Source of the DNA: Streptomyces sp. A3M-1-3
GTDB taxonomy: Bacteria > Actinomycetota > Actinomycetes > Streptomycetales > Streptomycetaceae
NCBI RefSeq assembly: GCF_024213665.1
Contig: NZ_JANAVP010000025.1
Coordinates: forward strand, 1-64,000
Direction: 5' to 3'
Length of the DNA stretch: 64,000 nt
Position 1 is the stretch's first letter. Every line of letters begins with the position of its first letter. Positions 1 through 64,000 of this stretch are shown in pieces. Under the pieces are notes generated by a model. The model was not told the DNA's origin, made no database searches, and saw only the letters and a program-made list of their open reading frames with translations. The position numbers were made by a program, and so were the translations under genes.

Positions 1-377
1 TGGCACGCTGTTGAGTTCTCAAGGAACGGACGCTTCCTTCGGTCCCTTTTCACGGGGCCCTCCGGGCGCTTCCCTTCTGTGTTTCCAAGCTTACCAGATC
101 ATTTTCCTTGCCGTTTCCGGTTTGGATTCTGTTTCCGGTGGCCCTTGGAGGGTCTTTTGCCTTTCGGCGTTTTCACTACGTTAGCGGATTTCCCTTGCTG
201 CTCATAATCGAGCCGGTGAGTCAGAATTCAGGCATGCCGAATTCATCCCCGCCAGGGTGAATCGTTAGGTAGTGGTTGGCTGCTTCGGGTTGCCTCTGGT
301 CCGGCCCGATGGGCTGTACCGACAGCAGTGCCCGTTTCAAGCGGCTTGGGCTACGTTAGGCGTCCTCGGGAGCCGAG
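1..377 (-). promoter_or_regulatory. rRNA operon leader and promoter region (operon lies left of the window)
   Basis: Read on the minus strand, positions 22 to 1 give TTGAGAACTCAACAGCGTGC followed by CA. This is the conserved leader segment that streptomycetes carry a short distance upstream of mature 16S rRNA. The preceding minus-strand sequence (about 60 to 25), with a GGGACCGAAGGAAGCGTCCG-like string, also matches typical rrn leader sequence. The region is AT-richer than its neighbours and has no convincing ORF, as expected for a multi-promoter rrn control region. The 16S gene itself must start just left of position 1. Identification rests on recalled leader sequence, and individual promoters were not resolved. 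Confidence 0.8.
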
Positions 378-1019
378 TCAAGTTGCCCGGCGCCTCGGTA
401 CGTGGGCTCTGTAGCGGCTGACTGTGGGGTCGTCAGAAAGCCAGAAGCGCCAGGGGTGGTGGGCTCCGTCGCCGCCCACCCCGGTGCGTGGGCCGCTCCT
501 CACCAGGTCAGGGAGTACCGGGGTACCGCGGAGGATGTACAGCGGGGCGCCCGGGCCGGCGCAGACGTCCGTTCCGTCGAGGGTGCGGTCCACGCCGAGG
601 GCTGTCGCGAGCCGCGCCGGGCCTTTGGCCAGTTCCTTGTCATTGCGGGCCGAGAGTCGACGTTTGCGCGCCAGTTCGTGGCCGAGTGTCACCTCGCCCG
701 CGCGCAGCAGCACACCGCTCGCCGTGCCCTCGGGCCCGCACACCATGTTCAGGCAGTGCCACATGCCGTACGTGAAGTAGACGTAGGCGTGGCCCGGGGG
801 CCCGAACATCACCGCGTTGCGCGGAGTCCGGCCACGGAAGGCGTGGGAGCCGGGGTCGCCGGGGCCGTCGTATGCCTCTACCTCTGTGATGCGGAGTTCG
901 ATCGGGCCGTCGGGTGTCGTGCGCACCAGGGTGCGGCCGAGGAGATCGGGGGCGACCTCAAGGACCGGGCGGTCGAAGAAGTCGTGGGTGAGGGGCGTAC
1001 GGTCGGGGCTCGCGATCAT
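378..1019 (-). CDS. DNA-3-methyladenine glycosylase (AAG/MPG family)
   Basis: Base-excision repair enzyme that hydrolyses the N-glycosidic bond of alkylated purines such as 3-methyladenine, leaving an abasic site. The 213-residue product has the AAG signatures: [20 protein letters not shown] at the N-terminus, the catalytic stretch [20 protein letters not shown], and the substrate pocket [30 protein letters not shown] and the arginine-rich tail are also typical, and the length suits bacterial members. The start is taken at ATG 1019 (MIASPDRTP), where family members begin; an in-frame GTG at 1070 would add 17 unconserved residues. It lies between the rrn leader and a divergent spo0M-like gene, so it is probably monocistronic. 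Confidence 0.93.
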
Positions 1020-1154
1020 CCGTACGAGCGTACTGGAACCGGTGCGTACGGGTAGGTGGTCAGCGGTCACCCGGTTTGCCAGGGTGAGGGCGCGGAACCG
1101 GGCGGGTGGGTTCCGCGTTTGTAGAGGTCAGGATCGAGTGATGGGGAGAGACGC

Positions 1155-1937
1155 ATGGGCTTCAAGAGGCTGCTTGCGAGCATGGGTGCCGGTGGCGCGT
1201 CGGTGGAGACGGTGCTGACCGAGGCCAATGTCGTACCCGGTGGTGTCGTCCAGGGCGAGGTGCGTATCCAGGGCGGGTCGGTGGACCAGCAGATCGAGGG
1301 GCTCTCCGTCGGTCTGCAGGCGCGTGTCGAGGTCGAGGGCGGTGACCAGGAGGTCAAGCAGGACATCGAGTTCACCAAGCAGCGTCTTGGTGGTGCCGTC
1401 GAGGTGAAGGCGGGGGCGGTGCACGTCGTGCCGTTCGGGCTGGAGATTCCGTGGGAGACGCCGGTCACGAGCTTGGCAGGGCACCAGCTGCCCGGGATGA
1501 ACATCGGGGTGACGACCGAGCTGGAGATCGCGCGTGCGATCGACGCGGGTGACCTGGACCCGATCAATGTGCACCCGCTGCCGGCGCAGCAGGCGATCCT
1601 GGACGCGTTCGGGCAGCTGGGCTTCCGCTTCAGGAGTGCGGACATGGAGCGAGGGCACATCCGCGGTACGCGTCAGCGGCTCCCCTTCTACCAGGAGATC
1701 GAGTTCGTGCCGCCGCAGCAGTACCGCGGGCTGAACCAGGTCGAGGTCACCTTCGTCGCCGACGACCGTGAGATGGACGTCGTGCTGGAGATGGACAAGA
1801 AGCCGGGGCTCTTCTCGGAGGGCAGCGACTCGTACCGGGCGTTCAAGGTCGGGCTGAACTCCTTCCAGGACACCGACTGGGCCGCCTACCTCAACCAGTG
1901 GCTCGCCGCTGTGGGTGGCAAGCGGAACTGGGCCTAG
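1155..1937 (+). CDS. Sporulation control protein Spo0M family
   Basis: A 260-residue arrestin-fold protein of the Spo0M family. Its Bacillus namesake affects sporulation and cell morphology; the biochemical role in actinobacteria is not established. The N-terminus MGFKRLLASMGAGGASVETV, the beta-rich core (VVPGGVVQGEVRIQGG, VVPFGLEIPWETP) and the end DTDWAAYLNQWLA fit the family. There is no signal peptide or membrane segment, so it is cytoplasmic. An AGGTCAGG-like stretch lies upstream of the ATG. The next gene starts 49 bases downstream on the same strand with its own strong ribosome site, so the two may be co-transcribed. Confidence 0.88.
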   Translation: MGFKRLLASMGAGGASVETVLTEANVVPGGVVQGEVRIQGGSVDQQIEGLSVGLQARVEVEGGDQEVKQDIEFTKQRLGGAVEVKAGAVHVVPFGLEIPWETPVTSLAGHQLPGMNIGVTTELEIARAIDAGDLDPINVHPLPAQQAILDAFGQLGFRFRSADMERGHIRGTRQRLPFYQEIEFVPPQQYRGLNQVEVTFVADDREMDVVLEMDKKPGLFSEGSDSYRAFKVGLNSFQDTDWAAYLNQWLAAVGGKRNWA

Positions 1938-1986
1938 GCACCTAGGCTCCGGTTTGTAGCCATTCCCGCGATCAGGAGGTTCCGTC

Positions 1987-2523
1987 GTGTCCGAGCTCAA
2001 GAGGCCGCCGCTCCCCCATGACCACCTGCCGCCGGTGCCGTCGTTCACTGTGGTGAGCGAGGATCTTGCGCCGGGGGCCGGCCTGGGGCACGCGCAGGCG
2101 AAGTCGGGCGGAAACGTCTCGCCGCAGCTGCGGTGGGAGGGGTTCCCGGCGGGGACGAAGAGCTTCGCCGTGACCTGCTTCGATCCCGATGCGCCCACGG
2201 GCAGCGGGTTCTGGCACTGGGTGCTCTTCGACATCCCCGCTTCCGTCACCGAGCTGCCGGCGGGTGCGGGGAGCGGGAAGTTCGAGGGGCTGCCCGACGG
2301 CGCGGTCCATGCACGGAACGACTACGGGACGAAGGACTTCGGCGGGGCCGCGCCGCCGCGCGGCGAGCGGCACCGCTATGTGTTCACGGTGTACGCCGTG
2401 GATCAGCAGAAGCTGGGTCCGGACGAGGACACCTCGCCCGCGGCCGTCGGTTTCAATCTGCGCTTCCACAGCCTCGCGCGCGCACAGCTGATCGGCGAGT
2501 ACGAGTCGCCTGCCGGCAGGTGA
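1987..2523 (+). CDS. YbhB/YbcL family Raf kinase inhibitor-like protein (PEBP fold)
   Basis: A 178-residue phosphatidylethanolamine-binding-protein homologue. Family members bind anionic ligands in a small pocket, and their bacterial function is unresolved. Visible signatures are the pocket motifs CFDPDAPTGSGFWHWVLFDI (Asp-Pro-Asp-Ala-Pro, then His-Trp) and GERHRYVFTVYAVD. The early segment SGGNVSPQLRWEGFPAGTKS is also typical. The GTG start at 1987 follows an AGGAGGT site (1974-1980) with 6-base spacing. No signal peptide is visible, suggesting a cytoplasmic location. A strong intrinsic terminator follows directly (2539-2582). Confidence 0.93.
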   Translation: MSELKRPPLPHDHLPPVPSFTVVSEDLAPGAGLGHAQAKSGGNVSPQLRWEGFPAGTKSFAVTCFDPDAPTGSGFWHWVLFDIPASVTELPAGAGSGKFEGLPDGAVHARNDYGTKDFGGAAPPRGERHRYVFTVYAVDQQKLGPDEDTSPAAVGFNLRFHSLARAQLIGEYESPAGR

Positions 2524-2538
2524 ACGTTCGTCGGTTGT

Positions 2539-2582
2539 TTGCCCTGCCCTGGTCTTGGAGAGATCAGGGCAGGGCAATTTTT
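2539..2582 (+). terminator. Intrinsic terminator after the PEBP gene
   Basis: A perfect 13-bp inverted repeat, TTGCCCTGCCCTG (2539-2551) against CAGGGCAGGGCAA (2565-2577), is followed by a T run. The stem extends inward by several more pairs to a 7-base loop. This is a textbook Rho-independent terminator, unusually U-rich for Streptomyces. Confidence 0.92.
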
Positions 2583-2714
2583 ATGCCGGGGGTCCGGGGG
2601 GCGGGCCCGGGGAGGCAGAGATATTGCGTTGTCCATCTCGGCGCGCCCGGCCAGAGTTGATCCAAGCCCAAGCCCGCCAACAGGGGTGGGGCCGGCACAC
2701 GGGAGGTGGGCGAT

Positions 2715-3218
2715 ATGCGGGACACGCTGGTACTGAATGCGAGCTTCGAGCCGCTGTCGACGGTGACACTCAACCGCGCGGTGGTGCTTGTCCTGCAGGA
2801 CAAGGCCGTTGTCGAGCAGTCGCACCCCGGTCTCCGTATGCGCGCCGCGGCCGTCGATCTTCCGGTGCCCCGGGTGATCCGGCTCTGCCGGTACGTACGG
2901 GTGCCGTTTCGAAGACACGCTGCGTGGTCGAGGCGGGGTGTGCTGGTACGGGACCAGCACCGGTGCGCGTACTGCGGGAGGCGGGCCTCGACTGTGGACC
3001 ACGTGGTGCCGCGGGCTCAGGGCGGTCAGGACACCTGGCTGAACACGGTCGCTTCATGCGCGGAGGACAATCACCGCAAAGCGGACCGTACTCCGGAGCA
3101 GGCGGGCATGCCGCTGCTCCGGAGGCCGTTCGTGCCGACGCCCGCCGATGCGATGCTGCTGGCGCTCGGTGCGGGTGACCGGGGGGCTCTGCCGGAGTGG
3201 CTCGCGCAGTCCGCATAG
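2715..3218 (+). CDS. HNH endonuclease family protein
   Basis: A 167-residue protein with a C-terminal HNH nuclease fold. CAYCG and CAEDNH supply Cys pairs for a structural zinc, and the core STVDHVVPRAQGGQDTWLN holds the Asp-His catalytic pair and the Asn. The N-terminal half (RDTLVLNASFEPLSTVTLNR) is typical of a compact actinobacterial HNH family whose target is unknown. ATG 2715 is preferred over the GTG at 2706 because GGGAGGT at 2701-2707 then serves as the ribosome site with 7-base spacing. No phage or toxin genes adjoin it, so it looks like a core gene. Confidence 0.88.
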   Translation: MRDTLVLNASFEPLSTVTLNRAVVLVLQDKAVVEQSHPGLRMRAAAVDLPVPRVIRLCRYVRVPFRRHAAWSRRGVLVRDQHRCAYCGRRASTVDHVVPRAQGGQDTWLNTVASCAEDNHRKADRTPEQAGMPLLRRPFVPTPADAMLLALGAGDRGALPEWLAQSA

Positions 3219-3270
3219 CCCGCGTGGTCCGCGTGTCCGCGTACTCCTCGTAGTACGAAGTCGTACGGGT

Positions 3271-3300
3271 GAGGCCCGCCTTCCGTTGGAGGCGGGCCTC
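3271..3300 (+). terminator. Shared hairpin between convergent HNH and TauE/SafE genes
   Basis: The 10-bp perfect inverted repeat GAGGCCCGCC (3271-3280) / GGCGGGCCTC (3291-3300) is followed on the plus strand by GTCGTTTTC. It lies between two convergent genes and can serve both. Confidence 0.85.
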
Positions 3301-3307
3301 GTCGTTT

Positions 3308-4081
3308 TCACCTCAGCACGAGTTGGATGATCGCGACGATGCCGACCGCCACGATCACCGCGCGCAGCGCCGCCGGTGGCAGGCGGCGGCCGACCTTTGC
3401 GCCGAGCTGGCCGCCCAGTGCCGAGCCGACGGCGATCAGCAGGACCGCGGTCCAGTCGAATTCGGCGACGAAGAGGAAGAAGACGGCGGCGACGCCGTTG
3501 ACGATCGCGCCGAGGACGTTCTTGACGGCGTTGATGCGCTGGAGGTCGTCCTCGAGCAGCAGGCCCATCAGGGAGAGGTAGAGGACGCCCTGCGCCGCGC
3601 CGAAGTAGCCGCCGTACGCGCTGGAGAGCAGAAGCCCTGCGTGGAGGACGGGGCCGCCGTGCGGGTGGGTGTCCGCCTCCCTGCGGGCACGGCGGCGCTG
3701 GATCGCCCGGGAGAGCCGTGGCTGTGCGATGACGAGGACCAGGGCGAGGGCGATCAGGACGGGGACGATCGTGTCGAAGGCGTTCGAGGGGAGCGCGAGC
3801 AGCAGGATGGCGCCGGCCAGGCCGCCGATGAGGGCGGTGATGCCGAGGCGGAGCACGCGGGGCCACTGGCCGCGCAGTTCTTTGCGGTAGCCGATGGCGC
3901 CGCTGATCGAACCGGGCACCAGGCCGAGGGAGTTGGAGACGTTGGCGGTGATCGGCGGCAGGCCGGTGGCGAGGAGCACCGGGAAGGTGATCAGAGTGCC
4001 GGAGCCGACGATGGTGTTGATGGTGCCGGCGCAGATGCCGGCCGCGAACACCGCGAGCAGTTCCCAGATGGACAACGCCAT
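3308..4081 (-). CDS. Sulfite exporter TauE/SafE (TSUP) family permease
   Basis: An integral membrane permease of about 257 residues. TSUP proteins move sulfite, sulfoacetate, taurine-type sulfonates or other organic anions; the substrate here cannot be read from sequence. The family hallmark near the N-terminus, GTINTIVGSGTLITFPVLLA, is present, followed by NVSNSLGLVPGSISGAIGYR. Seven to eight hydrophobic segments are visible, with a basic cytoplasmic loop (RRRARREADTHPHG) near mid-protein. The start is uncertain: ATG 4081 matches the usual family N-terminus but its purine-rich GAAGGAG abuts the codon, and GTG 4090 or ATG 4114 are alternatives. Confidence 0.9.
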   Translation of the reverse strand: MALSIWELLAVFAAGICAGTINTIVGSGTLITFPVLLATGLPPITANVSNSLGLVPGSISGAIGYRKELRGQWPRVLRLGITALIGGLAGAILLLALPSNAFDTIVPVLIALALVLVIAQPRLSRAIQRRRARREADTHPHGGPVLHAGLLLSSAYGGYFGAAQGVLYLSLMGLLLEDDLQRINAVKNVLGAIVNGVAAVFFLFVAEFDWTAVLLIAVGSALGGQLGAKVGRRLPPAALRAVIVAVGIVAIIQLVLR

Positions 4082-4160
4082 CTCCTTCACGTCAGTGAGA
4101 TGCCTCCCCGCCATGAAGGTCGAGGGGCCTCACTGATCATGCATGAAGGGTGCCTGGTCG

Positions 4161-5123
4161 TCAGTCGATGGGGGGTTGTTCGCGGCGCTCGGTGCCGGTG
4201 GCCTGGCGGCCGATCGTAGCGCCGCCACCGCCGCCTCCGCCGCCGCCCATGGGCCCGAAGTTGCCCATGGCTCCACTGAGCCCCTTGAGCGCGTCGCCGA
4301 TCTCGCTGGGCACGATCCAGAGCTTGTTCGCGTCGCCCTCGGCGATCTTGGGAAGCATCTGGAGGTACTGGTAGGCGAGCAGCTTCTGGTCCGCGTCGCC
4401 GGCGTGGATGGATTCGAAGACAGTACGGATGGCCTGGGCCTCGCCCTCCGCGCGCAGGGCGGCCGCCTTGGCCTCACCCTCGGCCCGGAGGATGACGGAC
4501 TGCTTTTCGCCCTCGGCGGTGAGGATGGCCGACTGCCGGATGCCTTCCGCGGTGAGGATCGCGGCGCGCTTGTCGCGGTCGGCGCGCATCTGCTTCTCCA
4601 TCGAGTCCTGGATGGAGGTGGGCGGCTCGATCGCCTTGAGCTCGACGCGGTTGACGCGGATGCCCCACTTGCCGGTGGCCTCGTCGAGGACTCCGCGCAG
4701 GGCCGCGTTGATCTCCTCGCGGGAGGTGAGGGTCCGTTCCAGGTCCATGCCGCCGATGATGTTGCGGAGCGTGGTGACGGTCAGCTGCTCGATCGCCTGG
4801 ATATAGCTGGCGACCTCGTAGGTCGCGGCGCGGGCGTCGGTCACCTGGTAGTAGATGACCGTGTCGATGTTGACGACGAGGTTGTCCTGGGTGATCACCG
4901 GCTGGGGCGGGAACGGGACGACCTGTTCGCGCAGGTCGATGCGGTTGCGGATCGAGTCGATGAACGGGACGACGATGTTCAGGCCCGCGTTGAGGGTGCG
5001 CGTGTAGCGCCCGAAGCGCTCGACGATGGCGGCGCTGGCCTGCGGGATGACCTGGATCGTCTTGATCAGGGCGATGAAGACCAGCACCACCAGAATGACC
5101 AGGACGATGATGATCGGCTGCAT
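4161..5123 (-). CDS. SPFH/stomatin-prohibitin family membrane protein
   Basis: A 320-residue membrane-anchored scaffold of the stomatin/HflC type that forms oligomeric rings in lipid microdomains. A single N-terminal transmembrane helix (IIIVLVILVVLVFIALI) precedes the SPFH domain, marked by VERFGRYTRTLNAGLNIVVP and AIEQLTVTTLRNIIGGMDL. A long charged coiled coil follows, with repeated AEG units (ILTAEGIRQSAILTAEGEKQ). The C-terminus holds an 11-glycine tract. The ATG at 5123 (MQPIII) is chosen, and ATG 5144 is possible. The nfeD-like gene lies upstream on the same strand with a 95-base gap, which is the classic NfeD/stomatin partnership. Confidence 0.92.
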   Translation of the reverse strand: MQPIIIVLVILVVLVFIALIKTIQVIPQASAAIVERFGRYTRTLNAGLNIVVPFIDSIRNRIDLREQVVPFPPQPVITQDNLVVNIDTVIYYQVTDARAATYEVASYIQAIEQLTVTTLRNIIGGMDLERTLTSREEINAALRGVLDEATGKWGIRVNRVELKAIEPPTSIQDSMEKQMRADRDKRAAILTAEGIRQSAILTAEGEKQSVILRAEGEAKAAALRAEGEAQAIRTVFESIHAGDADQKLLAYQYLQMLPKIAEGDANKLWIVPSEIGDALKGLSGAMGNFGPMGGGGGGGGGATIGRQATGTERREQPPID

Positions 5124-5218
5124 CGTGTTTCCCGTGCCCTTCATGCTTCGAGAGAGTGAACCCAGAAGGCCCGAAGATCGAGTTTCGCAGAACTCGGGCC
5201 GTGCCGTGGGGCGTTCGG

Positions 5219-5644
5219 TCACATGACGACTGCGGTCGCGCCGTCGATCTCGACGACATCGACCTGCTGGCCCGGTTCGAAGCTGCTGTCCGTGTCGAGG
5301 GAGCGTGCGGACCAGACCTCACCGGCGAGCTTGATGCGGCCGCCGCTGCCGTCGACCCGTTCCAGTACGACGGCGGATCTGCCCTTCAACGCCTCGACGC
5401 CGGTGGCATGTTGGGGGCGGGCGCGGTGCCGGTTTGCGATCGGACGTACGACCGCGATCAGCGCGACGGACACCGCCGCGAAGACGAGCACCTGGGTCAC
5501 GATGCCGCTGCCGAGGCCCGCGACGGCCGCGGCGGCTACGGCCCCGGCGGAGAACATGCCGAACTCGGGCATCGCGGTGAGGACGAGCGGGATGCCCAGT
5601 CCGACAGCTGCGATCAGCCACCACACCCATGCGTCGATTTCCAC
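5219..5644 (-). CDS. NfeD family protein
   Basis: A 141-residue membrane protein of the short NfeD class. It has two or three N-terminal hydrophobic helices (about residues 5-65) and a C-terminal soluble OB-fold domain, marked by LKGRSAVVLERVDGSGGRIK, GEVWSARS and VDVVEIDGATAVV. NfeD proteins pair with stomatin-like SPFH proteins and are thought to help assemble or regulate those membrane complexes. It sits immediately upstream of the SPFH gene on the same strand, supporting one operon. The long NfeD serine-protease domain is absent. Confidence 0.92.
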   Translation of the reverse strand: MEIDAWVWWLIAAVGLGIPLVLTAMPEFGMFSAGAVAAAAVAGLGSGIVTQVLVFAAVSVALIAVVRPIANRHRARPQHATGVEALKGRSAVVLERVDGSGGRIKLAGEVWSARSLDTDSSFEPGQQVDVVEIDGATAVVM

Positions 5645-5719
5645 ATGGTCATGTTAGGTGCGCCGGTCCCGGTCGGGACAGGGGGCGAGTTGAGGTCATC
5701 GGACGGCTACGGGCAGGTG

Positions 5720-6511
<792 letters not shown>

Positions 6512-6668
6512 GAGCGCGTTGTCTCCCATTGCAGTCTCGGATGTCGCGTGCGCCTGTGGGCGCAGCCCCCGGGGAAAACCTACGCCACGTCTCGCGCCGT
6601 CCCTTCGTCAGGCCAGTGCTTAGGTCACTGCCTGGGTCCGGCCGCGCGCAAGTCCTTAGGGTGGGTCC

Positions 6669-7463
6669 ATGCTCTCGGAACCACGTTCAGGACGGCTGGC
6701 CGCATGGGGGAATGCCCTGTTGGCCGGATCTGTGTCGCCGGATGACGCCGTGCTCTCCATCGTCGGGGAGGACGCCGTGCACCGGGTCGAGGGGCTCCCC
6801 GGCGAGCCCGGACCGGTCGGACTCACGCTCGCCCTGGGGCGGCTGCGGGCGCTGGGGGTGACCGGCCTGCGGGTGGCGCTGCCCGCGCCGGGGCATCCGC
6901 TGGGGCTCAGCGGGCCGCCGGAGTTCAACGCGCGGGCGCTGGAGGCGGAGGAGGCGGTAGTCGCGGTGGGTGCGGCGCTCGGGCTCGTACCGGAGGTGTA
7001 CGAGGTGGGACCCGAGGGCGATCTGCATGTGGAGGTCGTCTGGCACTGCCTGCCGGTACGGGAGGCTCCGCCGGCGGACGTGCCCTCGCTCTGGGAGGCG
7101 GAGCGGGAGCTCGCGGAGGCGCTGCGGGACGCGACGGAGGTACTGACCCGGCTTGACGTGGCCGGGTCGGGGCCGGTGGCGGAGGCGGCGATCGACGCGT
7201 ACCGGGCGCGGGCGGGGCGGTCCTCCGGCCGGGGGGTGCTGGCTCCTGGGTATCCGCCGCGGGCGGTGCGGGTGTTGGAGCTTGCCCAGCGGGTCGGGCT
7301 GCTGATCTCGGTGGCGTACGAGAACGGGCACGGCGGGGCGGTGAGTGCGGCGGAGATCGCGGCGCGGGCGGAGGCGTTGCGTCCGGTGGAGCGGGTGGCG
7401 CGGCGGGCGCAGGTGGCGGCGTACAACGCGTATGTGGAGGACCGGGAGCGGGGGGTGCGCTGA
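6669..7463 (+). CDS. Conserved actinobacterial hypothetical protein
   Basis: A 264-residue protein I cannot assign to a functional family. It starts MLSEPRSGRLAAWGNALLAG and has an Ala/Glu/Leu-rich, mostly helical composition without signal peptide, membrane segment or catalytic motif. The codon pattern is strongly Streptomyces-like (G or C at nearly all third positions) across the whole frame, so it is a real gene. It diverges from the orphan ABC ATPase and is followed by a GC-rich gap before chpE. Confidence 0.75.
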   Translation: MLSEPRSGRLAAWGNALLAGSVSPDDAVLSIVGEDAVHRVEGLPGEPGPVGLTLALGRLRALGVTGLRVALPAPGHPLGLSGPPEFNARALEAEEAVVAVGAALGLVPEVYEVGPEGDLHVEVVWHCLPVREAPPADVPSLWEAERELAEALRDATEVLTRLDVAGSGPVAEAAIDAYRARAGRSSGRGVLAPGYPPRAVRVLELAQRVGLLISVAYENGHGGAVSAAEIAARAEALRPVERVARRAQVAAYNAYVEDRERGVR

Positions 7464-7477
7464 CCCGCGGCGGTTCC

Positions 7478-7530
7478 CCCGTGCGGGGCGGGTTCCCGTG
7501 CGGGTGCGGACCCGTGCGGGGCGGGTTCCC
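7478..7530 (+). repeat. 20-bp direct repeat in a GC-rich gap
   Basis: The 20-base unit CCCGTGCGGGGCGGGTTCCC occurs at 7478-7497 and again at 7511-7530. The gap 7464-7769 has no plausible gene on either strand. It holds this repeat and a long hairpin at 7720-7744. Confidence 0.8.
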
Positions 7531-7719
7531 CGGTGCGGCCCGGTGGGTGGCTTCCCCGCGCTGCGCGCGGGTGCTTTCCCACCCGCCCGCCCGTTCGGCG
7601 GGGGCGAGAAGTGGACGCTTCCCGCGGGTGGCGGCCGCCGTCGGCAGCCCCGCTGGCCGCGGGGGCGGGACGTGGGGCCCGCGTTCCGCTGCTGCCGTGT
7701 GCCCGGCGCCTACGGCCTC

Positions 7720-7744
7720 GGCCCCCCAGGGAGCCTGGGGGGCC
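7720..7744 (-). terminator. GC-rich hairpin downstream of chpE
   Basis: An 11-bp perfect stem (GGCCCCCCAGG / CCTGGGGGGCC) with a 3-base loop lies 26 bases past the chpE stop codon and also downstream of the preceding plus-strand gene. It lacks a clear U tract, which is common for Streptomyces terminators. Confidence 0.65.
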
Positions 7745-7769
7745 GGTGGTCTGCGCTGGGCTTGCTTGG

Positions 7770-8018
7770 TCAGTTGTTGGTGCCCGTGTTGCCGAAGGCC
7801 GGGTTGAGCAGGCCGATCACGTTCACGGAGTTGCCCACCACGTTCACCGGCACGTGGATCGGGGCCTGTACCACGTTGCCGGAGGCGACGCCGGGCGAGT
7901 GGACGGCCTCGCCGTGGGCGTGGGCGCCACCGTCGGTGGCGGAGGCAGCACCCGCACCGGCGGCGACCAGGCCGCCCGCGATCATGGTGATGGCAGCGGC
8001 CTTCTTGAGGTTCTTCAC
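7770..8018 (-). CDS. chpE: Short chaplin ChpE
   Basis: A secreted amphipathic protein of 82 residues. Chaplins assemble into amyloid-like films that lower surface tension and coat aerial hyphae. A Sec signal peptide (MKNLKKAAAITMIAGGLVAA, cleaved around ASA) precedes one chaplin domain containing GVASGNVVQAPIHVPVNVVG and SVNVIGLLNPAFGN. The two cysteines of most chaplins are absent, which is the known hallmark of ChpE (SCO1800). The start is GTG 8018, 8 bases from an AGGAGGA site (8027-8033). The two-component system is upstream on the same strand, but a 140-base gap suggests its own promoter. Confidence 0.93.
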   Translation of the reverse strand: MKNLKKAAAITMIAGGLVAAGAGAASATDGGAHAHGEAVHSPGVASGNVVQAPIHVPVNVVGNSVNVIGLLNPAFGNTGTNN

Positions 8019-8158
8019 TTCTTAAATCCTCCTGGCTAATCGCTGCGGCCAGCCGCCGCAGCACGCCATGGAGAACGGCCGGGAGCCGATCAGGATGCGC
8101 CGTGTGGGGGACATACACCCGACAGTATGAATCTTCGTCCGGAAGAAGACGGTCCGCT

Positions 8159-8803
8159 TCAGCCCGTAACCCCATGCCGTACGGCCCAGAGCGCCGCCTG
8201 CGTCCGGTCGGACAGGTCCAGTTTCATCAGGATGTTCGAGACGTGGGTCTTGACGGTCTTCTCGGACAGGACCAGGGCCCGGGCGATCTCCCGGTTGGAG
8301 CGGCCGTCGGCGATCAGGCCGAGCACTTCGCGTTCCCGCTCGGTGAGGGTGGTACCCCGGCCCGTGCCGCCGTTGCTCCCCTCCTGGGACAGCAGCGCGC
8401 CCGCCACCTCCGGCTGAAGGAGTACATGGCCGGCGTGGACCGAGCGGATGGCCCCCGCCAGCGCGTCCGGGTCGACGTCCTTGTAGACGTACCCCGACGC
8501 GCCCGCGCGCAGGGCGGGAACGACCGTGCGCTGCTCGGTGAAGCTGGTGACGATCAGCACCCGCGCCGGGTTCGCCAGCTCGCGCAGCTTCCGTAGTGCC
8601 TCGATGCCGTCGGTGCCGGGCATCTTGATGTCCATGAGCACGACGTCGGGACGCAGCTCCTCGGCGCGGGCGACCCCCTCGGCGCCGTCGGACGCCTCGC
8701 CCACGACCTCGATGTCGTCCTGCACCTCCAGGAAGGTGCGCAGGCCACGGCGGACCACCTGGTGGTCGTCGACCAGTAGGACCTTGATGGTCTTCTCAGC
8801 CAC
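8159..8803 (-). CDS. NarL/LuxR family two-component response regulator
   Basis: A 214-residue regulator. The receiver domain (about 1-120) has the acidic pair DDH near the N-terminus, the phospho-acceptor Asp in DVVLMDIKMPGTDG, then Thr/Ser in IVTSFTE and Lys in YVYKDVD. The C-terminal LuxR helix-turn-helix (about 150-205) contains LTEREREVLGLIADGRSNRE and KTVKTHVSNILMKLDL. It starts with GTG 8803, overlapping the end of the kinase gene by 8 bases, so the pair is translationally coupled. The two upstream genes in minus-strand order are the kinase and this regulator only. Target genes are unknown; chpE downstream is one positional candidate. Confidence 0.94.
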   Translation of the reverse strand: MAEKTIKVLLVDDHQVVRRGLRTFLEVQDDIEVVGEASDGAEGVARAEELRPDVVLMDIKMPGTDGIEALRKLRELANPARVLIVTSFTEQRTVVPALRAGASGYVYKDVDPDALAGAIRSVHAGHVLLQPEVAGALLSQEGSNGGTGRGTTLTEREREVLGLIADGRSNREIARALVLSEKTVKTHVSNILMKLDLSDRTQAALWAVRHGVTG

Positions 8804-9941
8804 CGGGGACCTCCATCTCGATCGTGGTGCCCTTGCCGGGCGCCGATTCCACCGTGAGGCTGCCGCCCACGCCGCTCGCCCGGTCCCGCATCGAGACGAG
8901 GCCCAGATGGCGTCCGGCCCGCCGTACGGTCCTCGGGTCGAAGCCCTGCCCGTCGTCGGAGATTCGGAGGAGCGCACCGTGGTCGCGGCGGGTGAGGGTC
9001 ACCTCGACCCTGCCGGCTCCGGAGTGCCGCAGCGCGTTGTGCAGGGCCTCCTGGGAGACCCGGAGCAGGGCCTCCTCCTGGGCGGCGGGCAGGGCGCGTA
9101 CCCCGGCGCTGTCGAAGGTGACGTGGGCGGTGTGGGCGCGGTCGAGGACCTGGATCTGGGTACGGAGGGTGGCGACCAGGCCGTCGTCGTCGAGGGCTGC
9201 GGGCCGCAGCTCGACCACAGCGGCGCGCAGCTCGTCGGCCGCCTCGGCGGCCAGCGCCGCCACCTGCTGGAGTTCGCCCTTGGCGCGGGCGGGGTCCCGG
9301 TCGACGAGGGCGGCCGCCGCCTGGGCGGTCAGGCGCAGTGAGAAGAGCTTCTGGCTCACCGCGTCGTGCAGTTCGTGGGCCAGGCGGGAACGTTCCTCCG
9401 CGATGGTGAGCTCGCGGCTGCGCTCGTACAGCCGGGCATTGGTGAGGGCGATGGCCGCGTGCTGGGCGAGGATGCCGAGCACGTCCTCGTCGTCCTGGGT
9501 GAAGCCACAGCCGCCGGCCGGTTTGGGGCAGCGCTTGTTGGCGAGGAACAGCGCACCCATGACCTCGTCGCCGTCCCGGATGGGCAGGCCGAGGAAGTCG
9601 GACATGTCGGGGTGCGCGGACGGCCAGCCCTCGAAGCGCGGGTCCTCGCGTACGTCGGCGAGGCGCTCCGGGGTGGCGTCGTGGAGCATCGCCGCGAGGA
9701 TGCCGTGCTGGCGGGGCAGCGGGCCGATGGCCTTCCACTGTTCGTCGCTGACGCCGTCCACCACGAACTGGGCGAAGCCGCCGTGGTCGTCGGGCACGCC
9801 GAGGGCAGCGTATTCGGCGTCCAGCAGTTCGCGGGCCGAGGCGACGATCGTCTTGAGGACGTCGCGTACCTCGAGATGTCGGCTCATGGCGAGCAGCGCG
9901 GTGCTCACCGCGGAGAGGCCGGAGCGGGGGCCATGGCTCAT
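8796..9941 (-). CDS. GAF-domain sensor histidine kinase (HisKA_3 class)
   Basis: A 381-residue soluble kinase. A GAF domain spans about residues 20-175 (HLEVRDVLKTIVASARELLD to LGILAQHAAIALTNARLYER). The dimerisation/phospho-acceptor helix carries the active His in RLAHELHDAVSQKLFSLRL, and the HATPase_c domain shows EALHNALRHSGAG, DDGQGFD and GLVSMRDRA. No membrane helix is seen, so the signal is intracellular. The family is the NarX/DegS-like group that pairs with LuxR-type regulators, consistent with the overlapping downstream gene. Confidence 0.94.
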   Translation of the reverse strand: MSHGPRSGLSAVSTALLAMSRHLEVRDVLKTIVASARELLDAEYAALGVPDDHGGFAQFVVDGVSDEQWKAIGPLPRQHGILAAMLHDATPERLADVREDPRFEGWPSAHPDMSDFLGLPIRDGDEVMGALFLANKRCPKPAGGCGFTQDDEDVLGILAQHAAIALTNARLYERSRELTIAEERSRLAHELHDAVSQKLFSLRLTAQAAAALVDRDPARAKGELQQVAALAAEAADELRAAVVELRPAALDDDGLVATLRTQIQVLDRAHTAHVTFDSAGVRALPAAQEEALLRVSQEALHNALRHSGAGRVEVTLTRRDHGALLRISDDGQGFDPRTVRRAGRHLGLVSMRDRASGVGGSLTVESAPGKGTTIEMEVPGG

Positions 9942-10121
9942 GGGCTCACCGTACCGGCGGCTTCTGTCTTCCCGTATCGGGCCGGGGGCGGCCGCCTCCT
10001 AGGCCGGAGGGCCTAGGGCAAAGGGCCTTGCACGGTGCGGCCGGCGGCTGAGGCGGGGGCGGGGACGGGGTTCCTAGGTTGGGGCCAGGAAAGGCGTACG
10101 TGTCGACGAGGGGCGGATGTC

Positions 10122-10829
10122 ATGGCTGTGGCGATCATTACGGGGGCTTCCCGGGGACTGGGCCGCGCGCTCGCCGAGGCGCTGGCCGGGCGGGGCTGGG
10201 ACCTGGTGCTGGGCGCCAGGACGGCCGGGCCGCTGGAGGAGGCCGCGCGGGAGCTGGAGAAGTACGGGACGCGTGTGGTGGCGCTCGCGGGGGATGTGAC
10301 GGCCGGCGGGCACCGGGCGGAGCTGGTGACGGCGGCGCGGGAGCTGGGCGGGGCGGATCTGCTGGTGAACAACGCCGGGATCCTGGGAGCCGAGCCGCTG
10401 GTCCCGCTGGACCGGCATCCGCTGGACGGGTTCCGGGCGGCGCTGGAGGCCAATGTGGTGGCCCCACTGGGGCTGCTTCAGGAGGCTCTGCCGCTGCTGC
10501 GCCAGGCGCCGGGCGGGGCGGTGGTCAATGTGACCTCGGACGCCGGGGTGGAGGCGTACGCGACCTGGGGCGCGTACGGGGCCACGAAGGCGGCCGTCGA
10601 CCAGCTGTCGGCCGTACTCGCGGTGGAGGAGCCGGGCCTGCGGGTGTGGTGGGTCGATCCGGGTGGGATGCGTACGGCCATGCTGGCCGCGGCGGAACCG
10701 GACGAGGACCTGGCGGGCGTCCCGCTGCCCGAGGAGGTGGCGCCCGCGTTCCTGCGGCTGCTGGACGAGCGGCCGCCCAGCGGGCGGTACACGGCGTCGG
10801 CGCTGCTGGAGACGGGGGCGGGACGGTGA
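10122..10829 (+). CDS. SDR family NAD(P)-dependent oxidoreductase
   Basis: A 235-residue classical short-chain dehydrogenase. The nucleotide-binding Gly motif is IITGASRGLGRAL, the structural NNAG motif is present, the catalytic Ser lies in VNVTSDAGVE, and the Tyr-Lys pair is in YGATKAAVDQLS. The substrate is unknown. ATG 10122 is chosen because the Rossmann strand begins immediately after it; upstream codons show no conservation. Its stop codon overlaps the GTG of the QueA-like gene (GTGA), so the two are co-translated. Confidence 0.9.
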   Translation: MAVAIITGASRGLGRALAEALAGRGWDLVLGARTAGPLEEAARELEKYGTRVVALAGDVTAGGHRAELVTAARELGGADLLVNNAGILGAEPLVPLDRHPLDGFRAALEANVVAPLGLLQEALPLLRQAPGGAVVNVTSDAGVEAYATWGAYGATKAAVDQLSAVLAVEEPGLRVWWVDPGGMRTAMLAAAEPDEDLAGVPLPEEVAPAFLRLLDERPPSGRYTASALLETGAGR

Positions 10830-11920
10830 GGCCGGGGTTCGAGGCGCTGCGGGTGCCGGAGGCGCTGTCGGCGCGGGTGCCCGTGGAGCAGCGCCGGCCG
10901 GGGCTCGGGCGGGACGCGGTACGGATGCTGGTCTCGCGTGGGACGGAGGTGTCGCACCACGCGTTCCGGGAGCTGCCGGGGCAGCTGAGGGCCGGTGACG
11001 TACTTGTGGTGAACACCTCCGCCACGCTGCCCGCCGCGGTCAATGCCAGGCTGGGCCCGCAGCGCCTGGTGGTGCACTTCTCGACGCGGGCGGACGACGG
11101 GCGCTGGGCGGTGGAGCTGCGTGAGCCGGACGGCCGGGGCACCACGGGGCCGCGGACCGGTGGCCCGGCGGGGGCCGTGGTGCGGCTACCGGGGGGCGCG
11201 CATCTCGTACTGGAGGAGCCGCTGGCCCCCGGGGGAGGGTCGCGGCTGTGGTGGGCCAGGGTGTCCACCGGCGACGTGCCGGCTCTGCTGCACCGGTACG
11301 GGCGGCCCATCCGGTACGCGTACACGGAGCGGGACCAGCCGTTGTCCGCGTACCAGACGGTGTTCGCGCTGCCCTCCGGGGACGGCGCCGGCGCCGCCTC
11401 GGCATCGGCGGAGATGCCGAGCGCCGGGCGGCCCTTCACCCCGGAACTGGTCGCGGAGCTGGTGCGCCGGGGGGTGCAGTTCGCTCCGCTCGCTCTGCAC
11501 GCGGGGGTGGCGTCCGCGGAGGCGCACGAGCCGCCGTACCCGGAGCGCTTCGAGGTGTCCGCCGCCACGGCTTGGCTGGTCAATGCCGCGCGGGCGGGCG
11601 GAGGCCGGGTGGTCGCGGTGGGGACGACGGCGGTCCGGGCGCTGGAGTCGGCGACCGGCGCGGACGGGGTGGTGCGGGCGGCGGGCGGCTGGACGGATCT
11701 GGTGATCACACCGGGGCGCGGGGTCCGTGCGGTGGACGGGCTGCTGACCGGCCTGCACGAGCCGGAGGCGTCGCATCTGCTGATGCTCGAGGCGATCGCG
11801 GGCCGAGCGGCGGTGTGCCGCAGTTATGCCGAGGCCGTACGCCATCTCTATCTCTGGCACGAGTTCGGCGACGTCCATCTCATCCTGCCGAATGCGGGCA
11901 CTCACCGTACGAATTGCTGA
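10826..11920 (+). CDS. QueA-like S-adenosylmethionine:tRNA ribosyltransferase-isomerase
   Basis: A 364-residue homologue of QueA, which transfers the ribosyl group of SAM to preQ1-modified tRNA to form epoxyqueuosine. Family landmarks are visible in diverged form: VLVVNTSATLPAAVNARLG, FTPELVAELVRRGVQFAPL, LHAGVASAEAHEPPYPERFE, VVAVGTTAVRALESA, and YLWHEFGDVHLILPN near the end. The GTG start at 10826 overlaps the SDR stop by 4 bases. Several positions conserved in canonical QueA (for example HVGLGTF and FGDAML) are altered, so an altered substrate is possible. Confidence 0.85.
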   Translation: MRPGFEALRVPEALSARVPVEQRRPGLGRDAVRMLVSRGTEVSHHAFRELPGQLRAGDVLVVNTSATLPAAVNARLGPQRLVVHFSTRADDGRWAVELREPDGRGTTGPRTGGPAGAVVRLPGGAHLVLEEPLAPGGGSRLWWARVSTGDVPALLHRYGRPIRYAYTERDQPLSAYQTVFALPSGDGAGAASASAEMPSAGRPFTPELVAELVRRGVQFAPLALHAGVASAEAHEPPYPERFEVSAATAWLVNAARAGGGRVVAVGTTAVRALESATGADGVVRAAGGWTDLVITPGRGVRAVDGLLTGLHEPEASHLLMLEAIAGRAAVCRSYAEAVRHLYLWHEFGDVHLILPNAGTHRTNC

Positions 11921-12200
11921 CGCAACTCTTGGTGAGACTGATGCTCGCGCGATGTGAGCCCGCGCATAGGACGCAGATCACTTACGAAGCTGTGTAGTGG
12001 AGAGATAAAGGCGATTTGGGCGGTGTTGGGGCCGGTGATCGGGACTTTCCTGGAGCCCCTGATCCACTAAGCGGGATCGTACGTCACACCTTTGCCACAG
12101 GATTTTGCTGCCGCTAAGAATGGCTGCCGTCGCACAGCGCCGCGGATTCGAACCCGCGGTGTTTGCCTGCGGCCCCCGCTATTCGAAGAGGTTGTTCCGC
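11921..12200 (+). promoter_or_regulatory. Upstream region and 5' leader of the transglycosylase gene
   Basis: This 280-base gene-free stretch precedes the secreted transglycosylase. Its clearest structure is a hairpin at 12136-12163: a perfect 6-bp core CCGCGG / CCGCGG, extended by G-U pairs, closing an 8-base loop ATTCGAAC. Its opposite strand resembles a tRNA T-loop. I checked for the ydaO (c-di-AMP) riboswitch that often precedes streptomycete cell-wall hydrolase genes and did not find its conserved blocks. Confidence 0.5.
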
Positions 12201-12962
12201 ATGTCTGAGTCCCGCATTTCCGGCCTGAGTCGTCTGACCAAGAAGCACAAGCTGTCGATCGCCGGCGTCGCCGCCGTCAGCGCCGCTGCCCTCGGTTTCA
12301 CGCTCGTCCCGGCGTCGGCGTCCGCCGCCCACACGGAGCCCGCCGCGCTGAGCGCCGCCGCTGCCCCGGTGGCCTGGACCTCGGCGAAGACCAGCCTGCA
12401 GGCCGAGACGGTGCACAAGAACCTGACCAAGCAGCACGTCGCCGCGAACCTGCAGGCGAAGGCCGCGAAGGCCGCCGCCGACAAGGCCGCCGCCCAGGCC
12501 AAGGCCGAGGCCGCCGCCAAGGCGAAGGCACTGGCCGAGGCGAAGGCGAAGGCCGCCGCCAAGGCGAAGGCCGAAGCCGCCGCGAAGAAGCGCGCCAAGG
12601 AGCAGGCCGCCAGCCGTGCCGCCGCGCGCAAGCCCGTCTACGCCAACAACCTGGACGGCTGGATTCGCGAGGCCATGAGCATCATGAAGAAGGAAGGCAT
12701 CCCCGGTTCGTACGAGGGGATCCACCGCAACATCATTCGCGAGTCCAGCGGTAACCCGCGCGCCATCAACAACTGGGACATCAACGCCATCAACGGCATC
12801 CCCTCCAAGGGCCTGCTCCAGGTGATCCAGCCGACCTTCGACACCTACCACGTCAAGGGCACCAAGAAGGACCTGTACGACCCGGTCGCCAACATCGTCG
12901 CCGCCTGCAACTACGCGGCCGACCGTTACGGCTCCATGGACAACGTGAACGGCGCCTACTGA
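12201..12962 (+). CDS. Secreted lytic transglycosylase (SLT/lysozyme-like domain)
   Basis: A 253-residue secreted cell-wall enzyme expected to cleave peptidoglycan glycan strands. A signal peptide (positively charged SRLTKKHK, hydrophobic core, ASASA cleavage) is followed by a long Ala/Lys-rich helical linker (about 85-150), built of repeated AKA and AEA units that probably form a coiled coil. The C-terminal domain (about 155-253) has the catalytic Glu in HRNIIRESSGNPRAINNWD and the SLT-like PSKGLLQVIQPTFDTY. The start is ATG 12201. The product ends DNVNGAY just before a shared terminator hairpin. Confidence 0.9.
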   Translation: MSESRISGLSRLTKKHKLSIAGVAAVSAAALGFTLVPASASAAHTEPAALSAAAAPVAWTSAKTSLQAETVHKNLTKQHVAANLQAKAAKAAADKAAAQAKAEAAAKAKALAEAKAKAAAKAKAEAAAKKRAKEQAASRAAARKPVYANNLDGWIREAMSIMKKEGIPGSYEGIHRNIIRESSGNPRAINNWDINAINGIPSKGLLQVIQPTFDTYHVKGTKKDLYDPVANIVAACNYAADRYGSMDNVNGAY

Positions 12963-13005
12963 GCCGACACGAGACCGGCTCGACCGGACACCTTGAGAAC
13001 GGCAG

Positions 13006-13038
13006 AAGGGCGGCACCCCGTGTGGGGGTGCCGCCCTT
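13006..13038 (+). terminator. Bidirectional terminator hairpin
   Basis: A perfect 14-bp stem (AAGGGCGGCACCCC / GGGGTGCCGCCCTT) with a 5-base loop lies between the convergent transglycosylase and FHA-ABC genes. It is symmetrical enough to stop transcription in both directions. Confidence 0.88.
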
Positions 13039-13056
13039 CGGGCATGTCCGGGTCCG

Positions 13057-15609
13057 CTACTTGCGCATGACCTCGGGCTCGTGGCGGCGCAGCAGGCGCG
13101 CCACGACGACACCGCAGATCACGCCGATGCCGATCAGCACACCCATGTCGAAGAGCCACTGGCTCAGCTCGTGGTCCCAGAGCGGGTCGGTGTTGGTCGG
13201 GTCGTCGCGGTTGGGGAACAGGATGTTCAGCGAGGCCGTGGTGCCCGCCGCGGCGACCGCCCAGCGGGAGGGCATCAGCCAGGAGAGCTGGTCGACGCCG
13301 GGCGCACCGTGCAGCGTGAAGAGGCAGCCGGTGAAGACGACCTGGACGATCGCGAACATCACCAGCAGCGGCATGGTCTTCTCCGCGGTCTTCACCAGCG
13401 AGGAGATGATCAGACCGAACATCATCGAGGTGAATCCGAGGGCCATGATCGGGAGCGTGAGCTCGATCCTGGTGGCTTCCCCGAGGAGTACGCCCTCGTC
13501 GGGAGCCTCGTTCAGCCCGAAGCCGATGCCGCCGATGATGGCACCCTGGATTACCGTGATCAGTCCGAGGACGATGACCTTGGACATCAGATACGCCGAA
13601 CGCGACAGACCGGTGGCCCGTTCGCGCTCGTAGATGACCCGCTCCTTGATCAACTCTCGTACGGAGTTGGCCGCGCCGGAGAAACAGGCGCCCACGGCGA
13701 GGATCAGCAGCACGGTGGCGCCGTCGCCGTTGGTGCGGTTCGACCCCGGGCCGAAGCCGAGCCCGTAGTCGGCGGGGATGAGTGTGGCAACCGTGCCGAG
13801 GACCGCCGGCAGGAGCACCGTCAGCGCCATGAAGCCCTTGTCCGAGGCGATGACCGACACATAGCGGCGGATCAGCGTGAACAGCTGTGATCCCCAGCCC
13901 TGCGGCTTCGGCGGGCGCATCTGCTGCGCGGGTGGCATGTGTACGGACTGCGGCGCAACCGCGTCGATGTCCGCGGCGTACATCTGGTAGTGCTGCGAGC
14001 CGCGCCAGCGGCCCGACCAGTCGTAGTCGCGGTAGTTCTCGAAGGCCGAGAAGACGTCTGCCCACGTCGTATAGCCGAAGAAGTTGAGCGCTTCCTCCGG
14101 CGGGCCGAAGTAGGCGACCGAACCGCCCGGCGCCATCACCAGGAGCTTGTCGCAGATGGCGAGCTCGGCGACGGAGTGGGTGACCACCAGGACCGTACGG
14201 CCGTCGTCCGCGAGGCCGCGGAGCAGCTGCATGACATCGCGGTCCATGCCCGGGTCGAGGCCGGAGGTCGGCTCGTCCAGGAAGATCAGAGACGGCTTGG
14301 TGAGCAGCTCCAGGGCCACGGACACGCGCTTGCGCTGACCACCCGAGAGCGAGGTGATCTTCTTGTCCTTGTGGATGTCGAGCTTGAGTTCGCGCAGTAC
14401 CTCGTCGATACGGGCGGTGCGCTCGGCCTCGGCGGTGTCACCGGGGAAGCGGAGCTTGGCCGCGTACTTGAGCGCGGTGCGGACGGTCAGCTCCTTGTGC
14501 AGGATGTCGTCCTGCGGGACCAGACCGATGCGCTGGCGCAGCTCGGCGAACTGCTTGTACAGGTTGCGGTTGTCGTAGAGGACATCGCCCTGGTTGGCGG
14601 GGCGGTAGCCGGTGAGCGCCTTCAGCAGCGTCGACTTGCCGGAGCCGGACGGGCCGATGACCGCGATCAGCGACTTCTCCGGAACGCCGAACGAGACGTC
14701 CTTGAGGATCTGCTTGCCGCCGTCGACCGTCACCGTCAGATGGCGCGCGGAGAAGGAGACCTCGCCGGTGTCGACGAACTCCTCGAGCCGGTCGCCGACC
14801 AGGCGGAAGGTCGAGTGGCCGACGCCCACGATGTCGTTCGGGCCCAGCAGCGCGCTGCCTGCCTTGGCGAGCGGCTGACCGTTGACATACGTGCCGTTGT
14901 GGCTGCCGAGGTCGTGGATCTCGAAACGGCCGTCGGGCGTCGCGCGGAACTCGGCGTGGTGGCGCGAGACCTGGAGGTCGGAGACGACCAGCTCGTTCTC
15001 GAGGGCACGGCCGATGCGCATCACCCGGCCGAGGGCCAGCTGGTGGAACGTGGTCGGGCTGCGGTCTCCGTACACCGGCGGGGCCCCCGCGACGCCGCCG
15101 GGTCCGGGGGCCTGTTGGACGTACTGGTCGGCCGGGCCCTGCTGGTGCGGGACCTGTGCCTGCTGCGGCGTCTGCTGCCAGCCCTGCTGCGGGGCATGGT
15201 GCTGAGGGGCTTGTGCCTGGGCCTGTGCCTGGCCCTGGCCCGCCCAGCCCTGCTGGGCCTGTTGGGCCGCCGCGCTCTGCGCGGTGGGTACGGAGGCCCC
15301 CGCCGCCGCACCGGACAGGCTCAGCCGCGGCCCGTCGGTGGCGTTGCCGAGATGGACGGCCGAGCCGGGGCCGATCTCCATCTGATGGATCCGCTGGCCC
15401 TGTACATACGTGCCGTTGGTGCTGCCGTGGTCCTCAATGACCCAGCTCCGGCCGCCCCAGCTGATGGTGGCGTGCCGCCAGGAGACCCTGGCGTCGTCGA
15501 TGACCATGTCGCCCTGCGGATCGCGTCCGAGGGTGTACGACCTGGACGGATCGAGCGTCCAGGTCCTTCCGTTCAATTCCAGTACGAGTTCCGGCACTCC
15601 ATGCCCCAC
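13057..15609 (-). CDS. Double-FHA ABC transporter (ATPase fused to ABC2-type permease)
   Basis: An 850-residue single-chain half-transporter. Two phosphothreonine-binding FHA domains lie at about 8-95 (WRHATISWGG, STNGTYV) and 200-270 (GRALENELVVSDLQVSRHHA, LGSHNGTYVNG), separated by a Gln/Ala/Pro-rich linker. The ATPase follows (about 285-520): Walker A GPSGSGKSTLL, signature SGGQRKRVSVAL, Walker B LIFLDEPTSGLD. Six membrane helices of the ABCG/ABC2 type occupy about 590-840. FHA domains imply control by a Ser/Thr kinase, as in mycobacterial Rv1747. The first GTG (15609) is used; GTG 15597 is an alternative. The exported substrate is unknown. Confidence 0.93.
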   Translation of the reverse strand: MGHGVPELVLELNGRTWTLDPSRSYTLGRDPQGDMVIDDARVSWRHATISWGGRSWVIEDHGSTNGTYVQGQRIHQMEIGPGSAVHLGNATDGPRLSLSGAAAGASVPTAQSAAAQQAQQGWAGQGQAQAQAQAPQHHAPQQGWQQTPQQAQVPHQQGPADQYVQQAPGPGGVAGAPPVYGDRSPTTFHQLALGRVMRIGRALENELVVSDLQVSRHHAEFRATPDGRFEIHDLGSHNGTYVNGQPLAKAGSALLGPNDIVGVGHSTFRLVGDRLEEFVDTGEVSFSARHLTVTVDGGKQILKDVSFGVPEKSLIAVIGPSGSGKSTLLKALTGYRPANQGDVLYDNRNLYKQFAELRQRIGLVPQDDILHKELTVRTALKYAAKLRFPGDTAEAERTARIDEVLRELKLDIHKDKKITSLSGGQRKRVSVALELLTKPSLIFLDEPTSGLDPGMDRDVMQLLRGLADDGRTVLVVTHSVAELAICDKLLVMAPGGSVAYFGPPEEALNFFGYTTWADVFSAFENYRDYDWSGRWRGSQHYQMYAADIDAVAPQSVHMPPAQQMRPPKPQGWGSQLFTLIRRYVSVIASDKGFMALTVLLPAVLGTVATLIPADYGLGFGPGSNRTNGDGATVLLILAVGACFSGAANSVRELIKERVIYERERATGLSRSAYLMSKVIVLGLITVIQGAIIGGIGFGLNEAPDEGVLLGEATRIELTLPIMALGFTSMMFGLIISSLVKTAEKTMPLLVMFAIVQVVFTGCLFTLHGAPGVDQLSWLMPSRWAVAAAGTTASLNILFPNRDDPTNTDPLWDHELSQWLFDMGVLIGIGVICGVVVARLLRRHEPEVMRK

Positions 15610-15843
15610 TAGTTGTCCCCCGAGGTACCCCCATCAGAGGGAGTCTAGGGATGGTGAACATCGTGGGGAACTATTTCAGGCCCGGTCCCCAAACTGAAAG
15701 TCGGGCCGTGTGAAGACCGCGTACCGGGGCGCCGTTGACTCCGCCGAAACACCCCCGGAGAGTAGTAAGCGCCCATGAGTGCGTACGGATCATGCGCGAA
15801 TGCGGCTAACCGGGGCATACCCAGCAGAGATCGGGGGGTCCTC
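15610..15843. other. Divergent intergenic region
   Basis: This 234-base gap lies between the divergent FHA-ABC and streptophobe genes and must hold both promoters. I see no strong palindrome or conserved regulatory RNA in it. A short in-frame extension of the downstream gene (from ATG 15775) is possible but has poor codon usage. Confidence 0.5.
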
Positions 15844-17397
15844 ATGGGTGCGAAGCAGAGTGCGGGCATTCGCTGGGGTGATGTGGTCGTCGCCGCGGTC
15901 GCCGCCGTGAGCTGGGCGCTGATTGCGATGGCCTGCATTGCCGCGCTCGGGCTGCATCTGCTCGGCGCGGACTCCGCCGGATCGCTGGGTCCGATGGCCG
16001 CGGCCGTGGTGGCGCTGGCAGTTGGGGGTTCGGTCAGCCCGTCGGGCGATGTGTCCGCGTTCGGCCTCGAAGGGGCGGAGGCGCACACCGCGATCGATAT
16101 CGCGCCACTGGGGGTGGGGCTGGTCGGGGCGCTGGTGCTCGCGCTCATCTTCCTGAGGTCCTTGCGGGGCACGGGAGTTGTGATCTCCGGGGGCGAACTC
16201 GCCGCCCGGGTGGGGGCGGTGGCCGCGCTGTTCGTGGCGATGGTGGGTGGGCTGGCGTGGGTGGGCCACGACGTCATCACCATCGACGGCGGTGCGCTCG
16301 GCCTGGGTGAGCTGCCGGACGGGGGCGGCCTGCTGCCGGACGGCATAGCGGACAGCCTCCCCGACGGGCTCGGGGACATCGGCGGTCTGCTGCCGGACCG
16401 GCTGGGCGATCTCGTGCAGGCCGAGGCCTCGGTGGGCTTCACCGTCAACGCCGGGGAGTCGCTGGCCGGCGGGGCCGGCTGGGTGCTCGGGGTCCTGGCC
16501 ATCGCGCTGCTCGCGTCCCGCCGCGCGCCGCTGCCGCGCGGCTGGGAGGTGCTGCACCGGGTGGTGCGACCGGCCGTGTCGGCGCTGGTGAGTGTGGTGC
16601 TGGTGGCGGTCCTCGCCGGGCTGGCGGCGGCCGCGTACGCCGCCGTCGGCGACGACAACCCGCAGCGGATCGCGGGCGCCGCGCTGCTCGGCGCGCCGAA
16701 CGGGGTGTGGCTCGCTATCCCGCTCGGGCTCTTCGTGCCGTGGGACGGCGCGGCCACGGGCGAGCTGGCGAAGCTGCTGCCCGATCCGCTGGACGAGCTG
16801 CTGCGGGTCTCGGCGCAGCAGCCGGTCACGGTGGGCCGGCTCGCCGAACTCGACGGCCGGGTCTGGCTGCTCGCCGTCGCGATGGCGCTGCTGATGCTGT
16901 ACGCGGGCGTGCTGACGGCGGTACGTACGCCCAGGCCGGCGGGGCTGGGCGCGGCCGGGTTCGCGGGGCGGTGCGCGCTGCGGCTCGGGGTGGTGGCCGC
17001 GGTGGCGCTGCCGCTGCTGGTGTGGTTGACGGGTGTTTCCGCCGGTGCCTCGCTGTCGGTGCTCGGCGTCGACGCGTTCGGCGCCGGAATCGAGCTGCAC
17101 GGGAGCGCGGGGACGGCGCTGCTGCTCGGTGCGGTGTGGGGGGCGGGGGCCGGGGGGCTGGGTGCGGTGCTCGCCTGCGCGTCGGGGGCGGCCGGGGGGC
17201 GGGTCGCGCCGCCTGCCCGGGGCGACCGTGCGTACCCGGACCTGGGCCCGTACACGCCGTCGCCCGGCTACCGGCCGTCCCATGACGAGACGAACCCGTA
17301 CCTGCGGTCGGCGGACGCCTGGTACGGGGCACCAACGGTCACCGGCCCACCCCTGCCCCCGCCTCCCCCGCCGGGCCCACCCTCCGACCGCCCCTGA
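15844..17397 (+). CDS. Streptophobe family membrane protein
   Basis: A 517-residue multispanning protein with about ten hydrophobic segments. Its composition and layout match the actinobacterial streptophobe family of unknown function: an Ala/Gly/Leu-rich membrane core, and an extracytoplasmic loop with DGGGLLPDG, DSLPDGLGD and GGLLPDRLGD repeats at about 155-195. A Pro-rich cytoplasmic tail ends PPPPPPGPPSDRP. The start is ATG 15844 (MGAKQSAGIRW), just before the first helix; upstream codons from 15775 are unconserved. No enzymatic motif is visible. Confidence 0.85.
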   Translation: MGAKQSAGIRWGDVVVAAVAAVSWALIAMACIAALGLHLLGADSAGSLGPMAAAVVALAVGGSVSPSGDVSAFGLEGAEAHTAIDIAPLGVGLVGALVLALIFLRSLRGTGVVISGGELAARVGAVAALFVAMVGGLAWVGHDVITIDGGALGLGELPDGGGLLPDGIADSLPDGLGDIGGLLPDRLGDLVQAEASVGFTVNAGESLAGGAGWVLGVLAIALLASRRAPLPRGWEVLHRVVRPAVSALVSVVLVAVLAGLAAAAYAAVGDDNPQRIAGAALLGAPNGVWLAIPLGLFVPWDGAATGELAKLLPDPLDELLRVSAQQPVTVGRLAELDGRVWLLAVAMALLMLYAGVLTAVRTPRPAGLGAAGFAGRCALRLGVVAAVALPLLVWLTGVSAGASLSVLGVDAFGAGIELHGSAGTALLLGAVWGAGAGGLGAVLACASGAAGGRVAPPARGDRAYPDLGPYTPSPGYRPSHDETNPYLRSADAWYGAPTVTGPPLPPPPPPGPPSDRP

Positions 17398-17590
17398 GCC
17401 GGGTACGGGACGGCCCACTCCCCGCGCCCCGGCCCCTGGAGGCAGCCGGGGGCAGGGGCCGGAGGCTTGACTCCCGGTTTCGGGGAGGGGTGGGTTCGGG
17501 GAACACTTCGGCTCCGGCCCCGCCGGGCACCGTCCGGTGGGCGGGACGGGGGGGCCTGGGGCGGAGGGCTCCCTATACGGTGGGATCACC

Positions 17591-18796
17591 ATGAGCGCAT
17601 CGCAGACCTCCGAGTTCCCCACTCTCCTCGTCAAGATCTTCGGCAAGGACCGTCCCGGGATCACCGCCGGACTGTTCGACACCCTCGCCGCCTACGCGGT
17701 CGATGTCATCGACATCGAGCAGGTAGTCACCCGGGGGCGCATCGTGCTGTGCGCGCTCGTCACCGTGCCCAGCGCCGGCGGCACCACCGAGGGCGACATG
17801 CGCGCCACCGTGCACAGCTGGGCCGAGTCGCTCAAGCTGCAGGCCGAGATCATCTCCGGCACGGGCGACAACCGCCCCCGCGGCAGTGGGCGCTCACACG
17901 TGACCGTGCTCGGGCACCCGCTCACCGCCGAGTCGACCGCCGCGATCGCCGCGCGCATCACCGCCACCGGCGGCAACATCGACCGTATCTTCCGGCTGGC
18001 GAAGTATCCCGTCACCGCCGTCGAGTTCGCGGTCTCCGGTGCGGAGACGGAGCCGCTCAGGACCGCCCTGGCGACCGAGGCCGCCGAGATCGGGGTCGAT
18101 GTCGCCGTCGTATCGGCCGGACTGCACCGCCGTGCGCAGCGGCTGGTGGTCATGGACGTGGACTCGACCCTCATCCAGGACGAGGTGATCGAACTCTTCG
18201 CGGCGCACGCGGGCTGCGAGGACAAGGTCGCCGACGTCACCGCGCAGGCGATGCGCGGTGAGCTGGACTTCGAGCAGTCGCTGCACGCGCGCGTGGCCCT
18301 GCTGGCCGGTCTCGACGCGTCGGTGGTGGACAAGGTACGGGCCGAGGTGCGGCTCACCCCGGGCGCCCGGACGCTGATCCGTACGCTCAAGCGCCTCGGC
18401 TACCAAGTCGGTGTCGTATCGGGCGGTTTCACCCAGGTCACGGATGATCTGAAGGACCGGCTGGGGCTGGACTTCGCCTCGGCGAACACCCTGGAGATCG
18501 TCGACGGGACACTCACCGGGCGCGTGGTCGGCGATGTGGTGGACCGCGCGGGCAAGGCCCGGCTGCTGCGCAGCTTCGCCGCGGAGGCGGGCGTCCCGCT
18601 GGCGCAGACCGTGGCCATCGGCGACGGCGCCAACGACCTGGACATGCTCAACGCGGCCGGTCTGGGCGTCGCCTTCAACGCCAAGCCGGTGGTACGCGAG
18701 GCCGCGCACACCGCGGTGAACGTGCCCTTCCTGGACGCCGTGCTCTATCTGCTGGGCATCACCCGCGAGGAGGTCGAGGCCGCGGACGTGGAGTGA
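17591..18796 (+). CDS. serB: Phosphoserine phosphatase SerB with N-terminal ACT domains
   Basis: Final enzyme of serine biosynthesis, converting O-phosphoserine to L-serine. The 401-residue protein begins with a regulatory region of two ACT-like repeats (about 10-90 starting LLVKIFGKDRPGITAGLFDT, and 100-175). The HAD phosphatase domain follows: motif I DVDSTLIQDE with the nucleophilic Asp, motif II VVSGGFTQV, then GDGANDLDML for Mg2+ binding. The long ACT-containing form is the usual mycobacterial/streptomycete type, and ACT domains suggest feedback by amino acids. ATG 17591 is chosen. Confidence 0.96.
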   Translation: MSASQTSEFPTLLVKIFGKDRPGITAGLFDTLAAYAVDVIDIEQVVTRGRIVLCALVTVPSAGGTTEGDMRATVHSWAESLKLQAEIISGTGDNRPRGSGRSHVTVLGHPLTAESTAAIAARITATGGNIDRIFRLAKYPVTAVEFAVSGAETEPLRTALATEAAEIGVDVAVVSAGLHRRAQRLVVMDVDSTLIQDEVIELFAAHAGCEDKVADVTAQAMRGELDFEQSLHARVALLAGLDASVVDKVRAEVRLTPGARTLIRTLKRLGYQVGVVSGGFTQVTDDLKDRLGLDFASANTLEIVDGTLTGRVVGDVVDRAGKARLLRSFAAEAGVPLAQTVAIGDGANDLDMLNAAGLGVAFNAKPVVREAAHTAVNVPFLDAVLYLLGITREEVEAADVE

Positions 18797-18840
18797 CCGG
18801 CCGACCGGGCACCAGACCCCAGACCCCAGACGCACCGCTG

Positions 18841-18873
18841 AGGGCCCCGGCATCCGTATGGTGCCGGGGCCCT
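18841..18873 (+). terminator. Hairpin between convergent serB and SixA-like gene
   Basis: A 12-bp inverted repeat (AGGGCCCCGGCA / TGCCGGGGCCCT) lies between two convergent genes, with a CCTTG end. It can serve serB directly and the minus-strand gene from the other side. Confidence 0.82.
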
Positions 18874-18903
18874 TGGGCGTAAAGGGGCGGAGGAGACGGG
18901 GAG

Positions 18904-19422
18904 TTACTTGTCCGGTGCCCAGAACTCCAGCAGCGTGCCGACCCCGTGTTCCACGGACTTCCAGGAGCCGTTGAAGCCGATGACGGCGAGCGCCGAGGTC
19001 GGGAAGCCGCGCCGGGTCATCCGGGTCAGCGCATCGCCCTCCGCCCGGCCGGTGAGAGCGTCGGCGAGCGCGTGCATACCGGGGTTGTGGCCGATGACGA
19101 GCAGGTCCTGCACCTGGTCCGGGGTCTCGTTGAGCAGCGCGATCAGCTCGCCCAGGGATGCCTCGTACAGCCGCTCCTCGTACACCGTCTTGGGCCGGTG
19201 CGGCAGGTTCTGGACGGCGAGCTTCCAGGTCTCGCGGGTCCGGGCGGCGGTCGAGCAGAGGGCCAGATCGAAGGTGATGCCGGTCTCGGCCAGCCGGAGG
19301 CCGGCGGCGGGGGCGTCCTTGCGGCCGCGCTCCGCGAGTGGCCGCTCATGGTCGGACACCTGCGGCCAGTCGGCTTTCGCATGCCGGAGTAGGGCGATCC
19401 TGCGGGGTGTATCGACGCTCAT
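18904..19422 (-). CDS. SixA-like histidine phosphatase family protein
   Basis: A 172-residue member of the branch-2 histidine phosphatases. The catalytic RHG-type motif is ALLRHAKADWP, with the phosphohistidine residue inside it. The second conserved region is CSTAARTRETW, the acidic partner lies near LYEASLGELIALL, and the second His is in LLVIGHNPGMHALAD. SixA removes phosphate from His on phosphotransfer proteins, but whether that applies here is not known. ATG 19422 starts the protein two codons before the conserved core. Confidence 0.9.
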   Translation of the reverse strand: MSVDTPRRIALLRHAKADWPQVSDHERPLAERGRKDAPAAGLRLAETGITFDLALCSTAARTRETWKLAVQNLPHRPKTVYEERLYEASLGELIALLNETPDQVQDLLVIGHNPGMHALADALTGRAEGDALTRMTRRGFPTSALAVIGFNGSWKSVEHGVGTLLEFWAPDK

Positions 19423-19504
19423 GCATCCCAGCTTCGCATGAATTGAGCCACGGGGCGCAGGGTGTTGAACGGCTTGTCCCGCCAGGGGTGAACGGCTGGG
19501 CGGT

Positions 19505-19714
19505 CTAGTCCGAGAGCGTCTGCTGGATGCGCTCGAGCAGTTCCGCGACGGCCGGGTCGCCGGTCGCGGCGTGTGCCTCGCCCGGTCCCGCGATGAGCAG
19601 GAGCAGTACGACGAAGGCGATCGCGGGCAGGGCGACCGCCCACCACGGCAGCCGCACCTCGACGCCGCCGCGGGCGGCAGGGGGGACGGACCGGGTGTGC
19701 GTAAGGTCCGACAT
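19505..19714 (-). CDS. Small single-pass membrane protein, hypothetical
   Basis: A 69-residue protein with a short polar N-terminus (MSDLTHTRSVPPAARGG), one transmembrane helix (VALPAIAFVVLLLLIAGPGE) and an acidic C-terminal helix ending LLERIQQTLSD. The start is ATG 19714, preceded by a GGAGG element; an upstream in-frame start would give an unconserved arginine-rich extension. Codon usage supports it. The function is unknown. Confidence 0.7.
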   Translation of the reverse strand: MSDLTHTRSVPPAARGGVEVRLPWWAVALPAIAFVVLLLLIAGPGEAHAATGDPAVAELLERIQQTLSD

Positions 19715-19860
19715 GGCCGCCTCCGTGGGTCTTCGGTTGGTGTACCTCGAACCTACGGATCGGCGCGGGCGGTTCCCATCCGGTGATCCACCCACTTGAC
19801 CCTGACCCTGGCCCCCTAGGGGATGGTGGGGCCAGCCCCACCCCCGCGCTGTCGCGGCAT

Positions 19861-19977
19861 TCAGGGGGAGGCGATGGACGCGACGATTCCGATGATCACG
19901 GTGATGGCCAGCATCGCGCCGAGCACGATGAGCAGTTTCTTCTGGCCGTTCTGGGGATTCGGGTCGAGCACAGGCAT
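19861..19977 (-). CDS. 38-residue transporter-associated membrane protein
   Basis: This very small ORF is too short for usual gene calling. It reads MPVLDPNPQNGQKKLLIVLG followed by a hydrophobic helix and ends IVASIASP. A polar head with PNPQNGQKK and a single membrane span match the small streptomycete family I recall as SGM_5486, described as transporter-associated. Its ATG lies only 4 bases after the stop of the CynX/NimT permease gene, so translation is very probably coupled. It may be an accessory subunit of that permease; this is inferred from position. Confidence 0.8.
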   Translation of the reverse strand: MPVLDPNPQNGQKKLLIVLGAMLAITVIIGIVASIASP

Positions 19978-19981
19978 GCGG

Positions 19982-21316
19982 TCAGTCTCGCATGCCGCAT
20001 TCGTCCTCGATCGTGCGGTCCCGCCCGGCCAGTACGCCAACCGCGATCTGCGGCAGCATCAGGCCCGCCATCAGCGCGATGGGCAGGTCCCAGCCGCCGC
20101 TGTGCTGGTAGAGCGCACCGATGACCAGCGGTCCGGGGATGGAGATCAGGTAGCCGGTGCTCTGCGCGAAGGCGGACAGCCGGACCACGCCCGGGCCGGA
20201 ACGGGCGCGCATCCCGATCATGGTGATGGCGAGCGGGAAGGCGCAGTTGGAGACGCCGAGGAGGAGCGCCCACACCCAGGCGCCGGCCGCGGGGGCGAAG
20301 TACAGGCCCGCGTATCCGCTGAGGCCGAAGAGGCCGAGGGCGACGACGAGCAGGCCCTGGTTCCTCATCCGGGCGGCCAGCCGGGGGATGACGAAGGCGA
20401 GCGGGACGCCCATCACCATCGTCACGGCCAGCAGCACACCGGCGGTGCCCGCCGGGACTCCGGCGTCGCGGAAGATCTGCGGCATCCAGCCCATGGTGAT
20501 GTACGCGGCGGTGGCCTGGAGGCCGAAGAAGCAGGCCAGCGCCCACGCGGTGCGGCTGCGGGTGATACGTACGGCCGGGGCGTCCGGGTCCTGGTGGCGT
20601 GCGGCGGCGGTCGCGCCGGCCGCTGCGGTGCGGCGCTCCGCGGTGCGGCGCTCGCGGGCCATCGGCAGCCAGGCCAGGAGGGCGAGAGCGGCGAGCACGG
20701 CCCACACGGCGAGGCCGGTGCGCCAACTGCCGCCCAGCGCCTTGGTCATGGGCACGGTCGCGGCGGCCGCGACGGAGGTGCCCAGTGCCAGCGCCATGGA
20801 GTAGAGCCCGGTCATGGTGCCGACGCGGTCCGGGAACCAGCGCTTGATGACGACCGGCATCAGGACGTTGCTGAGCGCGATGCCCGCGAGGGCGAAGGCG
20901 CTGGCGGCCAGGAAGCCCGCGGTGCCGCCGGCGAACGGGCGGATCACCAGGCCGGCGGTGATGGCGGCCATACCGGCGCAGAGGATCGCCGCGGGTCCGA
21001 ACCGGCGGGCGAGCCGGGGTGCGGTGATGCCGAAGACGGCGAAGCAGAGCGGGGGTACGGAGGTGAGGAGTCCGGCGACTGTGCCGCTCATCCCGAGTCC
21101 GGTCCGCGTCTCCTCCAGGAGCACGCCGAGGCTGGTGATGGCGGGGCGGAGATTGAGGGCGGCCAGGACGATGCCGACGAGGAGGAGCGCGGCCGGCCAG
21201 GCGGGAGAGACGGGTGGGGCGGCCGGGGCTGAACGGGGGTGGGTACGGGGGCCCGTACGAGAGTCGGCAGTGCGGCTCAGGGTTTGGACGGGTGGGTTGT
21301 CGGTGTCGTCGGCCAT
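19982..21316 (-). CDS. CynX/NimT family MFS transporter
   Basis: A 444-residue major-facilitator permease with twelve hydrophobic segments and a long basic central loop (about 235-265, rich in Arg and Ala). The family is related to cyanate (CynX) and 2-nitroimidazole (NimT) transporters. LAALNLRPAITSLGVLLEET at the first helix is a good signature. The substrate is unknown. The gene diverges from a FadR-type regulator across 60 bases containing palindromes, so repression by that regulator is likely. A 38-residue membrane ORF follows in the same operon. Confidence 0.93.
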   Translation of the reverse strand: MADDTDNPPVQTLSRTADSRTGPRTHPRSAPAAPPVSPAWPAALLLVGIVLAALNLRPAITSLGVLLEETRTGLGMSGTVAGLLTSVPPLCFAVFGITAPRLARRFGPAAILCAGMAAITAGLVIRPFAGGTAGFLAASAFALAGIALSNVLMPVVIKRWFPDRVGTMTGLYSMALALGTSVAAAATVPMTKALGGSWRTGLAVWAVLAALALLAWLPMARERRTAERRTAAAGATAAARHQDPDAPAVRITRSRTAWALACFFGLQATAAYITMGWMPQIFRDAGVPAGTAGVLLAVTMVMGVPLAFVIPRLAARMRNQGLLVVALGLFGLSGYAGLYFAPAAGAWVWALLLGVSNCAFPLAITMIGMRARSGPGVVRLSAFAQSTGYLISIPGPLVIGALYQHSGGWDLPIALMAGLMLPQIAVGVLAGRDRTIEDECGMRD

Positions 21317-21330
21317 GGATCCATCATAGA

Positions 21331-21356
21331 ATCATGGGATGATTGGTTGTCCAATC
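21331..21356. promoter_or_regulatory. Palindromic operator between MFS gene and GntR/FadR regulator
   Basis: GATTGG (21341-21346) and CCAATC (21351-21356) form a perfect inverted repeat around TTGT, giving a TTGG-N4-CCAA core. An overlapping ATCAT-GGG-ATGAT repeat spans 21331-21343. Such short palindromes in a divergent promoter are typical FadR-subfamily operators, so the neighbouring regulator is the natural ligand. Confidence 0.65.
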
Positions 21357-21376
21357 CACGCACACGAAGGAGCACC

Positions 21377-22063
21377 ATGCCGCTGTCCTCTCCCCGGCGT
21401 TCCGCGCTCGCCGATCAGGTGATCGCCGAGCTGCGCAACCAGATCACCTCGGGCGAGTGGCCGGTCGGGTCGCGCATCCCCACCGAACCCGAGCTGGTGG
21501 AGCAGCTGGGGGTGGCGCGCAACACCGTCCGCGAGGCGGTCCGCGCGCTCGCGCACAACGGGCTGCTGGACATCCGGCAGGGCTCGGGCACGTACGTCAT
21601 CGCCACCAGTGAGCTGGCCGGGGTGATGCACCGCCGGTTCGCCGGCGCGGACCCGCGTCACATCGCCGAGCTGCGCGCCACGCTGGAGTCCTCGGCGGCC
21701 CGGCTGGCGGCCCAGCGGCGTACCGAGAAGGACCTGAAGCAGCTGGACACGCTGCTCGCGCGCCGCGAGGCGGCGTGGGCCACGGGTGACGCGGAGCTGT
21801 TCGTGGCGGCGGACGCGACGCTGCACCTGGCGGTGGTGGCCGCCTCGCACAACGAGGTGCTGACCGAGCTCTACGCCGACCTGGGCGACCTGATGCGCGA
21901 GTGGCTGCGGGAGGACGTCGGCCAGGATCTGCGCCCGGAGGCCCATATGGACCACTCCCGGCTGGTGGAAGCGATCCGGCGCGGCGACGCGGACACCGCC
22001 GCGAGCGAGGCCGCGGGCTATCCGTTCATGTGCCTGAGGGCGCCTCAGGGTGCTGGTGACTGA
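21377..22063 (+). CDS. FadR-subfamily GntR transcriptional regulator
   Basis: A 228-residue regulator. The N-terminal winged helix (about 8-75) shows LADQVIAELRNQITSGEWPV, GSRIPTEPELVEQLGVARNT and VREAVRALAHNGLLDIRQGS. The C-terminal FCD ligand-binding domain (about 90-220) has typical metal-binding positions around DATLHLAVVAASHNEVL and HMDHSRLVEAIRRGD. It probably controls the divergent CynX/NimT permease and itself through the operator at 21331-21356. ATG 21377 follows AAGGAG with proper spacing. The 3' end overlaps the convergent downstream gene by 38 bases. Confidence 0.92.
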   Translation: MPLSSPRRSALADQVIAELRNQITSGEWPVGSRIPTEPELVEQLGVARNTVREAVRALAHNGLLDIRQGSGTYVIATSELAGVMHRRFAGADPRHIAELRATLESSAARLAAQRRTEKDLKQLDTLLARREAAWATGDAELFVAADATLHLAVVAASHNEVLTELYADLGDLMREWLREDVGQDLRPEAHMDHSRLVEAIRRGDADTAASEAAGYPFMCLRAPQGAGD

Positions 22064-22433
22064 TCCACACCGCGCGGACCTCTTTCCAGCAGCGGTCGGA
22101 CAGCTCGGCGTAGCCGGCCGGGCCGACGGTCACGGGTGCGCTGTCCCCGTCGATGTCCCACCAGCGGTCGCATTCGACGTGCAGCCGGACGAGGTCGGTC
22201 TCGGGGTAGGGGTTGTGGCAGAAGGCGCTGACGTGTGAGCCGTCGATCGTCGTACGGCATTCGGCGCCGAAGCGTGGCGGCTCGGGGGCGGGTGCGGGGG
22301 CAGGAGCGGGAGCGGCGCCGCGGGATTCTGCGGTGGGATCGGCTTGCGCGGTGGTGGTGGCCGGTACCAGGAGACCGGACAGGACGACTGAGGTCAGCAG
22401 CAGGTATGCCGCTCGGCTCCGCCTCGGGCGCAC
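22026..22433 (-). CDS. Secreted hypothetical protein with Ala-Pro linker
   Basis: A 135-residue exported protein of unknown function. A signal peptide (RPRRSRAAYLLLTSVVLSGL, cleavage near TAQA) is followed by an Ala-Pro repeat linker, then a small domain with four cysteines (ECRTTIDGSH, FCHNPYPETD, VECDRWW, RCWKEV) likely to form two disulfides. GTG 22433 is chosen because GGGGAGGAGG lies just upstream. The last 38 bases overlap the convergent regulator gene, and no terminator separates the two. Confidence 0.75.
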   Translation of the reverse strand: MRPRRSRAAYLLLTSVVLSGLLVPATTTAQADPTAESRGAAPAPAPAPAPEPPRFGAECRTTIDGSHVSAFCHNPYPETDLVRLHVECDRWWDIDGDSAPVTVGPAGYAELSDRCWKEVRAVWISHQHPEAPSGT

Positions 22434-22527
22434 ACCCGCACCTCCTCCCCGCAGGACGCCGGGAAGACCCCGGTTCGACCAGTTTGCAGGGAGTTGCCGG
22501 GCTTTTCGACTCGGGGAACGCACGCAC

Positions 22528-22573
22528 AGCGGCCGCGCACCGTCCGCCCGAAGGCTGACAGCACGCGGCCGCT
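22528..22573 (-). terminator. Large inverted repeat between secreted protein gene and fabI
   Basis: A perfect 10-bp inverted repeat (AGCGGCCGCG, 22528-22537; CGCGGCCGCT, 22564-22573) encloses a 26-base loop. It lies downstream of fabI on the minus strand, past the duplicated fabI tail, and could end the fabG-fabI transcript. The loop is long for a terminator. Confidence 0.45.
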
Positions 22574-22587
22574 GAGGTGGGTACGGG

Positions 22588-22755
22588 TCCGTCCGGCGAG
22601 TGGGTGGCTAGGCCCATCATGTGCACGCCGCCGACCACTTCCCGACGCCGCCCTCGCACCGCTCGGCCCCGAGGGGCCTCCCGGGCTTCGAGACGGCTGC
22701 GCCGGACTCCGTCCGGCGAGTGGGTGGCTAGGCGCCCATCATGTGTACGCCGCCG
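22588..22755. repeat. Imperfect direct repeat: duplicated fabI 3' end
   Basis: The segment 22708-22755 (last eight fabI codons, stop and 20 bases beyond) is repeated at 22588-22633. The first 26 bases are identical, followed by a 2-base deletion and one C/T change. The outer copy reads VGGVHMMG on the minus strand but has lost the stop codon. The copies are 120 bases apart. Confidence 0.92.
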
Positions 22756-23495
22756 TCGACGTGGACGATCTCGCCCGTCGTCTTCGGGAACCAGTCCGAG
22801 AGCAGGGCCACCACTCCGCGGCCGGCCGGGTCCGGGTCGGCCATGTTCCACTCCAGCGGGGAGCGGTGGTTCCACACGTCCGCGAGCTCCGAGAAGCCCG
22901 GAATGGACTTGGCGGCCATGGAGCCGATCGGGCCGGCCGAGACCAGGTTGCAGCGGATGTTCTGCTTGCCGAGGTCGCGGGCGAGGTACCGGGAGGTGGC
23001 CTCCAGCGCGGCCTTGGCCGGGCCCATCCAGTCGTACTGCGGCCACGCGAACTGCGCGTCGAAGGTCAGGCCGACCACCGCGCCGCCCTCCTGCATCAGC
23101 GGCAGGCAGGCCATCGTGAGCGACTTCAGCGAGAACGCCGAGACGTGCATCGCCGTGGAGACCGACTCGAACGGCGTGTTGAGGAAGTTGCCGCCGAGCG
23201 CGTCCTGCGGGGCGAAGCCGATGGAGTGGACGACGCCGTCCAGGCTGCCGAGCTCCTCACGGACCAGGTCCGCCAGCCGGTCCAGGTGCTCGGCGTTCGT
23301 GACGTCCAGCTCGATGACCTTGGCCGGCTTGGGGAGCTTCCTGGCGATGCGCTCGGTCAGCGTGGGCCGGGGGAACGCGGTCAGGATGACCTCGGCGCCC
23401 TGTTCCTGGGCCAGCTTGGCGGTGTGGAAGGCAATGGAGGACTCCATCAGCACACCCGTGATCAAGATGCGCTTGCCGTCGAGAATTCCGCTCAT
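22728..23495 (-). CDS. fabI: Enoyl-[acyl-carrier-protein] reductase (NADH) FabI
   Basis: The last reductive step of the type II fatty acid elongation cycle, reducing trans-2-enoyl-ACP. The 255-residue protein has the FabI/InhA features: ILITGVLMESSIAFHTAKLA with the loosened Gly motif, DVTNAEH, and HSIGFAPQ. The catalytic pair is Tyr and Lys in QYDWMGPAKAALE (Y-x6-K, as in InhA). It follows fabG by 5 bases on the same strand, so the pair forms an operon. From memory it corresponds to SCO1814. FabI-type enzymes are the target class of triclosan and isoniazid. Confidence 0.96.
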   Translation of the reverse strand: MSGILDGKRILITGVLMESSIAFHTAKLAQEQGAEVILTAFPRPTLTERIARKLPKPAKVIELDVTNAEHLDRLADLVREELGSLDGVVHSIGFAPQDALGGNFLNTPFESVSTAMHVSAFSLKSLTMACLPLMQEGGAVVGLTFDAQFAWPQYDWMGPAKAALEATSRYLARDLGKQNIRCNLVSAGPIGSMAAKSIPGFSELADVWNHRSPLEWNMADPDPAGRGVVALLSDWFPKTTGEIVHVDGGVHMMGA

Positions 23496-23500
23496 GGCGT

Positions 23501-24205
23501 TCAGTGACCCATGCCCAATCCGCCGTCAACGGGAATGACGGCTCCGGTGATGTACGAGGCGTCGTCGGAGGCGAGGAACCGCACCGTGGCGGCGATCTCC
23601 TCCGGCTGCGCGTAACGACCGAGCGGCACGTTGGCGACGATGCCCGCGCGCTGCTCGTCGGTGAGCACCTTCGTCATGTCGGTGTCGACAAAGCCGGGTG
23701 CCACGACGTTGAAGGTGATGTTGCGCGAGCCGAGCTCACGGGCGAGGGAGCGCGCGAACCCGACCAGACCCGCCTTGGACGCGGCGTAGTTCGCCTGGCC
23801 CGCCGAGCCGAGCAGGCCGACCACCGAGGAGATGAGGACGACGCGGCCCTTCTTGGCGCGCAGCATGCCGCGGTTGGCGCGCTTGACGACCCGGAAGGTG
23901 CCCGTGAGGTTGGTGTCCAGGACCGCGGTGAAGTCCTCCTCGGACATCCGCATCAGCAACTGGTCCCTGGTGACGCCGGCGTTGGCGACCAGCACCTCCA
24001 CCGGACCGTGCTTCTCCTCGATCTCCTTGTAGGCCTGTTCCACCTGCTCGGAGTCGGTGATGTCGCACTTGACCGCGAGGAAGCCTGCCGGCGGCTCGCC
24101 GGACCGGTACGTGATCGCGACCTTGTCGCCGGCGTCGGCGAAAGCGCGGGCGATGGCGAGGCCGATGCCCCGGTTACCTCCGGTGACGAGAACCGAGCGG
24201 CTCAA
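23501..24205 (-). CDS. fabG: 3-oxoacyl-[acyl-carrier-protein] reductase FabG
   Basis: NADPH-dependent reduction of beta-ketoacyl-ACP in fatty acid synthesis. The 234-residue SDR has TGGNRGIGLAIARAF, NAGVTRDQLLMRMSEEDF, catalytic Ser in ISSVVGLLGSAGQ, and YAASKAGLVGFARSLAREL with the Tyr and Lys. The C-terminal VVAPGFVDTDMT and ITGAVIPVDGGLGMGH are canonical. It is the first gene of the fabG-fabI operon, with fabI starting 5 bases after its stop. The promoter lies in the divergent gap with tldD. Confidence 0.96.
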   Translation of the reverse strand: MSRSVLVTGGNRGIGLAIARAFADAGDKVAITYRSGEPPAGFLAVKCDITDSEQVEQAYKEIEEKHGPVEVLVANAGVTRDQLLMRMSEEDFTAVLDTNLTGTFRVVKRANRGMLRAKKGRVVLISSVVGLLGSAGQANYAASKAGLVGFARSLARELGSRNITFNVVAPGFVDTDMTKVLTDEQRAGIVANVPLGRYAQPEEIAATVRFLASDDASYITGAVIPVDGGLGMGH

Positions 24206-24312
24206 CGGATCACCCTTTCCATAGCGGTCTGGTTCACGGAAAACCTATCGGTCCTGTCCGCCTTACGGAGAATCCACCCCTGACAGCGCCTTGCGACGGT
24301 CACTGTCGGATC

Positions 24313-24330
24313 CCTACAGAAACGTGTAGG
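24313..24330. promoter_or_regulatory. Inverted repeat in the fabG/tldD divergent gap
   Basis: CCTACA and TGTAGG form a perfect 6-bp inverted repeat with a 6-base spacer, placed between the divergent fabG and tldD starts. It may be an operator. No matching regulator gene is adjacent, so the assignment is only positional. Confidence 0.4.
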
Positions 24331-24390
24331 CAAGCAGCGCTCCGGCGCGACATGATCGGGGCGACCGGTCTCGACGACAGGGAGACATCC

Positions 24391-25914
24391 GTGCCTCATT
24401 CCATCGACGAAGCGTTCACGGCGCTGCCGCTGCGGGCGCTCGCCGACGCGGCGCTCGCCCGCGCCCGCGCGCTGGGCGCCGAGCATGCCGACTTCCGCCT
24501 CGAACGGGTCCGCAGTGCCTCGTGGCGGCTGCGCGACGCCAAGCCTTCGGGCTCCTCGGACACGACCGATCTCGGGTATGCGGTGCGTGTGGTGCACGGC
24601 GGGAGCTGGGGGTTCGCCTCCGGCGTGGACCTGACGATGGACGCGGCGGCCCGGGTGGCGGGCCAGGCGGTGGCGATGGCCAAGCTCTCGGCGAAGGTGA
24701 TCGCCGCGGCGGGCTCCGACGAGCGGGTCGAGCTCGCGGACGAGCCCGTGCACGCGGAGCAGACCTGGATCTCCGCGTACGAGATCAACCCGTTCGAGGT
24801 GCCGGACGAGGAGAAGTCGGCGCTGCTCACGGACTGGAGCGCGCGGCTGCTGGCGGCGGAGGGGGTGGCGCACGTCGACGCCTCGCTGATGACCGTCCAC
24901 GAGAACAAGTTCTACGCGGACACGGCCGGCACCGTCACCACACAGCAGCGCGTACGGCTGAATCCCCAGCTCACCGCGGTCGCGGTGGACGCGAACTCGG
25001 GCGAGTTCGACTCCATGCGGACCCTCGCGCCGCCGGCCGGGCGCGGCTGGGAGTACCTGACCGGCACCGGCTGGGACTGGGACGCGGAACTGGAGCAGAT
25101 CCCGTCCCTGCTGGCGGAGAAGATGCGCGCGCCGAGCGTCGAGTCCGGTACGTACGACCTGGTCGTCGACCCGTCGAACCTCTGGCTCACCATCCATGAG
25201 TCGATCGGCCACGCGACCGAGCTGGACCGGGCGCTGGGCTACGAGGCGGCGTACGCCGGGACCTCCTTCGCGACCTTCGATCAGCTCGGCAAGCTGGCGT
25301 ACGGCTCGTCGATCATGAACGTGACGGGTGACCGGACTGCGGAACACGGGCTGGCGACGGTCGGGTACGACGACGAGGGCGTCCAGGCGCAGTCCTGGGA
25401 CCTGGTCAAGGACGGCACGCTCGTCGGCTACCAGCTGGACCGGCGGATCGCGAAGCTGACGGGCCTGGGCCGGTCGAACGGCTGCGCCTACGCGGACTCG
25501 CCGGGCCATGTGCCGGTGCAGCGGATGGCGAACGTGTCGTTGCGGCCGGATCCGGGCGGGCTGTCCACGGAGGATCTGATCGGGGGTGTCGAGCGCGGCA
25601 TCTATGTGGTGGGCGACCGGTCCTGGTCGATCGACATGCAGCGCTACAACTTCCAGTTCACCGGGCAGCGCTTCTTCCGGATCGAGAACGGCAGGCTGGC
25701 CGGCCAGCTGCGCGATGTGGCGTACCAGGCGACGACCACCGACTTCTGGGGCTCGATGGAGTCGGTCGGCGGGCCGCAGACGTACGTCCTGGGCGGAGCC
25801 TTCAACTGCGGCAAGGCGCAGCCGGGCCAGGTGGCCTCGGTCTCCCACGGCTGCCCGTCGGCCCTGTTCCGCGGCGTCAACATCCTCAACACCACGCAGG
25901 AGGCGGGACGATGA
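24391..25914 (+). CDS. tldD: TldD family metalloprotease
   Basis: The catalytic subunit of the TldD/TldE protease, which in E. coli trims microcin B17 leader and the CcdA antitoxin. The 507-residue protein contains the zinc motif HExxxH as HESIGH (residues 269-274), inside WLTIHESIGHATELDRA, and the C-terminal metal ligand region with CxxxxP-type NCGKAQPGQ. GTG 24391 is preferred, with AGGGAG just upstream. Its stop overlaps the ATG of a 37-codon ORF (ATGA), and the TldE/PmbA partner follows. The natural substrate in Streptomyces is not known. Confidence 0.93.
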   Translation: MPHSIDEAFTALPLRALADAALARARALGAEHADFRLERVRSASWRLRDAKPSGSSDTTDLGYAVRVVHGGSWGFASGVDLTMDAAARVAGQAVAMAKLSAKVIAAAGSDERVELADEPVHAEQTWISAYEINPFEVPDEEKSALLTDWSARLLAAEGVAHVDASLMTVHENKFYADTAGTVTTQQRVRLNPQLTAVAVDANSGEFDSMRTLAPPAGRGWEYLTGTGWDWDAELEQIPSLLAEKMRAPSVESGTYDLVVDPSNLWLTIHESIGHATELDRALGYEAAYAGTSFATFDQLGKLAYGSSIMNVTGDRTAEHGLATVGYDDEGVQAQSWDLVKDGTLVGYQLDRRIAKLTGLGRSNGCAYADSPGHVPVQRMANVSLRPDPGGLSTEDLIGGVERGIYVVGDRSWSIDMQRYNFQFTGQRFFRIENGRLAGQLRDVAYQATTTDFWGSMESVGGPQTYVLGGAFNCGKAQPGQVASVSHGCPSALFRGVNILNTTQEAGR

Positions 25915-26026
25915 GCGCGGCGACCTCGCAGACCAGCTCAGCGACCACGGCCCCCGGCCGGGGGTCCGGGGGCCGACACCCGGGACAGCACAGCCTCAAC
26001 ACCACGCAGGAGGCCGGACGATGAGC
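25884..26026 (+). repeat. 33-bp direct repeat of the tldD end plus next start
   Basis: The stretch CCTCAACACCACGCAGGAGG, continuing through GGACG to ATGAGC, occurs at 25884-25916 and 25994-26026, with one G/C difference. It comprises the last codons and stop of tldD, the ribosome site and the start codon of the next reading frame. The copies are 110 bases apart, and a hairpin (GGCCCCCGG / CCGGGGGCC, 25949-25974) lies in the spacer. Confidence 0.93.
25911..26024 (+). CDS. 37-residue ORF wedged between tldD and pmbA
   Basis: The reading frame starts ATGA-overlapped with the tldD stop and ends ATGA-overlapped with the pmbA start. It inherits tldD's good ribosome site (CAGGAGGCGGGACG). It reads MSAATSQTSSATTAPGRGSG, then GRHPGQHS and the tail LNTTQEAGR, which is the duplicated TldD C-terminus. 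The Ser/Thr/Gly-rich head matches nothing I recognise. It probably arose from duplication of the gene junction with insertion of about 77 bases. It should be translated as part of the coupled operon, but a function is unproven. Confidence 0.45.
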   Translation: MSAATSQTSSATTAPGRGSGGRHPGQHSLNTTQEAGR

Positions 26027-27412
26027 CGAACGACCAAGCCGCACGAGGTCGTCGAGCGGGCCCTTGCGCTGTCCCGCGCCGATGGCTGTGTCGTCATCGC
26101 CGACGAGCACTCCACCGCCAATCTGCGCTGGGCGGGCAACGCCCTGACCACCAACGGAGTTACGCGCGGCCGCACCCTCACCGTCATCGCGACCGTCGAC
26201 GGCAAGGAGGGCACCGCCTCCGGGGTCGTCTCCCGGTCGGCCGTCACCGCCGGCGACCTGGAGCCGCTGGTCCGGGCGGCCGAGGCCGCCGCCCGTGGGG
26301 CTGGTCCGGCCGAGGACGCCCAGCCGCTGGTCACCGGGGTACCCGCCGCGCCCGATTTCACCGACGCCCCCGCCGAGACCTCCTCCGCGGTCTTCGCGGA
26401 CTTCGCGCCGGCGCTCGGCGAATCGTTCGCCCGGGCCCGCGAGGGCGGACGTGAGCTGTACGGCTTCGCCAACCACGAGCTCGTGTCGACCTACCTCGGT
26501 ACGTCCACCGGGCTGCGACTGCGGCACGACCAGCCGACCGGGACCCTGGAGCTCAACGCCAAGTCACCGGACCGCACGCGCTCGGCCTGGGCCGGCCGCT
26601 CCACCCGCGACTTCAAGGACGTCGACCCGGCGGCGCTGGACGCGGAGCTGGCGCAGCGACTGCGCTGGGCCGAGCGCCGGATCGACCTGCCCGCCGGCCG
26701 GTACGAGACGCTGCTGCCGCCGACCGCCGTGGCCGACCTGCTGATCTACCAGCTGTGGTCGTCCGCGGCCCGGGACGCCGCCGAGGGCCGTACCGTCTTC
26801 TCCAAGCCCGGCGGCGGCACACGGGTCGGCGAGACCCTGTCGGAGCTGCCGCTGACGCTGCGCAGTGACCCGAACGAGCCGGGCCTGGAGTCCGCGCCGT
26901 TCGTGATCGCGCACAGCTCGGGAGACGACGCGTCGGTGTTCGACAACGGCCTGCCCTTGTCGGCGACCGACTGGGTACGGGACGGCAAGCTCACGCACCT
27001 GCTCACCACCCGGCACAGCGCCGGCCTGACCGGGCTGCCGGTGGCGCCCTCGATCGGGAATCTGGTGCTGGACGCGGGCGGCGAGCGTTCGACCGAGGAG
27101 ATGGTCTCCGGCACCGAGCGCGGCTTGCTGCTGACCTGCCTCTGGTACATCCGCGAGGTGGACCCGGCCACGCTGCTGCTCACCGGACTGACCCGGGACG
27201 GCGTCTATCTCGTCGAGAACGGCGAGGTCGTCGGCGAGGTGAACAACTTCCGGTTCAACGAGTCGCCCGTCGACCTGCTGTCGCGGGCCTCGGAGGCCGG
27301 CCGTACCGAGAGGACGCTGCCGCGCGAGTGGAGCGACTGGTTCACCCGGGCCGCGATGCCCGCGCTGCGCATCCCGGACTTCAATATGAGCTCGGTCAGC
27401 CAGGGGGTGTGA
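26021..27412 (+). CDS. pmbA: PmbA/TldE, metalloprotease partner subunit
   Basis: A 463-residue TldD/PmbA-family protein lacking the HExxxH zinc motif, as expected for the TldE/PmbA half of the heterodimer that helps hold and feed substrate peptides. Landmarks are [20 protein letters not shown] near the N-terminus and the C-terminal [20 protein letters not shown] with [23 protein letters not shown] 26021 lies in the duplicated junction and overlaps the stop of the 37-codon ORF. It is functionally linked to tldD. Confidence 0.92.
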
Positions 27413-27441
27413 CCCGCCTAGACTGACGGGGATCAACCGAC

Positions 27442-27477
27442 ATCGTTCACATCGCTCATATCGTTCATTTCGTTCAA
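27442..27477 (+). repeat. Four tandem 9-base repeats upstream of tyrS
   Basis: Consecutive units ATCGTTCAC, ATCGCTCAT, ATCGTTCAT and TTCGTTCAA fill the short gap between pmbA and tyrS and end just before the tyrS ribosome site (AAGGAGA). They may lie in the 5' untranslated leader. Confidence 0.85.
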
Positions 27478-27491
27478 GGAGACCCAGGACC

Positions 27492-28769
27492 GTGACGGAC
27501 ATCGTCGACGAGCTGAAGTGGCGCGGGCTGTTCGCCCTGTCCACTGACGAGGACGCATTGCGCAAGGCTCTCGCGGACGGTCCCGTCACGTTCTATTGCG
27601 GCTTCGACCCCACGGCGGCCAGCCTGCACGTGGGGCATCTGGTGCAGGTTCTTACCGTCCGTCGGCTTCAGCAGGCCGGTCACCGGCCGCTCGCGCTGGT
27701 GGGCGGTGCGACCGGCCAGATCGGTGACCCCCGGCCGACCGCCGAGCGCACGCTGAACGACCCCGAGACGGTGGCCGGCTGGGTCCAGCGGCTGCGGGCC
27801 CAGATCGAGCCGTTCCTGTCCTTCGAGGGCGAGAACGCGGCCGTGATGGTCAACAACCTGGACTGGACGGCGGGGATGTCCGCCATCGAGTTCCTGCGGG
27901 ACATCGGCAAGCACTTCCGCGTGAACAAGATGCTGACCAAGGACTCGGTCGCCCGCCGGCTGGAGTCCGACCAGGGCATCAGCTACACCGAGTTCAGCTA
28001 CCAGCTGCTGCAGGGCATGGACTTCCTGGAGCTGTACCGGCGGTACGACTGCACTTTGCAGCAGGGCGGCAGCGACCAGTGGGGCAACCTCACCGCGGGT
28101 ATGGACCTGATCCACCGCCTGGAGCCGCACGCGAACGTGCACGCGCTCGCGACGCCGCTGATGGTCAAGGCGGACGGCACCAAGTTCGGCAAGACCGAGG
28201 GCGGGGCGGTCTGGCTCGACCCTGAGATGACCACGCCGTACGCGTTCTACCAGTTCTGGCTGAACGTGGACGACCGGGACATCTCCACGTACACGCGCAT
28301 CCTCAGCTTCAAGTCGCGCGAGGAGATCGAGGAGCTGGAGAAGCTGACCGAGGAGCGTCCGCAGGCCCGCGCCGCACAGCGGGCGCTGGCCGAGGAGCTG
28401 ACGACGCTGGTGCACGGCGCCGAGCAGTGCGAGGCGGTCGTCGCCGCCTCGAAGGCTCTCTTCGGCCAGGGTGAGCTGTCCGGGCTCGATGAGCCGACGC
28501 TGCGCGCGGCACTCGCCGAGCTGCCGCACGCCACGGTCGGCGGACTGGCTTCCGTGGTGGACCTGTTCGCCGAGGTCGGCCTGACGCCCAGCAAGTCCGC
28601 GGCCCGCCGGACCGTGAAGGAGGGCGGCGCCTACGTGAACAACGTGAAGGTGACCGACGAGGACGCCGTGCCGGTCCAGGAGGACCTGCTGCACGGGCGC
28701 TGGCTGGTGCTCCGCCGGGGCAAGAAGAACCTTGCCGCGATCGAGGTCGCCGGGCAGTCCGCGCAGTAG
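27492..28769 (+). CDS. tyrS: Tyrosyl-tRNA synthetase
   Basis: Class I aminoacyl-tRNA synthetase charging tRNA-Tyr. The 425-residue protein has the HIGH-type motif HVGH within [17 protein letters not shown], tyrosine-pocket residues around [11 protein letters not shown] and [24 protein letters not shown], and the KMSKS-type KFGKTEGG (residues about 231-238). The C-terminal S4 RNA-binding domain (about 355-420) includes [20 protein letters not shown]. The GTG start at 27492 has AAGGAGA 8 bases upstream. A strong terminator follows. Confidence 0.97.
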
Positions 28770-28788
28770 CCCGGGCTCTGGGCACAGC

Positions 28789-28822
28789 GAAGCGGCCGGT
28801 ACGACTGCGTACCGGCCGCTTC
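28789..28822 (+). terminator. Terminator shared by tyrS and the GlsB-like gene
   Basis: A 15-bp perfect inverted repeat (GAAGCGGCCGGTACG / CGTACCGGCCGCTTC) with a 4-base loop lies between convergent tyrS and the minus-strand membrane protein gene. Confidence 0.9.
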
Positions 28823-28828
28823 CGCGGT

Positions 28829-29107
28829 TCAGGCTCTTGTTCTCCTGCGCCCCTTCATCGAGGCCCAGAGCATGTCGCCGACCGCGACGATGGCCACGGC
28901 TCCGGCCAGCTGCAGAAGGTGGCGAATCCAGTCGATGCCCTTGGTGTCTGCCACCCCGATCCAGGCGGCGACGGCATTGCCGAGGATGCTGCCCAGAATT
29001 CCGAAGATCACCGTCAGCCAGAGGGGGATCTGCTGCTTGCCCGGAAGGATGGCCTTGGCTATCAGTCCGAGTACCAGACCCACGATGATGGCCCACAACC
29101 AACTCAT
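28829..29107 (-). CDS. GlsB/YeaQ/YmgE family stress-response membrane protein
   Basis: A 92-residue transglycosylase-associated-protein-type membrane protein with three hydrophobic helices: MSWLWAIIVGLVLGLIAKAI, PLWLTVIFGILGSILGN and LLQLAGAVAIVAVG. A basic tail follows (MKGRRRTRA). The first helix with GLIAKAILPG is the family signature. Members are induced by general stress in several bacteria. ATG 29107 is preceded by an ideal AGGAGG site. Confidence 0.9.
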   Translation of the reverse strand: MSWLWAIIVGLVLGLIAKAILPGKQQIPLWLTVIFGILGSILGNAVAAWIGVADTKGIDWIRHLLQLAGAVAIVAVGDMLWASMKGRRRTRA

Positions 29108-29320
29108 GTCGCCTCCTGACGCGGCGCGATCTGCGCATGTGCGCCCAGTTTCGGCCGACAGCGCGTACGTCGCATGTCGGACGGCTCCATAAGCGGTACG
29201 GCCGGTCCGGTCGGCCCAGGTGAGGCGGGCCCCGCTCTCGAATGCGGCGGAGGCGAGGCGTACCGTGGAACGGGTCCGGACCGGGGAGCGTCCGGCGCGG
29301 AAATCGGGTGGTGGAACGTG

Positions 29321-29707
29321 ATGCGGAAGCATAACGATGCCGAGGTCTTCCGGATCACCGGTGCGCGGCAGGGTCTTGTCGACGATGTGCGCGGCCGGCA
29401 GCGCCGGTATGTGATTTCCATGTCCGTACGGACGGTGTCGGTCGTCCTCGCGGCGGTGCTGTGGAACGTGGAACGGCATGTGGCGGTCGTGGCCCTGGTG
29501 ATCGGCCTCGTCCTCCCGTACATCGCTGTCGTGATCGCCAACGCCGGCCGCGAGAACGCACCCTCGCTGCCGTCAACCTTCATCCCGCCGCCGGTGCATC
29601 CGGCGCTGGGACCGGCTCCGGTGGGCGAGCCGGAACCTCCGGCGGAAGCCGGGGCGGCGGAAGCCGGGGCGGCGGACGGGGAGAACCGGTCACGCGACCG
29701 GAACTGA
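29321..29707 (+). CDS. DUF3099 domain-containing membrane protein
   Basis: A 128-residue protein. The N-terminal part EVFRITGARQGLVDDVRGRQ with RRYVISMSVRT is the DUF3099 signature, followed by two membrane helices (SVVLAAVLWNVE and VAVVALVIGLVLPYIAVVIA). A Pro/Glu/Ala-rich cytoplasmic tail ends in charged residues. The function is unknown. ATG 29321 is selected because the upstream in-frame extension lacks conservation. Confidence 0.85.
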   Translation: MRKHNDAEVFRITGARQGLVDDVRGRQRRYVISMSVRTVSVVLAAVLWNVERHVAVVALVIGLVLPYIAVVIANAGRENAPSLPSTFIPPPVHPALGPAPVGEPEPPAEAGAAEAGAADGENRSRDRN

Positions 29708-29829
29708 TTCGCCACCGTCCGCAAAGCTCAAGAAAAGCTCAGATCAATCATGCAGTTCCAGTGCACTCGACCCGGTCCTGCGTGACATACTTCGTACGCG
29801 CTCCGCATCCCCCGTCGGAGCGACGGACC

Positions 29830-29865
29830 GACGCCGGGCAGCTCCCCCCGTGGCTGCTCGGCGTC
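29830..29865 (+). terminator. Terminator after the DUF3099 gene
   Basis: A 13-bp stem (GACGCCGGGCAGC / GCTGCTCGGCGTC, one G-U pair) is followed by GCCTTTGTCT. It lies between the DUF3099 gene and the small gene starting at 29893, and could also act as an attenuator for the latter. Confidence 0.75.
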
Positions 29866-29892
29866 GCCTTTGTCTGACCTAGGGTTGAGACC

Positions 29893-30132
29893 GTGAACTC
29901 CCCTGGACCCTCCCCCGAAGCCCCCACGATGTGCTCCGCCAAGGGCTGCCGCGCCTACGCCGTCTGGGTGCTCGCCTGGAACAACCCGAAGCTGCACACG
30001 CCGGAACGCCGCAAGACCTGGCTGGCCTGCGAGGAGCACCGCGAGTACCTGTCGCAGTTCCTCGGGCTGCGCGGATTCCTGAAGGACGTGGTGACGCTCG
30101 AGGAATGGGAGGCGTCAGCCGCCGATCGCTAG
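29893..30132 (+). CDS. Small conserved protein with Cys/His zinc-binding pattern
   Basis: A 79-residue hypothetical protein. MCSAKGCRAYAVWVLAWNNP and WLACEEHREYL provide three Cys and one His in a C-x4-C...C-x2-H arrangement that suggests a small zinc site. The C-terminus is acidic (LEEWEASAADR). The GTG at 29893 is used. It is convergent with moaA, whose 3' end lies 6 bases away, so the two transcripts must overlap. Function is not recognised. Confidence 0.72.
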   Translation: MNSPGPSPEAPTMCSAKGCRAYAVWVLAWNNPKLHTPERRKTWLACEEHREYLSQFLGLRGFLKDVVTLEEWEASAADR

Positions 30133-30138
30133 GGCCCC

Positions 30139-31128
30139 CTAGCCGCCGATCGCCGACATCGGGCGGTCGGGCTGCAGGAAGGACGGGTCGTCCAGACCGG
30201 ATCCGGCCTTCTTGCCCCACATCGCCAGCTTCCAGAGGCGGGCGATCTCCTCGTCGGGGGCGCCGGAGCGCAGCGCGCCGCGCAGGTCGGACTCCTCCCG
30301 GGCGAACAGGCACGTACGCACCTGCCCGTCGGCGGTGAGGCGGGTCCGGTCGCAGGCCCGGCAGAACGGCCGGGTGACCGAGGCGATGACACCGACGCGG
30401 TGCGGGCCGCCGTCGACGAGCCAGCGCTCGGCCGGCGCGGAACCGCGCTCGTCGTCGCCTTCGGGGGTGAGCGCGAAACGGGTGCGCAGCGATTCCAGGA
30501 TGTCACCGGCGGTGATCATGCCGTCGCGCTTCCAGCCGTGCTGCGCGTCGAGCGGCATCTGCTCGATGAAGCGCATCTCGTAGTCGTTCTCGACGGCCCA
30601 GGCGAGCAGGTCGGGGGCCTCGTCGTCGTTGAGGCCGGGCATGAGTACCGCATTGACCTTGACCGGGCTGAGGCCGGCCTCGCGGGCCGCCGCCATCCCG
30701 TCCAGGACGTCGTGGTGCCGGTCGCGGCGGGTCAGCGTCTTGAAGACGTCGGGGCGCAGCGTGTCCAGCGAGACATTGACCCGGTCCAGGCCGGCGGCCT
30801 TCAGGGCGGTCGCGGTGCGCTTGAGCCCAATGCCGTTGGTGGTCAGCGACATCTGGGGGCGCGGCTCCAGCGCGGCGCACCGCTCGACGATGCCGACCAG
30901 ACCGGGACGCAGCAGCGGCTCACCGCCGGTGAAGCGGACCTCGTCGACCCCGAGGTCGGTCACGGCGATGCGGATGAGGCGGACCATCTCGTCGTCGGTG
31001 AGCAGATCCGGCTTCGCGAGCCACTGCAGGCCCTCTTCCGGCATGCAGTACGTGCACCGCAGATTGCAGCGGTCCGTGAGCGACACTCGCAGGTCAGTGG
31101 CCACTCGGCCGTAGGTGTCGATGAGCAC
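30139..31128 (-). CDS. moaA: GTP 3',8-cyclase MoaA
   Basis: A radical-SAM enzyme catalysing the first step of molybdenum cofactor synthesis from GTP. The 329-residue protein shows the N-terminal 4Fe-4S motif CNLRCTYC, the SAM-binding FTGGEPLLRPGL, and the C-terminal second cluster motif FCRACDRTRLTADGQVRTC. It ends in the conserved Gly-Gly required for activity. It stands alone without other moa genes nearby. Length and motifs are complete. Confidence 0.96.
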   Translation of the reverse strand: MLIDTYGRVATDLRVSLTDRCNLRCTYCMPEEGLQWLAKPDLLTDDEMVRLIRIAVTDLGVDEVRFTGGEPLLRPGLVGIVERCAALEPRPQMSLTTNGIGLKRTATALKAAGLDRVNVSLDTLRPDVFKTLTRRDRHHDVLDGMAAAREAGLSPVKVNAVLMPGLNDDEAPDLLAWAVENDYEMRFIEQMPLDAQHGWKRDGMITAGDILESLRTRFALTPEGDDERGSAPAERWLVDGGPHRVGVIASVTRPFCRACDRTRLTADGQVRTCLFAREESDLRGALRSGAPDEEIARLWKLAMWGKKAGSGLDDPSFLQPDRPMSAIGG

Positions 31129-31234
31129 TGAGGGCCCCCTCCCCTGTCCGGATCAGTAGTCTTGCGAAAGTTGATTTCGAGCCTACGCGACGCCTGTGAC
31201 ATGAAGGGGTCCCGGAAAGAACGAGACGCGACGC

Positions 31235-31264
31235 GGCCGCGTCGTAGGACTCTACGACGCGGCC
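31235..31264 (-). terminator. Terminator downstream of the symporter gene
   Basis: A 13-bp perfect inverted repeat (GGCCGCGTCGTAG / CTACGACGCGGCC) with a 4-base loop lies between the symporter stop and the moaA start. It separates two minus-strand transcription units. Confidence 0.82.
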
Positions 31265-31317
31265 GACAGCGGTCACGCACCGCATACGCCTGTGCGGGAT
31301 CAGTGGGCTCAGTAGGC

Positions 31318-32943
31318 TCAGTGGGCTCCCGTTCCGGTGAGGGAGCGGACCTCCAGCTCCGCGTATTTCCCCTTGTCGGCCTCCTCCTTGGTGAGGACGG
31401 TGCCCAACCAGCCGAGCAGGAAGCCCAGCGGGATGGAGACGAGCCCCGGGTTCTCCAGCGGGAACCAGTAGAAGTCGGCGTCCTTGAACATCGAGGTGGG
31501 CTTGCCGGAGACGACCGGCGAGAAGAGCACCAGCACCACGGACGAGATCAGGCCGCCGTAGATGGACCACAGCGCGCCCTGGGTCGTGAACTTCTTCCAG
31601 AACAGGCTGTAGAGGATCGTCGGCAGGTTCGCCGAGGCGGCCACCGCGAAGGCGAGGGCAACCAGGCCGGCGACGTTGAGGTCGCGGGCGAGGGCGCCCA
31701 GTGCGATGGCGGCGGCGCCGATGAAGACCGTGGCCCAACGGGCCGCGCGGACCTCTTCCTGCTCGGTCGTGGTCTTGCCCCTGCGGATGACGTTGACGTA
31801 CAGGTCGTGGGCGAACGACGACGAGGAGGCCAGGGTCAGGCCGGCGACCACCGCGAGGATGGTGGCGAAGGCGACCGCGGAGATGACGGCGAGCAGGATC
31901 GCGCCGCCCGCGGAGTCGGGGCCGCCGCCGATGGCCTGGGCGAGCAGCGGGGCCGCGGTGTTGCCCGCCTTGTTGGAGGCGATGATGTCCTCGCGGTTCA
32001 GCAGCGCGGCGGCGCCGAAGCCGAGCGCGATGGTCATCAGGTAGAAGGCACCGATGATGCCGATCGCCCAGTTCACCGACTTACGGGCGGCCTTGGCCGT
32101 GGGGACGGTGTAGAAGCGGATGAGGATGTGCGGGAGGCCCGCGGTGCCCAGTACGAGGGCGATGCCGAGGGAGATGAAGTCCAGCTTCGAGGTCGCGCTG
32201 ACGCCGTACTTGAGGCCGGGCTCGAGGAACGACGCGCCCGCGCCGCTGTTCTCCGCCGCCTTGCCCAGCAGGTCGGAGACGTTGAAGTTGAACTTCAGCA
32301 GCACCAGGATGGTGATGAGCAGCGTGCCCGCGATAAGGAGCACGGCCTTGACCATCTGGACCCAAGTGGTGCCCTTCATACCGCCGATGGTCACGTAGAG
32401 AATCATCAGGACGCCGACCAGGGCGACGATGGCGACCTTGCCGCCGTCGCTGGTGATGCCCAGCAGCAGGGAGACCAGTACGCCTGCGCCCGCCATCTGC
32501 GCGAGCAGGTAGAAGATCGACACCACGATGGTGGAGGTGCCCGCCGCGGTACGGACGGGGCGCTGCCGCATCCGGTACGCGAGGACGTCACCCATCGTGT
32601 ACCGGCCGGAGTTGCGCAGCGGTTCGGCGACGAGCAGCAGGGCGACCAGCCAGGCGACCAGGAAGCCGATGGAGTAGAGGAAGCCGTCGTAGCCGAAGAG
32701 GGCGATGGCTCCGGCGATACCGAGGAAGGACGCGGCGGACATGTAGTCGCCGGAGATCGCGAGACCGTTCTGGAAGCCGGTGAACTGGCGGCCGCCGGCG
32801 TAGAAGTCGGCGGCGTCCTTGGTCTGCCGGCCGGCCCATACGGTGATGATGAGGGTCGCGACGACGAACAGCCCGAAGAGGGTGATGATCAGCGGCCGGT
32901 GCTCGCCGGCGCCCGCCGCGGCGAGGTGGAACGTAGCGCTCAT
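31318..32943 (-). CDS. Sodium:solute symporter, cation/acetate (ActP/MctC) type
   Basis: A 541-residue SSS-family permease with about 13 membrane helices, expected to import acetate or a related monocarboxylate with a cation. Signatures include FYAGGRQFTGFQNGLAISGD followed by YMSAASFLGIAG, GYDGFLYSIGFLVAWLVALL, and FAHDLYVNVIRRGK. The ATG at 32943 overlaps the stop of the DUF485 gene (ATGA), the same pairing as yjcH-actP. An upstream in-frame extension is not coding. Confidence 0.94.
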   Translation of the reverse strand: MSATFHLAAAGAGEHRPLIITLFGLFVVATLIITVWAGRQTKDAADFYAGGRQFTGFQNGLAISGDYMSAASFLGIAGAIALFGYDGFLYSIGFLVAWLVALLLVAEPLRNSGRYTMGDVLAYRMRQRPVRTAAGTSTIVVSIFYLLAQMAGAGVLVSLLLGITSDGGKVAIVALVGVLMILYVTIGGMKGTTWVQMVKAVLLIAGTLLITILVLLKFNFNVSDLLGKAAENSGAGASFLEPGLKYGVSATSKLDFISLGIALVLGTAGLPHILIRFYTVPTAKAARKSVNWAIGIIGAFYLMTIALGFGAAALLNREDIIASNKAGNTAAPLLAQAIGGGPDSAGGAILLAVISAVAFATILAVVAGLTLASSSSFAHDLYVNVIRRGKTTTEQEEVRAARWATVFIGAAAIALGALARDLNVAGLVALAFAVAASANLPTILYSLFWKKFTTQGALWSIYGGLISSVVLVLFSPVVSGKPTSMFKDADFYWFPLENPGLVSIPLGFLLGWLGTVLTKEEADKGKYAELEVRSLTGTGAH

Positions 32944-33308
32944 TCTCCGGCCTCCATACGGGACTTGATCGCTTCGGCCTTCGGGTCGAGCTTCGCGGCA
33001 GCATGCCGCGCGTAGAACCACGCGATGAGGAACGTGGTGGCGAACTGGGCCAGACCGAAGACCAGCGCGACGTTGATGTTGCCGAAGAGTTTGGTGCCCA
33101 TGAAGCCGCCCGCGTAGTTGGACAGCAGGACATACAGCAGATACCAGGTGATAAAGGCCACGGTCAGGGGGAAGGCGAAGGAGCGGTAGGAGCGGCGCAG
33201 TTCGCCGAACTCCGCGCTCTCCTGCATCTCGACGAACTGTGCCGTCGTGGGTGCTGCGGGACTGATGGCCGTACCGCCTACGGGCGGCGGCGCTGCATCG
33301 GTGGCCAC
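32940..33308 (-). CDS. DUF485 domain-containing membrane protein
   Basis: A YjcH-like accessory protein of 122 residues with two transmembrane helices (FPLTVAFITWYLLYVLLSNY and FGLAQFATTFLIAWFYARHA) flanking a short loop, the DUF485 layout. It is coupled to the downstream acetate-type symporter by a 4-base overlap, so it probably assists that transporter. The start is uncertain: GTG 33308 has AAGGAG at ideal spacing; TTG about 45 bases upstream and ATG 33479 are possible but less conserved. Confidence 0.87.
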   Translation of the reverse strand: MATDAAPPPVGGTAISPAAPTTAQFVEMQESAEFGELRRSYRSFAFPLTVAFITWYLLYVLLSNYAGGFMGTKLFGNINVALVFGLAQFATTFLIAWFYARHAAAKLDPKAEAIKSRMEAGE

Positions 33309-33543
33309 GGGCTCTCCTTGCGACGCGGGTGCTGTGGGACGGGACAAGTCGACCTCCGTCGGGGGTGTGATGGTGCAACTCCCCCTGTCAACGGCACGGG
33401 CCGGATCACGGGACGGTTCAACAACCGATTTTTCTTTCGGAATTCGTTGCTGCTGCGGGAAGATCGGCGCTAGCTTCACTCGTCATGTACCCGTCCATGC
33501 GCAACCGTGTGTGGACGGCTGTCACCGATGATGTGGAGAACCT

Positions 33544-35070
33544 ATGGCTCAGCCACGCACCAGACGCCGTCGTGCCCTCGCGGTACCGGTCGGCCTGGCG
33601 CTGACCGCGTCGCTCGGTTTCCTTCCGGGCACCGCATCGGCCGAAACGCAGGACACCCCTGCGGCGGTGGCCACGGACGGTCCCAAGCTCTCGTACGTGG
33701 TCAACACCAAGACGGACCACCGCACGATCGCGTCCGTCAAGAAGGCGATAGCCAAGGCCGGCGGCACCGTCGTCGTCGCCCACGAAAAGATCGGCGTGAT
33801 CGTCGTCCACTCGACGAACCCCGCCTTCGCCCAGCAGATACGCACCGTCCGGGGTGTGCAGACCGCGGGTGCGACCCGTACCGCGCCGCTCAAGGCCGCG
33901 GGCACCACCGAGATGGGCGCTCCGGAGTACGTCGACGGTGGCAAGGCCACCACGGCCACCACCACCGCCGCCGCGCCGGACACCGAGCCGCTCGAGGCGG
34001 ACCAGTGGGACCTGCGCGCCATCGGCGCGGACAAGGCCGCCAAGATCAACCCGGGCAGCAAGAACGTCACCGTCGCCGTGATCGACACCGGCGTCGACGA
34101 CACGCACCCGGACCTCACGGCCAACTTCTCCAAGAGCCAGTCGGCCAACTGTGTGGGCGGCGTCGCGGATACGAGTGAGGGTGCCTGGCGCCCGTACACC
34201 ACCGGCGACTACCACGGCACGCATGTCGCGGGCGAGATCGCTGCCGCCCGCAACGGTGTCGGCGTGGCCGGTGTGGCTCCCGGGGTCCAGGTCTCCTCGA
34301 TCAAGGTGAGCGACCCGGAGACGAGCCTCTTCTTCCCGGAGAGCGTGGTCTGCGCGTTCGTCTTCGCCGCCGACCACGGCGTCGAGATCACGAACAACAG
34401 CTACTACATCGACCCCTGGCTCTACAACTGCCTCGACGACCCCGACCAGGCAGCCATTGTCGACGCGGTCAACCGGGCCTCGAAGTACGCGCAGCGCAAG
34501 GGCACTCTGCACCTCGCGTCGGCCGGCAACTCCAACCACGACCTGGCCTCGGACGCGATCGTCGACGACTCCAGCCCCGACGACACCACCCCGGTCGAGC
34601 GCACGATCGACCCCTCGGAGTGCTGGGACATCCCGACGCAGCTGCCCGGCGTGGTCACGGTCACCGCGACCGGCGTGCAGAACCTGAAGTCGTACTACTC
34701 CAGCTACGGCCGCGGTGTCGCCGACATTGCCGCACCCGGCGGAGACAAGTACCAGATCCCGGACACCCCGGCGAAGAACGGGCGCATCCTGTCCACCATG
34801 CCCAACAACGCCTACGCGTACCTGCAGGGCACCTCGATGGCGAGCCCGCACGCCGCCGGCGTCGCGGCGCTCCTCAAGAGCACCCACCCGTGGGCCGGTC
34901 CCGAGGCGCTGCAGGCACTGCTCAAGGCACAGGCGGACAACCCCGGTTGCCCGACCGAGCTGTACGACCCGGACGGCAACGGCGTCGAGGACGCCACCTG
35001 CGAGGGACCCAAGCGCGTCAACGGTTTCTACGGCTACGGCATCGTCAACGCCCTGGACGCCGTCAAGTAG
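33544..35070 (+). CDS. Secreted subtilisin-like serine protease (S8 family)
   Basis: A 508-residue extracellular protease. A signal peptide (PRTRRRRALAVPVGLALTAS, cleavage near TASA) and an I9-like propeptide (about 45-115) precede the catalytic domain. The triad is Asp181 in VIDTGVDDTHPDL, His224 in HGTHVAGEIAAARNG and Ser431 in GTSMASPHAAGVAAL; the oxyanion Asn is N329 in SAGNSNHD. It is secreted by Sec or Tat (RTRRRR precedes the core). It diverges from the DUF485-symporter operon. A hairpin terminator follows. Confidence 0.95.
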   Translation: MAQPRTRRRRALAVPVGLALTASLGFLPGTASAETQDTPAAVATDGPKLSYVVNTKTDHRTIASVKKAIAKAGGTVVVAHEKIGVIVVHSTNPAFAQQIRTVRGVQTAGATRTAPLKAAGTTEMGAPEYVDGGKATTATTTAAAPDTEPLEADQWDLRAIGADKAAKINPGSKNVTVAVIDTGVDDTHPDLTANFSKSQSANCVGGVADTSEGAWRPYTTGDYHGTHVAGEIAAARNGVGVAGVAPGVQVSSIKVSDPETSLFFPESVVCAFVFAADHGVEITNNSYYIDPWLYNCLDDPDQAAIVDAVNRASKYAQRKGTLHLASAGNSNHDLASDAIVDDSSPDDTTPVERTIDPSECWDIPTQLPGVVTVTATGVQNLKSYYSSYGRGVADIAAPGGDKYQIPDTPAKNGRILSTMPNNAYAYLQGTSMASPHAAGVAALLKSTHPWAGPEALQALLKAQADNPGCPTELYDPDGNGVEDATCEGPKRVNGFYGYGIVNALDAVK

Positions 35071-35102
35071 TAGAGCCCACCTCGTTGAAGTAGCGCGTAC
35101 GC

Positions 35103-35135
35103 AGGGGCCGGGCGGGTCTTCCCGGCCCGGCCCCT
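35103..35135 (+). terminator. Terminator between protease and alcohol dehydrogenase genes
   Basis: A GC-rich inverted repeat (AGGGGCCGGGC / GCCCGGCCCCT) is followed on the plus strand by TCTGC. It separates two convergent genes and can serve both. Confidence 0.75.
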
Positions 35136-35155
35136 TCTGCTGGCTACGCCAGTTG

Positions 35156-36199
35156 TCACGGCTGGACGAGGACCTTCAGGGCGGTGCGCTCGTCCATGGC
35201 CTTGTAGCCGTCCGGCACCCCTTCGAGGCCGACGGTGAGGTCGAACACGGGCGAAGGGTCGATGCGGCCGTCCAGGATGTCGGGCAGCAGCTGCGGGATG
35301 TAGGTGCGGACGGGTGCGACCCCGCCGCGCAGGGCGATGTTCCGGTCGAACATCACGCCGAGGTCGAGGCCGGTGCCGCTGCCGTGCGGCACGCCGACGA
35401 AGCCGATCGCCCCGCCGTCGCGGGTGATCTCGACGGCCGTACGCATCGACTGCTCGGTGCCGACCGCCTCGATGACGGCGTGCGCGCCCTGACCGCCGGT
35501 CAGCTCGCGGACGACGGCGACCGCGGCCTCGCCGCGCTCGGCGACGACGTCCGTGGCGCCGAAGCGCCGGGCGATGTCCGTACGTACCTGGTGGCGGCCC
35601 AGCGCGATGATCCGCTCGGCGCCGAGCCGCTTGGCGGCCAGTACGCCGCACAGTCCGACCGCGCCGTCGCCGACGACGGCGACCGTGGCGCCGGGGCGGG
35701 CGCCCGCGCCGAGCGCCGCGTGGTGGCCGGTGCCCATCACGTCGGAGAGGGTGAGCAGGGCGGTCAGCAGGTGGTCGTCGGAGGCCGCCTCGGCGGGCAG
35801 CTTCACCAGGGTCCCGTCGGCGTGCGGTACGCGGACGGCCTCGCCCTGGCCGCCGTCGGAGCCGACCGAGCCCCAGAAGCCACCGTGCTCGCAGGACGTG
35901 GTGAGCCCCTCGGAGCAGAAGTCGCAGACGCCGTCGGACCACATGAACGGCGCGACGACCAGGTCACCGGCGGCGAAGCCGGACACCGCGGAACCGGTCT
36001 CCTCGATCACGCCGAGGAACTCGTGCCCGATGCGCTGACCGGGCTGCCGGGCGGCCTCGCCGCGGTACGCCCAGAGGTCGCTGCCGCAGATGCAGGCGCG
36101 CAGGACCCGGAGGACCGCATCGGTCGGCAGCTGGATCTTCGGATCCGGCACCTCCTCCACGCGGATGTCGTGCGGGGCGTGGATGACGGTGGCGCGCAT
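35156..36199 (-). CDS. Zinc-dependent alcohol dehydrogenase family protein
   Basis: A 347-residue medium-chain dehydrogenase. Catalytic zinc ligands lie in ACICGSDLWAYRG and RIGHEFLGVIEE. A shortened structural zinc loop contains CDFC and a following Cys. The Rossmann motif is VAVVGDGAVGLCGVLAAKRL. The sequence is closest to glutathione-independent formaldehyde or threonine-type dehydrogenases used as generic Zn-ADH; the substrate is unknown. ATG 36199 starts the standard MRATVIHAPHDIRVEEV. Confidence 0.92.
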   Translation of the reverse strand: MRATVIHAPHDIRVEEVPDPKIQLPTDAVLRVLRACICGSDLWAYRGEAARQPGQRIGHEFLGVIEETGSAVSGFAAGDLVVAPFMWSDGVCDFCSEGLTTSCEHGGFWGSVGSDGGQGEAVRVPHADGTLVKLPAEAASDDHLLTALLTLSDVMGTGHHAALGAGARPGATVAVVGDGAVGLCGVLAAKRLGAERIIALGRHQVRTDIARRFGATDVVAERGEAAVAVVRELTGGQGAHAVIEAVGTEQSMRTAVEITRDGGAIGFVGVPHGSGTGLDLGVMFDRNIALRGGVAPVRTYIPQLLPDILDGRIDPSPVFDLTVGLEGVPDGYKAMDERTALKVLVQP

Positions 36200-36323
36200 G
36201 GTTGCGGTCCTTGGTGCTAGGCGTTTGTGACCTGCATACGGTACGCCCGGCTGCCCCTGTCCTGCGCGTCCGCCCCTGCCAGTGCGCCCCGGCCGGTACC
36301 CGGCGGCTACCGCTGGTGCGCGG

Positions 36324-37217
36324 TCATGCGGCGCTCTCCGTTGCCGGCTGCGGCGCGTGCGCGGGTTGCGGCATGGGCGGCGTCGGGGGTGCCGGCGGCC
36401 AGCCGGGGCCGCCGAAGACACGGCCCGCGCGCTCGCGCCAGCTGCGGGCGGCCCGTACGTCCCGGGCGATCGCGGCGTACTCGTGGGTGGCCACGCGCAG
36501 CGGGTTGTACGTGCCGATGTTCTTCGTCAGGCCGAAGACCGGCCGCTCGGTCTCGGCGACGAAGGACCGGAAGAGCCGGTCCCAGAGGATCAGGATCCCG
36601 CCGAAGTTCCGGTCCAGGTAGCCGCCTTGGGAGGCGTGGTGGACCCGGTGGTGGGAGGGGGTGTTCAGCACGTACTCGAAGGGGCGCGGCAGTTTGTCGA
36701 TCCGCTCGGTGTGGATCCAGAACTGGTAGACGAGGTTCACGGACGAGCAGAACGCGAGCGCGGCCGGATGCACGCCCAGCGCGATCAGCGGGACGTAGAA
36801 CGGCCAGGAGGTCAGGGAGGTCCAGGGCTGGCGGAGCGCGGTGGTGAGGTTGAACTTCTGGCTGGAATGGTGGACGACGTGGCAGGCCCACAGGACACGG
36901 ATGACGTGGTGGCCGCGGTGGGACCAGTAGTAGAAGAAGTCCTGCGCGAGCAGCATCAGCGGGATTGTCCACCACAGGACGGGGACCCGCAGCGGGGTGA
37001 GCTGGTAGATCGCCGTGTAGATCGCGACGACCGGGATCTTCCACAGCAGATCGAAGGCGAGACTGCCGAGGCCCATGCCGACGCTCGTCGCGGCGTCCTT
37101 CGTCTCGTATCCGGCGGCGTCCTCGTCGGGATACAGCCGGTAGCTCACCATCTCCAGGACGGTGAGCAGGATGAAGGCCGGTATCGACCACAGCACGGCG
37201 TCGGGCAGGTTCGGCAT
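36324..37217 (-). CDS. Sterol desaturase / fatty acid hydroxylase superfamily protein
   Basis: A 297-residue membrane di-iron enzyme. The three histidine clusters are visible: HRGHH (HRxxHH), HVVHHSS and HRVHHAS, with an upstream FYYWSH. Four hydrophobic segments surround them. Family members hydroxylate or desaturate lipids; the substrate here is not evident. The C-terminal 40 residues are a Pro/Ala-rich tail. It diverges from the NACHT gene across 143 bases. Confidence 0.9.
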   Translation of the reverse strand: MPNLPDAVLWSIPAFILLTVLEMVSYRLYPDEDAAGYETKDAATSVGMGLGSLAFDLLWKIPVVAIYTAIYQLTPLRVPVLWWTIPLMLLAQDFFYYWSHRGHHVIRVLWACHVVHHSSQKFNLTTALRQPWTSLTSWPFYVPLIALGVHPAALAFCSSVNLVYQFWIHTERIDKLPRPFEYVLNTPSHHRVHHASQGGYLDRNFGGILILWDRLFRSFVAETERPVFGLTKNIGTYNPLRVATHEYAAIARDVRAARSWRERAGRVFGGPGWPPAPPTPPMPQPAHAPQPATESAA

Positions 37218-37360
37218 GCCCGCACCATAGGGGCGCGACCGGGGCTGCGCCAGGGGTTGTTACCTATCGGTACGGGGAAGTGTTACCCGAGGTTATGCCT
37301 GCATGGGCGGCGAGAGACGCCGATACTGGGCGGTCGGGTCCAGATGGGGGAGGTATACGG

Positions 37361-40300
37361 ATGCAGGGGTTCGAGGCGGTTCTGCTGAGGCTCGCGGGGA
37401 CGGTCGTCGGCGCACTGGTCAAGCCGATGCTGAGCCGGCAGCCGGGCGCGGGACTCGTCGCGAACCCGGAGCGCCCCGCGCCGCGCTGGCGGCGCCCGGT
37501 GGAGCTGGGGGACAAGGAGCTCGGCCGGCTGACCGAGGGGCTCGCCGCCCGCCTGGCGGTGGCGGCCGACGGGCTGCCGGAGTACGAGCGGCTGGCGGCG
37601 GCCGACGCGGTACGGGACGCGTTCACGGCGACCGGGGTGCTGGACCAGGAAGCCCTGTTCGCCCAGGACCTCGACCCGGACCGGCTGACATCGGCGGTGC
37701 TGGCCCGCGCCCCGAGGGCAGCCGGTCTCAGCGACGCCGGGACGGCCCTCTTCGAGGAGCTGGCCGGGCTGTGCTGCCGCCACGTCGTGGAGTACGTGAC
37801 GACGCTGCCCGGGTTCTCGGCCCGGGCGGACGTCGAAGTCGTACGCCGGACCGGGGAGTTGGGGCGGGCGCTGGAGGACGTACGGGACCGGCTGGGACCG
37901 CCGACCGGGTCGGTGGCCGCGCGCTTCGAGCAGCAGTACGCGGACTTCGTCGCCGCGACGTACGGTCGCCTCGAGCTGTTCGGGCTGACGCTGAACCGGG
38001 AACGCAACGAGTGGCCGCTGGACACGGCGTACATAAGCCTCGCCGTCAGCAGCGACCGCGATGACGGTGCGCACCAGGAGGGCATGGGCGTCCCCCGTAC
38101 CGGAACGGTCGCCGTGAAGGCCGAGCAGGCGCTGTCGGGTGCCGGCCGGCTGCTGCTGCGCGGTCCGGCGGGGTCGGGCAAGAGCACGCTCGTGCAGTGG
38201 ATCGCGCTCAACGCGGCCCGGCGCAGCTTCGGCCCGGACCTGGCCGACTGGAACCTGTGCGTCCCCTTCGTCCTGCGGCTGCGCTCCTTCAACTCCCCCG
38301 ACGCGCTGCCGATGCCGGAGGACTTCCTCCGGGCGGCCAGGGTCCCGCTGCACGGATCGGCGCCCGCCGGCTGGGCCGAGAGCCTGCTGAGCAGCGGCCG
38401 GGCCCTGGTTCTCGTCGATGGCGTGGACGAGGTCCCACAGCGGTTGCGCAACCGGACCGAGGCGTGGCTGCGGTCCCTGATCACCGCTTTCCCCAAGGCG
38501 CGTTACGTGGTCACGACCCGGCCGTCGGCCGTCCCGGAGGAGTGGCTGGCGGGCCTGGGATTCGGCGCGCACTCCTTACTTCCGATGGAGCGGGACGACA
38601 TCCGCGCGTTCATCGCGCACTGGCACGACACGGCGCGCGGGGAGTGCCTGTCCCCGGCCGAACGGGAACAGCTCGACACCTACCAAACGTCCCTCACCCG
38701 GGCCGTCACGTCCCGGCGGGACCTCGGCCGGATCGCCACCAACCCCTTGATGTGCGCGCTGCTGTGCGCCCTGAACCGCGACCGGCGGATGCAGCTTCCG
38801 CGGGCGCGCAAGGAGCTGTACGACGCCGCGCTCGACCTGCTGCTCGTACGGCGGGACACGGAACGGGAGATCACCGGGGTGGAAGGCGTCTACCTCACCC
38901 GCGACGAACAGACCCTGCTGCTGCAGCGCCTCGCGTACTGGCTGATCCGCAACGGCCAGACGGAGGCGGCCCGGGAGGATGTCGTCGAGATGGTGGACGA
39001 GTGGCTCGACGCGATGCCGCAGGTGCGAGCACAGGGCAGCGCGAGGCAGGTCCTCTCGCATCTGCTGATCCGCAGCGGACTGCTGCGCGAACCCGTCCGG
39101 GGCGCGGTGAACTTCGTACACCGCACGTTCCAGGACTACCTCGGCGCCAAGGCGGCGGTCGAGGCACGGGACTTCGGGGTACTGGTCCGCAACGCGCACG
39201 ACGACCAGTGGGACGACGTGGTCCGTATGGCGGTCGGCCATGCGCGGCCGGATGAACGAGCCCGGCTGCTCAAGCAGCTGCTGCGTCGCGCGGACCGGGT
39301 CAAGACCCACCGCCACCGCCTGGTGCTGCTGGCCGCGGCGTGTCTGGAGCACGCACCGGAGCTGGATCCGTCCATCCGGACGGAGGTGGAGGCCCGGACG
39401 GCGGAACTGCTGCCGCCACGGAGTCTCGCGCAGGCGGAGGATCTGGCCCAGGTGGGTGAGCTGGTCCTCGAACTACTGCCAGAGCCGGCCGACCTGCCGG
39501 AGGCCGAGGCGGCGGCCACGGTCCGGACGGCGGCGCTGGTCGGTGGTCCACGGGCGCTGGCGGTCATCGCCCGCTTCCGCGAGGACACGCGTTTCCCGGT
39601 CTGCTACCAGCTGTCCGACGGCTGGGGCAGATTCGATACGGCGGAGTACGCGGATGCTGTGCTGTCCGGAGCGTCGCTGGGTGAGGCGTTCCTGCATATT
39701 CACACGTCCGAACAGCTCAGCTCTCTCACCAAGCTCAGAGCCATCAAGGGCGTGCACCTCACGTGGGAAGACGGGATTCCACCCAGCCTCACCAGGCAAC
39801 GGGACTTGCAGCGGCTGACGCTGTACAGGAACAAGCGGCTCGTCGACCTGACCCCGCTCGCGGTACTCCAACGGCTGACGCACCTCGGTATTTTCGACTG
39901 CCCAGAGGTGAGCGGCATCCGGCCATTGACATCGCTTCCCCTGCGCTCCCTGTACCTCTCCCGCGTACGGGACGGCCTGTCCCTCAGCCCGCTCTCGGAG
40001 ATCGCGACGCTCAGAGGCCTGACCATCGACTTCGCGGCCGACATCAGGTGCGTCGGTGACATTCCCGCACACGCGGGCCTGACGTCACTTGGCTTGGGGC
40101 AACGGGCTCGTTTCATCGACCTGGACGGACTCGAACGCTGGCCTGACCTCACCACCTTGTCGATTACCGGGGACGAACAGAACGCGCAACTGGCCCGGCA
40201 GAGGCCGCTGCCGCCGCTCAAAATGCTGCAGCTGCTCGATCAATCGGCTCTCCGTCCCGATTCACTGCTCCTCCACCAGGAGGTCACCGGGATCTACCTG

Positions 40301-40498
40301 ACCAGGTGCAGGCTCACCGGGGGACTCGGCCCACTTCGGTCGCTGCCGGCGCTCACCCGCCTTGATCTCAGCGACTGCAGCGGTCCCCTCGATCTGTCCC
40401 CCTTGGCTGAATTGGACCAGCTCACGATAGAGATCTCACGCGGCACAAACGTGCAGGGCGCAGAGCTGATCCCGCCGGAGCGGCTCACGTTCGCCTGA
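37361..40498 (+). CDS. NACHT-domain STAND NTPase with leucine-rich repeat C-terminus
   Basis: A 1045-residue signal-transduction ATPase. Residues 1 to about 255 are a helical N-terminal region of the NACHT-associated helical type. The NACHT core follows, with Walker A GPAGSGKST (268-276), Walker B with LVLVDGVDE (Asp353) and a sensor region around RYVVTTRPSAVPEEW. A winged-helix/helical arm leads to LRR-like repeats from about 780 to the end (LTPLAVLQRLTHLGIFDCPE, LPALTRLDLSDCSGPLDLSP). Bacterial NACHT proteins include anti-phage sensors; function here is inferred. The LRR part has visibly weaker GC at third positions. ATG 37361 has GGGGGAGG upstream. Confidence 0.88.
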   Translation: MQGFEAVLLRLAGTVVGALVKPMLSRQPGAGLVANPERPAPRWRRPVELGDKELGRLTEGLAARLAVAADGLPEYERLAAADAVRDAFTATGVLDQEALFAQDLDPDRLTSAVLARAPRAAGLSDAGTALFEELAGLCCRHVVEYVTTLPGFSARADVEVVRRTGELGRALEDVRDRLGPPTGSVAARFEQQYADFVAATYGRLELFGLTLNRERNEWPLDTAYISLAVSSDRDDGAHQEGMGVPRTGTVAVKAEQALSGAGRLLLRGPAGSGKSTLVQWIALNAARRSFGPDLADWNLCVPFVLRLRSFNSPDALPMPEDFLRAARVPLHGSAPAGWAESLLSSGRALVLVDGVDEVPQRLRNRTEAWLRSLITAFPKARYVVTTRPSAVPEEWLAGLGFGAHSLLPMERDDIRAFIAHWHDTARGECLSPAEREQLDTYQTSLTRAVTSRRDLGRIATNPLMCALLCALNRDRRMQLPRARKELYDAALDLLLVRRDTEREITGVEGVYLTRDEQTLLLQRLAYWLIRNGQTEAAREDVVEMVDEWLDAMPQVRAQGSARQVLSHLLIRSGLLREPVRGAVNFVHRTFQDYLGAKAAVEARDFGVLVRNAHDDQWDDVVRMAVGHARPDERARLLKQLLRRADRVKTHRHRLVLLAAACLEHAPELDPSIRTEVEARTAELLPPRSLAQAEDLAQVGELVLELLPEPADLPEAEAAATVRTAALVGGPRALAVIARFREDTRFPVCYQLSDGWGRFDTAEYADAVLSGASLGEAFLHIHTSEQLSSLTKLRAIKGVHLTWEDGIPPSLTRQRDLQRLTLYRNKRLVDLTPLAVLQRLTHLGIFDCPEVSGIRPLTSLPLRSLYLSRVRDGLSLSPLSEIATLRGLTIDFAADIRCVGDIPAHAGLTSLGLGQRARFIDLDGLERWPDLTTLSITGDEQNAQLARQRPLPPLKMLQLLDQSALRPDSLLLHQEVTGIYLTRCRLTGGLGPLRSLPALTRLDLSDCSGPLDLSPLAELDQLTIEISRGTNVQGAELIPPERLTFA

Positions 40499-40520
40499 CC
40501 CGCAGCCGCCCCGCCAGGAC

Positions 40521-40841
40521 CTGTCACCGCACCCGGACGAACCCCCCGGGGCGAACGCCGGGCTCGTCGCGGCCGCCGGGACCTCCGTCAGCGGCTCGGC
40601 GATCTCCGCCACCGTCGGGCCTCGGTGCGCCCTGCCGGCCCAGCAGGCGCTCGTCCACGAAGTGCATGCCGCCGGTCTGCGCGGGGCGCGCGCCGCCGAG
40701 GCCGTACGCGCCGTCCAGTTCCAGATTGTCGGTTTCATCCTGGTCGAACGGAACCGCGAGCGCTCCCCCGTCCAGTCCCCGGGCGAGAGCGAACTGTGGG
40801 ACGCGTCCTCTCCGTACGGGCGTTGGTGGCTTCGCTGCTGA
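40521..40841 (+). pseudogene. C-terminal remnant of a TetR-family regulator
   Basis: This 451-base gap after the NACHT gene holds an open plus-strand frame without a start codon. Its third positions are G or C in most codons. It reads through LVAAAGTSVSGSAISATVGP, QQALVHEVHAAGLRGARAAE and AVRAVQFQIVGFILVERNRE to SPVQSPGESELWD. This is the pattern of a TetR_C ligand-binding domain (second half). The N-terminal helix-turn-helix (about 100 residues) is missing, and the frame begins within 25 bases of the NACHT stop. I read it as a truncated gene; family assignment is by eye. Confidence 0.6.
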
Positions 40842-40949
40842 CGCCCTGACATTTCCGGCATCCCTGGCGTGGCCGAATCGCCGGCCGATCGCCGGCGAGA
40901 TCCCGGGCCGATCCTGGGCTGTCAGTCGCAGCCCGTATTCTCTGTGACC

Positions 40950-41918
40950 ATGCTCGACGACCGTACGACCGCAGCAGCGTGGCCGGCCGCGTACCCCCAG
41001 GGGTACGCGGTCGTTGACGTGGAGACCACCGGACTCGCCCGCGACGACCGGATAGTGTCCGCTGCCGTCTACCGGCTCGACGCGCAGGGCAACGTCGAGG
41101 ACCACTGGTACACGCTCGTCAACCCGGAGCGGGATCCGGGTCCCGTGTGGATTCACGGGCTCACCAGCGACGTACTCGAAGGCGCCCCGCTCTTCCAGGA
41201 CATCGCGTACGAGTTCTCGACGCGGCTCGCGGACCGGGTGCTCGTCGCGCACAACGCCATGTTCGACTGGTCGATGATCGCCCGGGAGTACGCACGGGCC
41301 GAGCGGACCGCCCCCGTCCGGCAGCGGCTGTGCACGATCGCGCTCTCCAAGGAGCTCAGGCTGCCGCTGCCCAACCACAAGCTGGAGTCGCTCGCCGCGC
41401 ACTTCGGTGTCGTACAGCAGCGCGCGCACCACGCCCTCGACGACGCGCGCGTGCTCGCCGAGGCGTTCCGGCCCAGCCTGCACGCGGCTGTGCGGGACGG
41501 GGTGCGGCTGCCGCTGCTGGAATGCCGGCCGCTGACGGAGTGGTCGGACGCGCCCGCCGCACCCCGGGTCGGATACCAGGCCTCGTACCGGCCGATGAGC
41601 TGGCGACCCTCCCGCAGGCGGCCGGCCTGCCCCTACCCGAACCCCGGGCGGTACGAGGTGGGCAGGCCGCTGAAGCAGGGCATGCGGGTGGCGTTCTCCG
41701 GCGACACATCCGTCGACCGCGAGCTGCTGGAGGACCGGGCGGTCGAGGCGGGGCTGCACATCGCCACGAGTGTGTCCCGGCTCACCAGTCTGCTGGTCAC
41801 GAACGACCCCGGCTCCGCGACCTCCAAGACGGTCAAGGCCAGGTCGTACGCCACCCCGGTGGTCGACGAGGCGGCCTTCACCCAGCTGCTGCGGGACGTG
41901 GCCCCGGCAGACGGGTGA
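40950..41918 (+). CDS. DEDDh 3'-5' exonuclease with C-terminal BRCT-like domain
   Basis: A 322-residue DnaQ-like exonuclease. ExoI is VVDVETTGLARDD (Asp, Glu), ExoII is VLVAHNAMFDWSMI (Asp), and ExoIII is QRAHHALDDARVLAEAF (His, Asp), together spanning about 15-180. The C-terminal part (about 245-320: LKQGMRVAFSGDTSVDRELL, SVSRLTSLLVTNDPG, TKTVKAR-type) resembles the BRCT domains found after actinobacterial epsilon-like exonucleases. A linker with Cys/Tyr/Pro-rich CPYPNPGRYEVG separates them. ATG 40950 is chosen; GTG 40944 is alternative. Confidence 0.9.
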   Translation: MLDDRTTAAAWPAAYPQGYAVVDVETTGLARDDRIVSAAVYRLDAQGNVEDHWYTLVNPERDPGPVWIHGLTSDVLEGAPLFQDIAYEFSTRLADRVLVAHNAMFDWSMIAREYARAERTAPVRQRLCTIALSKELRLPLPNHKLESLAAHFGVVQQRAHHALDDARVLAEAFRPSLHAAVRDGVRLPLLECRPLTEWSDAPAAPRVGYQASYRPMSWRPSRRRPACPYPNPGRYEVGRPLKQGMRVAFSGDTSVDRELLEDRAVEAGLHIATSVSRLTSLLVTNDPGSATSKTVKARSYATPVVDEAAFTQLLRDVAPADG

Positions 41919-41982
41919 TTGCCCGACGACTCGCCAGCCACCCGCTCGCCCCGCCGCCGCCGTGCGCCGCACCCTGTGGCGC

Positions 41983-42216
41983 ATGGCACGTTGCGAGGTA
42001 TGCGGAAACGACTACGGCATGTCCTTCGAGGTGCACGCGCAGGGCGCGGTGCACGTCTTCGACTGCTTCTCCTGCGCCATTCACCGCATGGCGCCCCTGT
42101 GTGAGCACTGCAAGGTCCAGATCATCGGCCAGGGCGTCGAGGCCGAGGGCCACTTCTACTGCGGTGCCCACTGCGCCCGCGCCGAGGGGAGGGTGGGCAT
42201 CGTCGACAAAGTCTGA
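41983..42216 (+). CDS. Small cysteine-rich zinc-binding (prokaryotic metallothionein-like) protein
   Basis: A 77-residue protein with three paired metal sites: CEVCGNDYGMSFEV, FDCFSCAIHRMAPLCEHC, and FYCGAHCA. The spacing resembles a treble-clef/LIM-like or prokaryotic metallothionein fold. Its function is not established. ATG 41983 follows the exonuclease stop by 65 bases on the same strand. Codon usage is standard for the region. Confidence 0.82.
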   Translation: MARCEVCGNDYGMSFEVHAQGAVHVFDCFSCAIHRMAPLCEHCKVQIIGQGVEAEGHFYCGAHCARAEGRVGIVDKV

Positions 42217-42274
42217 AACCGCGGATCCACCCCCTCCGTCCGGGCACCCCATGACCGAGTTGTACGGTCATGGG

Positions 42275-43075
42275 GTGTACCGCTTCCTGTTGACCCGGCA
42301 GTGGGTGATCCTCACCCTCCTGGCACTCGTCCTCATCCCCGTGATGGTCGAGCTGGGCTTCTGGCAGTTCCACCGCCACGAGCACCGGGTCGCACAGAAC
42401 CAGCTGATCGCCGCCAATCTGGCCGCGAAGCCGGTCCCGGCCGGCGAGCTGACCTCCCCGGGCCACACCGTTCCGCGTGCCGACTACTGGCGCCGGGTGA
42501 CCGTCACCGGTACGTACGACACCGCGCACGAGGTGGTCGTCCGCCGCCGGACCTCCGCCGACGACCGGGTCGGCTTCCATGTCCTGACGCCGCTGGTGAT
42601 GAAGGACGGTCGCGCGGTCCTCGTCAACCGCGGCTGGATCCCGTTCGCCTCCGACCAGCAGGCGTTCCCCGAGGTGCCGCCCACCCCGCGGGGCGAGTTG
42701 ACGGTGACCGGCCGGCTGAAGGCCGACGAGACGACGGGCGCCAGCGGAATCAAGGACCTCAAGGGGCTGCCGGACCGCCAGGTCATGCTGATCAACAGCG
42801 AGCAGCAGGCGAAGGCCCTGTCCCGGCCGGTGCTCGGCGGCTACCTCGAGCAGACCGCTCCCGAGCCCGCCGGAGACTCCCCCGAACCGGTCCCGGCCCC
42901 CGACCACGACTCCATCGGCGCCCACATGGCATACGCCGTGCAGTGGTGGCTCTTCGCCGCCGGAGTGCCCGTCGGCTGGCTGATCCTGGTCCGCCGCGAG
43001 AAGCAGGACGGGGCCGCCGCCGCCGGTACCCCGGACGAATCGGCCGACCCGGCCGAGGTCGCCGCCACCGCCTGA
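42275..43075 (+). CDS. SURF1 family cytochrome c oxidase assembly protein
   Basis: A 266-residue membrane protein that assists heme a insertion into cytochrome c oxidase. Two terminal membrane helices (WVILTLLALVLIPVMVELGF and YAVQWWLFAAGVPVGWLIL) bracket an extracytoplasmic domain with GFWQFHRHEHR, RRVTVTGTYD, GFHVLTPLVM and VLVNRGWIP. An acidic Pro-rich tail follows. GTG 42275 (VYRFLLTRQW) matches the family N-terminus; ATG 42251 would add eight residues. Confidence 0.92.
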   Translation: MYRFLLTRQWVILTLLALVLIPVMVELGFWQFHRHEHRVAQNQLIAANLAAKPVPAGELTSPGHTVPRADYWRRVTVTGTYDTAHEVVVRRRTSADDRVGFHVLTPLVMKDGRAVLVNRGWIPFASDQQAFPEVPPTPRGELTVTGRLKADETTGASGIKDLKGLPDRQVMLINSEQQAKALSRPVLGGYLEQTAPEPAGDSPEPVPAPDHDSIGAHMAYAVQWWLFAAGVPVGWLILVRREKQDGAAAAGTPDESADPAEVAATA

Positions 43076-43121
43076 TCTGCCGGACTGATTGGCCCCTCGG
43101 CCTTGCGGGAACACGGATCGC

Positions 43122-44906
43122 GTGACCCAACGCATCGAGGACTACGCCCTGATCGGCGATCTCCAGACCGCCGCCCTGGTCGGCCGGGACGGTTCCGTCG
43201 ACTGGCTGTGCCTGCCCCGGTTCGACTCGGCCGCCTGCTTCGCCGCGCTGCTCGGCGACCAGGAGAACGGCCACTGGCGGATCGCACCGGAGGGTGCGGG
43301 CAACTGCACCCGTCGCGGGTACGCCGACGACTCACTCGTCCTGGAGTCGATCTGGGAGACCGAGCACGGCGCCGTCAAGGTCAGCGACCTCATGCCGCAG
43401 CGCGACGTCGCACCCGACGTGGTCCGGATCATCGAGGGACTCTCCGGAGAGGTCGCCATGCGCAGCACGCTCCGGCTGCGCTTCGACTACGGCAGCATCG
43501 TGCCGTGGATGCGCCGCTCCGACGGGCACCGGGTGGCGATCGCCGGACCCGACTCCGTATGGCTGCGCAGCGAGCCGGCCGTGAAGACCTGGGGCAAGCG
43601 GAACGCCACCTACTCCACGTTCACCGTCGCCGAGGGCGAGCGGGTCGCGTTCGTCCTGACCTGGCACCCCTCTCACGAGCCGCGCCCTGCCCTGGTCGAC
43701 CCCTTCGAGGCGCTGCAGCACAGCCTGGAGGACTGGCAGGAGTGGTCCGGGCGATGCCGGTACCAGGGTCCGTACCGCGAAGCCGTCCTCCGCTCGCTGA
43801 TCACCCTCAAGGCCCTGACGTACGCCCCCACCGGCGGCATCGTCGCCGCCCCCACCACCTCGCTGCCCGAGGAGATCGGCGGCGTACGCAACTGGGACTA
43901 CCGGTACTGCTGGCTGCGCGACGCCACCCTCACCCTCGGCTCTCTGCTCTCCGCCGGCTATCTCGACGAGGCCGCGGCCTGGCGGGACTGGCTGCTGCGC
44001 GCGGTCGCCGGCGACCCCGCCGACCTGCAGATCATGTACGGGCTCGCGGGCGAACGGCGGCTGCCGGAGACGGAGCTGCCCTGGCTGCGCGGGTACGAGT
44101 CGTCCGCCCCCGTACGGATCGGCAACGCCGCCGTCAACCAGCTCCAGCTCGACGTGTACGGGGAGGTCATCGACTCCCTTCATCTGGCGCGCTGTGCGGG
44201 CCTGGTGGCGGAGAAGAATGCCTGGCACCTGCAAGTCAGCCTGCTCGGCTTCCTGGAGAACAGCTGGCGCGAGCCGGACGAGGGACTGTGGGAAGTACGA
44301 GGCCCGCGCCGCCACTTCGTGCACTCCAAGGTGATGGCGTGGGTGGCGGCGGACCGCGCGGTACGCACCCTGGAGGCCGAGCCGAGCCTCAGCGGCAGCC
44401 TCGGGCGGTGGCGCGCGATGCGGGACGAGGTCCACCGGGAGGTGTGCGAGAAGGGCTACGACCCGGTCCGCAACACCTTTACGCAGTTCTACGGCTCCGA
44501 GGAACTGGACGCGGCGACCCTCCTCATCCCCCGGGTCGGGTTCCTGCCGCCGGACGATCCGCGGGTCATCGGGACCATCGACGCGGTGCGCGACGAACTC
44601 GGCCACGGCGGCCTCGTCCGCCGCTACAGCACGGAGGGCAGGCCGGTTGACGGGCTGCCGGGTGACGAGGGCACCTTTCTGGCCTGCTCGTTCTGGCTGG
44701 CCGACGCGCTGCGCATGACCGGCCGGGTGAAGGAGGCCCGCGAGGTGTTCGAGCGGCTGCTGTCGCTGCGCAACGATGTCGGGCTGCTGGCCGAGGAGTA
44801 CGACCCGCTCTCGGGGCGGCAGCTCGGAAACTACCCGCAAGCCTTCAGCCACATCGGTCTGGTGGGGACCGCCCTCGCTCTCGACCGGGAGGAGACGGCA
44901 GGATAG
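43122..44906 (+). CDS. Glycoside hydrolase family 15 protein (glucoamylase/trehalase-like)
   Basis: A 594-residue cytoplasmic enzyme. GH15 landmarks are RIEDYALIGDLQTAALVGRD followed by GSVDWLCLPRFDS, YAPTGGIVAAPTTSLPEEIG, RNWDYRYCWLRDATLTL, and the C-terminal LAEEYDPLSGRQLGNYPQAF with a catalytic Glu. Actinobacterial members include trehalases (mycobacterial Rv2402 type) as well as glucodextranases, so trehalose is a plausible substrate. The start is GTG 43122. No signal peptide is present. An SDR gene starts 4 bases after the stop. Confidence 0.92.
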   Translation: MTQRIEDYALIGDLQTAALVGRDGSVDWLCLPRFDSAACFAALLGDQENGHWRIAPEGAGNCTRRGYADDSLVLESIWETEHGAVKVSDLMPQRDVAPDVVRIIEGLSGEVAMRSTLRLRFDYGSIVPWMRRSDGHRVAIAGPDSVWLRSEPAVKTWGKRNATYSTFTVAEGERVAFVLTWHPSHEPRPALVDPFEALQHSLEDWQEWSGRCRYQGPYREAVLRSLITLKALTYAPTGGIVAAPTTSLPEEIGGVRNWDYRYCWLRDATLTLGSLLSAGYLDEAAAWRDWLLRAVAGDPADLQIMYGLAGERRLPETELPWLRGYESSAPVRIGNAAVNQLQLDVYGEVIDSLHLARCAGLVAEKNAWHLQVSLLGFLENSWREPDEGLWEVRGPRRHFVHSKVMAWVAADRAVRTLEAEPSLSGSLGRWRAMRDEVHREVCEKGYDPVRNTFTQFYGSEELDAATLLIPRVGFLPPDDPRVIGTIDAVRDELGHGGLVRRYSTEGRPVDGLPGDEGTFLACSFWLADALRMTGRVKEAREVFERLLSLRNDVGLLAEEYDPLSGRQLGNYPQAFSHIGLVGTALALDREETAG

Positions 44907-44910
44907 GGCC

Positions 44911-45666
44911 ATGGATCTTGGACTGAGGGACCGCGTCTACGTCGTCACCGGAGCCACCCGCGGGCTGGGCCACGCCTCGGCGACCGCGCTCGCCGCCGAG
45001 GGCGCGAAGGTGATCATCACCGGCCGGGACGAGAAGGGCGCCGCGGAGGCCGCCGCCGGGCTCGGCCCGGGCGCGCTGGGCGTGGCCGCCGACAACGCCG
45101 ACCCGGCGATCGCGCAACGGCTGATCAGCACCGCGCGCGAGCGGTTCGGCCGCTTCGACGGCATCCTCATCAGCGTCGGCGGCCCGGCGCCCGGCTTCGC
45201 CGCCGACAACACGGACGAGCAGTGGCAGGCGGCGTTCGAGTCGGTGTTCCTGGGCGCGGTACGGCTGGCCCGCGCGGCCGCGGCGGAGCTGGGCGAGGGC
45301 GGGGTCATCGGCTTCGTACTCTCCGGCTCCGTCCACGAGCCCATCCCGGGCCTGACCATCTCGAACGGCCTGCGCCCGGGTCTCGCCGGCTTCGCGAAGT
45401 CGCTCGCGGACGAGCTGGGCCCGCGCGGCGTCCGGGTGATCGGTCTGCTGCCGGCCCGGATCGACACGGACCGGGTCCGGGAACTCGACGCGCTGTCGGG
45501 CGACGCGGAGTCGGCCCGGGCGGCGAACGAGTCCCGCATCCCGCTGCGCCGGTACGGAACCCCGGAGGAGTTCGGCAGGACGGCGGCGTTCCTGCTCTCG
45601 CCGGCGGCGTCCTACCTGACGGGAGTCATGCTCCCGGTGGACGGCGGCGCCCGCCACGGCTTCTGA
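44911..45666 (+). CDS. SDR family oxidoreductase lacking the canonical Tyr-Lys pair
   Basis: A 251-residue FabG-like SDR. The cofactor motif VTGATRGLGHASATAL is intact, as are the C-terminal substrate loop LLPARIDTDRVREL and TGVMLPVDGGARHGF. The usual YxxxK is replaced: the equivalent stretch reads LTISNGLRPGLAGFAKSLAD, and the catalytic Ser lies in VLSGSVHEP. This matches the beta-ketoacyl-reductase-like SDR subgroup (cd05344) that departs from the catalytic tetrad. It starts 4 bases after the GH15 gene and is likely co-transcribed. Confidence 0.87.
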   Translation: MDLGLRDRVYVVTGATRGLGHASATALAAEGAKVIITGRDEKGAAEAAAGLGPGALGVAADNADPAIAQRLISTARERFGRFDGILISVGGPAPGFAADNTDEQWQAAFESVFLGAVRLARAAAAELGEGGVIGFVLSGSVHEPIPGLTISNGLRPGLAGFAKSLADELGPRGVRVIGLLPARIDTDRVRELDALSGDAESARAANESRIPLRRYGTPEEFGRTAAFLLSPAASYLTGVMLPVDGGARHGF

Positions 45667-46045
45667 CCCCGCGTCGGCCCTCGTAGGCCACCGCCCGCGG
45701 CCCTGGATCAGTCGTCCGCCAGGCGTGCCCCGAACGCCGCACGCCCACCTTCGACGCCGAAGAAACGCAGCCCCAGGGCCTGCGGCCGGGAGCAGGCACG
45801 CAGGCGCGCGTGCCGACGAGACCCACTTGGCCCGGCCCCGGCATCGCGGAGCAGAGTCGGGCACACCGGCGGGCGTACCGGCGAGACGTAGGTGGCCCAG
45901 CCCCGGGCCTTGCCGAGCTGGAGCGGGCTTCCCGCCGGGGCGGGCAGGGACGCGAGTACGCCCGCGGGTGTACGGCGAGGCAGGCATTGCCGGACGGCGG
46001 CCGGTGGGATGCGGACCTCTCCTCGGCCGGGACGGCCGAACGCCG
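45667..46045. other. Gene-free gap (379 bases)
   Basis: The open frames here are Arg/Pro/Gly-rich on both strands with irregular third-position composition. I see no family signature, strong hairpin or regulatory RNA. It separates the plus-strand GH15/SDR pair from the minus-strand Asp23/AmaP cluster, whose last gene ends at 46046. Confidence 0.55.
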
Positions 46046-46624
46046 TCAGGACACGCGTTCCGCTCGGTGTTTTACCGCCCTCAGGCGGACCTCCGACGGC
46101 AGGGCCGCCAGGCCCGCCGAGTCCCGGGCGTGGGCCAGTGCCTCGTCCGTGAGGCTCGACAGGGTCTCCGCCGGGGCCGCGTGGGGCTCGAGCAGGAGGT
46201 TCACCCGGGTCGTGGGCGCGTTCCGGCGGCCCTGCAGATGGACGTGGGCGCGCGACACCCCGTCCATCGCCTCCGCCTCGCTCGCCACTACGCCCTCCAG
46301 TGCCCGTCCCCGCAGCAGGGCCGCCTCCCCGTCGCCGCTGTCGACCAGCACCTCGGCCAGCCGCGACCGCCGGAACTGGGCCAGCAGCCACCACAGGGCA
46401 AGCAGTACGCAGACGGCCAGGGCCGCCAGGACCACGGGCCACCACCAGCCTTCGTCGCGCCACCGGTTCCGGTCCGCGCGGCTCAGCAGTACGTCGTCGC
46501 GCCCGTCGAACGGCCACCAGGACGGCACACCGAGGCCGAACCCGGCGGCCAGCACCGCGCCGCCGACCGCGATCAGTACCAGTCCCACCAGCCCGAGCAG
46601 CACCCGGTTGACCGTACTCAGCAC
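46046..46624 (-). CDS. amaP: Alkaline shock response membrane anchor protein AmaP
   Basis: A 192-residue protein with two N-terminal transmembrane helices (VNRVLLGLVGLVLIAVGGAV and PVVLAALAVCVLLALWWLLA) and a cytoplasmic Asp23-like partner domain (about 100-190). It resembles staphylococcal AmaP, which tethers Asp23 to the membrane. It is the last gene of a minus-strand cluster with two Asp23/Gls24 genes. GTG 46624 is used; it lies 7 bases after the preceding stop. Confidence 0.87.
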   Translation of the reverse strand: MLSTVNRVLLGLVGLVLIAVGGAVLAAGFGLGVPSWWPFDGRDDVLLSRADRNRWRDEGWWWPVVLAALAVCVLLALWWLLAQFRRSRLAEVLVDSGDGEAALLRGRALEGVVASEAEAMDGVSRAHVHLQGRRNAPTTRVNLLLEPHAAPAETLSSLTDEALAHARDSAGLAALPSEVRLRAVKHRAERVS

Positions 46625-46631
46625 CGCCGCA

Positions 46632-47264
46632 TCACCTCTTCTTCGCCGGCCGGCCGACATGGACGGACAGCCCCGGGGGGTGGGCGAGCCCGAGTTCCCT
46701 GATGCCGGCGGCCAGTACCGTGTCCAGATCGGCGCGTACGTCGTCGAGTTCACGGAAGTGGGACACGGCACGGACCGCTGCCTTCGAGCGCCGCACCCGT
46801 ACCCGTACCGCCTGGACGCCGGACACCTCCATCGCCCGGTCGCGCAGCACCATTGCTGCCGCGTCCCGGTCCAGCCCGGCCCGTACGTCGGCGTTGCGGC
46901 GCCGCATCGGGAGGATGCGGCGCAGCCCCGCAGTGACCGCCAGCACCAGCAGCCACACCCCGAGCGCGACGGCCGCCGCCGCGCCCGCCAGCACCCAGAC
47001 GTCGTCCAACGGGCGCTCCGCGAGCTCCTGGGCGAGGACCCGGCGCCACCGCATCGCGGGGCGGTCGGCCCGTACCGCCGCGAGGTCGTAGAGCAGCAGG
47101 CCCGCGGCGCCCAGCGCCACCAGAGCGGTCAGCCCGGCCGGTAGCCTGCGCCCCGACCAGAACCGGCCCGCCTTGTCGGCATCCCCGGCCTCGGCCGGAG
47201 CCGGCACCGGGTCGTACGCCGCGGCGGAGGCCGACTGATCCAGCTCCGGCGATCGAGCACTCAT
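46632..47264 (-). CDS. DUF6286 domain-containing membrane protein of the Asp23 cluster
   Basis: A 210-residue protein with two hydrophobic segments (LPAGLTALVALGAAGLLLYD and VWVLAGAAAAVALGVWLLVL) and a C-terminal domain with DRDAAAMVLRDRAMEVSGVQ, AVRVRVRRSKAAVRAVSHFR and GLSVHVGRPAKKR. This layout matches DUF6286 proteins that accompany Asp23 genes in streptomycetes. Its ATG overlaps the stop of the upstream Asp23 gene by 4 bases. The function is presumably in the envelope-stress complex. Confidence 0.82.
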   Translation of the reverse strand: MSARSPELDQSASAAAYDPVPAPAEAGDADKAGRFWSGRRLPAGLTALVALGAAGLLLYDLAAVRADRPAMRWRRVLAQELAERPLDDVWVLAGAAAAVALGVWLLVLAVTAGLRRILPMRRRNADVRAGLDRDAAAMVLRDRAMEVSGVQAVRVRVRRSKAAVRAVSHFRELDDVRADLDTVLAAGIRELGLAHPPGLSVHVGRPAKKR

Positions 47265-47620
47265 CGGATCCTCCCCTTGGCCGCGCCCCGTGAGTGCACC
47301 GAGTGCAGCCGTTCTACCTGGACGGCCACTTCGGGCACCTCCATTCCCGCCAACGCATTTACCCGCTGGGAGACTTGGCGACGCACCGAGGCGCACTGGC
47401 CGCCGATGTCGGACGGGTAGTCGAGATCGAGACTGATCCGCACCCGGGCGATGTCGTGGTGCACGGTGACGGACGCATGCGGCCGGCTGCCCTCCGCCGG
47501 AACGGCCTCCAACGCCTCCCGCGCCGCCTGCGCGGCGATCTTGGCGACGACCCGGTCGGCGATCCGGGTGGCCCCGCGTTCAGCCGCCTCGACCGGCCCC
47601 GAGGATGTCACGCGGGTCAC
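47261..47620 (-). CDS. Asp23/Gls24 family envelope stress response protein (second copy)
   Basis: A 119-residue Asp23-fold protein. The core includes TRIADRVVAKIAAQAAREAL and VTVHHDIARVRISLDLDYPS, then SVRRQVSQRVNALAGMEVPE. Asp23 polymerises at the membrane and lowers envelope stress in staphylococci. The GTG start at 47620 overlaps the stop of the upstream small membrane gene (GTGA), and its own stop overlaps the next ATG. This coupling implies one tightly balanced operon. Confidence 0.88.
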   Translation of the reverse strand: MTRVTSSGPVEAAERGATRIADRVVAKIAAQAAREALEAVPAEGSRPHASVTVHHDIARVRISLDLDYPSDIGGQCASVRRQVSQRVNALAGMEVPEVAVQVERLHSVHSRGAAKGRIR

Positions 47621-47808
47621 CGCCGCCGGTCGTCACGCTCGCGGGGGCGAAAGAAGTCGCCGGGTTCCAGGTCCCCGTCCAGGAACCTGCCCACGACAAA
47701 GCCGACGGCTCCGAGCGCCGCCACCAGCAGAAAGGCCCCGAAGCCGCCGAAGTATCCGGCGAACCCGAGCGCCATGCCGGCCACCAGGCCGACCACCGCC
47801 ATGCTCAT
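47617..47808 (-). CDS. Small two-helix membrane protein of the Asp23 operon
   Basis: A 63-residue protein: two Gly/Ala-rich helices (MAVVGLVAGMALGFAGYFGG and FLLVAALGAVGFVVGRFLDG) and a charged tail (DFFRPRERDDRRR). It resembles the DUF2273-like small integral membrane proteins found between asp23 and amaP genes. ATG 47808 with GAGGAG upstream is preferred over ATG 47802. Its stop overlaps the next gene. Confidence 0.8.
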   Translation of the reverse strand: MSMAVVGLVAGMALGFAGYFGGFGAFLLVAALGAVGFVVGRFLDGDLEPGDFFRPRERDDRRR

Positions 47809-47851
47809 GCTGAGCTCCTCTACGGATCTAGCGATCCAGCGATCCACCGTC

Positions 47852-48313
47852 CTACTGCAGCCGTGTTTCCGGCTCTTCCTCTTCCTCGTCCGGCAGCTTC
47901 ACATCGCTGACCGCGATGTTGACCTCGACGACCTCGAGTTCCGTCATGCGCTCGACCGCCGAGATGACGTTCTCACGTACCGCACGGGCGACATCCGCGA
48001 TCGCCACGCCGTAGTCGACGACGATTTCGATGTCGAGCGCCGTCTGCACCTCGCCGACTTCGGCCTTCACCCCTCGGGAGACCGACTTGGCCCCGCCGGG
48101 CACCCGGTCGCGTACCGCGCCGAACGTACGGGAGATGCCGCTGCCCATCGCATGGACCCCGAGGACCTCCCGGGCTGCGAGGCCGGCGATCTTCTCCACC
48201 ACGCCGTCGGCGATGGTGGTACGGCCGCGGCTCGCCGGATCTCCGCCGCCCCTTCGGGTAGTGCCGGTGCCGGCCTTCTTGATCTCCCCGCCGGACTGTC
48301 CGCTTTCCGTCAT
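47852..48313 (-). CDS. Asp23/Gls24 family envelope stress response protein (first copy)
   Basis: A 153-residue Asp23-family protein, first in the minus-strand cluster. Conserved features are GRTTIADGVVEKIAGLAARE, VLGVHAMGSGISRTFG, and the core VQTALDIEIVVDYGVAIADV plus RAVRENVISAVERMTELEVV. An acidic tail (DEEEEEPETRLQ) follows. It likely forms the main stress-response polymer anchored by AmaP. ATG 48313 begins the protein, and the promoter lies in the short divergent gap with the plus-strand gene at 48407. Confidence 0.92.
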   Translation of the reverse strand: MTESGQSGGEIKKAGTGTTRRGGGDPASRGRTTIADGVVEKIAGLAAREVLGVHAMGSGISRTFGAVRDRVPGGAKSVSRGVKAEVGEVQTALDIEIVVDYGVAIADVARAVRENVISAVERMTELEVVEVNIAVSDVKLPDEEEEEPETRLQ

Positions 48314-48406
48314 CGCTATTCGTCCCTTCCAAGCACGAATGGGCTCCATTGCCCACGTTAATCGCGCGTGCCCGCCAGCGCGCCGGGGATACGGCAAGCT
48401 GGAGCA

Positions 48407-49075
48407 ATGACGGCCGACCGATGGGCAAGGGCAGTGCGGGAGCGTCTCGGCCTGGGCAGGCTGCTGCCCCTGGGTGAGGCGGCGGACGGTGCCTGGCTGG
48501 CGGAACGGGCGGCGGGCGCCGTACTGCGGCGGGCCGCCGCCTCGGTAGCGGCGGTCGGACCGGTCACCCTGCGCATCGCCCTGGCCGATCCGGACCGGGC
48601 GGGTGAGCCCGCGGTGCCGGCCCCGCCCGGCGCGCTCCCGCCCGGTCCGCTGCGGATCGAGGCGGCGCTCGCGGCCACGGCGGACGCGCCGTTGCCGGTC
48701 ACGGCAGCCGCCCTGCGCGCGGCGCTGTTCACGGCGGCGCGGGAGGCCCTGGGGCTGGTGGTGACGGAGGTGGACCTGCGGGTGACGGCGCTGCTGGATC
48801 AGGCACCGGCAGCCGTGCCGCCGCCGGAGGAGCAGGCTGCCGGCCTTCCGCCGGCAGGAGCCGTCGCGACGGCGGCGGCACAGGTCCCTGGCGTGGTCGC
48901 CCTGACCGGCGTACTGGGCGCTCCCGTCCATGACGAGGGCGGGCACATCCGCATCGAGCTGGCGACGGCCCGGGAGCACCGCGCGCTGGACGTGGCGAGG
49001 GCGGTCCGCACAGCGGTGACGGCCGACCGGCAGGACCGGCCGACCGTCACGGTCGTCATCACGGCGGTGGTGTGA
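48407..49075 (+). CDS. Nucleopolyhedrovirus P10 family-like hypothetical protein
   Basis: A 222-residue Ala/Leu-rich protein beside the Asp23 cluster. Its C-terminal half (VATAAAQVPGVVALTGVLGA and HIRIELATAREHRALDVARA, ending TVTVVITAVV) echoes the Asp23-type alpha/beta domain. Databases name such streptomycete proteins after nucleopolyhedrovirus P10; the name is not informative. It diverges from the first asp23 gene. ATG 48407 has GGAG upstream. Confidence 0.7.
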   Translation: MTADRWARAVRERLGLGRLLPLGEAADGAWLAERAAGAVLRRAAASVAAVGPVTLRIALADPDRAGEPAVPAPPGALPPGPLRIEAALAATADAPLPVTAAALRAALFTAAREALGLVVTEVDLRVTALLDQAPAAVPPPEEQAAGLPPAGAVATAAAQVPGVVALTGVLGAPVHDEGGHIRIELATAREHRALDVARAVRTAVTADRQDRPTVTVVITAVV

Positions 49076-49141
49076 CGGCGGTGGTGTAACGCGTTGCTGT
49101 AGGGCGTTGATGCAGAGCGGTGGTGCGGCGTCGCGAGCCGT

Positions 49142-49939
49142 TCAGTCCGCGATGCCGGCGAGGTCGCGGAGGCGGCGGGCCTGCGCGGCGCGCTCCGCGA
49201 TGCGCTGGTCCTCGTACGTACGGCCGGACGCTCCGCGCAGCAGCGCCTTCGTCTCGACGACCGCGTCACGCGGCGCGGCCAGCAGCGCCGACGTCAGGTC
49301 CTGCACCGCGCCGTCGAGTTCGGTAACGGGGACGACCAGGTTGGCGAGGCCGATCCGCTCGGCCTCCGCCGCGTGGACGAAGCGGCCGGTGGCGCAGATC
49401 TCCAGGGCGCAGGCGTACCCCACCAGGGACAGCAGGGGGTGCGTCCCGGTGAGGTCGGGGACCAGGCCGAGGCTGGTCTCACGCATGGCGAACTGCACGT
49501 CCTCGGCGACGACCCGCAGGTCGCAGGCGAGGGCGAGCTGGAAGCCCGCGCCGATGGCGTGCCCTTGTACGGCGGCGATGGTGATGAGGTCGTTGCGCCG
49601 CCACCAGGTGAACGCCTCCTGGTACTCGGCGATGACCGCGTCGAGTTCAGCGTCGGCGCCGCGCGCCAGGTCGAGGAACGACGGCTCGCCGTCGAAGCCC
49701 TCGGGCGTGAACGCCTGCCGGTCGAGTCCGGCGGAGAAGGACTGGCCTTCTCCGCGCAGCACGACCACCCGGACGCTGCCCGGCAACGCCCGCCCGGCTT
49801 CCGCCAACGCCCGCCAGAGAGCGGGGGACTGGGCGTTGCGCTTGGCCGGGTTGGTCAGGGTCACCGTGGCGACGGAGTCGTCGACGGTGAGCTGTACGCC
49901 ATCCTTGTCGAGGACGAGGACGTGGTCGGGCGAAGCCAT
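49142..49939 (-). CDS. Enoyl-CoA hydratase/isomerase family protein
   Basis: A 265-residue crotonase-fold enzyme. Oxyanion-hole segments are RGEGQSFSAGLDRQAF and AAVQGHAIGAGFQLALACDL. The catalytic region MRETSLGLVPDLTGTHPLLS keeps the acidic Asp at the second Glu position and lacks one canonical Glu. It may be a hydratase, isomerase or hydrolase, and the substrate is not predictable. ATG 49939 starts the protein. No fatty-acid oxidation genes adjoin it. Confidence 0.9.
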   Translation of the reverse strand: MASPDHVLVLDKDGVQLTVDDSVATVTLTNPAKRNAQSPALWRALAEAGRALPGSVRVVVLRGEGQSFSAGLDRQAFTPEGFDGEPSFLDLARGADAELDAVIAEYQEAFTWWRRNDLITIAAVQGHAIGAGFQLALACDLRVVAEDVQFAMRETSLGLVPDLTGTHPLLSLVGYACALEICATGRFVHAAEAERIGLANLVVPVTELDGAVQDLTSALLAAPRDAVVETKALLRGASGRTYEDQRIAERAAQARRLRDLAGIAD

Positions 49940-49991
49940 GTGCGCCTCCGGTTCAGAGCAGTCAGCTACTCAAGCTACTCAACAGTAACCA

Positions 49992-50017
49992 CCCGGTCGA
50001 CCTCACGACCGACCGGG
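49992..50017 (-). terminator. Hairpin downstream of gbn
   Basis: An 8-bp perfect inverted repeat (CCCGGTCG / CGACCGGG) with a 10-base loop lies 40-65 bases after the gbn stop on the minus strand. It is the best terminator candidate in this gap. Confidence 0.6.
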
Positions 50018-50056
50018 GGCCACCGAACCGGTGGAACGACGGAAGACGACCTGGGG

Positions 50057-50278
50057 TCAGGCCGTGACTGTCTTCTTGCCGCGTGTCGCACCGCCGCGTC
50101 CCCGCAGCGCGACTCCGGACTCACTGAGCATCCGGTGGACGAAGCCATACGAGCGGCCGGTTTCCTCGGCCAGTGCCCGGATACTTGCCCCGGAGTCGTA
50201 CTTCTTCTTCAGGTCTGCCGCGAGCTTGTCGCGCGCGGCGCCGGTCACCCGGCTGCCCTTCTTCAGAGTCTCGGCCAC
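50057..50278 (-). CDS. gbn: Gbn-like GATC-binding nucleoid-associated protein
   Basis: A 73-residue basic DNA-binding protein. The helix-turn-helix is KKKYDSGASIRALAEETGRS followed by YGFVHRMLSESG, with a Lys/Arg/Gly-rich tail (GRGGATRGKK). It matches my recollection of S. coelicolor SCO1839 (Gbn), a small nucleoid-associated protein that binds sites with a GATC core and affects development. GTG 50278 is preferred because GAGGAGG lies 5 bases upstream; an in-frame ATG 50317 would add 13 residues. Confidence 0.9.
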   Translation of the reverse strand: MAETLKKGSRVTGAARDKLAADLKKKYDSGASIRALAEETGRSYGFVHRMLSESGVALRGRGGATRGKKTVTA

Positions 50279-50449
50279 CCGTGCCTCCTCATGGGAAGTG
50301 CGCTCTGGACTTCTCATGATCACCCCTCCCGGGCTTCCTGGCCACCCATTCGGCAAGGTCCGTCCCACAAGGTTTGCCGGAGGGCGACCGGCCCTCACGA
50401 GCGGAACCATCCATTCCGCCCAGGTCCGACACCGCTGGAGGTCGGGTTC

Positions 50450-50572
50450 ATGAACGAATCGGCTGGTCAGCCCGGCAAAACGATCAGCCGGGCGGCCCGG
50501 GCCGCCCGGCCACCGCCTACGCCGGAATCGGTGTATGCCACACCGTGGTACGAGACACACTCACTCAGATGA
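50450..50572 (+). CDS. 40-residue candidate small ORF upstream of gbn
   Basis: ATG 50450 has a good GGAGG site 8 bases upstream. The frame runs MNESAGQPGKTISRAARAAR, then PPPTPESVYATPWYETHSLR to a TGA stop. The middle Arg/Ala codons form a perfect 24-bp palindrome (50487-50510). It lies in the 375-base gap between gbn and the ABC-F gene, on the opposite strand to both. I recognise no homologue; the ribosome site is the only positive evidence. Confidence 0.4.
   Translation: MNESAGQPGKTISRAARAARPPPTPESVYATPWYETHSLR
50487..50510. repeat. Perfect 24-bp palindrome
   Basis: GCCGGGCGGCCC and GGGCCGCCCGGC abut with no loop. On minus-strand transcripts from the ABC-F gene it could act as a terminator; on the plus strand it lies inside the small ORF. 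Confidence 0.8.
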
Positions 50573-50653
50573 AGGATCACGCATAAGCCGAATGATCCAG
50601 CGGGATATGGATCAGGGCGGAACAGGGGGAGCAGGGACCGGGGGCGAAGAGCC

Positions 50654-52252
<1,599 letters not shown>

Positions 52253-52312
52253 GGAAATACTCCAGGGCGGTATGGGCGGCGGAAGGGAGCGGGCGGAGAT
52301 TCTTCGACGCCG

Positions 52313-53128
52313 CTAATGCACAAGGAGATTTGCCATACGGCTCAGTCTACCGGGGGCTCGCAACTGCTTTCGTGGCGCGGCCGGGGAGCTCGTTGCCCAG
52401 TGGTCTGCGGTCCGGGGTGATCCGGCCGAGGTCGTCCACCGCGCGACCAGCTCGGATGTCCAGGGCACGCCCTGCGCCCGGCAGGGCTGGGCGATCAGCA
52501 GCGCTCCTCCCGCGCGGGCGAAGCGGTGCGGGTCGAAGGCGCAGCCGCGCCGGGCCGGCAGCACCCAGCGCAGATCGCCGTCCGCGGTGCGGTAGGCGGC
52601 GATGCGCTGCGGGGTGACGACGGCGAGCATCCGGTACGCCGGGTCGAGCGGCTGGAGGGCGTCGGCCGCCCGGGCGGGCGCTTCGGCCGGCCGGCGGGCG
52701 CTCGTCGGGACGGCGCGGTGCCAGCGGACCGCGCCGCCGCCGGCCCGGGCGCTGTCGGTGACCATGCCGTCGTCCCACAGGGTGAAGGCGTGGCCGGGGG
52801 CCGCCCGCAGGCCGAGCGGGCGGCGGCCCTCGCGGGTGTACGTCCAGCGGGGCGCCCCGGAGTGCGGGCCGTACGCCTGGACGGCGCCGCCCGCGGCGCG
52901 GAGCAGCGGTTCGCCGGCCGCGCGGGCGGACGGCCCGTGCGCGGTGAGGTGGTCGCCGTACGGCGCCGGGCGGGAGTGGTGGGCGGCGGTCACCAATGGG
53001 AGCGCGAGGAGGGCGGCCGCCAGGGAGAGGACGAGACGGGCCCCGCGCCGGGTCCTGCTGTCCGGCGCATCGGTCGGCAGAGGGGTCGGCAGAGCGGCCA
53101 AGGCTCCCCCTTTCGGTGCCGGGTCCAC
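52313..53128 (-). CDS. PQQ-propeller-like membrane-anchored protein, probably frameshifted near its end
   Basis: A 271-residue frame with an N-terminal hydrophobic helix (ARLVLSLAAALLALPLVTAA) and a propeller-like domain with GAPRWTYTREGRRPLGLRAA, VRWHRAVPTS and RIAAYRTADGDLRWVLPARR. After VPWTSELVA the frame becomes atypical. Skipping two bases at the GCGCG run (52440-52445) restores VDDLGRITPDRRPLGNELPG, ending at stop 52347. I read this as a CG-dinucleotide expansion, real or artefactual. The start is uncertain: GTG 53128, or TTG 53101 beside AGGGGGAG. Confidence 0.65.
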   Translation of the reverse strand: MDPAPKGGALAALPTPLPTDAPDSRTRRGARLVLSLAAALLALPLVTAAHHSRPAPYGDHLTAHGPSARAAGEPLLRAAGGAVQAYGPHSGAPRWTYTREGRRPLGLRAAPGHAFTLWDDGMVTDSARAGGGAVRWHRAVPTSARRPAEAPARAADALQPLDPAYRMLAVVTPQRIAAYRTADGDLRWVLPARRGCAFDPHRFARAGGALLIAQPCRAQGVPWTSELVARWTTSAGSPRTADHWATSSPAAPRKQLRAPGRLSRMANLLVH

Positions 53129-53336
53129 GGATCAGGCGCAGAGCGTAGCCGCGGCCGCCCGGGGCGGCGGTGGGGAGCTGTGCCGACACGTGGCGCGGCC
53201 GGCCGCGTCCCCCGTTCAGCCCTGGCCGGCGCTGCCCGGCGCTCCCCAGCCCAAGGGCGTAGCGGGATGAATAGGTTGATACTCGGCGGAGGATGGCGGG
53301 TAGCCGCCGCAGTGAAACACGAGGGTGGTGCGGGCC

Positions 53337-54224
53337 ATGCAGTTCGACGACGACGCCAACCTGGACACCTCCGAGGTCCAGGATGTGCGGGGCAGCCGCG
53401 TCCCCGGCGGCCGGGCCACCATCGGCGGCGGGATCGCCGGACTCATCGCGCTCGTCCTGGGCCTGTTCTTCGGAGTGGGCCCCGAACAGCTCGGGCTGTC
53501 CTCGGACGACTCCGACCCGGATGCCAGCGCGTCCTCCGCGGCCCAGGTGCAGCAGGCATGCCGTACCGGGCAGGACGCGAACATCAGGGAAGACTGCCGG
53601 CTCGTCGGGGTGGTCAACAGCGCGCAGGACTACTGGCGGCAGGAGTTCGCCCGGCGCGACGGGCAGTACAGCGGCGCGCAGACGGTCTTCTTCACCGACC
53701 GGGTCGGCACGGCCTGCGGCCCCGCCACCTCGGCCGTCGGCCCCTTCTACTGCCCGGTTGACCGGAAGGTCTATCTGGACCTGGGGTTCTTCAACGACCT
53801 GCGCACCAAGTTCGGTTCGAGCGGCGGCCCGTTCGCGCAGGCGTATGTGGTGGCCCATGAGTACGGGCACCATGTGCAGAACCTGATGGGCACGCTCCGC
53901 AGGGCGCAGGACGGGCGGCAGGGCGCGTACAGCAACGCGGTACGGGTGGAGCTGCAGGCGGACTGCTACGCCGGGGTCTGGGCGCACAACGCGACGCGCA
54001 CCCCGGACGAGTCCGGGCGGCCGCTGATCACCCAGCTCACGGACGCCGACATCCGGGACGGACTCGATGCGGCGGCCGCGGTCGGCGACGACCGGATCCA
54101 GGAGAGGTACCAGGGCCGGGTGACGCCCGAGAACTGGACGCACGGCTCGGCGCAGCAGCGCCAGCAGTGGTTCTACACCGGCTACCGCACGGGTGACATG
54201 GCGCAGTGCGACACGTTCCGGTGA
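53337..54224 (+). CDS. Neutral zinc metallopeptidase (YpfJ-like, membrane-anchored)
   Basis: A 295-residue metallopeptidase of the PF04228 type. One N-terminal membrane helix ([17 protein letters not shown]) is followed by an extracytoplasmic domain with the zinc motif HEYGH (174-178) in [17 protein letters not shown], the downstream ligand region [13 protein letters not shown], and [11 protein letters not shown]. The substrate is unknown. ATG 53337 is chosen. It diverges from the PQQ-like gene. Confidence 0.92.
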
Positions 54225-54295
54225 CTGTCAGACCCACCTGCCAGACTGTGTGCTGGATCACATCCGTACGTCCGAAACGAGAGGGAGTGACCGAC

Positions 54296-54694
54296 ATGGC
54301 AGGCGCACCGAGCATCTGTCCGACACTGGTCTACACGGACGCGAAGGCGGCGATCAAGCTGTTGACGGAGGCGTTCGGCTTCACCGAGGTCGCGGTGTAC
54401 GAGGGCGAGGACGGCAGCGTGCTGCATGCCGAGCTGGCCTACGGCAACGGGATGGTCATGCTGGGCAGCAAGGGCAAGGGCGGGGTCTTCGACACGGCGA
54501 TGGCGGACGCCGGACCGGCGGGGGTGTACGTGGTGGTGGAGGACGTCGACGCGCACCACAAGCGGGCCGTCGAGCACGGAGTGGAGATCCTGATGGAGCC
54601 CACCGACCAGGACTACGGCTCGCGGGACTACATGAGCCGGGACCCGGAGGGCAACATCTGGAGCTTCGGAACATACGCACCGGGCGCGGCGTAG
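54296..54694 (+). CDS. VOC (glyoxalase/bleomycin-resistance) family protein
   Basis: A 132-residue protein of two beta-alpha-beta-beta-beta units: CPTLVYTDAKAAIKLLTEAF, then GVYVVVEDVDAHHKRAVEHG and YGSRDYMSRDPEGNIWSFGT at the end. Such proteins act as metal-dependent isomerases, dioxygenases or drug-binding proteins; the role here is unknown. ATG 54296 has GAGGGAG upstream. It follows the metallopeptidase by 71 bases and could be co-transcribed. Confidence 0.9.
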   Translation: MAGAPSICPTLVYTDAKAAIKLLTEAFGFTEVAVYEGEDGSVLHAELAYGNGMVMLGSKGKGGVFDTAMADAGPAGVYVVVEDVDAHHKRAVEHGVEILMEPTDQDYGSRDYMSRDPEGNIWSFGTYAPGAA

Positions 54695-54753
54695 ACCGGC
54701 CGGGGCGGGCCGGGACGGGACGGGTCGGGGCCGGGCGGGTTCCGGGCGGGCCG

Positions 54754-54890
54754 GTGGAGTCCGGGGCGCTTCGGGCCGGGGCCGGCGCGGACCGGGCGGG
54801 ACCCACGCAGGCGGGACCGGGGCGGGGGCGGGTAGGCCGTGGCCCGTGGAGCCGGGCGCTTCGGGTCGGGACCGGCGCGGACCGGGCGGG
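54754..54890 (+). repeat. About 46-bp imperfect direct repeat in a G-rich gap
   Basis: TGGAG(T)CCGGG..CGCTTCGGG, followed by GGCGCGGACCGGGCGGG, occurs at 54754-54800 and 54846-54890. A few substitutions and small gaps separate the copies. The whole gap 54695-54901 is strongly G-rich on the plus strand and gene-free. Confidence 0.75.
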
Positions 54891-54901
54891 GGCGGCGGGG
54901 G

Positions 54902-56305
54902 TCAGGCTCCTCCGGTGTGGACTTGGAATGCTGCCCGGCGGACCGCCTTGGCCAGGGCCGGGTCGGGGTGGGCGGCGGCCAGGGCTACCAGGACCTGCAC
55001 CGTGCGGGGGTGGCCGATGGCCCGTACCTCCTCGAGCAGGGCGGGCACCGTGCCCTGCACCGCGGAGTCGAGGTGGCGGACCAGCAGTTCGGTCTCGCCG
55101 TGGTCGGCGACGGCCGCGGCGGTGTCCACCCAGAGCCAGGTGGACTCCTCCCGGGTCAGCACCTCGGCCGCGTCCTCGGCGTCCACGCCGTCGTACTCCG
55201 CCAGCCAGAGCAGGGCGTAGGGGCGCAGCGCGCTTTCGGCGGCCGCGGCCCGCACCTCGGGCTCGGCCGGGGCGCCGACCACGCGCAGCGCTTCGAAGGC
55301 GAGCCCGCGCAGCAGCGCGTCCTCGCCGCGGGCGACGCCGAGCAGCTCCGCGACGGCGCTGCCGACGGTCCGGGCGGCCAGCCATGCCCGGTACTCGGCC
55401 CGCGCGGAGCCGGGGCTCAGGCGTGCGCAGCCGTGCAGCATGGCCTCGGCGGCCTGCTCGATGTTGCCGGCAGGGCTCTGCGCGGCCACGCAGATCTGCT
55501 CGAGCTTGACCCACACCGCCCAGTTACCGAGCGGCGTCAGGGTCGCCTGACCCTCGCCGAGGGTCAGCGCGTCCACTGCGGCGAGGCCCTCCAGGGCCCA
55601 GCCGAGGAGGAGGGAGAGCGGGACGGCATCGGGGGCGGGAGGCTGTGCAGGGAGCGCGGGGAGCGGCTGCGGCCCGTACGGCACCTCGCAGCGCTCGTCG
55701 CGCAGTTCGGCGACGCGCTGTTCGAGGAGGTCGAGCAGCGTGGGAACAGGGACGGGGCCGGCGGAGAGCTGGAGCAGGGAAAGGAGCTGGGGGACGGCCT
55801 CGACGACCTCGGCGACGGCGGTCGGGGCGACGTCGGCCGGCGCGGGGTGGACCAGGGACCAGGCGTCGAACAGGGCCACCCAGCCGCGCAGTACGGCCGC
55901 GTCGTCGCGGTCCCAGGCGCGCAGCCGCCAGCCGGGGCGCGCGGTGTCGCCGTGCACCTCGACGAGTCCGGCCAGCCGGGCCCGGTCCCAGCCTGCCCGG
56001 ACCTGGGCGGCCGTCAGTTCCAGGGCGGCGGCGGCCCGTTCCACGGCGGGCGCGGAGAGCACTCCGGACTGCCCCGGGCGGAAGGCGGCCGCCGCGCCGC
56101 GCTGCTGGTCGGCCCAGCGGGCGATCCGTACGGCGTCGGCGAGGCCGGCCCTCGCCTGACCGGCGAGCTCCGAGGGGGCCGGGGTGCCCTCGGGGGGGCG
56201 CGGCGCGGGCCGGGTGCGCCGGTTCGTCACCGCCTTGCGGGCGGCGGCGATCGGACGCTGACGGACGAGTCGGAGCCTGGAGTCGCGCGGGGTACGGGAC
56301 GTCAC
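54902..56305 (-). CDS. Conserved hypothetical protein, helical-repeat-rich
   Basis: A protein of about 467 residues, almost entirely predicted helical and Ala/Leu/Glu-rich. The N-terminal part holds SRLRLVRQRPIAAARKAVTN and a possible DNA-binding-like segment (VERAAAALELTAAQVRAGWD). The C-terminal third (EEVRAIGHPRTVQVLVALAA, HPDPALAKAVRRAAFQ) is reminiscent of HEAT-type repeats. No catalytic motif is seen, and I do not recognise a family. GTG 56305 is a probable start; ATG 56341 is possible. Confidence 0.65.
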   Translation of the reverse strand: MTSRTPRDSRLRLVRQRPIAAARKAVTNRRTRPAPRPPEGTPAPSELAGQARAGLADAVRIARWADQQRGAAAAFRPGQSGVLSAPAVERAAAALELTAAQVRAGWDRARLAGLVEVHGDTARPGWRLRAWDRDDAAVLRGWVALFDAWSLVHPAPADVAPTAVAEVVEAVPQLLSLLQLSAGPVPVPTLLDLLEQRVAELRDERCEVPYGPQPLPALPAQPPAPDAVPLSLLLGWALEGLAAVDALTLGEGQATLTPLGNWAVWVKLEQICVAAQSPAGNIEQAAEAMLHGCARLSPGSARAEYRAWLAARTVGSAVAELLGVARGEDALLRGLAFEALRVVGAPAEPEVRAAAAESALRPYALLWLAEYDGVDAEDAAEVLTREESTWLWVDTAAAVADHGETELLVRHLDSAVQGTVPALLEEVRAIGHPRTVQVLVALAAAHPDPALAKAVRRAAFQVHTGGA

Positions 56306-56492
56306 GGGAGCAGTCTTGCCTCTGACGGGCCGAAAGCCCAAACGGAACCGGGGGTTGCGCTCTACGGCAACCGCCGTCGGGCGCCCGCATCGACCCCTTC
56401 GGCGCGCGTCCGAGCCGAATCAGGGCCGCGTCGGCGCTGCGTCGGCGCCGCGTCAGCACCGCGGCCGGGACGGTGGCTACAACAGACGGTGG

Positions 56493-57620
56493 CTACATCA
56501 GCGGGGTGAGGAAGCGGCGGAGGGCCTCCTCGTACGTCTCCGGGGTGGCATTCCACATCGCCGCGTGCGGGGCGTTCGGGACGGTGTGCAGGGTGACGAG
56601 GTCCGGGCGCCGCCGGGCCAGTTCCCGCGAGCGCTGCCAGGGGGCCAGCACGTCGTCCGGGCCGTGGAAGATCAGGGTGGGGACGCGGACGGCGTCCGAG
56701 TCGGCCGAGGCAGGCAGGCGGTCGCTGTGCAGTCCGGTCCTGCCCTGGGCCGCCCGGACCGCGAGCGGCAGCAGCGGCGCCGGGACGCGGCGGGCGGAGG
56801 CCAGGGCGCGCAGGGTGGTCTGCCAGTCGAGGACCGGGGAGTCGAGCACGAGACCGGTGATGCGGTCCCGCAGCGCCGAGTTGGCGGCGGCGTGCAGGGC
56901 CATCGACGCACCGGTGGACCAGCCGTGCAGGACGACGCGCTCGGCGCCGTACCGCACGGCGTAGCGGATGGCGGCGTCCAGGTCGCGCCACTCCGAGTCG
57001 CCGAGGTGTCCGAGGCCGTCCGGGGAGCGGGGCGCGCCCAGGTCGTTGCGGTACGCCAGGTCGAGCACCGGGAACCGCTGCCGGTGCAGGAACGGCATGA
57101 CGACCATGGGGTGCTCGCGGGTGGTGCCGAGGCCGTGCACGGTGATCACCCAGGTGTCGCGGGCGCCGGGCACGAACCAGGCGGGCAGTGCGCCGAGTTC
57201 GCCGGGAACGTCGACGTCCGCGTGGTCGAGGCCGAGCGCGGTACGGGGATTGCCGATGTGGATCTGCGGGGTGAGCCGGACCTTCGCGCCCGGCTCCAGC
57301 GTGCCGTGGGTGACGCGCTCCAGCCGGCGTACGACGGTGTCCGCGGCGTGCCGCGCGTCCTGCAGCACCGGTCCGACAACGGCGTGCACCCGGAGTCCGT
57401 GCAGCCCGTACGTGCCGGGCCGCAGCGAGGCCAGCGAGCGGGTCAGGGTGACCTGTCCCGCCGCGGTGGCGTGGACACTGAGCCGGGGGCCGAGGGACAC
57501 GGGCCGTTCCGGCGACGCCTTGAGTGCGACGTCACAGGCGTACCGGCCGGCCGCCACCGCGACCGTGGCGACACCGAGGAGTGTGGTGACGGCCGCTGCC
57601 GTCGCTGTAGCCGGGCGCAC
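56493..57620 (-). CDS. Alpha/beta hydrolase family protein (membrane-anchored or secreted)
   Basis: A 375-residue serine hydrolase. An N-terminal hydrophobic segment (AAVTTLLGVATVAVAAGRYA) is followed by a beta-rich region. The hydrolase domain contains ITVHGLGTTREHPMVV for the oxyanion hole, nucleophile elbow HGWSTGASMAL with the Ser, acid Asp in FHGPDDVLAPWQRS, and catalytic His in VPNAPHAAMW. The substrate is unknown. It starts with GTG 57620 and lies 36 bases after the aldolase-family gene on the same strand. Confidence 0.87.
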   Translation of the reverse strand: MRPATATAAAVTTLLGVATVAVAAGRYACDVALKASPERPVSLGPRLSVHATAAGQVTLTRSLASLRPGTYGLHGLRVHAVVGPVLQDARHAADTVVRRLERVTHGTLEPGAKVRLTPQIHIGNPRTALGLDHADVDVPGELGALPAWFVPGARDTWVITVHGLGTTREHPMVVMPFLHRQRFPVLDLAYRNDLGAPRSPDGLGHLGDSEWRDLDAAIRYAVRYGAERVVLHGWSTGASMALHAAANSALRDRITGLVLDSPVLDWQTTLRALASARRVPAPLLPLAVRAAQGRTGLHSDRLPASADSDAVRVPTLIFHGPDDVLAPWQRSRELARRRPDLVTLHTVPNAPHAAMWNATPETYEEALRRFLTPLM

Positions 57621-57656
57621 CGTCTCAGTGTCGGTGCGTATGCGGACGGCTGCCAG

Positions 57657-58346
57657 TCAGCGGGACTGCCCGTATCCGCGGAGTTTGTCGGCGACGTCGT
57701 CGAGCTGGGCCGGGGAGAGCAGGGTCGGGGTGTGGCCGGGGACCGTGCTCGCGGTGAGCCAGACGCGGCACATCCATTCCAGCTGGGCGGTGCGGTCGTA
57801 GGCCTGGTCGAGCGTGTCGCCGTGGGCGACCGTGCCGTGGTTCCGCAGCAGGCAGGCGGTGCGGCCGCGCAGGGCGTGGAGCATGTGCCCGGCCAGCTCG
57901 GGGGTGCCGTAGAGCGCGTACGGCGCGACGCGCACCGGGCCGCCCAGCGCCGCGGTCATGTAGTGGACGGGCGGCAGCTCGGGGACGAGCGTGGAGACGG
58001 CTGTCGCGTGCACGGCATGGGTGTGCACGACGGCTCGGGCGGGGGTGTTCCGGTAGACCGCGAGGTGCAGCGGCAGCTCGCTGGTGGGGACGAGCTCTCC
58101 GGTGACCTGCTTGCCGGTCAGGTCGACGGCGACGATGTCGCCCGGGCCGAGCCGGTCGTACGGCACTCCGCTGGGCGTGACGAGCACGAGGTCGCCGACC
58201 CGTACCGAGACGTTTCCTGAGGTGCCCACGACGAGCCCTTCGGCGGCTGTCCGGCGGGCGGTGGCCACCAGCTCGGCCCACGCCTGCTCGATTGCCTCCT
58301 CGGTCGCGTGATCGGTCGCCTGCTCGGTCGCGTCCTGGTGCTCCAT
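57657..58346 (-). CDS. Class II aldolase/adducin family protein
   Basis: A 229-residue protein of the L-fuculose-phosphate aldolase fold. The metal ligands are in VVHTHAVHATAVSTL (His-x-His) and a later His around LLRNHGTVAHG. The phosphate-binding GTSGNVSVR is also present, with a Glu near EQAWAELVATARR. It may act on a sugar phosphate or be a decarboxylase-like relative. The start is ATG 58346. It is followed on the same strand by the hydrolase gene. Confidence 0.88.
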   Translation of the reverse strand: MEHQDATEQATDHATEEAIEQAWAELVATARRTAAEGLVVGTSGNVSVRVGDLVLVTPSGVPYDRLGPGDIVAVDLTGKQVTGELVPTSELPLHLAVYRNTPARAVVHTHAVHATAVSTLVPELPPVHYMTAALGGPVRVAPYALYGTPELAGHMLHALRGRTACLLRNHGTVAHGDTLDQAYDRTAQLEWMCRVWLTASTVPGHTPTLLSPAQLDDVADKLRGYGQSR

Positions 58347-58562
58347 GGGCGTGATCCTGCCAGGCCGGGGATCCGGTCTCCGGAGTGAGGTGATCTGAGT
58401 CTCTTCCCCACCTTCTCCCACGGGCGGGCGAACCGGGCGAAGCGGTTCCGCTCGGGGCGCGGCGAAACCAGTCCTGGCGCGGATTTGTCGCGTTTCTATC
58501 GTCCCCCCAACGGGAAAGCGGAGTGACGGCGCTCCGTTGGGGTTACCGCACCGCCCGGTCCA

Positions 58563-58599
58563 GTTCATCTTCCGTTCATTCAGGTTGCCTACGTTCGCC
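58563..58599 (+). promoter_or_regulatory. PHO box (PhoP binding site) upstream of pitH2
   Basis: Two direct 11-base repeats, GTTCATCTTCC (58563-58573) and GTTCATTCAGG (58574-58584), are followed by a looser GTTCGCC at 58593-58599. The GTTCA-based 11-base periodicity is the Streptomyces PhoP consensus. S. coelicolor pitH2 is, as I recall, under PhoR-PhoP control, which fits. Confidence 0.8.
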
Positions 58600-58631
58600 G
58601 AGCCACTGACGTCCAACAGAAGCCTGGGTAA

Positions 58632-59888
58632 ATGGAACACATCACGCTTCTCCTCGGGATCGTGATCATCACCGCTCTCGTGTTCGATTTCACGAACGGT
58701 TTCCACGACACAGCCAACGCGATGGCGACGACCATCTCGACCGGCGCTCTCAAGCCCAAGACGGCGGTGGCCATGTCCGCCGTGCTCAACCTCGTCGGCG
58801 CGTTCCTCTCGGTGGAGGTCGCCAAGACGATCTCCAGCGGACTCGTCAACGAAGAGGGCATCAGGCCCGAAGTCATTTTCGCGGCGCTCGTCGGCGCCAT
58901 CCTGTGGAATCTGCTGACCTGGCTGGTCGGCCTGCCGTCCAGCTCCTCGCACGCCCTCATGGGCGGTCTGATCGGTGCCACCGTCGCCTCGGTCGGCTTC
59001 GGCGGTGTCAACGGCGACGTCGTCGTCACCAAGGTGCTGCTCCCCGCGATCGCCGCACCGCTCGTCGCCGGTTTCGCCGCGATGCTCGCCACCCGGCTCA
59101 CGTACAAGCTGAGCAGCAAGACCGACGAGAAGGCATCGGCCAAGGGCTACCGCATCGGCCAGATCGGCTCCGCGGGCCTCGTCTCGCTGGCGCACGGCAC
59201 CAACGACGCGCAGAAGACCATGGGCATCATCACCCTGGCCCTGGTCACCGGCGGCGCCCTCGCCCCCGGCTCGAACCCGCCCATGTGGGTCATCCTCTCG
59301 GCCGGTCTCGCGATCGCGCTCGGCACCTACCTCGGCGGCTGGCGCATCATCCGCACCATGGGCAAGGGCCTCACCGACCTCCAGCCGCAGCAGGGCTTCG
59401 CCGCCCAGACCAGCGCGGCGAGCGTCATCCTGGCTTCCTCGAACCTCGGCTTCTCGCTCTCGACCACCCACTCGTGCTCCGGCGCGGTGATGGGTTCCGG
59501 TCTCGGCCGCAAGGGCGGTGTGGTCCGCTGGTCCACCGCGACCCGGATGTTCATCGCCTGGGGCCTCACCCTGCCGGCGGCGGGTCTGGTCGCCGCGGGC
59601 GCGGAGTTCGTGACCAAGCAGGGGGACTGGGGTGTCGCCGCGGTCGCGGTGTTCCTCGTCAGCTCCTGCCTCGCGATCTGGCTCGTCTCCCGCCGCCAGG
59701 TCATCGACCACACCAACGTCAACGAGACCGGCGGCGACAGCGAGCCCGCGGGCGTCGTGACCACCGCCATCGCCGCCGTCACCCCGCCCCCGGTGGGCGT
59801 CACCGCCGGCGGCACCGGTGAGCTGAAGGCCACCATCCCGGCCCCGGCACCCGCGTCCCCCGAACCGCCGCAGCCAGCGACCGTCTAA
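58632..59888 (+). CDS. pitH2: Low-affinity inorganic phosphate transporter PitH2
   Basis: A 418-residue PiT-family permease importing phosphate (as metal-phosphate) with protons. The two signature repeats are VFDFTNGFHDTANAMATTIS near the N-terminus and SLAHGTNDAQKTMGIITLAL at mid-protein, with about ten membrane helices. A Pro-rich acidic tail follows. The PHO box at 58563-58599 predicts control by phosphate starvation. From memory it corresponds to SCO1845. A small membrane gene follows by 12 bases. Confidence 0.95.
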   Translation: MEHITLLLGIVIITALVFDFTNGFHDTANAMATTISTGALKPKTAVAMSAVLNLVGAFLSVEVAKTISSGLVNEEGIRPEVIFAALVGAILWNLLTWLVGLPSSSSHALMGGLIGATVASVGFGGVNGDVVVTKVLLPAIAAPLVAGFAAMLATRLTYKLSSKTDEKASAKGYRIGQIGSAGLVSLAHGTNDAQKTMGIITLALVTGGALAPGSNPPMWVILSAGLAIALGTYLGGWRIIRTMGKGLTDLQPQQGFAAQTSAASVILASSNLGFSLSTTHSCSGAVMGSGLGRKGGVVRWSTATRMFIAWGLTLPAAGLVAAGAEFVTKQGDWGVAAVAVFLVSSCLAIWLVSRRQVIDHTNVNETGGDSEPAGVVTTAIAAVTPPPVGVTAGGTGELKATIPAPAPASPEPPQPATV

Positions 59889-59900
59889 GGAATCAGCAGT

Positions 59901-60131
59901 ATGAAGATCGACTGGGCAGCTCTCGGCTCCGTGTTCGGAGTCAGCCTCACGGCCACCGTCGCCCTGGTGGGCCTGTTCACCCTGGGCATCGTCGGCCTCT
60001 CCAAGCAGGAGTCCGCGGCCGCGCAGGGAGGCTCCGCCGGCTCCGTGGCCCTGGCCCGCACCGGCGCGTACGCCTGCTTCGCGCTCTGCGCGGCGGCCGT
60101 GGCGTACGGCATCTATCTGATCGTCGTCTGA
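59901..60131 (+). CDS. Small two-helix membrane protein of the pitH2 operon
   Basis: A 76-residue protein with two membrane helices (VFGVSLTATVALVGLFTLGI and TGAYACFALCAAAVAYGIYL) separated by a polar Ser/Gly/Gln loop. It begins 12 bases after pitH2 and is followed by a terminator, so it belongs to that operon and is likely an accessory to phosphate transport. Function is unproven. Confidence 0.85.
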   Translation: MKIDWAALGSVFGVSLTATVALVGLFTLGIVGLSKQESAAAQGGSAGSVALARTGAYACFALCAAAVAYGIYLIVV

Positions 60132-60145
60132 CACAGTTCAGCTTC

Positions 60146-60182
60146 CGAACTCCCCCGGCAGGGTCCCTGCCGGGGGAGTTCG
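60146..60182 (+). terminator. Strong terminator after the pitH2 operon
   Basis: A 16-bp near-perfect inverted repeat (CGAACTCCCCCGGCAG / CTGCCGGGGGAGTTCG) with a 5-base loop lies 15 bases after the stop codon of the small membrane gene. Confidence 0.9.
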
Positions 60183-60264
60183 CGTTCCCGCCGTGTGGGT
60201 CTTCGCACACTGTCCCGTCGCAGGTCAACGGCGAGTTGACGGGCGTTCGCGGGGCGTGGTGGAC

Positions 60265-60440
60265 TTCCGGAGCCAATACGGCGGCAGGAGAGGAAGTCCG
60301 GTGCGAATCCGGCGCGGTCCCGCCACTGTCACCGGGGAGCACTCCCCCACCGGAAGTCACGGCCCGTACACATGGGTTGGAAGGCCGGGGGAGCCGCCGA
60401 TCCGGGAGCCAGGAGACTCTCACCGCCGGTCACGTCGAAC
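60265..60440 (+). ncRNA. Cobalamin riboswitch
   Basis: The leader contains the conserved blocks of an AdoCbl/Cbl riboswitch: GGTGCGAATCCGGCGCGGTC followed by CCGCCACTGT (60301-60329) and the B12 box GAGCCAGGAGACT (about 60406-60418). It lies 120 bases upstream of cbiB on the same strand and is expected to repress the cob operon when cobalamin is abundant. Outer boundaries are approximate. Confidence 0.92.
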
Positions 60441-60560
60441 CAGGGCGCGGACCCTGAGTGAGGACTCATCCCATGCCCGGCTGCGGTTCAGTTGTCTGTG
60501 TGAGTGCTGCGTGCGCAGTACGTACGGGGTCCCGCCGAGGCGTTTCGGCCGGCTGAACCC

Positions 60561-61520
60561 ATGCGTGCCGATCGCAATTTCGCGTACGGCGCCACGGCCG
60601 GCCTGATCGGCGACCTCGTTCTCGGCGACCCCCGCCGAGGGCATCCGGTTGCCGCGTTCGGGCGGGCCGCGGCAGTCGTCGAGCGTGTCCTGTGGCGTGA
60701 CCACCGTGGGTGGGGCGCGCTGCATGCCGTGGTGTGCACCGGGGGCGCGGCCGCCGCAGGTACGCTGGCCGCCCGCGCCGTACGCTCCCGTCCCGCCGCC
60801 CATGCCGCGCTGACCGCCGCGGCGACCTGGGCCGTGGTGGGCGGGACGTCACTGGGCCGCGAGGCAAGGGCAATCGGCGGTGCGCTGGCGGCCGGCGACC
60901 TCGATGTCGCCCGGGAACGCCTGCCCCATCTCTGCGGGCGCGACCCGCAGGCGCTGGACGGCCCTCAGATCGCCCGGGCGGTGGTGGAGTCCGTCGCCGA
61001 GAACACCTCGGACGCGGTGGTCGGCGCCCTGGTCTGGGGCGCAGTCGCCGGCGTGCCCGGACTGGTTGCCTTCCGGGCCGTGAACACCCTGGACGCCATG
61101 GTCGGCCACAAGTCGCCCAGATACCTGCGGTACGGGTGGGCTTCGGCCCGGCTCGACGATGTGGCGGGCTGGCCGGGAGCCCGGCTCACGGCCGTCGCGG
61201 CGGCTCTCGCCGGATCCGACCGCAAGGGGGCGGTACGGGCCTGGCGCGAGGACGCCGCGAAGCACCCGAGCCCCAACGCCGGTCCGGTGGAGGCCTCGTT
61301 CGCCGGAGCCCTCGGCGTACGGCTGGGCGGCACCCTCGCGTACGGCGGCCGTGTCGAGCACCGGCCGGTACTGAACGGCGGCGGCCGGCCCGTGGAAGTG
61401 GGCGACATCGAGCGCGCGGTGAACCTGTCGCGCCGCGTGACGTGGCTGGCCCTGGGCGCGTGTGTCGCGGGCCGGCTCGTCGCCGGCCGGCTGATCGCTC
61501 GACGGAGGAGGACCGCATGA
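60561..61520 (+). CDS. cbiB: Adenosylcobinamide-phosphate synthase CbiB/CobD
   Basis: A 319-residue membrane enzyme that attaches aminopropanol to adenosylcobyric acid. Signatures are GLIGDLVLGDPRRGHPVAAF, SVAENTSDAVVGALVWGAVA, FRAVNTLDAMVGHKSPRYLR, and NAGPVEASFAGALGVRLGGT. Several hydrophobic segments are present. ATG 60561 is chosen; upstream in-frame codons lie in the riboswitch tail. The stop overlaps cobQ (ATGA), so the operon is translationally coupled. Confidence 0.93.
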   Translation: MRADRNFAYGATAGLIGDLVLGDPRRGHPVAAFGRAAAVVERVLWRDHRGWGALHAVVCTGGAAAAGTLAARAVRSRPAAHAALTAAATWAVVGGTSLGREARAIGGALAAGDLDVARERLPHLCGRDPQALDGPQIARAVVESVAENTSDAVVGALVWGAVAGVPGLVAFRAVNTLDAMVGHKSPRYLRYGWASARLDDVAGWPGARLTAVAAALAGSDRKGAVRAWREDAAKHPSPNAGPVEASFAGALGVRLGGTLAYGGRVEHRPVLNGGGRPVEVGDIERAVNLSRRVTWLALGACVAGRLVAGRLIARRRRTA

Positions 61521-63127
61521 GGGGTGGGCGCATGAGCGGTGGTGGACTGCTGGTCGCCGGCACCACGTCGGACGCCGGCAAGAGCGTGGTCACGGCCGGG
61601 ATCTGCCGCTGGCTGGTACGCACCGGGGTCAAAGTCGCGCCCTTCAAGGCGCAGAACATGTCGCTGAATTCGTTCGTCACGCGCGAGGGCGCGGAAATCG
61701 GGCGGGCCCAGGCGATGCAGGCGCAGGCCGCGCGCGTCGAGCCGAGCGCGCTGATGAACCCCGTCCTGCTCAAGCCCGGCAGTGACAGCAGCAGCCAGGT
61801 GGTGCTGCTGGGCAAGCCGGTGGGCGAGATGAGTGCGCGTGGGTTCTTCGGGGGGTCTGGGCCCGCGGCAGAGCCGCAATCGGGCGCAGTGTCCCCCGGG
61901 AAAGCACTGCACGGCGGAAGGCAGGAGGCACTTCTCGGGACGGTCACGGCGTGCCTGGAGGAACTGCGGGGCACGTATGACGCCGTGATCTGTGAGGGGG
62001 CCGGCAGTCCTGCCGAGATCAACCTGCGCCGTACGGACATCGTGAACATGGGCATCGCGCGGGCGGCGCACTTCCCGGTGGTCGTGGTGGGCGACATCGA
62101 CCGCGGCGGCGTCTTCGCCTCGTTCTTCGGGACGACCGCCCTGCTGAGCGCGGCGGACCAGGCGCTGATCGCCGGGTACCTCGTGAACAAGTTCCGGGGC
62201 GATGTCTCGCTGCTGGAACCCGGTCTGGAGATGCTCCGGGGGCTGACCGGGCGGCAGACGTTCGGGGTGCTGCCGTTCCAGCACGGGCTGGGGATCGACG
62301 AGGAGGACGGCCTGCGGGTGTCCTTGAGGGGCGCTGTACGGGAGTCCGTCGTCGCCCCGCCGGTCGGCGAGGACGTCCTGCGGGTCGCGGTGTGCGCGGT
62401 GCCGCTGATGTCCAACTTCACGGACGTCGACGCGCTGGCCGCCGAGCCGGGTGTCGTCGTGCGGTTCGTGGACCGCGCGGAGGAACTCCTCGACGCCGAC
62501 CTGGTGGTGGTGCCGGGAACACGCGGCACCGTCCGGGCACTGGAGTGGCTGCGGGAGCGGGGGCTGGCGGACGCGATCGCGCGGCGCGCGGCCGAGGGTC
62601 GGCCCGTGCTCGGCATCTGCGGCGGCTTCCAGGCGCTCGGTGAGCACATCGAGGACGAGGTCGAGTCGCGGGCGGGGGCCGTGAACGGGCTCGGACTGCT
62701 GCCCGTCCGGGTGCGGTTCGCCGTGGAGAAGACGCTCGCCCGGCCGGTCGGCGAGGCGCTCGGCGAGCATGTCGAGGGGTACGAGATCCACCACGGGGTC
62801 GCCGACGTGCTCGGCGGGGAACCGTTCATCTCTGATGACCAAGGACACAGCCTGGACGGGTGCCGGGTCGGCGACGTCTGGGGCACCCACTGGCACGGGT
62901 CGCTGGAGAGCGACGGCTTCCGGCGGGCTTTCCTGCGGGAGGTGGCCGCCGCCGCGGGTCGCCGCTTCGTACCGGCACCGGACACGTCGTTCGGCACGCT
63001 GCGCGAGGAGCAGCTGGACCTGCTGGGCGACCTCATCGAAGAACACGCCGATACGGATGCGCTGCTGCGGCTGATCGAGTCGGGCGCACCGTCAGGACTT
63101 CCCTTCATCGCACCTGGAGCGCCATGA
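61517..63127 (+). CDS. cobQ: Cobyric acid synthase CobQ/CbiP
   Basis: A 536-residue glutamine amidotransferase amidating four carboxylates of adenosylcobyrinic diamide. The N-terminal ATP-binding domain has GTTSDAGKSVVTAGICRWLV and APFKAQNMSLNS, with IVNMGIARAA and VVGDIDRGGVFASFFGT. The class I glutaminase domain has the catalytic Cys in GICGGFQALGEHIEDE and His in WGTHWHGSLESD. Residues about 112-138 form an odd Gly/Pro/Ala insert (GGSGPAAEPQSGAVSPGKAL) where the family usually has a short Lys-rich helix. ATG 61517 overlaps the cbiB stop. Confidence 0.94.
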   Translation: MRGGRMSGGGLLVAGTTSDAGKSVVTAGICRWLVRTGVKVAPFKAQNMSLNSFVTREGAEIGRAQAMQAQAARVEPSALMNPVLLKPGSDSSSQVVLLGKPVGEMSARGFFGGSGPAAEPQSGAVSPGKALHGGRQEALLGTVTACLEELRGTYDAVICEGAGSPAEINLRRTDIVNMGIARAAHFPVVVVGDIDRGGVFASFFGTTALLSAADQALIAGYLVNKFRGDVSLLEPGLEMLRGLTGRQTFGVLPFQHGLGIDEEDGLRVSLRGAVRESVVAPPVGEDVLRVAVCAVPLMSNFTDVDALAAEPGVVVRFVDRAEELLDADLVVVPGTRGTVRALEWLRERGLADAIARRAAEGRPVLGICGGFQALGEHIEDEVESRAGAVNGLGLLPVRVRFAVEKTLARPVGEALGEHVEGYEIHHGVADVLGGEPFISDDQGHSLDGCRVGDVWGTHWHGSLESDGFRRAFLREVAAAAGRRFVPAPDTSFGTLREEQLDLLGDLIEEHADTDALLRLIESGAPSGLPFIAPGAP

Positions 63128-64000
63128 GCACCGTGCTGTTGCTGTCCACCGCCGATACGGACCTGCTGGCGGCGCGGGCCTCCGGCGCGCCGTACCGCAT
63201 CGGCAATCCGACCCGGATCGACGTCGCGGCGGAGCTGCCCGCGCTGGTCGAGGGGGCCTCGGTGGCCGTCGTACGGCTGCTGGGCGGCAAGCGGGCCTGG
63301 GAGGACGGGCTCGCCGCCCTCAAGGCGTCCGGGATTCCGACCGTGCTGCTGGGCGGCGAGACCGTACCGGACGCGGAACTGATGGCCGAGTCGTCGGTGC
63401 CCGCGGGCGTGGTCGCCGAGGCGCTGCGCTACCTCGTCGAGGGCGGCCCGGCGAACCTGGTCGAGCTGGCCCGGTTCCTGTCGGACACCGTGCTGCTGAC
63501 CGGAGAAGGCTTCGATGAGCCGCAGAAGATGCCCGAGTGGGGGCTGCACGGCGAGCGCACGTACACGGAAGGGCGGCCGACCGTCGGTGTGCTGTTCTAC
63601 CGGGCGCACCACCTCTCGGGGAACACGGCCTTCGTCGACACGCTGTGCGACGCCATTGAGGCGCGCGGCGCCAACGCCCTTCCCGTGTACTGCGGTTCGC
63701 TGCGCGGCGCCGACGCGGAGCTTTACGAACTGCTGGGCCGGGCCGACACGCTGATCGCCACCGTGCTCGCGGCGGGCGGTACGCGCGCTTCGGACGCGTC
63801 CGCCGGCGGCGACGACGAGGCGTGGGACATCGGCGCGCTCGCCGACCTCGACGTGCCTGTCCTGCAGGGCCTGTGCCTGACGTCCTCGCGCGCCGCGTGG
63901 GACGAGTCGGACGCGGCCCTCTCCCCCATGGACGCCGCGATGCAGGTCGCGATCCCCGAGTTCGACGGGCGGCTGATCACGGTCCCCTTCTCCTTCAAGG
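63124..64000 (+). CDS. cobN: Cobaltochelatase subunit CobN (5' part, cut by window end)
   Basis: The first 292 codons of a large protein starting MSTVLLLSTADTDLLAARAS, in the ATGA overlap with the cobQ stop. The motifs PTVGVLFYRAHHLSGNTAFV and LPVYCGSLRG are typical of the N-terminal region of CobN/magnesium-chelatase H subunits. The complete family protein is about 1200 residues, so most lies beyond 64000. It catalyses ATP-dependent cobalt insertion into hydrogenobyrinic diamide together with CobS/CobT-like partners not present here. Confidence 0.9.
   Translation, partial: MSTVLLLSTADTDLLAARASGAPYRIGNPTRIDVAAELPALVEGASVAVVRLLGGKRAWEDGLAALKASGIPTVLLGGETVPDAELMAESSVPAGVVAEALRYLVEGGPANLVELARFLSDTVLLTGEGFDEPQKMPEWGLHGERTYTEGRPTVGVLFYRAHHLSGNTAFVDTLCDAIEARGANALPVYCGSLRGADAELYELLGRADTLIATVLAAGGTRASDASAGGDDEAWDIGALADLDVPVLQGLCLTSSRAAWDESDAALSPMDAAMQVAIPEFDGRLITVPFSFK

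Follow-up and report, generated by a model that had tools for sequence, protein, structure and literature searches.

Bacterial NACHT proteins with leucine-rich repeats (LRRs) have been termed bona fide bacterial NLRs (PMC12169576). In the passages of that paper cited here, bNACHT25, 32, 02 and 12, like the Streptomyces protein described below, have a central NACHT STAND NTPase with partner regions on the N- and C-terminal sides, but their C-termini are SNaCT or NCH1 and not LRRs, clade 6 carries a nuclease N-terminus, and neither an NNH1 domain nor an exchange of sensors between alleles is mentioned (PMC12169576). The NNH1-NACHT family (PF22733 plus PF05729) has the same domains as our protein, which matches the two models at E 5e-36 and 1e-24; compared with this wider family, the orthologue group studied here is set apart by a score gap and shares one common site. 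Animal NLRC4, NLRP3 and NOD2 also have a NACHT domain followed by helical domains and LRRs, but carry CARD or PYD in the place of NNH1. In barley Mla, a single locus has diversified into alleles whose LRRs set specificity (PMC7857584); the specificity of this plant NLR is known experimentally, whereas the Streptomyces gene is known from its sequence alone. Finally, putative sensors of conflict systems that are diversified by diversity-generating retroelements (DGRs) have been described in multicellular bacteria (PMC10907252).

How does the Streptomyces gene compare with these systems? It lies in a window of 64,000 nucleotides, the whole stretch of DNA that was analysed, from Streptomyces sp. 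A3M-1-3. The original prediction read it as a NACHT-LRR STAND NTPase and a candidate immune sensor; the observation itself was confirmed, and the interpretation is partly supported. The protein belongs to a known kind, the bacterial NLR of the NNH1-NACHT type, and what is unexpected is the way in which its gene evolves.

Domain architecture of the protein

The 1045 residues are ordered as NNH1-NACHT-helical region-LRR (Table 1), and the class assignment is supported by the NACHT and LRR_4 matches in Pfam as well as by the motifs. The helical N-terminus that had been noticed is real and corresponds to a named domain, NNH1, which matched PF22733 with 124.8 bits against a curated cut-off of 27. 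In an AlphaFold model of the N-terminal part, the block means of pLDDT were 88–96 over residues 51–180, and R10, A12, G29, A30 and L32 in the N-terminal stretch are at least 90% conserved among 58 sequences. Walker A is present as predicted, with seven of its nine residues invariant among 50 aligned orthologues, S272 nearly so and P269 not. The predicted Walker B aspartate sits inside LVLVDGVDE, and K274, D353, G354, D356 and E357 are all invariant in the same 50 sequences. The protein therefore has the NACHT domain that is expected of a bacterial NLR, including a Walker A motif and a Walker B of the form D-G-x-D-E. The most conserved part is residues 431–640, with a mean pairwise identity of 80%.

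Table 1. Positions of the gene, its domains and motifs, and the two flanking landmarks within the window.
Feature	Position	Strand	Basis or remark
Sterol desaturase / fatty acid hydroxylase family gene, left flank, site landmark	36324..37217	-	Pfam PF04116, synteny
NNH1-NACHT-LRR (bacterial NLR) gene	37361..40498	+	Open ORF, 1045 aa plus stop
N-terminal helix 1 (residues 3-25), then conserved PGAGL turn	37367..37435	+	AlphaFold, N-terminal part
NNH1 domain (residues 8-174), helical, candidate output domain	37382..37882	+	Pfam PF22733, E 5.3e-36
NACHT domain (residues 264-423)	38150..38629	+	Pfam PF05729, E 1e-24
Walker A GPAGSGKST (residues 268-276)	38162..38188	+	
Walker B LVLVDGVDE region (residues 348-357, D353/D356/E357)	38402..38431	+	
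Helical region 431-770	38651..39670	+	WHD/HD2-like: inferred from position
Hypervariable LRR domain (residues 771-1045), about 11 repeats	39671..40495	+	Concave-face positions fastest
DEDDh-type exonuclease gene, right flank, site landmark	40947..41918	+	Pfam PF00929

The C-terminal LRRs, also expected of a bacterial NLR, were recognised from an LRR_4 match (residues 976–1016, E 1e-8), from PDB sequence matches of which all 26 were internalins or internalin fusions, from the strands of the AlphaFold model and from the repeat register. The original prediction had placed degenerate repeats from about residue 780; repeats do exist, but they are regular, with LxxLxL recurring every 21–23 residues from residue 795, and this register agrees with the model strands (10-residue mean pLDDT 83–97 across the LRR). 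When the AlphaFold model was compared with the PDB by Foldseek, the top matches were animal NLRC4, NLRP3 and NOD2 (E 6.7e-18), aligned over nearly the whole length, yet with a TM of about 0.3 and an identity of 13–16%.

NNH1 is a candidate output domain and might be the part that kills the cell. Its fold had no significant counterpart among the best 50 Foldseek matches listed (E at least 1.2, probability at most 0.14), in which the insignificant rows included BCL-2-family chains (BOK at rank 1, BFL-1 at rank 4) and sigma factors, and the best VIA-align score (Z 5.5, rmsd 10) lies in the range of chance matches between helical bundles. CARD, other death folds and the plant coiled-coil were absent from the best 50 matches listed by either program, and no catalytic or pore fold was recognisable in NNH1 by Foldseek or VIA-align. 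Helix 1 has a hydrophobic moment of 0.43, which is compatible with a membrane-active helix and proves nothing.

Exchange of the LRR domain and fast amino-acid change on its concave face

Among orthologues, the mean identity of the ATPase core is 0.72–0.80 and that of the LRR 0.37, with an LRR gap fraction of 0.01. How might this divergence have arisen? The original prediction proposed fast evolution or exchange of the sensing part, and both are borne out by trees, by 19-kb identity profiles and by dN/dS calculated for each LRR face. In close pairs the divergence of the LRR stands out against both flanks. In one species pair, almost all 300-bp bins along 19 kb are 90–98% identical; identity drops to 55–61% in the bins of the LRR and reaches 98% again just 3′ of them. 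Between the orthologous loci L035 and L037, dS is 0.11 in the core, 0.10 in NNH1 and 0.82 in the LRR; the bin that opens with the last 60 bases of the gene is 0.89 identical and the next one 0.98. L034 and L035 share an LRR identity of 0.72, whereas the median at equal core distance is 0.34 (range 0.24–0.72, 365 pairs). In AU tests, the LRR alignment rejects the grouping of L035 with L037 (p 2.8e-35), and the core alignment rejects that of L034 with L035 (p 6e-6). Because the LRR and core trees conflict, we deduced that the LRRs have been exchanged by recombination. As judged from these comparisons, the LRR is an allelic module traded between species at mostly one site; LRR alleles recombine at this locus while the core is conserved, a pattern that resembles that of Mla, although here it is found between species only. 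The C-termini of other subgroups are likewise more variable than their cores, in all 25 of the closest pairs listed.

Two sources of new LRRs were considered and rejected. Silent LRR cassettes were not found, in that a search of the genome containing the window, at E up to 1, matched the window's LRR to no sequence other than itself. The LRR of L037 has no near copy in 392 genomes, the best other LRR being 53% identical (five candidates scored per genome). A DGR is also not indicated, because a reverse transcriptase (RVT_1) is missing from the window's genome and from four of the five relatives tested, so that five of the six genomes contain no such element. Moreover, DGRs target a short stretch, whereas about 1 kb has been replaced in the NLR gene. 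The matches listed in a search of the open-access literature included no description of bacterial NLRs whose LRRs diversify or are exchanged.

The weaker third-position GC of the LRR third was also confirmed, at 0.905 in residues 1–770 and 0.804 in residues 771–1045. The LRR has a lower GC3 than the rest of the gene in 45 of 51 sequences, our copy among them (43 of 49 when two frame-shifted sequences are omitted), and the lowered value is therefore a trait of the gene group and not just of this copy.

Within the LRR, we compared 40 positions forming the concave set with the remaining ones, in 10 disjoint pairs chosen by rule (core identity at least 0.885), excluding a clade with a decayed NNH1 and the frame-shifted sequences L045 (near the end) and L061 (near the start). 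By simple counting at fairly high divergence, and with an LRR dS that is itself about twice that of the core, dN/dS was 1.01 in the concave set (95% bootstrap 0.79–1.28), 0.39 in the other LRR positions, 0.26 in NNH1 and 0.14 in the core. The concave value exceeded that of the other LRR positions in all 10 pairs, and 0 of 2000 sets drawn at random from the exposed LRR positions reached it; in seven less divergent pairs the values were 0.80 (0.60–1.07) and 0.31. Because the concave dN/dS is not significantly above 1, positive selection on this face is suggested by the sequences but unproven. In the sister clade with a decayed NNH1 the pattern is the opposite, with a concave dN/dS of 0.14 in two clean pairs, a value equalled or undercut by 88 of 2000 random sets; these few sequences suggest that the fast change of the concave face may stop where NNH1 has decayed.

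Distribution and chromosomal site

Occurrence in nearly all Streptomyces with a conserved LRR would have spoken against the original prediction. Instead, orthologues, delimited by a score gap between 1018 and 687 bits, were found in 38 of 295 genomes of the genus, with a mean LRR identity of 37%; the other 257 had no match at the orthologue's score. Relatives of the protein at E 1e-20 or better occur in 208 of the 295 (NNH1 was checked in part of them). Several orthologue copies are broken, which, together with the absence from most genomes, also fits a dispensable gene.

Of 37 orthologous loci, 34 occupy the same chromosomal site. For the left-flank gene, which is in divergent orientation to the NLR gene, 85 of 121 genomes contain a match at E 1e-60, and the exonuclease on the right is a core gene (286 of 295 genomes). 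The interval from the NLR gene to the exonuclease is occupied by gene clusters that are present in some genomes and absent from others, their members including, one from each, VIT1, an amidohydrolase, a short-chain dehydrogenase, an acetoacetate-decarboxylase-like protein, a TetR protein and a Prok-RING_4 protein. This neighbourhood looks metabolic and core rather than like a defence island, an arrangement that we rejected because no adjacent defence gene was recognised when one member per variable cluster was scanned; two such members gave no PADLOC match.

A model for the receptor and its alternatives

We consider that the gene probably encodes a receptor of the NLR type engaged in an arms race, with trigger binding on the concave face and NNH1 as output. 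The sequences show its domains, the common site, the exchange of LRRs and the faster amino-acid change on the concave face; ligand binding, oligomerisation, output through NNH1 and phage as the trigger are the parts that we infer. At rest, the helical region and the LRR would hold the NACHT ATPase closed. A cognate trigger, most likely a protein of a phage or another mobile element, would bind the concave face, whereupon nucleotide exchange in the NACHT domain would lead to oligomerisation, and the clustered helical NNH1 domains would cause arrest or death of the cell. Escape of triggers would select for new concave faces, which would arise through substitution and pass from one species to another by homologous recombination within the conserved sequences that border the LRR, namely the core and the 3′ flank. 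The PADLOC-DB (2023) models, AVAST/Avs included, gave no convincing match to the protein, the best (E 0.0033, 15 bits) being to a 30-residue P-loop stretch.

The main rival to the phage-sensor reading is allorecognition, in which the polymorphic LRR would sense non-self (or self) when hyphae touch or fuse and trigger local death. A single locus whose highly divergent alleles are shared by different lineages is also expected from balancing selection on self/non-self recognition, fungal allorecognition genes, NLRs among them, behave in this manner in the passages cited (PMC12222747, PMC10890737), and no phage homologue was found at E 1e-5. However, the 257 genomes without a match at the orthologue's score would be unusual for a kin-recognition locus, and we regard this reading as unlikely. 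We hold it to be very unlikely that the protein is a STAND-type transcriptional or developmental regulator, acting in the mode of MalT and AfsR, whose LRR tracks a changing intracellular signal. The metabolic neighbourhood would suit such a role, and bacterial STAND NTPases have been studied mainly as transcriptional regulators (PMC7159879); however, the Pfam scan of the 1045-residue protein revealed no DNA-binding domain, and a metabolic signal explains poorly the replaced LRRs and the raised rate of change on the concave face. That the LRR lacks a recognition function and varies through relaxed constraint or local hypermutation is hardly credible, since, for all its lower GC3 and a dS about twice that of the core even in pairs without clear replacement (0.54 versus 0.26), its length and scaffold leucines are maintained among orthologues, change is concentrated on one face, the tree conflict requires recombination, and a reverse transcriptase is absent in five of the six genomes tested.

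Returning to the receptor in an arms race, we speculate further that the locus might be a single-locus series like plant R genes or fungal het genes, in which the LRR is swapped whole, the concave face diversifies, each strain holds one private specificity, the face freezes upon loss of NNH1, and non-self recognition between hyphae is possible; this extended proposal seems to us as apt to fail as to hold. If it is true, the freezing of the concave face upon NNH1 loss would couple the arms race to cell killing. The 40 LRR positions are named as the predicted trigger contacts, and alleles of the L035/L037 type on a near-identical backbone are ready-made pairs with which to study the recognition target of a bacterial LRR. 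The allele series should also let one ask whether NLR specificities evolve in bacteria as they do in plants.

Domain order and predicted structure of the NLR protein

The LRR match of Pfam (see the table below) is shorter than the true LRR region. The original prediction of degenerate repeats from about residue 780 holds as regards the presence of LRRs, but not their degeneracy: from residue 795 the LxxLxL register is regular, with about 11 repeats of 21-23 residues. One strand is found at every repeat of an AlphaFold model built from a 50-sequence alignment (mean pLDDT 81.9, pTM 0.61; LRR block means 83-97). The closest solved sequences to this LRR are those of internalins. The top whole-model Foldseek matches are NLRC4, NLRP3 and NOD2 (E 6.7e-18 and weaker), at a global TM-score of only about 0.3; the resemblance to animal NLRs thus lies in domain order and not in a single rigid arrangement. 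NNH1, in which the first helix and the PGAGL turn are conserved, forms a helical bundle; fold comparison found no convincing relative for it among known folds.

Features of the NLR gene and protein, and the right-flank gene
Feature	Position	Strand	Remark
NLR gene	37361-40498	+	ORF, 1045 residues
NNH1 domain	residues 8-174		Pfam
NACHT domain	residues 264-423		Pfam
LRR match	residues 976-1016		Pfam
DEDDh-type exonuclease gene	40947-41918	+	right flank

Distribution and chromosomal site

Two best candidates were scored in each of 295 genomes of the genus, which its named relatives identify as Streptomyces. Some relative of the NLR is present in 208 of them at E 1e-20 or better, and a gap in the scores separates 38 genomes (the window's own included) with at least 1018 bits from the next match, at 687 bits; we took these 38 as carrying orthologues, which are 53-65% identical to the window's NLR (own, 100%). 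In the window genome (G000) a search at E 0.001 found no further copy; two more NACHT matches lie at G000:C25:49354-49827 and G000:C5:207972-208418 (loci L142 and L143), one within a 1751-aa open frame and the other borderline. The core exonuclease gene of the right flank matches the PADLOC candidate PDC-S48 (E 6e-73), a label that looks too broad here, because the gene occurs in 286 of the 295 genomes.

Most of the other orthologous loci (34 of 37, the exceptions being L041, L045 and L054) lie at a common site, flanked by a sterol desaturase/alcohol dehydrogenase pair on one side and the exonuclease gene on the other. The stretch fetched for each locus did not always reach the exonuclease gene; the pair is absent or partial at a few loci, and L067 has an altered order. 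A second set, obtained by scanning named genomes for a pattern, gave the common site in 16 of 22 loci. Five of the 22 (L101, L102, L103, L105 and L110), whose contigs equal those of first-set loci in length, were counted as repeats. In the best tblastn segments, the NLR shares 53-64% identity with that of the window; MoaA, the gene at 31318, the desaturase and the exonuclease reach 76-95%, and the dehydrogenase 67-88%. Since several neighbours are about equally divergent (the subtilase gene, 60-73%; a SURF1-like gene, so named by eye, 50-63%; two genes further right, 57-74%), the whole-gene identity of the NLR alone is unremarkable.

In the 20 orthologue-less genomes with the most similar exonuclease, the site holds other genes or none, and in three of them (L079, L080 and L089) short NLR remnants adjoin the sterol desaturase. 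Broken copies also occur, with an internal stop (L038), a frame shift near the end (L045) or several frames (L111 and L112). Taken together, the common site, the remnants and the broken copies suggest that the gene is long established at one site and has repeatedly been lost, rather than being a recently arrived island. A full-length, 60% identical copy, frame-shifted near its end and followed by transposase genes, lies on a linear plasmid of Streptomyces sp. NBC_01320 (L139, NZ_CP108391.1); transfer of LRR alleles from species to species may involve plasmids.

An LRR-only remnant match, G119:C210:19840-20589, lies inside a 292-aa open frame. A gene of about 780-940 aa (cluster c6; L072:2882-5236) adjoins the exonuclease in nine of 61 sequences examined (also L034, L043, L044, L058, L059, L061, L062 and L081); the only member to be scanned carries a Prok-RING_4 domain at its N-terminus and did not match PADLOC.

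Variability and exchange of the LRR

We aligned 51 distinct uninterrupted frames, leaving out L109 as partial, L111 and L112 as broken, L038 for its stop, and five repeats; removal of two partly frame-shifted frames (the end of L045, the start of L061) left 49. Among these, mean pairwise identity is 0.53 in NNH1, 0.53 in the linker, 0.72 in NACHT, 0.80 in residues 431-640, 0.60 in 641-770 and 0.37 in the LRR, where the gap fraction is 0.013. No other LRR is more than 48% identical to that of the window, and the median dN(LRR)/dN(core) is 4.1 (1275 pairs, all 51 sequences). The weaker GC3 that had been noticed in the window's LRR recurs in 43 of the 49 sequences.

The fast evolution or exchange originally proposed for the LRR is borne out in both forms. 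Over 19 kb in 300-bp bins, L035 and L037 are 0.90-0.98 identical apart from the LRR, one upstream bin (0.79) and two downstream bins (0.85 and 0.88). Across the LRR, identity drops via 0.79 to 0.61, 0.57 and 0.55, returning to 0.89 in the bin whose start lies 60 bases short of the gene end and to 0.98 in the next. Within a six-genome clade, 13 of 15 pairs have LRR nucleotide identities of 0.48-0.54, the level of unrelated alleles (median over all pairs, 0.50), between 3-kb flanks of 0.87-0.96. The drop is mild in L097/L108 and L092/L094 and absent in L033/L091; this graded divergence indicates fast change as well as outright replacement. Because L034 and L035 are low along the entire gene (0.71-0.80 in 300-bp bins) between more similar flanks (mostly 0.83-0.93), whole alleles may be exchanged as well.

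Trees of 29 rows group L035 with L037 (96) and L039 with L046 (99) by core, and L034 with L035 (88), L037 with L039 (100) and L043 with L044 (100) by LRR. AU tests, run on quick trees that included L045 and L061 and on groups chosen after the identities had been seen, rejected L035+L037 (p 2.8e-35) and the six-genome clade (p 2e-5) for the LRR, and L034+L035 (p 6e-6) for the core. The paralogous NNH1-NACHT pair L121/L128 (core identity 0.91, C-terminus 0.36) suggests that sensor turnover extends beyond the orthologue group, and C-termini are likewise more variable than cores in the wider NNH1-NACHT family. Genome searches found no standalone LRR cassette, and no reverse transcriptase in five of six genomes; in the sixth, a reverse transcriptase domain (G039:C3:109700-110365, 437-aa frame) lies on a contig other than that of its NLR, L046, which has the longest branch of the LRR tree.

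Selection on the LRR faces and the proposed mode of action

Counted from the second L of LxxLxL, positions -1, +1, +3 and +4 are taken to be the usual exposed concave positions. Their mean entropy is 2.90; the remaining non-hydrophobic LRR positions average 2.32 (p 2e-7, all 51). Counting estimates of dN/dS (Nei-Gojobori with Jukes-Cantor) were obtained from ten disjoint pairs picked by rule for the highest core identity (at least 0.885), without the decayed-NNH1 clade and the two frame-shifted sequences: concave, 1.01 (0.79-1.28); other LRR, 0.39; NNH1, 0.26; core, 0.14. The concave value is not significantly above 1. It exceeded that of the other LRR positions in all ten pairs (individual concave values, 0.53-1.99), and none of 2000 random sets drawn from exposed LRR positions reached it. 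Seven pairs that show no outright replacement, selected by choice and not by rule, gave 0.80 (0.60-1.07), 0.31, 0.23 and 0.15, respectively, again with 0 of 2000 random sets.

Six orthologues (L053, L058, L059, L061, L062 and L064) have a decayed N-terminus over the first ~175 residues. Five lack an NNH1 match at E 0.01 and L064 has one just under the cut-off; L061, whose protein identity to L059 there is 0.21 at a nucleotide identity of about 0.85-0.90, looks frame-shifted. In this clade (two clean disjoint pairs) dN/dS is 0.94 in NNH1, 0.17 in the core, 0.32 in the other LRR positions and 0.14 (0.03-0.35) on the concave face, a value as low as which 88 of 2000 random sets gave; NACHT is constrained and the concave face conserved. 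Judging from these few pairs of one clade, concave-face diversification seems to accompany an intact NNH1. Our confidence in the overall explanation is slightly lower because this contrast weakened after removal of the frame-shifted sequences.

Bacterial NACHT-LRR proteins are already known and are termed bona fide bacterial NLRs (PMC12169576). Among the best-ranked papers in searches of open-access literature, none is on bacterial NLRs whose LRRs diversify or are exchanged. The protein thus belongs to a known family and evolves in a mode for which the literature searched gave no description in bacteria. It is most likely an NLR-type sensor, in which a trigger would bind the predicted concave face of the LRR, NACHT would act as the switch and NNH1 is the candidate output domain.
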